This document shows, one piece after another, positions 1 to 64,000 of a DNA stretch of 64,000 bases. The stretch comes from Bolinopsis microptera (taxonomy: Eukaryota; Ctenophora; Tentaculata; Lobata; Bolinopsidae). Position numbers and translations under genes: made by a program. The notes under the pieces were generated by a model. It was not told the origin of the DNA, searched no databases, and worked only from the letters and a program-made list of their open reading frames with translations. The stretch covers positions 14,769,628 through 14,833,627 of the forward strand of contig NC_087075.1 in NCBI RefSeq assembly GCF_026151205.1, written 5' to 3'. How positions within the stretch are numbered: the first letter of the stretch is position 1; every line of letters begins with the position of its first letter.

Positions 1-1
1 A

Positions 2-172
2 AATCAACGTGTACTACCTAAACTAGAATCCCTCGCAAGTATTGTCCAACGATCACGAGCAGATAAGTCCGGATCTGCCAACAACTCCGAAGCACCAACC
101 TCAACAGACCGAAATTATAGCACTAGAAACCAGGCAGCAGCTAAACTAGAACGGTATTTGGAAACCTGTTAA
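2..172 (+). CDS. 3' end of an unrecognised plus-strand open frame
   Basis: The frame is open from the window edge for 56 codons and stops at TAA. The product end is rich in Ser, Asn, Arg and Ala. It lies antisense inside the intron space of the BMAL-like gene and next to a MITE, so a transposon ORF is more likely than a host gene. I recognise no domain. It could be a chance frame. Confidence 0.25.
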   Translation, partial: NQRVLPKLESLASIVQRSRADKSGSANNSEAPTSTDRNYSTRNQAAAKLERYLETC

Positions 173-384
173 ACTGTTAGTGATTTCTAGTGACGATTGG
201 GTTCAGTTGTCGTTTCAAAGTTAATTAGGTAGACTGATTGGGTTTATAATTAATTTCCCAAGCTACTCTGTTTAGGAAAAGTCCAAATTGGGTTCAGTTG
301 TCCGGTAGCCGAAAATTAATGACCGGGAAAAATATGGCGGAATTTTCCAAAACCCACCAAGCATCAAAATGTATTACTATTAGT

Positions 385-520
385 TTACCTTACTCGGGAA
401 CATTATAGCGGGTTAATTTATGACTGGGAAAATTAATGACCGGGAAAAATATGGCGGAATTTTCCAAAACCCACCACTTTATCCCAGTCATAATATTCCC
501 GAGTAAGGTAATAATATTTC
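385..520. mobile_element. Small palindromic MITE
   Basis: Inverted ends contain TTACCTTACTCGGGAA near 392 and its complement TTCCCGAGTAAGGTAA near 496. A second inverted pair, TATGACTGGG and CCCAGTCATA, sits inside. A block around 314-361 that starts at a gaccgggaaaaatatggcgg motif is repeated around 430-476, so a related or older copy overlaps the left side. No ORF is present. Confidence 0.55.
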
Positions 521-595
521 CTTGTAGTTTCAGTTAAAACACACCATCACGACCACCAACTAATTACCTAATTAACTAATGACAGCATTACTCAC

Positions 596-6659
<6,064 letters not shown>

Positions 6660-7560
6660 CTGAGGGGGTGTGCAATTAGATCAGGTGTTTCTGTAAGGGG
6701 GTGTGGAATTAGATCAGTGTTTCTGAGGGGGGTGTGGAATTAGATCAGGTGTTTCTGTAAGGGGGGTGTGCAATTAGATCAGTGTTTCTGAGGGGGTGTG
6801 GAATTAGATCAGTGTTTCTGTAAGGGGGGTGTGGAATTAGATCAGGTGTTTCTGTAAGGGGGGTGTGGAATTAGATCAGGTGTTTCTGTAAGGGGGTGTG
6901 AATTAGATCAGAGGTGTTCTGAGGGGGTGGAATAGATCAGGTGTTTCTAAGGGGATCAGGTGTTTCTGTAAGGGGGGGTGAATTAGAACAGGTGTTATCG
7001 TAAGGGGTGTGGAATTAATCAGTGTTTCTGAAGGGGGTGTGGATTAATCAGGTGTTTCTGAGGGGTGACTAGATCAGTGTTCTGAAGGGGGAGTGTAGGA
7101 TTAATCAGGTGTTTCTGAAGGGGTGTGGAATTAGATCAGTTTTCGTAAGGGGTGTGGAATTAGATCAGGTGTTTCGAAGGGGTGGGATTAGTCAGGTTTC
7201 GAATGGGTTGAATTAGATCAGGTGTTCTGTAAGGGGGGTGTGACTAATCAGGTGATTCTGTAAGGGGGTGTGAATTAGATCAGTGTATCCTGTAATGGGG
7301 GGTGTGAATTAATCAGTTTTCTTAGGGCCCCCTGTGAATTAGATCAGTGTCATCTGTAAGGGGGGTGTGGAATTAGATCAGTGTTTCTGTAAGGGGGGTG
7401 TGAATTAGATCAGTGTTTCTGTAAGGGGTGTGGAATTAGATCAGGTGTTCCTGTAAGGGTGGTTGCCCTGAATCACAGGTTTCTGTAAGGGGGTGTGAAT
7501 TAGATCAGGTTTATCTGAGGGGTTGAAATTAGTCAGGTGTTTCTGTAAGGTTTAGAATAC
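6660..7560. repeat. Minisatellite built on the bHLH-exon 3' splice site
   Basis: Roughly 27 imperfect units of about 30-33 bp follow TCTG(T)AAGGGGGTGTGGAATTAGATCAGGTGT. On the minus strand every unit carries a C-rich tract ending in CAG, matching the acceptor of the bHLH exon at 6660-6661 (CACACCCCCTCAG). Right-hand units are more degraded by single-base gaps. Confidence 0.9.
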
Positions 7561-7880
7561 AATCTGAATATATTGCAGTCATAAATTTGCTGACGAGTAC
7601 GCCTAGTTTGCTACTGAACTTGTGAACTGGACAACTGGTTAAGACCAGTGCAGTTCCATAGCGTTGCCCTTCGGATGAACTATCCTTCATCTTGGCTGGC
7701 GTTCCACATGCACGGAATGATTTAACGTTGGGAGTGACGGAAGTGGGTTGCAGCGTGTACCCTTAGGCTTGCCTACCCATTACAGAAGTTAGATGCAGTC
7801 AATATTAAAGCCAGCAGGTATCAGAGCTTGTGACACCTGCACTGCTTGCATGGGGAGGAAGCGTGCACGTCCAAGTGTCG
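7561..7880. other. Unassigned stretch with an open minus-strand frame
   Basis: On the minus strand a frame of about 75 codons is open from near 7770 to a TAA near 7540, including MKDSSSEGQRYGTALV. I do not recognise it and cannot join it to neighbouring exons. It could hold a 5' exon of the BMAL-like gene or a repeat-derived sequence. Confidence 0.25.
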
Positions 7881-7881
7881 G

Positions 7882-8145
7882 ACGGCGTGTGTGCACATGA
7901 GTAATGTTTACTTGGTGGGGAGGCGTGACGTGTGTGCACATGAGTAATGTTACTTGGTGGGGGAGGCGTGACGTGTGATGCACATGAGTAATGTATACTT
8001 GGTGGGGAGGCGTGACGTGTGTGCACATGAGTAATGTATACTTGGTGGGGGAGGCGGGACGTGTGTACATGAGTAATGTATACTTGGTGGGGGAGGCGTG
8101 ACGTGTGTGCACATGAGTAATGTTTACTTGGTGGGGGAGGCGTTT
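7882..8145. repeat. About 52-bp minisatellite
   Basis: Five units contain CACATGAGTAATGTWTACTT followed by GGTGGGGGAGGCGTGACGTGTGT. It lies upstream (minus strand) of the BMAL-like bHLH exon. Frames through it are repeat artefacts. Confidence 0.92.
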
Positions 8146-8430
8146 AATTAAAGATGGGTGCAATTTTTGTCACTGCAGTGAGAGAGGGTTTGATTTACTG
8201 CACAACTGCACAAGATGGGACCTACCTCAGCTTCAGAACAACTGACCTCTCAGAACAACTGACTCTCAGCAAATTTATATCGTGGTTTAATAAGATGAAG
8301 ACGTTTTAAAAATCTTTATTTTACAGTAATTTGGCGGGATAGTAAATATTGTCTGGTCCAGCTTTGTTTTCATGTACTTGAGAGACACTTCACGGTTGTT
8401 TCTACTTCAGAATAGTGGTTACAAAAAGAC

Positions 8431-8528
8431 TCACAATTTCATCTTCTTGTTAGGTGGGTCGTCAAAGAGGACTCCATCAGGTTTGATAGCGTTGTTGATA
8501 GCGTTCTGTAAGGTGTGTAACTCTGACG
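8431..8528 (-). CDS. Terminal coding exon of an unrecognised gene
   Basis: A good acceptor (TTTTTTCAG at 8529-8536) precedes a 98-base exon entering in phase 1 and ending at TGA. It reads SELHTLQNAINNAIKPDG, then VLFDDPPNKKMKL and stop. The basic C-terminal tail could be a nuclear signal. It sits between METAP2 and the BMAL-like gene on the same strand. No upstream partner exon was found in 8530-9767. I do not recognise the family. Confidence 0.4.
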
Positions 8529-8659
8529 CTGAAAAAAGGAAACTCCGTTAAAACAACATTAGTTATTTGACCCACTGAGTTAGCGCAAACAAGCAAAATC
8601 AAATATTAGTTAATTATTGTGCTCTTCAAAATTCATTTAAACCACAAACTGCTCAATGC

Positions 8660-8950
8660 AAGTTATGGTGATTAAACCTAGTAACACATGGTAACACATG
8701 CACCGTAACACATGGTAAAGTGGTAAAACGCACACATGGAACACGTCATGGTAACACCTTAGTAACACATGGTAACACTGGTAACGCCTAGTAAACCTAG
8801 TAACACCTAGTAACACTGTAACACATGGTAACACCGTACCTGGTTACCCCTAGTAACGCCAACACATGGGTCCTGTTACACCTAGAACCTTCACCTTACG
8901 CCCTAGTAACACCTAGTAAACACCGTACCTGGTAACACCTAGTGAACTTA
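8660..8950. repeat. GTAACACCTAGTAACACATG minisatellite
   Basis: About 25 short units of roughly 10-12 bp, variants of GGTAACACATG and GTAACACCTA, upstream of the orphan exon. Confidence 0.9.
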
Positions 8951-9767
8951 CCCGACAACAACCAGTGAGACTGTTATCAATCGGAACTACCTTTACACCA
9001 TTAACCATAACCATTTATCCACTGCTACAAAGATTTCACTGTTAAAGTATGAACTTAAAAATATTATGTAACGATTTTACCTAGACAACGTGTCAAAATA
9101 TCAAATTAATCGATTTGGTTGTTACATCATCTAAGTTAGTTGCTAATTATTTATTTATTTATAAGTTAGTTCACAATAAAACATCGGTCAAGTTAATCAG
9201 GTACAAAATAAGTATGGAAAATGTTAATTTAAAAAGCAATCATGTTTCACAATTTTAAAAGAAATCCACCACTGTAGAAGGACCACACATATGCCTATTA
9301 AAAGAACGTAACAAACGTAATATTATGAAGAGCAATTATAATGACGTATCAAACGACAATCCTCATAGTAACAGTAATTCTGTGGTACTACCTCTAAAAA
9401 CTGACATTCCTAACTTTCTGATGTACTCCAAAATGTATCGTGAATTATGTGCATATTATCTCCTTGCAACTACCTTACAATCATTTAGCCTGACTTTTAA
9501 GGTGAATCCATCTTTTTGAAGGAACTTAATAAAACGAAAATTCAAAAGCGCGGCCTCTAAATCAGGGTCACTGAATGTATCTTAATTTTACTACAATCAC
9601 TTCTAATATAATCTTCTATCTAAAACCATGATTTCAAATATTAAAATTGAGGAAAACTAAACAAAAAACAGAGCACAAAGTCCCTGATGTATCATAAGAG
9701 ACTCCAGTAACCAGTTACTCTCGTCACTAGTAGTCCTCTCCAGTGAACAGTTAATATTATGAAGGAG
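8951..9767. other. AT-rich spacer, no gene supported
   Basis: No exon with both splice sites and family similarity was seen. Near its right end (9723-9746) is a partial copy of the METAP2 stop-codon region (CTAGTAGTCCTCTCCA), which recurs at 9768-9783. Confidence 0.5.
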
Positions 9768-25038
<15,271 letters not shown>

Positions 25039-25386
25039 TATCTAGTTGAAACGTAATAGAATTAAAATAGGGTTCACTGGTCGCGGGAGAATATACTAGA
25101 TTTAAAAAGGTGTAAAAATAACAAATCAAGATAATTATATGGAATTTTGCAACCTAAGAGTATGATCAGCGAATTGATAAGAATTCTTTTACCGTATGGT
25201 TAAAATCAGACTATTGCCGGTTATAGGTCGGGAGAGGGGGGGGGGGGTCAGGTACTAAGTTCTGTACGTGTTATAGGTATAATTCAAAGATTCTTATAGA
25301 TACAATAGATACAAGAACATAATATGGTGTTAACTCAAGTTCGAAAGATGAACAATTTACAGTACGAACAAACAATCAAATGAGTT
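25039..25386. other. Intergenic spacer between METAP2 start and EF-hand-like gene
   Basis: Spans 348 bp, AT-rich with a short G run at 25236-25246. It probably holds the METAP2 promoter and the 3' UTR of the neighbour. No TATA box or polyadenylation signal could be assigned with confidence. Confidence 0.4.
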
Positions 25387-26014
25387 TCAGAATATGTCTT
25401 CAACAGGAATCATAAGACCATCTGCATCTTTATCATTGACATCGCATACACTCCAAAATATTCGTCAGCCTGAAAAGAAAAATAGCTTGAAAATTGACAT
25501 GCGTTTCATTTCCCTCACACACATTTCAATAAATGTGTGGCTATTAGAATGACCAAGACATCTGAAGAGCTGAAGACATGAGAGCCTTGAATCGTTTACT
25601 TACAAACCGGTACTGATCAAGAGTCTGCTCACTCTTAAAAACACATACATTAATCATTATATTATCAGAACTAAAACCCTAAAACCCTTCGTAGAACATA
25701 CCGGTCCCCCACACCGTTCTTTATCGTCGTTCTTGAAGAGTCCTCCTTCTACTCCTTCTTGAAGAGCTCCTTCTACTCCTTCTTGAAGAGTCCTCCTTCT
25801 ACTCCTTCTTGAAGAGTCCTCCTTCTACTTCTTCTTGAAGAGCTCCTTCTACTCCTTCTTGAAGAGTCCTCCTTCTACTCCTTCTTGAGTCTTGATTCCT
25901 CCTTCTACTCCTTCTTGAAGAGTCCTCCTTCTACTCCTTCTTGAGTCTTGAGTCCTCCAGTGTATACCCCATCTCTGTTGTATCTTCTAGCTTCATCCAA
26001 GACTGTACGTCGCC
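25387..26014 (-). CDS. EF-hand-like protein, 3' part of gene
   Basis: Three exons in coding order: 26014-25702, 25624-25604 (21 bases, TLDQYRF) and 25469-25387. They connect in phase 0 with GTATGT and GTAAGT donors. The last exon contains a canonical EF-hand loop, DKDADGLMIPVE, followed by DIF and stop. Reading it in frame with ADEYFGVY requires removing two bases near 25452, so there is one small break. The first exon starts RRTVLDEARRYNRDGVYTGG, and its 3' half is a purine-rich repeat (25740-25960) whose units shift frame. A calcium-binding role follows from the loop alone. The start exon was not found. Confidence 0.5.
25740..25962. repeat. CTCCTTCTACTCCTTCTTGAAGAGT minisatellite
   Basis: About eight units of 24-27 bp lie inside the first recognised exon of the EF-hand-like gene. 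On the minus strand they read as repeats of GVEGGLFKK. Unit-length variation changes frame, so coding status is uncertain. Confidence 0.85.
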
Positions 26015-27594
26015 CTGAAAGAGACGATGTATCAAGGGACAGAGCAATAGATTGATAGAGTATTAGTTACATAATATGTATATAATAATAATTACGTCTT
26101 AATAACTGCAGAGTTTCTCGACACAAAGAGTCTACAATGTTGTTTGCTACAATGATTGTGCAACACGTTCTGATGATTAAATTTGCAGCACTAGTCATCG
26201 CATACGACAACTAAATCATTTTAATTTGAGATGAGTTATTGAAGAATGTGTTCATCTATGATTAAGTTGCACCTTGCAAGTAAAACAATTCAGCATTCGT
26301 AAACATTAAAATTAGAATTAGAATTATATTCAAACTTACACAGCAATACAATAACAAGAATTGCGCCCGTTGTTTCGTTTTGGCGGACGCTAGATTTCCG
26401 TTCACTATATTTATAAATTATATAAGCTCTAATCAGCTCACTTCATAATAATAATATACACATAGTACACTATACTACGCATGCCACGTACAAATTGGGC
26501 TTATTACCTAATACTATACATTAATTGATACACTCGCGCCGCGCATTCATTGACATGCTAGCTATATACATCATATCTCCGCAAGCAATACTCGCGCGCT
26601 GCACTGCGCGCTAGTTGTCATGGTAACTAACGAAAGGACGGACGACATATTTAAACCCACCTATCTCGTTCTCCAAAATCCACGTTTTTCTGCAAAAACG
26701 TCCATTCGTAACCTTTCACTATTGTCTTTTTACAAAAGAGTGTGAACGGAAAAAATAGTAAATAATTTAAAGATGCTTCGATCTGCTGTGCAGGACATTC
26801 AAATCAGCAAAAAACTGATTATAGAGTGCTCTTCTAAGGACTAAGAATCAAAACATATAGTATATAAAGTTGGGGGAAAGGAAACATCCGCGGTAAATCG
26901 GGAGTTTGCAGTAAATCAGGGTTTTTTTGTTTACATTATACATGTTAAGCCCTATTTGGGAAAGGAGACCGCGCGGTAAATTCGGGGGGGGGGGGGGGGG
27001 GGGTTAAATGGGGGTTTTACATTATATTGCAATTGGTTTATTATTATTAAAAACTTCAATACATGTCTGCAATCTAAAAAACAATTGATTCGCCAAAACC
27101 ATACAAATAAGCACATTTCAAAAAGTCACCTACAAGTACAAATATTCAAATCTAGCAGTAATAGTATTTAATTAATCTCTAGAAAGACACTCAATTATTT
27201 TTAAAAAGGAGAATCAAATACACAACAATTTAATACTTTTTTAGACCAAAATCGTATTTGATAATTTCAAAAATCGTCAGTTATAAAACATATTAAAAAA
27301 CGTACCCAACAAAATGATTCAAGCTATTTTATCATGACCTCCTAGGAGACACATCACATTATGCAATTTCGATATCTTTGAAATCTTCAATACAGAACGA
27401 TGTAATATTTCATCAAAACGATTCAAATTTCAATATTCAATAAAGATATATAGTACTTAAATATACTGATTCTTCGCTAATAAATCGAGTTTTCTTATAA
27501 ACTGTTAATAAACAGCATGGCAGAAATCGAAGAAACTACAGCCACAGCCCACAACGAAGATTTACTTATCATTCACTCAAAAAGTTATATCCAT
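26015..27594. other. Spacer, no gene supported
   Basis: Probably contains the 5' part of the EF-hand-like gene and the 3' UTR of the BTB gene. A donor-like GTAAGT on the minus strand near 26335 follows a hydrophobic stretch, but no start codon was found upstream in that frame. A G run lies at about 26985-27003. Confidence 0.4.
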
Positions 27595-29233
27595 TTAGTA
27601 ATATAATTTGCATTTAAGCTTGAAATTCCCTTCAAAGGTTTCGTCAACAGCTGGAATTTCACTCTCCTTGAAATCAATTTCTCTCCAGCACAAATGAAAT
27701 CGTTTACCTTGATGATAGCCATGTAGCCCACTTGCCCAGGTCAGAGGAGGCATAGGTTCCCAATTTACGAACTGGTTAGGACCACTTTTTGCTTTGCCCG
27801 AAACAGAAAAGCAGAGATGCATTTGTTGAGGATAAATGGTTTCGCTGCTTGAGCTAATTGATTAAAGCCATCTACATCTTTTGGGATAAACTCAAAAAGA
27901 ACATTAGGTGAATTTGAACGGTAACCTGCATTTGAAGACCTCGATCTTATCGAAAAGCTTGAAACTGAAGCTTTATTTTCCAGATGAGTCTCTTTTGGTG
28001 GGGTAAAGTGAAAAACGTGGGACTGTTTAAACAGCTTGAGAACTGATACGCATCTGTCGGCCATCAGGGAGGTTTCCTTTTGCAGACTAGTTTTGAACAT
28101 TTTAGCAATGAAGAAAAGAAATCATCCATTGCCTTTGTTTGAAACTGTTTATTTATGAGGTACTCATCTGAAACTTTCCTCCATCGTTGCTCCATTCTGA
28201 TAGTGACTATTTCGTGTTCAACATCCTCAGACCAATTTGGTATTAAATTACTCTCAGCATGAAAATACATCCAGAATATCATTCCATCAATAAACTGATA
28301 AAGGTTCTTAACTGTTGAAGTCTCACGAAAAAGTTTGATAAATTTTGAGTAGCTGCTCGTTTCCTTGAGTTTTTGACTGATGTAATAGTTGGGACGGCAA
28401 CATATTGGGTCAGGAATTTTTAAATCCGCAGCTGTAATGGGTTTAACAATGGCAATTTGAGAGACTCTACGAGTGCTTTCTAACTGTATCTTACTGATGA
28501 ACTTTGTATCTTCCAATGTCAGGGTTTCTAAACGATGCAGGGTTTCAAACAAGCTGAAATAAGTTCCACTATCACGGATCAAACATCTTGCTAGTAAAAC
28601 TGGGTCCAAAAGAAGCTTTACATTTTCAGTCATAGATTTAGATTCTCTTACACATCCTTCAACTAATCTTGCCAGTATTTCGACCTCATTTCCAGCGACT
28701 ACTTTAAGCAACTCCAAAGAAGTTGAGCTAATATCATTCAAATCTTCGTTCGATGGCACAATCAGGCAGATTGATTCAGTGGGGAAGAAAATTTCAGATG
28801 ACAACCTTTTGAGAAGATCTATCAATCGGCTATCTTTACAGGTCTCAAAAGCATAACCTGCCTCCGAAATAAGAAAATGAAGATATTCCATATCTTTGTA
28901 CTCTTTTCTGGCTATACCCTCAAAAAACTGTATGCACTTGCAGATGAGCCACGAAACAACAAATATATTAGCCATTTTATAAAACTCCCTAAAGATGTTA
29001 GCACTCAAAGATTTTGATTTCCCTGTATATAGACATTGAATGAAGCATTCAACAGCATCATATTCAAAGTCATCCATTTCATGGCTTGTCACTTTCAGGT
29101 CTTGAATAATTTCTCTGAAAACTGGGCTATTCCAACAGAGAACCTCTGAACTAACAGGTACTTTTTCGCCCCCTTTCAGAATAAGTGTAAAGTCCCTAGG
29201 AAGATTTCTCTTGAATGCTCTTGAATCGAGCAT
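27595..29233 (-). CDS. BTB/POZ-domain protein with two frame breaks
   Basis: The main frame (29233-28064, 389 codons) starts at ATG after an in-frame TGA. It carries a BTB domain at about residues 10-110 (RDFTLILKGGEKVPVSSEVL, then VFREIIQ and CFIQCLYTGK) and a helical BACK-like stretch. Coding potential continues in a second frame (28100-27765) and a third (27822-27595, ending at TAA), giving about 540 residues if joined. Overlaps at 28064-28100 and 27765-27822 suggest single-base indels from error or decay. No introns were seen, so a retrocopy is possible. BTB proteins often act as dimerisation or Cullin-3 adaptor modules; the function here is not deducible. Confidence 0.7.
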
Positions 29234-29399
29234 TCAAGTCGAGGTTTGCTTTCTCTTGGCAGTGTGACAAATGTTGACGGTTGTGGCTCTCCCATAGTAA
29301 CATTTAACTTTCTAAAGCTATAAGAATCACGACAATTAGTTAATCATATCAGCATTAAACGTCTGACAGCAGAAAGAAAACTTATTGTACTAAGATCCA

Positions 29400-29575
29400 T
29401 GTGTAATATTATAAGTAAATGTGTCACAAACCGTTTAGTGAGCTTCAGCAGCTTGTCTGGCATCTTTAAGAGCACAATCCTTCATCTTTACTTTCACATT
29501 GAGCCACAGCTAAGGTTTTGGTCTCTAAACTGGCATCCACATTTTATCTTTCCCTTTCACGCTCTGAAAGAGACA
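29400..29575 (-). pseudogene. Decayed copy of a METAP2 exon
   Basis: On the minus strand the segment ends DARQAAEAH, then a one-base gap, then AAACGGTTTGTGACA. This matches the METAP2 exon end near 23300-23600 (GCTGCTGAAACCCACAGAAC, then GGATGTGACA), including donor-side bases. Upstream, 29563-29617 resembles the intron 3' end at 26012-26066. No other METAP2 exons are near, so it appears to be an isolated exon copy. Confidence 0.45.
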
Positions 29576-29879
29576 ATTTATCAAGGGACAGACCAACATA
29601 TTGATAGAGTATTAGTCCCTATATTAAGACGCAATGAAACTATTGGACCACGATGCATGGGGACTTGCCACCCCATGGCAACATTAAAATATATTGACTC
29701 AGTTACATCGTTTCCTGTTAAAATAAAACTCCGTTACAAATTGAACTTACAAATTTACCTTCAACCACAGGTGTTTTTATTCTTCCTCTCATTCTTTATA
29801 TTCTTTCGACTAGCTTTCTGTTCCGCATTAGCAAGGGTTGTTAAAGTCATAATCTAGAGTGTTTTAAGATTTGTCAAAA

Positions 29880-30240
29880 ATTGAATTTTTTGTTTTATTT
29901 GATAATCATAAATTAATAAATCAACCTATCAAAATTCTAAATGAATTTGAAATTTTAAACTTGTCCAGAGATAGACTTGGAATGGTTATATACATTATGC
30001 AGAAGTTATGGTAGAAGGTTATACAAATCTTAAAACACTGTATAAAAATAATAAATTATTAACATAAGATATAGAATATCTCCATATAACAGTATCTGCA
30101 AATCAATAAGAGGTTTTGTGAGCATCAAATTCTGACTGTTGCCGTATAGTTAGAAATAGAGTCAGGTTCTAGGTCATAATAGTGCAGTGAGTTCAAATAA
30201 CGACAAAATACTGTGTAAAAACTTTTTGATAAGTCTTAGT
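29880..30240. other. AT-rich spacer, no gene seen
   Basis: No convincing exon or repeat. It presumably contains the TOMM22 3' UTR on the minus strand. Confidence 0.4.
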
Positions 30241-30481
30241 GCACTGAACTGCTACTTAATGGTCCAAAATTTCAAAAGTTTAAACTTAAACAAATATATC
30301 AATCTGCTTGTGATCAATATTAGCAAGTTCGCAACAAACTCTTGGTTGTAACCTAAGCCATAGATGATTTATAGATGACTCAAATGGAAAAGACACATTG
30401 AATTTAGCTAGTTTCCTGGTTAACAGACTGGCAGACATGTACAAAGTACCACAAACTTCATTCATAATCACACACAGTGCA

Positions 30482-32335
30482 CTATTTAGCAAACAATTTC
30501 TCCTGCCGCACCTTCTTCATGTCATCAGCAGCTTGAATCTGAGTTATCTCGATGGCCACTGGAAGGGCCATTATAATAGCAGATGTAGTTGTGATCCATA
30601 TCGCACTCTTTATAAAATGATACAGCCACAGCGATGAGGTTTTGGTGGTGGTGGCCACAAAGGCTCCTCCCGTCCTGGCTGAACGTGGGAACATTTCTGA
30701 AATACAAATATGGGACATTTAATTTCATTTCAATTGGTTCAAATTTAAGTACATTCTGTTATAAACTTTTAATAAATCAGTTGTGAATTGTAAATTATCA
30801 ATAAGGGGTCGTTCACATATTACTTTTATATATAATATTTGAGCAATTTTTACCCCTCTCCCCCCTCCGTAATCAACCGTAATCAATACCCACCCCCCCC
30901 CCCCCTCCTGACAACAAAATTACGTAATCATGGCCTGACCCCGGCCCCCTACCCCGATCATTATGAGCCGAAATCATTGTCATGATATCCAGCCAAGAAC
31001 TTTCCAAACTACTTACTTTAGCAGTCACGTACCCAATCCATTCCTAAATTTTATCACTTTCAGAGTGAAATTGAGCGGATTTGAATTAAAATATTGTCAA
31101 ATTGTTATTATTCTAGAGGGTAAAAAAGAAAATTTTGATTACATACTCAACAGCCAATCAACCACCCCCTCCCCCCCCCTGTAGTCAACCGTAATCATTT
31201 GGAAACCCCCTCTCCGTAAGGGGTCGTTCACATATCACGTAATCAGCTGAGGGAGGAGGGGGTTTCCGAATGATAAGTTAAAACGTGCGCTATTAGCTAA
31301 TCAACATAATCACGCCCTGCTTGATTGGACCCTCAAAGATTTTGACTGCACAAATGTTATTGTCCAAACATAACTGGCTGGTCACACACATCTCAATTAA
31401 AATTACGCTAGGCCACTGTTTTCCAAGTCTTGTCCTGTGAGTAAAGTATGTGTGAGAAAGTTTTAATAAAATCATTGTATATCTATTTTTGAATTTTAAA
31501 AATCTAATTTGAGAATGAACGTTAAAGAAATTTTTAATTAGCACTGTATAGTTTAAGATATTTATAGCTTATTATAACAATTGATACAAAGGCCATAATC
31601 TTTCACCAGCTCTCCAATATCCACCTTGAAGCTGCATTTTATATCCTAAATATAAACTAAATCATGTTTTAGTGTAGACTTTTTGTCACAACAAGACTGC
31701 AACCGTACCTATAGTAACAATTATAAACAGAACCTCTAATGTCTGCTAACAATTTATCTTCTAGTCCTAATCTGAGCCTTGTCTCTAAAAACTTAACTGA
31801 ACTAGCGTTTCGGTGTGTGCAAAAGCTTCCAGGCACGCGCATTCCTTGCCCCGTTAGTTACCTGTCCTTCATAAACCAAACTAGCAGTCAGGACAAAAAG
31901 TCATACACCAAATGGGCATTATATTTTATGAATTGTTTTACATCTTTTTATTCTGTAAAAATGTGCTAAAATTAAATTTCTTGTTTCATTGAAATTTCTT
32001 GTTTCATTGATTACGCTACTGTAATTTTGACACAATAGCTATGTGTAAAACTGATTACGGAAGGGGGGGGGGGGTCAAAATGTTCCAAAAATTGATTACG
32101 TAATATGTGAACGACCCCTAATCATTTAGAAACCCCCTCCCCCTCCCCCTCCCCCTCGGCTGACCCCTAACAGGATAATAAATCAAGAGGCTTGCATATA
32201 ATAATACCATGTAAAATATAGTGTATCTTTACCTCTAAGACCAATTATTCTCTCAAGATAAGTTTCCTCCAGCTCTTCATCTGGAATTAAGTCAAGATCA
32301 TCAACATCTTCTATCATTGCAGGTGGAGCAGCCAT
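30482..32335 (-). CDS. TOMM22: TOM22, central receptor of the mitochondrial outer-membrane translocase
   Basis: Two exons, 32335-32233 and 30696-30482, joined in phase 1 (AGAG|GTAAAG donor, TATTTCAG acceptor), encode 105 residues. The N-terminus is acidic (MIEDVDDLDLIPDEELEET), as expected for the cytosolic presequence-binding face. Then come LERIIGLREMFPRSART, a predicted tail-anchor helix (SAIWITTTSAIIMALPVAIE) and a short C-terminus (about 20 residues) facing the intermembrane space. Human TOM22 has the same order (WGLTEMFP, then WIGTTS) but is longer, about 142 residues. The start is the first ATG and gives MAAPPAMIEDVDD. Similarity is from memory of the family and is strong around EMFP and the membrane helix. 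Confidence 0.87.
30805..32118. mobile_element. MITE-like element(s) in the TOMM22 intron (GGGGTCGTTCACATATTAC ends)
   Basis: The left end GGGGTCGTTCACATATTAC at 30805 pairs with GTAATATGTGAACGACCCC ending at 32118. Flanking TAA is at 30802-30804 and 32119-32121. A second left-type end lies at 31218, also preceded by TAA, so at least two copies are nested or adjacent. Three-base TAA/TTA duplications are typical of PIF/Harbinger; assignment is tentative. No transposase was seen. Confidence 0.6.
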
Positions 32336-32429
32336 CCTGTTCTTAAGAAATTTGTATCAGTATTTTCCGATACAGTAAAACATTGATTTACCATAAACCA
32401 TGGGCAAAGGAAAAAAGGGAGTAAATAAG

Positions 32430-33545
32430 GGACAAACATCTATCACAAGCCAAATTTTTTTAAACTTATTGTAAAGAAACTGCAATTTTCCCCCCTCACC
32501 ACTCCCCCTTTAAATTTAAAAACCCATATCATTGAAATACAATATTAATCAAAACCCAAAAACCCTATCCCCCCCCAAAAATTTTCCCCAAATTTTTAAA
32601 AAAAATCCCCTCTAAAAAAAATTCCCCCCTTTTAAAACAAAAAATTTAATATTTTTAAAATTAAAAAAACACCCCCCCCTTAAATTTTTAAAAAAATTCC
32701 CCAATACCCCATTTAAAACCTCCATAAATTTCCCTTCCCTTTTTAACCCCAAACAAATTTTTTCAATCTAAATTAGAAATTTTTTGCTTTTTAAAAACAC
32801 AAAACAAATTTTTAATCAAAAATCATCTTCAAATTCAACCAACCCCCCCCCCTTTTATCCCCCCCAACAAAAAATCCCCTTTTAAAAATTTATTTCCCCC
32901 CAAAAGGTAAATTTACTTTAAACCCCCCCAATTTTAAAATTTTTCCCTTAAACCTCCAATAAGTTTTTATTTTTGAATTCCTTTTCCCCAAATGGGAATT
33001 TTCCCCATACGTCCCCCAGCAAGTGAAACGGGTTAAGGGAACCCCAAATAACTTTAACAAAAAATCCCTTTAAAAATTTTAAATATATAAGAATTTCGGG
33101 CCCCGGGAACCAACGCAAAGATTTAAAATTTCCCTACTGCCTACAAAGTAAAATTTTTTTATTTTTTGTATCCCCGAGGGGTTTATAAATTTTTTATTAA
33201 TTTCCAACCCAAAAAATTCCCAAAACCCAAATTCCCCCCATCTTTTTTTTTTAAATCATTTATTTTTCCCCTTTTTAAAAAAAATTTTCCCCCTCTAACC
33301 CTCCACTCCCAAAAATTCATTTAAACCAACCCCAAAATTCCTTAACAAAAAAATTTTTTTATCTTACAACCCCAACCCCCCCACCCAAATACTATCAGCC
33401 TTTTTTTATTAAAGGGTTCTTTAAAAAATTCCGAAAACTTTAAACTTGTTGCCCTTTAAAGTAAATGTAAAGTAAAATCTTTTGTCAATAGGTTTTTTGC
33501 TTTTTACCCTTAAAGCCCCCCCCCCGGCCCCCCAACTTAATAATC
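32430..33545. other. Second low-fidelity block, no gene
   Basis: Inflated A, T and C runs and almost no G, unlike flanking DNA. It resembles the block at 16-25 kb and is probably poor consensus sequence of an AT-rich repeat. Confidence 0.6.
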
Positions 33546-33589
33546 CCAAAAAAAGAGTTTATCAGCTGATATCATCATTTAATTTGTTT

Positions 33590-35521
33590 CGACTTGCTGA
33601 ATTTTATCACTCGGTAATTTATTAAGCTTGTTTCACCAAACATCAGTATGCAGTGGAAGTGAAGAACAGGTACAGCGCTCTCCTGCAAGAAGCAGAGCTC
33701 CAGTCTGACTATGACCTGATGGTTGATAGTGTCAAGACCACAGGCTCTTCGAATACTTCCGAAGAAAAAGAAGAAGAAAAAGGGAAACCCATATAACGAC
33801 CCTAATATTGCACACCATCGCAATATTCTCAAGACTGCATCTCTGGGTCATAGGACTTCTCCCTCCTTCTCATCTAAAGAAAAGCTCGAAGACGCCAAGA
33901 AGCAGCTGGACGAAGCATACAACACCGCTACTGCACAGTATGTCCAACAACAGACTGCATGTCTGGAGCAGACTAACCCTGAGCACAGGCATCGGAGCTC
34001 TTGGCGCATCATCAGAGAGCTAACGTCTCCTAACACCGTGCCCTATAGTAAAGTGCCTGGGGGCACCACCGAACAGCGGCTCAACGTTTGGTTTGAGCAC
34101 TTCAAGTCGCTCCTCGGGACAGAGCAGCCACCCCCTGACCTCTCCTTGCCCTTCTACAACCAGAGAGTCTCGGACACCCTTCCCATTAGCTGTCTTCCTT
34201 TCTCCATGTCCGAACTCGATTCAGTCCTCAAGTCCATCAAGTCCTCCAAGTCACCAGGCCTAGATAGCATCCCTCCCTCAGTTTGGAAGCTTCCCCAACT
34301 TCGTGACGACCTCCTCAGTTTCTGCAACAGGGCCTTAATTGATGGAGTAATCCCTGAAGCCTGGACAACGGCATCTATTATACCCATCCCCAAGAAAGGC
34401 GACCTGACCAACCCCGGGAACTATCGAGGTATCTCATTGGCTCCGGTTGCAGCGAAAGTTTTCAACAAACTCATCCTCAACCGGATTTACCCATACCTGG
34501 ATCCCCTACTGCGGCCAAACCAAAATGGCTTCCGCAGAGGAAGATCTACCCTCCCTCAGATACTTGCCCTACGACGCATCCTAGAAGAGTGTAAAATCGG
34601 AAATCGATCAGCAGCTATCGTGTTCGTCGACTTTTCGAAAGCATTCGACAGTATCAACAGGGATGCCTTGTTTCACATCCTCTCCCTCTACGGCGTCCCT
34701 GCTCCCATAACTGATGCTATCAGGCTCCTGTATGACTCATCGCACTCCAGAGTCAAAACCATTGACGGCCTTACAGACTTCTTTAGAACACTCATCGGGG
34801 TCCTTCAGGGTGATACACTCGCTCCTTTCCTCTTCATCATCGTCCTCGATTATGTCCTTAGGAACTGCATGACTCTTGACCATGGCCTAACCATCATCCC
34901 CAGGCAAAGTCGGAGAGTACCTGCGGTCAGAGTCACAGATCTTGACTTCGCTGACGACCTGGCCTTGACTGCCGATACCATAGAGCAAGTCCAGCAACTG
35001 CTCTCGGATTTAGAGACTGCAGCAGCACATGTCGGACTTGCGATGAATGCTTCCAAGACCGAATACATGACCATCAACATTCCTGATGCTGCCCCCGTGA
35101 ACTCAATATCCGGTTACCAGATCAAGCAGGTTGATGACTTCAAATACTTGGGCTCATATATTGCAGAGAGCAGGAAGGACTTCAACACCAGGAAAGGCAT
35201 GGCTTGGTCAGCCTGTATCAAACTGCAGAAGGTATGGACCTCTGGCATTGCTGACCAGCTGAAAGTCAAGTTCTTCAGAGCATGCATCGAACCTGTTCTG
35301 CTGTATGGCTCAGAAACCTGGACCTTGAACAAGCAGTTTGAGAAGCGTCTCGACGGGTGCTACACCAGGCTCCTAATGAAAGCCAGGAATCTTTCATGGA
35401 AGAAGCATCCAACCCTAAAGCAAATCTATGGTGACCTCCCTTCCATCTCCACCATCGTTGCACAGAGACGTGCCAGATTTGCTGGGCATTGCATGAGAGC
35501 TTCAGATCAGGTCATTGCTAC
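33590..35521 (+). mobile_element. 5'-truncated non-LTR retrotransposon, reverse-transcriptase part
   Basis: The frame 33723-35618 encodes a LINE reverse transcriptase. It has a NYRGISLAPVAAKVF block, FRRGRSTLPQI, the motif-A block VDFSKAFDSINR, a motif-B-like GVLQGDTLAPFLF, the catalytic FADDLAL, and a C-terminal RRARFAGHC segment. No endonuclease domain is present. Upstream, YAVEVKNRYSALLQEAEL reads in another frame (33640-33770). The join passes through an A/G-rich run near 33765-33783, suggesting a frameshift. The true element sequence stops at 35521, where another LINE is inserted. The clade is uncertain. Reverse transcription in the host nucleus is the family role; this copy looks dead. 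Confidence 0.85.
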
Positions 35522-36005
35522 ACACTGTATAGCATGTGGAACAAGCGCGGTGCCGCGCCTAAGCAGCAAAATAGTTATTTATTTTAAAATTTATTTTTGT
35601 ATCTCAAAAATGATGTAAAGTTTTTAATATGACGTAGAATTAAAGCTATTTCCGTACAGCCTAAGTGCTAAGCATGCTCGTTAGATAAACTATGAACAAT
35701 GAACATAACATGCTAGCTTTCTTTATTTTGTAAGTCGTGTCGGCTGACATCTTGGGTTGTACTGGATGTAACAAGTTTATTATCGGATGTCTACTTATAT
35801 TTATTATGATATCATTATTCATTGTAATAATAATAATAATAAATACAACTTTTATAAACCGCCTTATAGCTAAATCATATAACTCGATATAATTTAATCC
35901 TGGAGATAAACTCCAGTGCTTTCTAAAGCGGCTCTTACATTAACTGAGCTTAGTTTAATTGAAAATTAGACATGACAAGTTCATTTTACCTATGTAAATG
36001 CAAAA

Positions 36006-38903
36006 TCAATCAAATGCTAGAGAAAAGAAGTATGTTTTAAGTTTGGTCTTGAAAGATGTAACTGACTCAGCTGATCTTATGTCGTATGGCAAGGAATTAA
36101 ATACTTTAACTGCACAGTGACTAAAAGCTTTCTCTGTGTTTACATAGTTAGGAGAGGGCAGAAAACTAAGGTAAAAATAATCATTATCAAGACGTACATT
36201 TTTAAAACTTTGCTGCCTAGGAGATATCAACTCTTTTAAGTAAGGAGGAGCTATATTATTTAAACACTTGTAGGCAAGTAGGGCAATCTTAAAATCTATT
36301 CTAAATCTAACTGGTAGAAAATGAACTTTCTTAAGTAGTGGAGTAGTGTGTGCCTTTCTTCCTCTCCCGAAAATAAATCTTACAGCAGAATTTTGCACCT
36401 TCTGTAAACGACTTAAATCATAAGAGCTCAGTCCAAAATATACGCTATTGCAATAATCAATTCTAGAGAGTACTAGAGCATGAACAAGCTGAATCTTAAG
36501 GTTAAAAGACAGTTTTGATGCAATAAACCACAAATTTCTGATCTGAATATTACATGCTTGAACCACTGACGTAATCTGATCACTCATTGAAAGATAACTG
36601 TCCAAATACAGCCCAAGACTCTTCACAGTTCCACTAACAACATGTGGCTCTTGATCCTTAACAATCTGTAGAGAGGCTGGAATATTTTTTGAGTCAAATT
36701 TAGAGGATATAACGATGACTTCAGTCTTAGAAGAATTCAGTTGAAGGAAATTGTTTGTCATCCATTTCTTGATATCAGACATACAGTGTTCCATATTGTG
36801 CTCTAGCTGTGATGGGTCATCAGAATCAAGAGTGAAATACAGCTGGGTGTCATCAGCATACAAATGAATACAGCACCCATGCATACTTGCAATGTTCTCA
36901 AGATCTTTGGTGTACAATATGAATAGCAGGGGGCCAAGGATTGAACCTTGTGGCACACCTATCTCAAGAACAGTTGATGAGGAAGACGAATCCTTGACTT
37001 TGACACAAAATGAACGGTTAGCCAAGTAGGACCTGATCCATGTAAGAGCAATGCCTGTAATGCCATAAGCAGATCTTAGCTTCTTGATTAATCTTGGGTG
37101 ATTGACAGTATCAAAGGCAGCACTCAAATCTAGAAGTAAAAGAACAACTTTAGTTTTCTTGTCAATAGTTATCAAGATGTCGTTATGGATTCTGGTTGTT
37201 GCAGTTTCACAGCTATGAAACTTCCTATAGCCGGACTGAACTTTAGAAAGCAAGTTGTTATCCTCAAGATAACTGGTGAGCTGTATAGATACACACTTCT
37301 CAATGATTTTTGACAAGAATGAGAGATTGCTAATAGGCCTATAGTTAGATAGAGATTCACCGTCAAGGCCACGTTTCTTCAAACTTGGACGAATGAGAGC
37401 CTCCTTAAGTTTTATAGGAAACTCACCTTTAACTAATGATTCATTGACTATAAATGAGATCAGAGGAAGGAGTTCTGGGAGACACTTGATGAGAATCTTT
37501 GTAGGTATGGGGTCAAGATCACAGAATTTGTTAGACATATTCTTTATGATGCTTACTAGTTCCTCATCAGACACGTGACGGAATTGTACTATCTTTGGGC
37601 TATTAGAAAGAGGAACAGATTCATCTGAGTTAGGAGAATCTTCAAGGGATTGTTGTTCTAAATAAATGTTGTTGTATATTTTGTCCACCTTTGATTTAAA
37701 GAACTGTGCAAAGTTGTTAGCACTCTCAAGATTTGAAGAGCAAGAAGGTGTAGTAGTACTAACTTTTTCTTTATTGAGCAACTTATTAACGATGGAATAA
37801 GTCTTTTTAGCATCACCTGCACTATCTTGTAACCTTGTTTTGTAGAAGTGATCTCTTGTGGATACAATGACTGAGGATGCTCTCTCTGATGCTTTCCTGT
37901 ACAGTCGTTTATAATCTGGGCAATCATGATTCTTTTGATACAGTCTCTCAATCTTTCTTCTCATTGCTTTTGCTTGTTGACAGTGTGTAGACCACCATTC
38001 AGCGTTATGATCTTTTCTTGGGATGAAAGTTTTTTCTTTAGCATGCTTGTCCAAAATACTGCTCAACTCAGACTCATAGATATCAACTGCACTATCGAGG
38101 TCATTGAAGCAATCAGTGTCACATAGTTTTGACTTAAGAATGTCCTCAACAAAAGCATCTAGGTCTATGCAAGCAATGTTTCTGTAAGTAATTGGTTCTA
38201 GAGTGCCTATGGGTGCTGGAGATACATTGCAATTAAAAGCAACAAAGTAGTGGTCAGACGATGTGCCAGAATCAGTAATGACAGGATCTAGAACTTCAAT
38301 GCAATCGTGAGTAAAAGAATCATCCCTGGTAATTACAAGATCTAATATGCCCCCATCTCTGTGTGTTGCAGCTGAAATTTGTTGCACCCACCCACAAGAC
38401 TTAAGTAGTGAATTAAACCTTTGTGCAACTGAATCATTTTCGTCTTCAATGTGGATATTAAAATCACCCATGATCAAGGGCTTTCCAGGTTTGTCTACTA
38501 AATCAACCAAGAGTTGCTCAAAGTCAGTTAGAAATTGGGGGATGTTAGCACTCTGAGATGTGGAGGTGCCAGAACGGTAAATTGAAACAATTCGTAGTAT
38601 ATCTCCAGAAGATGATTTGAAGGTACATTCACAAGACTCAAACGTTTTGAATCGCTTGCACTTCTGAGGAGTCACTTTAAGACTTTTCTTATATAGAACA
38701 GCAACACCTCCTCCCCGCCCAGCTCTTGGCTGGCTATGAATGGAATATCCAAGTTCTTTCATCTCAGAAAACTTAGCATTGTCATCTTTTCTCAGCCAAG
38801 TTTCTGTAGCACAGCAAATATCAGTATCAAAGTCTTCAAGCAATTGCATGACTCCAGCAGTTTTATTGCATATGGATCTGCAATTGAACAGGGCAAAGTT
38901 CAT
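36006..38903 (-). CDS. CR1-like LINE ORF2: APE endonuclease and reverse transcriptase
   Basis: 965 intact codons from ATG, 29 bases after the ORF1 stop. An AP-endonuclease-like domain covers about residues 1-225: FNCRSICNK, TETWL, GRGGGVAVLY, the catalytic GDFNIH and a terminal SSDHYF. The reverse-transcriptase domain covers about 440-720: NYRPISNLSFLSKIIE, LLDLSAAFDTVNH, GVPQGSILGPLLFIL and the catalytic YADDTQL. A thumb/C-terminal segment with a SRIDYCNSVYFGL motif follows. The arrangement is that of the CR1/L2 group. With endonuclease and polymerase motifs intact, the protein could still be active. Target-primed reverse transcription is the family mechanism. Confidence 0.95.
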   Translation of the reverse strand: MNFALFNCRSICNKTAGVMQLLEDFDTDICCATETWLRKDDNAKFSEMKELGYSIHSQPRAGRGGGVAVLYKKSLKVTPQKCKRFKTFESCECTFKSSSGDILRIVSIYRSGTSTSQSANIPQFLTDFEQLLVDLVDKPGKPLIMGDFNIHIEDENDSVAQRFNSLLKSCGWVQQISAATHRDGGILDLVITRDDSFTHDCIEVLDPVITDSGTSSDHYFVAFNCNVSPAPIGTLEPITYRNIACIDLDAFVEDILKSKLCDTDCFNDLDSAVDIYESELSSILDKHAKEKTFIPRKDHNAEWWSTHCQQAKAMRRKIERLYQKNHDCPDYKRLYRKASERASSVIVSTRDHFYKTRLQDSAGDAKKTYSIVNKLLNKEKVSTTTPSCSSNLESANNFAQFFKSKVDKIYNNIYLEQQSLEDSPNSDESVPLSNSPKIVQFRHVSDEELVSIIKNMSNKFCDLDPIPTKILIKCLPELLPLISFIVNESLVKGEFPIKLKEALIRPSLKKRGLDGESLSNYRPISNLSFLSKIIEKCVSIQLTSYLEDNNLLSKVQSGYRKFHSCETATTRIHNDILITIDKKTKVVLLLLDLSAAFDTVNHPRLIKKLRSAYGITGIALTWIRSYLANRSFCVKVKDSSSSSTVLEIGVPQGSILGPLLFILYTKDLENIASMHGCCIHLYADDTQLYFTLDSDDPSQLEHNMEHCMSDIKKWMTNNFLQLNSSKTEVIVISSKFDSKNIPASLQIVKDQEPHVVSGTVKSLGLYLDSYLSMSDQITSVVQACNIQIRNLWFIASKLSFNLKIQLVHALVLSRIDYCNSVYFGLSSYDLSRLQKVQNSAVRFIFGRGRKAHTTPLLKKVHFLPVRFRIDFKIALLAYKCLNNIAPPYLKELISPRQQSFKNVRLDNDYFYLSFLPSPNYVNTEKAFSHCAVKVFNSLPYDIRSAESVTSFKTKLKTYFFSLAFD

Positions 38904-38932
38904 ACTCTGACATTCTGACTTAGAGTTTGTAG

Positions 38933-39530
38933 CTAGTTTTTTGAAGTAAGGATGTTTTGTTTATACCGATTCAATGCCTGTTGCATGATGGGGCACTGCT
39001 CTGAGCTGGAATGGTGAGTGTTACAGTGAGATGAGACTCTTGGATCTTTTGACAGACTGCAATTGCGACATCTATGTCTGCTAGGGTCTTCCTTGTAATG
39101 ACAGTCTGATGTTCTATGCCTACCGCTGCAATACATACAAACCAGAGTTTCTTTCTCAGGACAATTTTGGGAAATATGGTGGAGCTTCTGACAATTATAG
39201 CACTGCTTGATGATGAATCTATCCTTTACAGGACAAGCACTATTCAGAATGAAGATTTTGCCGTCTCCTGTCAATAGGTTCCTAATCTGAGGAGAGACCT
39301 TGATCCCAGCAGTAGTGTACCTTAGTCCAACATTTATGTACACAATTTCAAAGAAATGCTCATTATCTAGCAAGTGTTTAAGTCCAGGATTTTTCAAGGG
39401 AATAATATCTAGAAGAGCTTTTTTAGTCTGTAACCGGAAATCTTCAGCGGGCAAACCAGAGCGTTCAATGGTTTCGAATATCTGACTGGGAATATTATGG
39501 CAATAAAATTTAAATTTTGTTTTACTTAAA
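38933..39530 (-). CDS. CR1-like LINE ORF1, 5'-truncated, zinc-knuckle protein
   Basis: The frame is open from about 39530 without a clear start, so the N-terminus is missing. The visible part ends with three Cys/His clusters: CYNCQKLHHISQNCP, CMYCSGRHRTSDCH, and CRNCS followed by C-x3-H residues. These are gag-like nucleic-acid-binding knuckles expected to coat the LINE RNA. Confidence 0.85.
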
Positions 39531-39544
39531 AATTTTGTTTTACT

Positions 39545-39723
39545 CTACCATCCTTCCTTGGCGGCTGCCACAGTTCAGGCGTGGGAGGAGACCACTCTCT
39601 TTTCTTGACACCGTAGCCAGGGACACAGGGTTGCGGGTAGAAGATCTCCGAACAGTTATGTGCGACAGAACCATCTGGAGACGTAGAGTGGAGGAGATTT
39701 CGATCGAGCATCGCCCAAAGTAA
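39545..39723 (+). mobile_element. C-terminal remainder of the interrupted plus-strand LINE
   Basis: The plus frame reads LPWRLPQFRRGRRPLSFLD, VARDTGLRVEDLRTVMCDR and a terminal RRRVEE segment before TAA at 39721. This RRGRP...TG...DLxxxMxDRxxWRxRV pattern is the usual end of such LINE polyproteins. It follows directly in frame from the RRARFAGHC segment that stops at 35521. Confidence 0.8.
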
Positions 39724-39749
39724 AGTAAAGTCACCAAAATAACACTTAC

Positions 39750-42700
39750 ATTGATGATTGATCCGCTCTGATGACTAATATCTTAATATGCTATATTAAT
39801 GAATAAGAGTGAATTGTAACCCGATGGAAACCTGTGTAACAGTCGTCAAGCACCAAAAACTGGTTGCTATGCCTGTAATTAATTAACACATAACAGGCGT
39901 CGCGCGCGCAAAATAGACTCCTTTTATACACATAATTATAGGGGAGTGGTCTATATTGCGAAGGAGCAGACTTTTGTCATCACCGTAGGACCGTCGGGCC
40001 AAGAGCAGGGAAAAAAATTAAGATTAAAATTATGATCCTTTCAGTAAAGATTTCCCTGTAACATAGAGGGTACGCAACCCCAGGCACAGCAAGAGTTTCT
40101 TTATGTAATAGTTTCTTATCATCAATTTACTAGTAAATTATTCAAACAATATACACATAATATAACAATTACCCTATATAAAATTCAATATAAATTCAAT
40201 AGAAAACTAAATAAAATGTATAACTAAATAAAGTTTATAAACACGTAGTATAAGTAAGCCAGTTTAAAGAACTGGCTCCAAATTTATATCTAATTCTGCT
40301 ATTTTTACTGCACTACTACTCTTCAACCCTCTCTCTCCTCTCTTTCTTATCATCATCTATCTATCTATGATCTAGCTCTGTTATATAAATGGTATGGATT
40401 TTCATTTTCTGATAACGATAAAAGTTGTATATTTAAGTATTCCCTAATCGAATCTACTTTTTACTGCATCAAAAAAACATCAATTACAACGAAAGTTATG
40501 GATAATCATAGCGTAAATTGTAATGTGAGCTTGTTATGATATATCATAGAGCATGCCTTATTGAATTTTTATATTGAATTTGTATATAGGGTCATTGCTA
40601 TATTATGTGCATATTATATGAATCTCTACTTTTATCATAGAGCATGCACATGGCTGTTTATTTAATTTCACCGTCTCTACTTGTATGTTTCCCAGATAGT
40701 TTGGAATGACTGTATTGGATTTTCATAAATAACTTTTATCATCAGTTACTGTTCTGCAGTAAACTTTTTCAATCATTTTTAATTGTATGTTGGAGTATTC
40801 AGATTGTTTGTAAATTTTGAGTTCTATAGAATTTGTATAAAATTTTTAATATTTTTGGGATTTCCATTTTTATTATTTTGTATAATATTTTGATTTGCTG
40901 ATGAGTTCCATACTGAGATCTTTTGTGCATTGTGGTCATCATCCATTTTTCAAGTCCTTTTTGAAAAAATACTTTTGTCCAATTTAAGAGACTATAATTG
41001 TTTTATTGATTACAAAAAAAATGTTGTTGGTATTTAACCAAATTTGAACTTAAGAACTTAACCATTTCAAACTTGAAACTAAAACTTCAAAATTATTTTT
41101 TAATAGTCCCCTACATAATCAATAATGTAACACAAATTTCGCCCCAAAAGTAATTTGAAATGTGAATTAAATATAAAATCACGCGCTATTTATATAATTG
41201 TAACATAACAATTAAATAGATCCTGTGCGCGGCGCATACAGCCGCACTTAATGATTTCTTAACAATGTGTGGCTGTGCGCGGCGGGTTCACATAGCCATG
41301 TGTATACGCGTACTATACTGCGTGACGCCTTCGGCGGTCGCGCGCTACTGCAATCGAGAGGGCTTTGGTTAGAGCAACGCGGTGGGCTGTATATGTGGTT
41401 GAAATTCAAATTTGAATTTATTTATGGATGTAACATTATATATTGATTTATTGATTAATTGATTAATTGTTTAATTAATTGATTAATTGTTTTGTGGTAA
41501 ATGAAAAATATCTCTTTCTTTAAAAACAATTTTTTTATATTTATATCTCCACCAAAAGCTAATTTTATTTTATTCGTATGAAATAAGTTTATAAATTACT
41601 ATACTAACTTGACGCATTCCGACAAAAATTGAAAATTGAACGCCGAACGGGAAATCGTTTGAAATCTTTTTTAAAGCACTTTGACAACTCGTGCTTGCTT
41701 TCAGAATAAAACAAATATTCAGAATAAAACAAATATTATATTCAAATCTCTTTATTCAACAATATTAAATCATTATAGAACCTAATTTGTGGCTTGATCG
41801 TTATGTTAGGGCTATTCTGTTAGCTGATGCTGACAGGCACCGCATGGGGCAGAGACTTAGGACCATTACGCTGGAGGCTTACAATGACCCTTTTTGAACC
41901 CCATGGCAGTGCTAGTTTTATTATGGTAGTTTTATTATGGCTTTATGGTAGTTTTATTATGGCTTTATTCAGAGCTTACCCGCCTGCAGTGGCGCGAAAG
42001 CACATCATGGATAGGTGCAGTGATTTTTAAAAACTCGTTTTTATGTGGCCCAGAATGATTATTCGGAACCCTAACCGTCTCATTTGAACCCAATTAACCC
42101 TAACCCAATTAATTACTAAAGCATATGCTGAAATGTGAAACCCTAACTATAACAAGAAATTAAACCAACTTCCTTATATATGGTCATTTCACGTGATCGA
42201 GACAGTTTTTGCCGATATGTCGCCAGGGACATTTTAACCCTTTGTCATGTGGGTGATTCGTAATCAGCGGTTGAAAATTTATTTTGAACAGCTAGATTAT
42301 GTTCGAAAATTGTTAAGCTTTTGAACAAAAAAGTATTTTAGAGAATAAAAAAGTTATGCACGAGTTTAATTGTGAGCCACTTTTTTGGTAGCTTTAAGTA
42401 GTTATAGCCTTACCAACTCGGTGAAAGAAATGATTAAAAAACCAAAAAATTCCATGCTCGAAGCCAAGTGTGATGCTATACTTAGGGGGACGCCAAATCG
42501 TCGTTTGAATGTGGGACAATTTCGGAAACTTAACTAAAGTACTAGCAAAACTGCGCGTTTTGCTCTAGATACACACTTTTTTAGAGATTTTACCAGCGTA
42601 TCCTCTAAAATCACCTAATTTATTAAATTTTAGGGAGGGGCACCAAAAGGAGAGGAGGCGCCAACAGGGGGGCGCTTTTTTGGCGGGGCGCCAACAGGCA

Positions 42701-42830
42701 ACGTTATGCCACTGGTGACACCTCCTCCAAGAGAGCTCTAATAATAAAACAAAGTTTTGAAATAAAATATAGTTATATTTTACTAGCAGCAAGAGAAAAA
42801 GAGGCATCCAGTAGGCTCAACACAATGTCA
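39750..42830. other. AT-rich stretch, no host gene supported
   Basis: A block around 40575-40625 (ATATAGGGTCATTGCTATAT) is shared with 43516-43556, so dispersed repeat remnants are present. A short frame at 41827-42030 shows an internal repeat (GGTAGTTTTATTATGGCTTT) and no family. A GCGCCAACAGG motif repeats near 42657-42700. Confidence 0.45.
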
Positions 42831-42839
42831 CTCCAAACT

Positions 42840-43372
42840 TGCAAGCTCCTCAATTGCAAATTAGGGGCTACATGATGATTACCCATAATCACATCAGAGA
42901 CACAATGGCCAATCTCGTGCGTGAGGTATGTCATGATGTGTAAGTTGAATTCCAGCTACAGACGGTAAATGAGGGTGACTGTCTCAACCCCAAAACTAAA
43001 ACAGGTGACCAAGCTCGGCTTGATGTATCTGCTAGAGGAGTTTGGACTCCATTTGATAACACCTTTCTTGACATTAGGGTTTCACGCCCCAATTGCTTAT
43101 CAAATAGGACAAAGACTCTTTGAAGAAGTATACAAAATGAGCGAGAACTTAAAGAAAAATTAGTACCTAGAGAGAGTGGACAAGGCAACCTTCATCCCGG
43201 CCATATTTCTCACATCTGGTATGTCGAAAGAGTTTAAGCAATTTGTCAACAAATGAGCAGATCTGCGCTTTGATCTACTCAGAACCTGTATAATCTCTAT
43301 CAGGGGATACAGAGGTACCAGAACTCTTCCACCCACGGCAATACGTGATTTGGACCTTAACCTGATCAACAC
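42840..43372 (+). pseudogene. Decayed repeat ORF with nuclease-like domain
   Basis: Reading across small frame changes gives NHIRDTMANLVREVCHDV, QARLDVSARGVWTPFDNTF, LDIRV, then ISIRGYRG. From memory this order (ARLDxSxxGxW, FxDxRVxxPN, IRGxRG) is a conserved domain in repetitive ORFs of cnidarians and other animals, resembling a restriction-nuclease fold with acidic residues in DIRV. Several stops and shifts make this copy dead. Confidence 0.5.
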
Positions 43373-43599
43373 TCCTAAACCCTAAAAGGTCATGGAGTGC
43401 TTGTTGGATGGGGGTCTAAACTGCTTTTTGTTGTGATGTGAATTTGTTATATATTATTGCAAAGGGTTTTTATTTTAACCTCAGTTTTTAAAATTTGTAC
43501 CATTTTTAAAGAATTTTTATATAGGGTCATTGCTATATTATGTGTATATTGTTTGAATAATTTTCCTCTCAGTAGTGCATCACAATAAAAACAGTGAGA

Positions 43600-43800
43600 C
43601 TATCCTTTTTTGGGATCACTAATGAGCAGATCTCATAGCCAGAAAGAGGAGAGAGATACTGTGATGTAGTAAGGCATGTAAGAACAAGGATAGGATTTGC
43701 TAGAACAACTCTTATCGCTTTTCGTGGGTACAGAGGAAAAAAGATTGACATCAAACACGAGACCCCTCTATCAGAAGTCTCGTACAGCCTCATCCCTGCC
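43600..43800 (+). pseudogene. Second fragment of the same repeat ORF
   Basis: The plus frame reads YCDVVRHVRTRIGFARTTLI, then AFRGYRGKKID. It parallels the end of the 42840-43372 copy (NEQI at its start, RGYRG at its end) but is a separate, partly duplicated C-terminal piece, with one in-frame stop upstream. Confidence 0.45.
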
Positions 43801-44245
43801 CAGATGATGGAGTATATGATGTGTTGTATTTTGTGTGTATATATATATTTGATTGTTTAAAGTTCAATTCAATGAAACAATAAGTGGTTTGAATGGGGCT
43901 TGTAATCGGATGGTTGCAAGTTTAAAACCTGCAGGTGTCATGTAATTATAGTATAATTTCGTTTTGTAAACCTCCACTTGGATATTCAGATATGTTTTCT
44001 ACTTAGTTTCTTCTTTCTTTTTAAACCTATTATGCGTGATTTACAGTATAACCCCTTTTAGTTCACACTTTCTATATTTCAATATTGTTAACAAACCAGC
44101 TTGAACTTAAATGGTATTAATTCTAATAGTATGTTAGGCTGCAAGGTGGGACTGTCGCGCATGTTGTTGTGTTGATTGCAATGATGTATAGTGTACAGTT
44201 TATTGCTGTTCTTATTGTTCTCATCCTTAGTTTCGACAGAGCAAG

Positions 44246-44996
44246 ATGGTAGATGTAACAGCTCTTTCAAATTATGAACTTCGTGACAATCTTACTGAAT
44301 TAGGATTTCAACCAGGTAAATATTTACATATCAAATTAATCAAATAGCTTCAGATATTTTATCCATATTAAATTAATTATAGACTGAAATGGATAATCTT
44401 TATATCAAACAAAAATATGTATCATTCATTGAATTTTGAGTCAGATAACAGTCACAATCATAGCTGTATTCTATTTCAATTTTTTGAATTTATGGATATT
44501 TTAACTGGACATTTTTTGAAGGTCCGATAACTGAAACAACAAGAAGGGTGTATGAATTGAAGTATCTGCAAATGATTGGGGAAGTTGACAGTTCAGGTAG
44601 GAGAATTTTAAGTTACATCAATCCTCAAAAGCAAGTCGGATCATTGATTTTCCCTTACTTAAAAACGTATTTTAATACATTTAGCTTCAATTTAGTATGT
44701 AACACTGTTGCACAGTGTGCCCACTGTGTGTTGACAATTACACGCTGCTTTTTCCAGATTCAGACGGAGGTATAGACTTAGCCAGTGCTCGACCCGTCAG
44801 ATTAACCTCTCCCGTAAAGCGCACCAACATTCCACACCCAACACCTGAACCAGCTTCAGCCTCATCCTCGGCTTCTGATTCCGAGCAGATTCAGGTGACA
44901 CCAGCTGAGCGGAGTGCCAAGTGGAAAGTGCGCATAGCGGCTGTTTTTGCACTTGCCATTATTATGTATTTCTACTTTGGTTCGGGGTCTAATTAA
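44246..44996 (+). CDS. Small LEM-domain tail-anchored protein (emerin-like)
   Basis: Three exons, 44246-44315, 44522-44596 and 44758-44996, all GT-AG and phase 1, encode 127 residues. Exons 1 and 2 form a LEM domain over about residues 1-45: MVDVTALSNYELRDNLTELG, then PITETTRRVYELKYLQMIG. This is the BAF-binding fold of LAP2, emerin and MAN1. Exon 3 is a Ser/Pro-rich linker followed by VRIAAVFALAIIMYFYFGSG, a single C-terminal membrane helix with almost no tail. This matches emerin topology, with LEM on the nucleoplasmic side of the inner nuclear membrane, at about half emerin's length. The start ATG lies exactly where LEM domains of this type begin. A likely AATAAA signal is at 45239. Confidence 0.87.
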
Positions 44997-45777
44997 AACT
45001 TTGAGTAACTCCATCATTTCTTATTTGATGTGATGTTTCAGTTGAGGATAGGGGCATAAGGTTCTGGGAATCTTCAGTATTTTAAATGGAGATTTGTTAT
45101 GTCTTGCATGAGCAATCTGCGCCAATCAATAGAAGATTTCGAAGGATTTTTGATTATTTTCAGTGCGTAATCATGATGAGCAAGTGACTGTAAAACTTTT
45201 GTGAATCTTGGTATGGTACCAACTAACACCGAGTTTATGAATAAAAAAGAACTTGCCATCATGGATATTTTAAATTCTCTAGTATTATTGTATTATGAGC
45301 ATTGCTAAACTGTAAACATTTGTAAATCTTTATTCTCTGTAGCATTTTTAACCACCTCTCTCCTTTGTTAGGAGAACCTCTTGATGTTACTATCACCAAG
45401 TTGGTACTAGTGCTTGTTGTAACTTCTTTAGAACATAATAAATGTGTTGCTCCTTTTAGATCCAATTACTAATCATAATATTCTTGTCTCATTGATAGCG
45501 ATATCAAATCATAGAAATGATTTTAATTTATCATATTTTTCACATTTACTTGTCTGTAAATTTTTAACTACAAAGTTTAATGCATAGCAAAACAGTTTTT
45601 GACATAAGTTTTTGCAAAGATGCATAAATACACCGTGTTATTATCGATACTTTTATACTTGTTGAATGTGATAATGTATTTGCTCTAATTTTGATTACCA
45701 ATATAAATATCGTTATCAAAACACCAACTGTGCATTTTACTGACGCTGTAATAATGATATTATCTATAACTACCCGC

Positions 45778-45816
<39 letters not shown>

Positions 45817-46300
45817 ACTCGGTGTTCTTGTGTTAAGATTGATTCAAGTTTCAAAATCTTAATTTTGATGATCAATTTCTACTTCAGTTAATATTGAGTC
45901 TTGTCTAATTTACTGGTTGATCACACAAATTCATTATTTGAAGTTCTATTTTTAGTTTCTGACCTTACCTTATCATTTCAAAAAGACATGTTAACCACTA
46001 AAGAAGAGACCTAACAGACTGGTCCTCCATAATGAGAGAAGTGCCACTTGGTTGAGAGGGTTAAATAGTCTCTAAATAGTAACTAAACACTACCATGACG
46101 TCACTTCAAGGTATATTGCAGTGAAATTGAAATAAAGTATATAGTTTTATACCAAATAGTTCCTGGTGTTACGTCAGATCCGTGCTTTGAGTATTTGAGT
46201 ATTTAAGCTATAGTTTAAATGTAATTTAAATAATATCATGATATTATATATACCTTAAAATTAACAATATTTAACACAGCTTCCCATCACCTATTTTAAT
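44997..46300. other. Spacer between the LEM-domain and nischarin-like genes
   Basis: AT-rich, with a pure A run of about 33 at 45781-45814 and no supported exon. Short frames here have no family similarity. Confidence 0.5.
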
Positions 46301-46305
46301 ACAGC

Positions 46306-46500
46306 AGAACTGTACCAGGTTCACTGCCCCTCACTGCACCAGGTTCACTAACCCTCACTGTACCAGGTTCACTAACCCTCACTTTACCAGGTTCACTGCC
46401 CCTCACTGTACCAGGTTCACTAACCCTCACTTTACCAGGTTCACTAACCCTAACAGTACCAGGTTCACTAACCCTCACTGTACCAGGTTCACTGCCGGAC
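46306..46500. repeat. ACCAGGTTCACTAACCCTCACTGT minisatellite
   Basis: About eight units of 24 bp end 20 bp before the start codon of the nischarin-like gene, so the array occupies the presumed 5' UTR or promoter. Confidence 0.93.
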
Positions 46501-46521
46501 TCAGCAAGTGGTCTGTGGAGA

Positions 46522-49500
46522 ATGGACCGGGAGTACGGGGTATCCAACACACGTGTTAAACACATTGTTATACACGAGGCCCATATCAGAGAGTCACCTG
46601 ATAGACACGTGGTAAGTGCTGATAGACACGTGGTAAGTACTGATAGACACGTGGTAAGTGCTGATAGACACGTGGTAAGTGCTGATAGACACGTGGTAAG
46701 TACTGATAGACACGTGGTAAGTGCTGATAGACACGTGGTAAGTACTGATAGACACGTGGTAAGTGCTGATAGACACGTGGTAAGTGCTGATAGACACGTG
46801 GTAAGTACTGATAGACACGTGGTAAGTACTGATAGACACGTGGTAAGTACTGATAGACACGTGGTAAGTACTGATAGACACGTGGTAAGTACTGATAGAC
46901 ACGTGGTAAGTGCTGATAGACACGTGGTAAGTACTGATAGACACGTGGTAAGTACCGATAGACACGTGGTAAGTACTGATAGACACGTGGTAAGTACTGA
47001 TAGACACGTGGTAAGTACTGATAGACACGTGGTAAGTACTGATAGACACGTGGTAAGTACTGATAGACACGTGGTAAGTACTGATAGACACGTGGTAAGT
47101 ACTGATAGACACGTGGTAAGTACTCTAGTAGCAGGGTGTAGTTGCACGGATAGACAGAGAGGAGTCTGGGGCAAATTTGAGGAGTCTGGGGCAAAATTTA
47201 TAGCGTTCACAGAATAACCCCCTCATACCAAATCAATATCCCCTCAGGTTTACAGAATAGACGTGTTCACACAGGAGAGAAACTGGTGTGTGTACCGGCG
47301 CTACAGCGAGTTCCGCAAACTTCACGACAAGATATCAGACAGTTTCAAGATGTTTAAAGGTTCCTTCCCTCCTAAGCAACTATCTGGTAACCTCTCTCCT
47401 GCTATTATAGAACAGAGACGGAGTTCCCTGGAGCATTACCTTCTGAAAATAGTTAATTGGTAAGCAGTGTTCAGTGTTTTACAAGTAAATTACAAGTAAA
47501 TTACAAGTAAATTACAAGTAAATTACAAGTAAATTACAAGTGTATTACAAGTAAATTACAAGTAAATTACAAGTAATAAGTAACTAACTTCAAGTAACAA
47601 GTAACTTTATGAGGAATTCGTCACGGCTTGATTTAAATTTTTAATTTCCCGAATGGAAGATAGTATTACCTACTTATCACTAAACAAACAATGTTGGAAA
47701 TCACAAAGTACTTCTCATTTACCCTCTGTCTCCCAGCCACAACCAGGACGTGTCCTCGTGTTCCACAGATATTGTCTTGTTTTCTTTTTGGCTATAAGCA
47801 CTATTATCATGTATGTCTCCAAGCCTCTGTAACCCTCTGTCTCCACAGCCACAACCAGGACGTGTCCTCGTGCTCCACAGTACTCCGCTTCCTGGACCTG
47901 CACCACAACGACGTGTACTACGTCACCAGCTCCCTGTGCCGCTATGTTAGGACGTTTGGGGAGGCGATTATAAACGAGGGACACTACTTTGTGTTGTCTC
48001 CTACTCAGCTGTTTTGTGTTCACAAGAGGCTGAGGATACCCAACAGTGATGCTGGTTAGTTGAAACTAAACAGTGATGCTGGTTAGTTGAAACTAAACAG
48101 TGATGCTGGTTAGTTGAAACTAAACAGTGATGCTGGTTAGTTGAAACTAAACAGTGATGCTGGTTAGTTGAAACTAAACAGTGATGCTGGTTAGTTGAAA
48201 CTAAACAGTGATGCTGGTTAGTTGAAACTAAACAGTGATGCTGGTTAGTTGAAACTAAACAGTGATGCTGGTTAGTTGAAACTAAACAGTGATGCTGGTT
48301 AGTTGAAACTAAACAGTGATGCTGGTTAGTTGAAACTAAACAGTGATGCTGGTTAGTTGAAACTAAACAGTGATGCTGGTTAGTTGAAACTAAACAGTGA
48401 TGCTGGTTAGTTGAAACTAAACAGTGATGCTGGTTAGTTGAAACTAAACAGTGATGCTGGTTAGTTGAAACTAAACAGTGATGCTGGTTAGTTGAAACTA
48501 AACAGTGATGCTGGTTAGTTGAAACTAAACAGTGATGCTGGTTAGTTGAAACTAAACAGTGATGCTGGTTAGTTGAAACTAAACAGTGATGCTGGTTAGT
48601 TGAAACTAAACAGTGATGCTGGTTAGTTGAAACTAAACAGTGATGCTGGTTAGTTGAAACTAAACAGTGATGCTGGTTAGTTGAAACTAAACAGTGATGC
48701 TGGTTAGTTGAAACTAAACAGTGATGCTGGTTAGTTGAAACTAAACAGTGATGCTGGTTAGTTGAAACTAAACAGTGATGCTGGTTAGTTGAAACTAAAC
48801 AGTGATGCTGGTTAGTTGAAACTAAACAGTGATGCTGGTTAGTTGAAACAGTGATGCTGGTTAGTTGAAACTAAACAGTGATGCTGGTTAGTTGAAACTA
48901 AACAGTGATGCTGGTTAGTTGAAACTAAACAGTGATGCTGGTTAGTTGAAACAGTGATGCTGGTTAGTTGAAACTAAACAGTGATGCTGGTTAGTTGAAA
49001 CTAAACAGTGATGCTGGTTAGTTGAAACAGTGATGCTGGTTAGTTGAAACTAAACAGTGATGCTGGTTAGTTGAAACAGTGATGCTGGTTAGTTGAAACT
49101 AAACAGTGATGCTGGTTAGTTGAAACTAAACAGTGATGCTGGTTAGTTGAAACTAAACAGTGATGCTGGTTAGTTGAAACTAAACAGTGATGCTGGTTAG
49201 TTGAAACTAAATTTGAATTTTATTAAATAATTTTCGCGGTTTTGATTAAAGTTTTGACCAATGAGGTCGGTGAGAGTGACACAAGTCTCCATCAAGGTAG
49301 AAGCAGTATATTATCCGGAGAAAAATTTGATGCAATGAACATGTTGATTTCTCCTGCCGGGCAATGGGTGAAAGTCAAACGTTTTAAACTTTCAGACAGC
49401 TAGTCAAGAATTTTTGTTGATAATTTTAATCGAAAAACTTAATTAATTAATTAATAAATAATTAATAAATTATTAATTTAACACTGTTTCAGACTACAAA

Positions 49501-52500
49501 GCTGACACAGTGTTCTGTGACCTGGGTTCACTGTACGATTTCCTGGGTCGACTCACTAAAGTTTGTATTAAACCAGCTAGTCTACAAGACCAGGGTATAA
49601 GATGTGAGATTGCTCTTTTAAAGAATGTCAAGGAACTTCAGATCCAGACATTCTCTGTTTCACTTATCAAAGGTAAATTGTTGGGATTAATCCTTCTTTT
49701 CTCCGGTCTAACTGCTGCTGATTTCAACAATGAGGCTTGTTGAAACTTGAGACTTTTTCATATGTTTATTTAAATCCAAGTGTTGTTATATGAGATAGTG
49801 TTGGTTAAGAAATACAGTCAAATTTATCATCTGAGGCCTTTTATAGATGGGGTTAAAAAGCAATGCAAACCTATTAAAGTTTTAAAAATTTTACGATTTC
49901 GTTTAGCAGGGTAAAATCATTTCTCTGAAACCCGTCTCCTATTTCAGGGCTAGCAGCAGTTCAGCTACAGATACAGCGCCTGAAAGCTACTCAAGCTCTC
50001 ACTGCTATGAAGGATTTACTGATTGATTGTGTACTTGAAAGAAAAACCCAGGTAATTGGTACTAATTGGTGCTAATGTTTGCTAATTGGAGATCATTAGA
50101 GATTATCAGATAGCTTTTGTGTCTGAACTCGTAATTCGAACTCGTAATGAAATATTATCATTAGTTGGTGAAGATGTAGTACATATTAACGAGGAAAGAA
50201 CCTGATCTATAATGAACCAAATTAAGAGTCAAAATAACTCGTTTGAATGCTTGAGCTTCTACTCGGAATTTTAATTATGTGCCCCAAAATAACGTTTGAT
50301 GATCATTCATACAAACACCTCCAAAGCTTAAAGGAAGTATTTTAAATGTGTTTGCTTAATCTGTAATATGTGAGTCGGATTGGGTTGATTAAAATAGTTG
50401 AAATAGTTGAAATAGTTAAAATAGTTGAAATAGTTAAAATAGTTGAAATAGTTGAAATAGTTGAAATAGTTGAAATAGTTGAAATAGTTGAAATAGTTAA
50501 AATAGTTGAAATAGTTGAAATAGTTGAAATAGTTGAAATAGTTCCCCATCGTTCAAGGTGACCTACAACGGAAAGGGACTATGGAAGTCGAGATCATGGG
50601 AACTAACCGTTCCCGTTTTAGTAAGAGTTCCCGTTTAAGTTATGTTTTAATAATATGATCCCCGTGTATGAAATACATTTTATCGTACGGTGGATTGTCG
50701 AAGTGATTAATATCCACTGCTGGATTGAAGATTGACATACCTGCCCCGTTTTTCTAATGGAATTATAAAATGTTATACTAATTACCTATTCACAATAATA
50801 ACCTGAAATATCGTAAGTTACAATCATTCCCAAAATTTTACTGTTTCGGCTGTAAACTTTAAACTGTTCATCGTAAATTCAAGTCAGATTTTTGTTGTAT
50901 CTTTGCTATACAATTATATTTTACACCAGCGCATGGTTTTGAGCACCGTATTCTGTATTCCGTATTGTCTAAAAACGTAATCAATCTATTTCCTTTATCC
51001 CATTTAAACCGATGTAAGCTCAGTAAATTTGGTTTTATTTTAATTTTATGCTGGCGCGTTGCCAAATAATCAGGATCGCTGACAAAAGTGCCATATTGTA
51101 AAAAGCTAAAAATAAGAATTATGTCTATTTAATTATGTCTATTGTGTGATCATGGGGAATTTACAGATTTGATTACGGAATTTAGGGTGTTATAATTGAT
51201 GACCCATCTATACTACGAGATCTATAATAATGTACATTTAAATTTGTGTAAATAATCAGTTAATTAATTAGTGTATTGATAAATCAATAAATCAATTGAT
51301 CACTAATTACCAATTAATTGGCCACACAAGTAGGAAGTAAAATAAGGACCCGAGCACAGACTAAAATAGATCATAATAAGAGCACAGCTCAAAATAGAAC
51401 AAAATCTGATTGGCAGTCACGCTGCACGTGACTGCCCGCACGTGACTGGCGCGCGTCCAATGGACGTTATGAAGGAGATTTGTTTTGGTTATAGCAGGAG
51501 AGATCACGTTTAGAGTGCGTCTGTCTGATTAGCCCACGTCACTGCACACGTGACTGTGCAGAGCCAATAGGGTGCTATGTAACTTGTGTAAGGTGTGTAC
51601 GCTAGGTGCGTGTAAGGGACATCTAATTTATTATTAAACACAGCTGGCCAGCAGAGAATCGAAAATATAAGGACTTTTTATGGATGAAAATCGAAGCGAA
51701 AACCTTGTAACCCTATGTTTTCGAGTACGCTGAACAAGATTAAACTGGTTATAATTATCATACTCAAGGGCAAATTGCTTTAAAATGTACTTGAATGTCA
51801 TAGATGCAATTATACCGGCTTATCGAGTGGCACCAGTCTCTCTCGCCACTAGTTCTCAGCTTATTATCGGGCTCGTGAAGGAAAGATCTCGAGTTCAGAT
51901 GACGAAAACCATTTTCCCAAATAATGATTTTAAAATCTATTTTTCATACAGTAAGCAAGAAAAGCAGTCGGTAAGCAGTAAAAATGTTAAAATATGTGTA
52001 CATGATCAGTGTCTAATATCACATATAATCTTCATCAGAACGGGGTGAAACCTGGTTTCTTCACGTTCTTGTTGGTACGATCTTGACTGTCATGTCAATC
52101 TCGTCATCAAGTCGGAATGCTGGTGTGTCCAGACTTGAGTTTTTGTTAGGAGAGTGCTCTACCTTCTTTGGGGACCTGAATAACTGAAGGGGGTTCCTAT
52201 ACTTTGGTACAGGATAGTTCTTAGTTGGGGTCCCCAAACCTCTCTTGCTCCTCTCTTGACCATGGATAGCGGCTGGAGAGCGAGGAAGTGAGGCTGATCG
52301 GCCAGGTGGAGAAAAGGATGCCGATGTAGTTTGTGGGGCTGTGAGTGGCGAGGCCCCCTGCAACGATCCCATCTTCGGCTTTGCCTTTTCCTTGCCCTTC
52401 GGAGCCGATGATTTCAGCAAGCTGGTGAAAGAGATCAGCTCCTTTCTGCCCCCTAGACTGTGCCCAACCCGTAACACGAGATCAGCGAATTTACGTCGCC

Positions 52501-54685
52501 ACGAATTTGGTAACCGTAGTAACAGTGTGTCACGTGTTAATTATGAGCCAATCATGGCAACCTGCGTGATAACTGATATAGAGATATATAAGGGACCGAT
52601 AGATAAGGTGAGCTCAGATACATTCTTTATATCCACATATATCCGTGGGAACTATTAAATAGTGTGTAAGTGTGGATCAATAACACTGTTCAGATTTTCG
52701 GGCACCAAAAATAAAGTGCAACTCCTATTCGGTTCGTGGGATATATCGCTTCTGGACAAATATTATGCGGGCTATATCAGCACGTGCTGTATTAGAGGGA
52801 TAACAAATATCATCTACCGGCGCTGGCCCGCTGTACTACAAACAGCCCGCTACTGGATATATTGACACAAATTTACTAGCTGTAGTGCTGTACACTCAAA
52901 ATTTGAGTCTCAAACCGTATTTGAGTCTAAAATACGGTTACTGAATTTGTGTCGAGCATGCCTAGTTTTTACTTTTAGCTATAATATCCATCTTAGAAAA
53001 CCGAATTGAGGATTCCCAGCACTCAAATACAGTCAATAAATACTTTGATGTCCCTATGTTCCAAATTTATGGATTCATCTACTGTACACGGCACTGCATT
53101 GGGTAATCGTACTGTAGTGCGACACGTACTCTAGTGCGACAAGTACAGCTCTAGTGCGAAGTCCGACAAAAACACCCTCTTTCGCACTACAGTACGTGTC
53201 GCACTACGATCCAATTCCAGGTAGCGTACTCTAGTGCGACACAATATCCTGTCTTATTTCCATGTTCAGGTCAGATCCTCTTTCGCACTAGAGTGTATGA
53301 GTGCCCTTCTTGTGGACCTGATTCGTCGGGTCTTTTCACTTTACTTATTTCGAAGTGATCTTGTGGACCCGATTCGTCGGTTCACGTCATGTATTTCGAA
53401 GTGATCCACTGATCATAATTCCTTCGGCTTCGGGTCAATGATTTTAAATTGAATATTATACAGTCCAGGTATAGCGTACTGTAGTGCGACAGTGTCGGCC
53501 TTGAAAATTCTCTGTCGCACTTCAGGCTCTGCACAGTCACGTTTGCAGTGATGTGCGCTAACAGGAGTGTCAACCAATCTGTAAGTAGCCCTAACACAGT
53601 CATATGATAATAATTAGTTCATCATAAAACCGCTATGAATAAAACTGCGGACTAGAAATACCGCTTATACTCTTATAGAAGTCCCGATACAATCCTTGAT
53701 ACTGGTTAATATACGTATTCGTTAATGTTAGCAAATGTTTGAGAAAATGGTTTTCGTCTTCTGAGCTAGAGATCTTTCCTTCACGAGCCTGATAATAAGC
53801 TGAGAACTAGTGGCGAGAGAGACTGGTGCCACTCGATAAGCCGGTATAATTGCATCTATGACATTCAAGTACATTTTAAAGCAATTTGCCCTTGAGTATG
53901 ATAATTATAACCAGTTTAATCTTGTTCAGCGTACTCGAAAACATAGGGTTACAAGGTTTTCGCTTCGATTTTCATCCATAAAAAGTCCTTATATTTTCGA
54001 TTCTCTGCCGGCCAGCTGTGTTTAATAATAAATTAGATGTCCCTTACACGCACCTAGCGTACACACCTTACACAAGTTACATAGCACCCTATTGGCTCTG
54101 CACAGTCACGTGTGCAGTGACGTGGGCTAATCAGACAGACGCACTCTAAACGTGATCTCTCCTGCTATAACCAAAACAAATCTCCTTCATAACGTCCATT
54201 GGACGCGCGCCAGTCACGTGCGGGCAGTCACGTGCAGCGTGACTGCCAATCAGATTTTGTTCTATTTTGAGCTGTGCTCTTATTATGATCTATTTTAGTC
54301 TGTGCTCGGGTCCTTATTTTACTTCCTACTTGTGTGGCCAATTGATAATCCCTAATTTTTCAGCCCAAACAGCCAGCAGCGGAGAGAAGTGAGTCCAACA
54401 CTAAAATGAGGGACTCGTACAACTCAAAAATGATGTTCAACTCGTACGTTTAAGTTTAATAATTTAATTGGTCGGATTGAATCTGGTTAAACTGTTGAGG
54501 CTGCCTAGCCTCATGTTAATTAAACAATTATGTAATTGGCTTTAAGATATAATTAACCTAATTAACCACATTTATATCTTTTCAGGTTCACGATACATCC
54601 GTGGATATCACTACTTTATCTAGACCTATCTCACAATTCTATCCGACAACTTGACGACTCTTTCTCTCTGCTTCCCAACCTCCAG
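46522..54685 (+). CDS. NISCH: Nischarin-like protein, N-terminal PX domain to first LRR (3' exons not found)
   Basis: Seven exons: 46522-46611, 47248-47459, 47849-48054, 49493-49672, 49948-50051, 54364-about 54445 and 54586-54685. Phases fit throughout; the sixth exon needs a GTACGT donor near 54446. Exons 1-3 form a PX domain (HIRESPDRHV joined to VYRIDVFTQERNWCVYRRYS, then FPPKQLSG and RRSSLEHYLLKIV). Next come VLRFLDLHHND, HYFVLSPTQLFCV and DYKADTVFCDLGSLYDFLGR, in the order of human nischarin (FAIGPLQLYAV, then TDLGHILDFTCRL). The last exon is a leucine-rich repeat, LLYLDLSHNSIRQLDDSFSL, matching human LTTLDLSHNSISEID. Nischarin binds phosphoinositides and integrin alpha5 and regulates Rac/PAK and endosomal traffic. 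Remaining LRRs and the C-terminus were not identified beyond 54685. Confidence 0.85.
46591..47120. repeat. 21-bp minisatellite made of the exon-1 5' splice junction
   Basis: The unit GATAGACACGTGGTAAGTRC (plus T) is repeated so that GTG|GTAAGT occurs about 25 times at 21-bp spacing, from 46612 to 47116. The first copy is the junction of the nischarin-like exon 1. Each unit is 7 codons (VVSADRH or VVSTDRH) without a stop, so the frame stays open through the array. Two unit types alternate (TGC and TAC). Each unit also carries an E-box. Confidence 0.97.
47478..47580. repeat. ACAAGTAAATT minisatellite
   Basis: About eight 11-bp units start some 20 bp after the donor of the PX exon 47248-47459. 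Confidence 0.95.
47717..47882. repeat. Duplicated 3' splice site and exon start of nischarin-like exon 3
   Basis: ACCCTCTGTCTCC(CA)CAG followed by CCACAACCAGGACGTGTCCT and CGTG(T/C)TCCACAG occurs at 47720-47769 and again at 47831-47880. The second is the true exon. The first lacks two bases of the acceptor and continues into unrelated sequence. Confidence 0.85.
48041..49212. repeat. 27-bp minisatellite made of the exon-3 5' splice junction
   Basis: The unit AACAGTGATGCTGGTTAGTT plus GAAACTA is repeated so that GATGCTG|GTTAGT occurs about 44 times from 48055 to 49196, with four units shortened to 22 bp by loss of TAAAC. The first copy is the junction ending the exon with NSDA. Downstream units meet an in-frame TAG, so only the first donor keeps the protein frame. 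Confidence 0.97.
49213..49492. other. Intron remainder, possible cryptic frame
   Basis: A plus frame of about 50 codons (49250-49402) is open but has no clear acceptor and no family similarity. AT-rich sequence leads to the acceptor at 49491-49492. Confidence 0.3.
50386..50543. repeat. AAATAGTTG nonamer array
   Basis: About 17 units of 9 bp (GTTGAAATA or GTTAAAATA) in the large nischarin-like intron. The Asn-Tyr-Phe and Ile-Val-Glu frames are artefacts. Confidence 0.97.
50550..51315. other. Intron stretch, no gene seen
   Basis: AT-rich with no repeat or exon recognised. Confidence 0.45.
51321..54345. mobile_element. Foldback DNA element with about 610-bp inverted arms
   Basis: The left arm, about 51321-51936 (GGCCACACAAGTAGGAAGTA at the tip), is the near-exact reverse complement of the right arm, about 53735-54345. 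AATT flanks both tips and could be the target duplication or part of the repeat. The inner 1.8 kb contains short frames, including a basic Ser/Pro/Lys-rich minus frame (52477-52061), and a cluster of GTAGTGCGAC motifs. No known transposase was recognised. The right tip ends about 18 bp before the CAG acceptor of nischarin-like exon 54364. Confidence 0.85.
52061..52560 (-). CDS. Unrecognised basic frame inside the foldback element
   Basis: The minus frame is open from about 52560 and, after an internal GTG at 52477, runs 138 codons to TAA at 52061. It contains SWRRKFADLVLRVGHSLGG, then a Ser/Pro/Lys-rich part with GKEKAKPKMGS and FRSPKKVEHSPNKNS. There is no ATG at the open end. It may be an element protein or a spliced fragment. 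The family is unknown. Confidence 0.3.
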
Positions 54686-54730
54686 GTTATTACTAATTAC
54701 TAATTACTAATTACTAAGTAGTTGCTAATT
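54686..54730. repeat. TAATTAC heptamer array at a donor
   Basis: GTTATTAC followed by four TAATTAC-type units begins at the donor of the LRR exon 54586-54685. Confidence 0.8.
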
Positions 54731-54940
54731 AGGTAAGTAGTTGCTTATTATGTAATTAGTTACTGAGTATTATTTACTATAATTACCTTTAGTTTACTGA
54801 TAACTGAGTATTAGTTTTTTTATTAAATACTTTTCAAATTTTACAGAGTACAGCAATAGATGAATATAAAATAGAATCGTTCAAAATATCGCCCCCATCT
54901 GTAAAATATGATGGGCACCCAAACACGGTAAACACATAGT

Positions 54941-57760
54941 GGTCCGACTAACTGTGTTCACTGCCCTATTTCAAATTTCAACCAAACTTCTGCGCTGTGA
55001 GCAGCAGTCACTTTGTATTGAGATTTGTGCGAGCAGTGCAGAGGTCACTGTGATTCTGCTGTAATGAGCAGAGCTAGAAACGAGTTGGAATAAAATCAAA
55101 ACATTGCAAAATTCACGGACGCCTTGCTAGCACAAATGTACCAATTGCTTCAGTAAAGTCAAGCCCAAGATCCAGCAGCCAGTGCAAGCTCTTATAAGTT
55201 CGTGGCGTCAATATAACCGAGGATAATGCCAAGCAGTTTTAATGGCATGATGGCCTTTTGTTAATCCTTGACGATGTAAGGGGAGTTAGCAACGGTTTTG
55301 TTTACCACAATAAAGGCTGGGACCCTCTGCTCTGCTTGAAATGCTCATAAGTAAAGCATAAATGGTAGCTGTTTTGGACTCTAACGCCACTCAAAAATCT
55401 CACATCAACGGTCTTGAACATTCGCTGACATGATACAGGCGACCGTGGAGGCGTTGAATTTAATACCAGGTCACTGAGAGCAATTAGGACGGATGCCCCT
55501 TATAAGAATTTTGACAGAAATATTATACATTTTAGAACACTTAAAAAAGAATGCCTGTTAATATCCGGCCAGAAAAATTATTGGAAACCGACCGAAACCG
55601 AAACCGAAACCGGAGATTAAAGAGCCGAATATCCGGCTGAACCGGATTCAGCCGGATATCCAGGTTCAGTTTCCTATGCTAGAAGAGCTTTATTTCTACT
55701 ATGGTCCATGGAGTATTTCTTCTTCTGGCTATTAAAATTTTACTTGTTGACTTAAAACTTACTATGTGTTAATTTTATCGCGGAGGATTTCTTTTGATCA
55801 CAACTAAATAATCCCCGTTTGACCTGAATAACCCCTAACAGGCCCGTACACCGAATACATCTGAAGACGATGTTCAACAGTAAGAGTGTACTGAGGTGTA
55901 CCCTGCTAAACGCAAGTTAGGACCGCCATAGTCCTCCTCATTAACACCTGAAAACAAGGGGTGATTTGTACCCTGTCTTGATGATGCTATAGGATCATTT
56001 TAGTAGATAAATAAGATTTACTGTGTGATAAGGTACACAATTCTCTACTGTAGCTACCACTAGAATATTTGGTTAGAAGTAGAAAACATAATGTAACCAG
56101 TGTAAATCATTGTAAATGTAACAGTGAGTAAAGTAACGTGGTAAATCTTGCAAATGTAACAGTGTTAATGTAACAGTGTTACAACCTCTCCACAGTGCTG
56201 TTGAGTACCTTGAACTGCCCATGTAACCATGGAGACTCCCTGCTACCAACTAAAGAAGGGTGAATGTGGTGGAGGAGGTGGAGCGGTCAGGTTCTAAACG
56301 TGGGTGTATGTCCTCACTTGATGACGGTCCATATCTGTACATCAGTCCAGTCAGTCTGTAGTTTAGTCAGTAGCATGTATTCAGTCAGTAGTCTGTAGTT
56401 CAGTCAGTAGTCTGTAGTTCAGTCAGATAGTCCTGTATTCAGTCCATAGTCCGTAGTTCAGTCAGTAGTCTGTACTTCAGTCAGAGTCTGTACTTCAGTC
56501 AGTAGTCTGTAGTTCAGTCAGTAGTCTGTAGTTTCAGTCAGTAGTCGTACTTCAGTCAGTAGTCCCTGTACTTCAGTCAGTATCTGTATTCGTCAGTAGT
56601 CTGTAGTTCAGTCAGTATGTCTGTAACTTCAGTCAGTAGTCCTGTACTTCAGTCAGTAGTCCTGTACTTCAGGTCAGTAGCTGTAGTGTCAGTCAGTAGT
56701 CAGATAGTTCATCAGTAGTCTGTACTCCAGTCCATAGTCCTGTACTCAGTCAGTAGTCCGTAGTCAGTCAGTATCTGTAGTTTCAGTCAGTAGTCTGTAC
56801 TTCAGTCAGTAGTCTGTACTTCAGTCAGTAGTCGTAGCTCAAGTCATAGTCTGTAGTTCAGTCAGTAGTCTTATTTAGTCAGTAGTCTGTAGTCAGGTCA
56901 GTAGTCTGTACATCAGTCAGTAGTCTGTACTTCAGTCAGTAGCTGTACGTCAGTCAGTAGTCTGTACTTCGTTTTTTCATTTTTAAAAAAAAGTCTGTAG
57001 TTCAGTTCAGTAGTCTGGATTCAGTCATAATCTGTACTTCAGTCTGTAGTCTTACTTCCAGTCCGTATCTGTAGTTCAGGTCAGTATCTGTACTTCAGTC
57101 AGTAGTGTCTGTAGTTTAGTCAGGAGCATGTATTTTCAGTCGTAGTCGTAGTTTCAGTCAGTAGTCTGGTAGTTCAGTCAGTAGTCTTATTCATCAGTAG
57201 TCTGTAGTTCAGTCAGTAGTCGTACTTCAGCAGTAGTACCTGTACTTAGTCAGTAGTCTGTACTTCAGTCAGTAGTCTGTACTTCATCAGTAGTCTGTAT
57301 TCAGGGTCCAGTAGGCTGTAGTTCAGTCAGTAGTCCTGTACTTCAGCAGTAGTCTGTAGTTTAGTCAGTAGCATGTGTTCAGTCAGTAGTCTGTGAGTTC
57401 AGTCAGTAGTCCTTGTAGTTCTTTCATGTAGTGCTGTAGTTCAGACAGTAGTCTGTAGTTCAGTCAGTAGTCTTGTATCTTCAGTCAGAGTCTGTAACTT
57501 CAGTCGTAGTCTGCTAACTTCCAGTCAGGTATCTGTAGTTCAGTCAGTAGTCTGTAGTCAGTCCAGTAGTCTGTACTTCATCAGTAGTCTGTACTTCAGT
57601 CAGTAGTCTTAATTCAGTCAGTAGTCGTACTTCATCAGTAGTCTGACTTCAGTCAGTAGTCTGTATTCAGTCAGTAGTCTGTAGTTCAGTCAGAAGTCTG
57701 TAGTTTAGTCAGTAGTTCTGGTAGTTCAGACATATCTGTACGACTTCAGTCGTCAATCTT
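54941..57760. repeat. Dispersed repeat, copy 1, ending in a 17-bp minisatellite
   Basis: Begins GTCCGACTAACTGTG and includes TCTGCGCTGTGAG, a CCGGATATCC/GGTTTCGGT-rich palindromic patch near 55560-55680, and at 56340-57760 about 80 degraded units of TTCAGTCAGTAGTCTGTAG. The same order recurs at 62088-64000. It may be a hAT-type or composite element; no transposase frame was seen. Confidence 0.85.
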
Positions 57761-60063
57761 ATATCACTTGTATTAATACTATACTGCCGTGTATGAACCT
57801 CGAGAGCCTCATGCTATGGTCAATATGAATGAAAATGAACAAAAGAATATGATTATATCGGTGATAAATGATAGTGAATACGAAGTTTTAGTTAATTGAT
57901 GGATTGGCACTATCCCCGGAGGCAGGTACTCTTGCATATAACGCTTAAAAATGTTACTTACACTCAATTTAAAGATATACACACATACGATAAATATAAT
58001 AACACTATTAGGGAATGAAAATAGTTCTTTATCTCTTACATTAATTTAGAACAGTAATACAAAGTCGAAAGAATTCACGATATCTTATCAGAGAAATGGC
58101 AGTGAAATTTGTTTGGATGGCGTGTAGCATTGTAAAATACCTCGTAGATAGTCATATTTCGTTTCTGCGATAAAAAGTTTTGTGTTTTTCGTTTGCTGTA
58201 CTTCCCGCAACTTTATCACACCTTTTATCACACTTCTAACATGGGCAACGAGCGACTGTGGAGTGTGGGTATTCTGAGTTACCAAATATTCCACGTGAAC
58301 ATCTAAACAGTGTAAAATAGTTTAAAGCACGATATTAAACACCGAAATCAACTCCTGAGTATGCCTCAATAGACTCTTTTGTAATTTTTTGCTCGTCGAT
58401 ATCTGGCTGTTGATTTTCATCAGCACGGTGATTTTTCATCAATTTACACAAGATAGAACCATTTGTCCGGGCACCAAAAATTTACCTGAAACTGGCCGTG
58501 TTCTGATGTGGATATTGATTAAATACAGAATTCTTTAAAAAATTGTATTTTCAAAAGAAAAAAGTAGAGCATATATTCTCGGAAAAATCCATATCCAAAA
58601 AGTCTAAAGATGATGCCATTCTGATCTGGGAAAACCATTGGAAGATCTTACATACAAGGTAAACGATAAACACAGTGTATTGGTAATTATATAATATTAC
58701 TAGTGTAAACCCGGCCTACGGCCGGGATTTCACTGCCGCAGTTAATGAAGGTAGGAGTAATTACCCGCTGAGTCCAAAACCGGATTAGGCAGCAATTCTA
58801 TTCGGAGGTGCACTCACGTATCCAATAGTATGCTTAAAGATAGGTAATTCTTAAGAATAATCAATAAAATTAACCCTAACAAGCAACCATGCACCACACC
58901 ACAGCCCTATCATATTTGTGAACATGCATACATTGTCGTATGAAAGTATGAACTCTCTCTACAGTCCAGAACAGACCGTTTGAAGCACTCCCTCCCCTAA
59001 TAAGTTTATAGTATTATAATGACCCTGTAATATATACGCCATGTAATATATACGCTACATATGACAGAGAGAGAGCTAGGCACCCGACCTCCTGCCGTTC
59101 TCTCAAGCCATTTTATGTAACATATTTTGTGGTACAAAACCATCAATTAAACCACTTACCACCGGCCGAAGTTTTATAAAATTTTGCTTATTGGCCTTCG
59201 TCGAGTTTTGTCGCACTATACCGAAAAAACCATCCCCGTAACTATTACCGTTTGTTTTTGATAACCTGGTCGGAAATTACACACAGACACACACACAAGA
59301 CACACACGAAGACACCCACACATTCTGGTGTTATTAAGTTGATAATACACCTTGCTATGACCCTGACCTTTGGTATCGTCTCATTGGCACAATCCAAAAT
59401 AGTCACTCTCGTAACAACATAAAAATGTGGATATTCTGGTGTTGTTAGAAACTAGTCCCCTGGTATGCTGATGCTCGGGTGTTGTTCTGAAGTTGTGAGG
59501 GTTGATGTGTAGTGACTGCCCAATTGATACTGGCTTTATCAGAGTAGTTTGATGTGAATTTGCATTTCTATGTTAATGTATTGTGGCACCAGATCAGCTT
59601 TGAATTAGATCGTAGCTCAGATAAAATATTTTGATAACAAATCAAGCGCAATGTTAAATGCATTCCGAAATGAAAAATGAAATGAAGAAACTAGAGACTG
59701 TAGAAGTATTTTATACAATATTGAATTCTTTGTGTTGAGATATCTAATTAGTATATCATAAATCTGCTAAGGTACTGATAGCAGCGAGGATTTAACAGTG
59801 TTATCGAGAACAACGCGGAAGTGACGAGGAAGCAGAAGGTGAAGAGGTTAGTTTCCTCTTTTGTAGATTTTAAGAAGAGAAATTTACTTACAGAACGGTG
59901 GGCGTGAAGTTCACCACACTGTCTATACTCAACTCAGAGATTCATACTAAATTAATCAAACAATTTCTAAACAGCCTTCTTTTGAACATCATTATAATGT
60001 AACCACCTATAACATAGTATCTATCTATCTTTAAAGGCTCCAGTAAGTTCCACTTCATTTCAG
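57761..60063. other. Stretch without a supported gene
   Basis: Contains a GGCCTACGGCCGGG palindromic patch near 58712-58730 and a CACACA patch near 59280-59310. A possible exon at 59807-59869 (RGFNSVIENNAEVTRKQK, CAG acceptor, GTTAGT donor) might belong to the nischarin-like or the next gene, but this is weak. Confidence 0.35.
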
Positions 60064-61930
60064 ACTAACCTCCTGTGACGGTGTAATCATGGGGACAGTT
60101 CTTATCCTGCTCGGTTGTTGATGTAGTACTGTTGACCAAGACCACGCAAACTCAACCTCACCAACCAAACCGGAGATAGTGAACGTTTCTGTCAAGCAAA
60201 CAGGATTTCATCAAGAATATGGTAGGGTGGATTTCATTCGATTAAGTACTAGTGACCACCTGTACCTTCTTCATAAGAATCTCTTTTAGTAGGAATGTAT
60301 TCAATGTGCGTTATTAGCCGAACCTATTTCCGGTAGTTTTCATCTTAAAAATACTTTTAAATGATGTGCCACTATTTTAAACAAAAATACAGTTTTTGGA
60401 TTATCTGAGAGTTGAAGTTGTAACATTAAAAACAGGTGCTACAAGGAGTCTCCAGATTGTTGCAGAGTACGGGTACTGGTGAACTGGGAGCCAAGGAGTA
60501 ACAGCCCTTCTCAAAGAGTGCAGTGCTCCTGAAGAAAGTGTGGATATTGTCCGGGTGGGTGTCCAATACGTTAACGATGGCAACCTTATTTTAGTGAGGT
60601 GGTTATAATTGTGCCGCCCCGAGGGGATATTAAATTGTTTTTAATTTCCTCTCTCCAAGTTGAGATTGATAATACAATAATAAGTTGACTCATATCTATA
60701 ATCCTCTGAACATTTCTGGTGCAATTCTAAGAGAATTACGTGAGTTATTAAAGGGTCCGCGTATGGGCAGTTTTAGCTTCTTGGGCCACTCTGTATAATT
60801 GGGTAGCTCTGGCAGTGTAGTCCAGGTCATACATTTATAATTAAAAAATTTTAAATTTAGCAGGAGATAAAATTATTTAATCATCTCTGTTTTAATTACT
60901 GTCTAATTAACACAGTCTAATCTAACACAGGACTGTACGCGGTAGGATGAAAGCACTTTCGGAGAAAACAGTAACCTTCTCTTCTCTGACGGCCAGCCAC
61001 CTTGTTAATACCCGTTAAGAAACAGGCTGGCTAACAGGACGAGATGGTACCTCCTTGGGGTACTCCTGGTAGGTACTCTCCGACTTAGGGACTGTTTAGC
61101 TGGGGTGAGGCAACGTCAATTAATGTCAGTATGTCCATAAAAACCCCAAACTGACATTGACATTTAATTGACATTAATTGACATTAATTGACATTATTGA
61201 CATTAATGGACATAAATGACATTAAATTTGACATTATTCGATAAATAGTTCAAGATAGTCACGTCTATGTAAGTAAGATCGGTTTCAAAATAAACAAAAA
61301 TGTCCTAAATAATTATGATATGTTCTTATCTTTGATCCTTAGTTCAAAGACACCAAAAAATTTCAGCGTTCCAACTCTTCCATCTTCGGTCCCCACCGGC
61401 CAGCCCATATTTATTGGTTTCTTATACAGGTAAAATACTAGAATCGGCTTTTTTTAGTATGAGGAGTAATGTGCTGTTTAAAATTCGTTATTTCAAAATA
61501 AATTCATGAAGGGGCATTTCGTTTAATGTGGGTTTTAAGTTTCTGATGATGTGAGAACCACGCCCTTGGATGGCCAAGCCCATTAAGAAACTTAAATTCG
61601 GAAACCCGTATTATTTAGTGTTATTTTTAATGATCTGAATTTTTTCACAGTTCACAGTTCCATATGTGATAGTATGAATACGATTGATGATATAAACGTT
61701 TCTAAAGTGCTAAAAATGATGGTAGAACTACATAATCTTGGTCGAAAAATATCATGTCAATTAATGTCAGCATTTCCAAAATTTTTGCAAAACTGACATT
61801 AATTGACATTTAATTGACATAATTGACATTATTGACAAATTGACATTAATTGACGTTCATTCCCCCCCGTTTTGCAGAGTAGGAACCGACCGTCTAAGGT
61901 TTTGGGCATGCCGGACCAGAAAACGAAAAC
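60064..61930 (+). CDS. Unrecognised, possibly secreted protein (four exons, two in-frame TGA)
   Basis: Exons 60064-60221, 60436-60598, 61343-61429 and 61878-about 61930 have clean GT-AG junctions and matching phases (1, 2, 2). ATG at 60089 gives MGTVLILLGC, a signal-peptide-like start. Later segments read VDQDHANSTSPTKPEIVNVS, ATRSLQIVAEYGYW, GVTALLKECSAPEESVDIV and PTGQPIFIGFLYRVGTDRLR. TGA interrupts the frame after LLGC and again after EYGYW. The two stops suggest a pseudogene or base errors; consistent phases across four exons argue for a real ancestral gene. The 3' end runs into a repeat at about 61900. The family is unknown. Confidence 0.45.
61108..61225. repeat. TTGACATTAA hairpin repeat, copy 1
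   Basis: GTCAATTAATGTCAG near 61110 is followed by a run of TTGACATTAA units from about 61150, so it can fold back on itself. It lies in the intron before exon 61343-61429. Confidence 0.85.
61755..61858. repeat. TTGACATTAA hairpin repeat, copy 2
   Basis: Same layout as 61108-61225: GTCAATTAATGTCAG near 61757, then CTGACATTAATTGACAT units. It lies in the next intron of the same gene. Confidence 0.85.
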
Positions 61931-62087
61931 CGGATATTCCGGTTTGTCGCATTTTCCGGGCCGGAACTCGGGGTAATAAGCAAGAAGATATTTAAGGCTG
62001 CCGGAAAAATGAGAATTTAATCCTTTGATTGTGGGGTTTTATCAATATAATTTAAAAGCCATGTGGACGACAATGAGAAAAGTGCTT

Positions 62088-64000
62088 ACAGTCCGACTAA
62101 CTGTGTCACGCCCTATTTCAAATTTCAACCAAACTTCTGCGCTGTGAGTCAGCAGTCCACTTGTGAATGTTGTGCGAGCAGTCAGAGGTCACATGATTGA
62201 TCTGCTGTATGACAGAGCTAGAAACGAGTCGGAATAAAATCACAACCTTGCGCAAGAATTCACTCCGCCTTGCCTAGCACAAATGTACAATTGCTTTCAG
62301 TATTAAAGCCCAAGATCCAGCACCAGTGCCAGCTCTTATAAGTTCGTGGCGTCAATATAACCGAGGATAATGTCCAAAGTTTTTTTATAATGGCTTGATG
62401 GCCTGTGTTTTAATCCTTGACATGTAAAGGGGAGTTAGCAACGGGTTTGTTTTTACCACAATAAACAGGGACCCTCTGGCTCTGCTTGAAATGCTCTTAA
62501 AGAAAAGCATAAATGGTAGCTGTTTTACTCTAACCCACTCAACAAATCTCACTTTCAACGGGTCCTTGACATTTCGCTGACAGATAACAGGCCGACCGCT
62601 GAGCGTGGAATTTACCGGTCACTGAGAGCAATGACTGGATGCCCCTTAGTAAGAATTTTGACGGGAGAAATATTATACATTTTAGGAACACTAAAAAAGA
62701 AATGTCTCTGTTGAATATCCGGGCCAAATTTTTGGAAACCGACCGAAACCGGAACCGGAACCGAGATGAAAGCGAATATCCGGCTGGAACCGGATTCAGC
62801 GGATATCCGGTCAGTTCCTATGCTAGGAGGAGCTTTATTTCTACTATGGTGCCATGGAGATATTGTCTTCTTCTGGCTATTAAATATTTTACTTGTTTAC
62901 TTAAAAACTTCCTTTGTGTTATTTTATCGCGTGGTTCTTTTATTCACAACTAAATAATCCCCGTTTGACCCTGAATACCCTAACAGGGCCTCCGTACACC
63001 TAATACATTGAAGACCATGTACAACAGTAAGCGATCGTACTGAGGTGTTCCCTCTGCAAACGCAGTTAGCCGCCATAGTCCTCCTCATCAACCTGGAAAA
63101 CAAGGTGTGTATTTTTTTTTTTTTTGTTAGTTTTGTACCCTGTCTGATGATGGCATATAGGTTCATTTTAGTAGATAAATTAAGGATTTACTGTGTGAGT
63201 AAGGTACACAATTCTCTACTGTAGCTACTCACTGAATAATTGTTAGAAGTTGTTAACTAATGTAACAGTGTAATCATTGTAGAATTGTAACAGTGTATAT
63301 GTAACAGTGTAAATCATTGCAATGTAACAGTGTTAATGTAACAGTGTTACAACTCCAGACAGTGCTGTTGGAGTACATTGAACTGCATGAACCATGGAGA
63401 CACCCTGCTACCAACTAAAGAAGGGTGAATGTGGTGGAGGATGTGGAGGTGGTCAGGGTTACTAAACGTGGGGGTGTATGTCTCACTTGATGACGGTCAT
63501 TAGTCTGTACTTCAGTCAGTAGTCGTAGTTTAGTCAGTAGCATGTAGTCAGTATCAGTATCTGTAGTTCAGTCAGTAGTCCTGGAGTTCAGTCAGTAAGT
63601 CTGTAAGTTTCGTCCAGTAGTCTGTAGTTCAGTCAGTAGTCCCTGTACATTCAGTCAGTAGTTCTGTACTTCAGTCAGTAGACTGTAGTTCAGTCAGTAG
63701 TCTGAGTTCATCAGTAGTCCTGTACTTCAGGTCATAGTCATGTACTTCAGTCCATAGTCTGTGAGTTTTATCAGTCAGTATCAGGTAAGTTCAGTCAGTA
63801 GTCTGTACTTCATCAGTATCTTGTAACTTCAGTCAGTAGTCCTTGTACTTCAGTCAGTAGTCTGTAGTTTCAGTCAGTAGTCTGTAGTTCAAGTCCAGTA
63901 GTCTGTACTCCAGTCAGTAGTCTGTACTTCAGTCAGTAGTCGGTAGTTCAGTCATTAGTCTTATTTCAGTCAGTATCCTGACTTCAGTCAGTAGTCCCGT
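62088..64000. repeat. Dispersed repeat, copy 2, running off the right edge
   Basis: Collinear with 54941-57760 from GTCCGACTAACTGTG through the palindromic CCGGATATCC patch near 62700-62810 to the TTCAGTCAGTAGTCTGTA array from about 63500. Scattered indels separate the copies. Confidence 0.9.

Follow-up and report, generated by a model that had tools for sequence, protein, structure and literature searches.

The first exon of a nischarin-like gene in the ctenophore Bolinopsis microptera ends in a tandem array of 25 identical 5′ splice sites, and this array is probably a minisatellite of the kind known as a mirage, tolerated inside the intron while the first donor does the work. The same explanation, held with good confidence as a whole, takes the fit between the 21-bp period of the array and the reading frame to be a coincidence. 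The array lies within a 64,000-nucleotide stretch of DNA (hereafter the window; C4:14769628-14833627) of a genome of 264.65 Mb in 232 contigs, all of which was searched for sequences of the same kind. A ctenophore origin is well supported by one glutamate receptor of this genome, whose top PDB match is ML032222a iGluR of Mnemiopsis leidyi (2.3e-62), followed by 4zdm of Pleurobrachia (4.8e-55); for a second receptor, chains of vertebrate type ranked highest.

The array would have started as a short tandem duplication across the exon-1/intron-1 boundary, taking in 14 bp of exon tail and 7 bp of intron start. Such a duplication would keep the first exon end intact, and later growth would place further units in the intron. 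The first copy would thus be the true exon end, and the other 24 copies would be intronic and normally removed with the intron. The splicing machinery would commit to the first donor, the one joined to the exon body. A plausible cause would be that the exon is recognised as a whole, the later units having no exon of their own, or else the order of transcription. The length of an array would drift through gain and loss of units, and the arrays themselves are probably near neutral. On this reading the first donor is presumably the one mainly used, above all at exon 1.

The exon-1 array and its gene

Motif counting finds CGTGGTAAGT in 25 exact copies where exon 1 ends, each of the 24 gaps measuring 21 bp, with the GT dinucleotides running from 46612 (first) to 47116 (last); TRF reports 25.1 copies (Table 1). 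The original prediction of about 25 identical donors in 21-bp steps, each unit holding the end of exon 1 together with its donor, is thus borne out, the unit consisting of 14 bp of exon tail followed by 7 bp of intron. Clearly, the array is beyond chance, considering the near-perfect repetition of the unit and the occurrence of a near-identical array at the corresponding position of a second gene copy. Its structure is that of a mirage, in that the repeat unit crosses an exon-intron boundary and the units bear splice signals (25 exact donors).

Table 1. Exons and tandem arrays of the nischarin-like gene, in window coordinates
Feature	Position	Strand	Description
24-bp array	46309-46493	+	TRF, 7.7 copies; 5′ of the start codon, open frame common with exon 1
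Exon 1	46522-46611	+	from ATG to CACGTG at the first donor
21-bp donor array	46598-47124	+	TRF, period 21, 25.1 copies, 97% matches
Exon 2	47248-47459	+	VYRIDV start, PX domain; acceptor ccctcag at 47241-47247
11-bp array	47479-47576	+	TRF, 8.9 copies; begins about 20 bp 3′ of the exon-2 donor
Exon 3	47849-48054	+	GATGCTG end at donor GTTAGT
27-bp array	48042-49211	+	TRF; exon-3 tail and donor GATGCTG|GTTAGT
Exon 4	49493-49672	+	
Exon 5	49948-50051	+	two to three 11-bp near-repeats (GGTACTAATTG) after its donor

All 25 donors share the 9-mer GTG|GTAAGT, and seven of its nine positions, on our count, pair with the U1 5′ end AUACUUACCUG, a sequence taken from two U1 genes of this genome. Because the 9-mers are identical, base pairing with U1 cannot distinguish one donor from another. 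The donor had been described as a consensus site, which is accurate for its strong intron side, whereas the whole site, with seven pairs out of nine, is short of the full consensus. When exon 1 was joined in silico to exons 2 and 3, the frame stayed open from 25 of 25 donors, in agreement with the earlier expectation that every donor would be in frame with the next exon, and exon 1 is therefore compatible, as judged by coding sequence, with any of them. One codon of the unit varies; read in the exon frame, the 24 window units carry 16 Thr (ACT), 7 Ala (GCT) and 1 Thr (ACC).

The assignment of the gene as nischarin-like, also made beforehand, was confirmed with the protein joined at the first donors, through exon 5. 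This protein contains a Pfam PX domain (E 1.2e-17) followed by nischarin-like sequence, and its best PDB match is Nischarin (8esf; E 7.6e-23, residues 24-256). Repeats occur at or near four of the first five donors of the gene, namely those of exons 1, 2, 3 and 5. A partial copy of the start of exon 3 (ccacaaccaggacgtgtcctcgtgttccacag) also lies in intron 2 at 47737-47768; this acceptor-side boundary duplication has a similar counterpart in the second gene copy. Scanning the window for tRNAs and for Rfam families (gathering threshold) gave no matches.

Open frames run through both the 24-bp and the 21-bp arrays on the two strands, at 46300-47217 (+; 305 aa) and 46296-47222 (−; 308 aa), because the array units are free of stops and their length is a multiple of three. 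The frame on the forward strand raises the idea that the whole array is coding, either as an exon 1 that reaches the last donor or as a repeat protein encoded by the 305-aa frame. The frame does span both arrays, and the last donor is the one nearest the acceptor. Stop-free units of 21 and 24 bp stay open automatically, however, the reverse strand is just as open, and in the second gene copy the last donor leads to a stop. A coding role for the whole array is highly improbable as a result, and the minisatellite explanation is to be preferred.

The inverted gene copy and the use of the first donor

The 21-bp unit has a second site in the genome, at C4:14585287-14585684 on the opposite strand. 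It belongs to a second nischarin-like gene copy that is inverted, about 230 kb away (C4 about 14573200-14591600, loci L011-L013), and that matches pieces of the window between 42346 and 54813, with long aligned stretches about 92-98% identical. A search for retrocopies with the spliced nischarin protein, from which donor choice might have been read in genomic DNA, returned six matches, all of them exon by exon at these two gene copies. The lengths of the arrays differ between the copies wherever they were compared. The upstream 24-bp array has eight CCAGGTTCACT motifs in the window and seven in the second copy; the exon-2 acceptor region has one unit versus three; and the 11-bp array after the exon-2 donor has nine units versus four. 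At exon 1, the second copy has 19 in-phase donors and three more at 35-bp spacing that give stops, so that 19 of 22 are open, and the three that give stops are those nearest the acceptor. At exon 3 it has 18 exact donors. Within a single assembly, the donor totals of the two gene copies are thus 25 versus 19+3 at exon 1 and 44 versus 18 at exon 3. Length variation had been foreseen as well, and it exists as a difference in copy number between the gene copies, whereas the proposed role of the array as a device for making isoforms is not favoured.

In exons 1-5 (792 nt in both copies), 12 codon differences are synonymous and none is nonsynonymous. The probability of such a ratio by chance, with changes falling at random over 178 synonymous and 614 nonsynonymous sites, is about 2e-8, a rough figure that ignores mutation bias. 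Because of this ratio, both gene copies look functional despite their different arrays. The ratio shows that the exons are coding and does not by itself exclude the repeats from the protein. The varying codon of the second-copy array is Thr (ACT) in 13 units and Ala (GCT) in 5, with one further Asp-to-Ala change. Codon changes in the arrays are thus mostly amino-acid changing, a looser pattern than that of the silently differing exons, and the variants may derive from few events spread by the exchange of units.

Exon 3 speaks for the first donor. There, too, the repeat unit crosses the exon-intron boundary, and the window array holds 44 exact donors and one further near match. Joined in silico to exon 4, just one of the 44 donors, the first, leaves an open frame, since the 27-bp unit reads GGT TAG in the exon frame. 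Both gene copies carry this array.

A homeobox gene at C10:4505001-4509500 provides the clearest case of a donor array at an exon elsewhere in the genome and likewise favours the first donor. Its exon ends in QIQVQ, inside the recognition helix, and is followed by 21 AG|GTAAGT donors at 35-bp spacing, the last of which is 71 bp from the acceptor of the exon VWFQNRRAKCKK. Joining at the first donor yields a homeodomain (Pfam E 4.4e-23). Use of the second donor would break the frame with VWFQNRRAKCKK, and although seven of the 21 donors are in phase with that exon (1, 4, 7, 10, 13, 16 and 19), the joined loci have their first in-frame stop at 1887, ahead of every in-phase donor but the first. 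Only that donor, then, is predicted to give an intact homeodomain, and at both exon 3 and the homeobox gene it is the first donor alone that would preserve the protein.

These results bear directly on the original prediction that the exon-1 array is a working choice of donors, which would lengthen the protein stepwise by anything from 0 to 24 VSxDRHV repeats before the second PX strand. Several features invite such a reading: the frame is kept by 25 of 25 donors, the array has no stop, and it has been retained in both gene copies. The exon-3 array cannot work in this manner, however, and the three donors nearest the acceptor in the second-copy exon-1 array run into stops; exon by exon, then, coding compatibility of all donors was not found (1/44 at exon 3 and 19/22 at second-copy exon 1). 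Nor do the codon changes fit easily, given that those in the array mostly alter the amino acid and those in the exons are only silent. A donor choice that makes isoforms is accordingly unlikely and is not favoured over a tolerated minisatellite.

Differences in length between the copies might also arise if the number of units had been made or inflated by the assembly, tandem arrays being difficult to assemble. Against this, independent arrays of like kind occur at many places, the units bear distinct variants, and the second copy has variants of its own as well as the added donors at 35-bp spacing. The exact copy numbers could be off, but an assembly artefact as the source of the arrays is extremely unlikely.

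Known systems and the choice among identical donors

Mirages were described in amphioxus as minisatellite-like tandem duplications of exon-intron boundaries in Adh3 and the globin genes (PMC3087553). There they affect 5′ or 3′ boundaries, contain AG/GT in many units and differ in length between haplotypes, and the Adh3 data together with globin RT-PCR suggest regular splicing (PMC3087553; Canestro 2002, cited therein). Normal splicing in the presence of mirages is likewise stated for amphioxus Adh and troponin C in another report (PMC3902484), and mirage-like repeats are also mentioned for PGBD5. The arrays in Bolinopsis resemble those in amphioxus in that the unit crosses the exon end and splice site, in that 5′ as well as 3′ boundaries can be duplicated, and in that many units bear AG/GT; length differs between haplotypes in amphioxus and between the two gene copies here. 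The host here is a ctenophore rather than a cephalochordate, and there are up to 44 donors per array; at the supported exons the units measure 21-35 bp, one gene carries several arrays, and the counts were made genome-wide. For comparison, two haplotypes of amphioxus BflGb6 are reported to have 6 and 3 units, each of 150-160 bp, and Adh3 has units of 10-72 bp.

Two further systems are related. In genes of human segmental duplications, boundary minisatellites also alter gene structure between recent paralogs; about half of those repeats are given as coding and some as new introns, whereas the repeats here lie inside an apparently pre-existing intron (PMC2812944). Intron gain as described for potato RdRp, and as proposed in the AGGT model, likewise involves a tandem duplication over an intron-exon boundary that copies the splice signals (PMC4974935). 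In the present gene, by comparison, the copies are apparently spliced out with the existing intron, and no new intron is shown. Among the titles and abstracts listed in a literature search, none reports boundary minisatellites from a ctenophore; PMC11797021 and PMC8527503, on ctenophore genomes, were covered by term search. Within that scope, the novelty lies in the phylum, in how many donors there are, in the presence of several arrays in one gene, and in a coding logic that compels use of the first donor. The work carries boundary minisatellites beyond amphioxus into a distant animal phylum and offers a genome-wide way of finding them.

Tandem alternative splice sites such as GTNGT and NAGNAG are neighbouring, competing sites a few nucleotides apart, whereas the donors here are spaced by 21-35 bp and number in the tens. 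Donor choice among equal candidates has usually been studied with constructs containing two donors, and Eperon and colleagues reportedly found in vitro that, once U1 occupies every donor, the one nearest the acceptor prevails. Here, arrays of tens of identical donors occur in apparently working genes, and two of them have a single choice that would give the protein. If the first donor is cleanly used, models built on that preference would not hold in this animal. A strict rule, whereby the spliceosome ignores 20-43 identical or nearly identical downstream donors even at 71 bp from the acceptor, is proposed more tentatively and could well prove too strong. If true, it would allow boundary minisatellites to accumulate genome-wide and would make each array a natural competition between identical splice sites. 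Most of the copies look like harmless intronic repeats, and the arrays constitute a natural test of splice-site choice among many identical sites.

Donor-like arrays across the genome

Arrays were counted genome-wide as triplets of a donor motif, with gaps of 5-30 or 3-32 bp and with the reversed motif as a control. Such counts are lower bounds, reflect units rather than arrays, and are dominated by long arrays. At least 3427 triplets were found for GGTAAGT versus at least 24 for its reverse, at least 377 versus 0 for CAGGTAAGT, at least 277 versus 0 for AAGGTAAGT, and at least 101 versus at least 7 for CAGGTGAGT. Clearly, donor-like arrays are widespread in this genome. Other motifs score too, including GGATAGT (at least 592; reverse, at least 336) and the acceptor-like TTTCAGG (at least 724; reverse, at least 221), and these scores count against reading the triplets as boundary arrays. 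Single GGTAAGT sites in the window outside of the exon-1 array number 7 (32 less 25) versus 7 for the reversed motif, both small numbers.

Among the listed matches to CAGGTAAGT (about 100 of 377), there are nine separate arrays, with periods of 20, 41, 29, mixed 21/31/39, 37, 11, 32, 35 and 27 bp. Only the 27-bp array has a period clearly divisible by three, and a period that keeps the frame is therefore at about chance level. The eight listed arrays with periods not, or not clearly, divisible by three are a further point against donor choice as a source of isoforms.

The sequence upstream of 16 arrays was also inspected, comprising the nine CAGGTAAGT arrays, three of the four listed for GGTAAGT and the four listed for AAGGTAAGT. 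One flank contains an exon above the Pfam cut-off, that of the homeobox gene. A second has matches below the cut-off; this WD40-like exon on C5 matches WD40 (E 0.005) and a WDR62-type WD40 (E 1.2e-4) in Pfam and, in the PDB, WRAP-T chains (9e-10), which are engineered propellers, and PkwA (1.4e-7), with a stop immediately after its first donor. In six flanks there is only an open run, 24-172 codons long, that leads into the first donor, and in eight the run does not exceed 16 codons. The further candidate exons beside arrays gave no Pfam match above the cut-off. Codon-usage scoring of the sequence upstream of arrays, trained on 3240 codons from glutamate-receptor frames and one window open frame, was dropped after it failed on two nischarin exons that served as positive controls.

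Two of the loci seen in this survey are worth describing. At C10:17036101-17039600 (L056/L065), a possible small exon without a family match lies between an acceptor-like repeat of 33/34 bp in 3 copies, upstream of it, and a 27-bp array of 42 donors, 39 of them exact, downstream. At C3:9771139-9775136, a donor-like array of about 4 kb with a period of 37, mostly AAGGTAAGT, follows directly on an open run of 48 codons (upstream flank L074), also without a family match.

The abundance of donor arrays may be compared with that of minisatellites in general. The window is dense in minisatellites: after merging, 37 arrays with a period of 7-60 and 3 or more copies make up 15.7% of its sequence, and their founding units about 1.0%, so that random seeding would be expected to place arrays at about 1% of donors. 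Assuming 90,000 introns, of which 15-20% have GGTAAGT donors (both assumed values), random seeding predicts about 140-180 GGTAAGT donor arrays. Four arrays occur among the approximately 100 GGTAAGT matches listed; at that rate the 3427 rows would hold about 140, the counts being lower bounds. Since prediction and scaled number are similar, no special targeting of donors is needed, although the argument is one of order of magnitude only.

This estimate also weighs on the idea that the arrays, rather than being neutral, are kept for repeated U1 binding, for instance to shield the transcript from early polyadenylation. Dense donors over hundreds of bases would suit such a role, and in five of nine arrays the nine donor bases are less variable than the rest of the unit, two more arrays being wholly invariant. 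In the other two, however, the donor is more variable. Moreover, the units are near identical, and all of the arrays except the nischarin ones and their copies were picked by exact donors, so conservation of the donor bases cannot be judged from them. Random seeding alone would account for arrays at about 1% of donors, and the two gene copies vary freely in their number of units. Retention for U1 binding is consequently very unlikely, and near-neutral minisatellites are the better explanation.

Elsewhere in the window, long open frames at 33720-35618 (+) and 36006-38960 (−) look by eye like the reverse transcriptases of non-LTR retroelements, and a 389-aa open frame at 28064-29233 (−) looks by eye like a BTB-domain protein.
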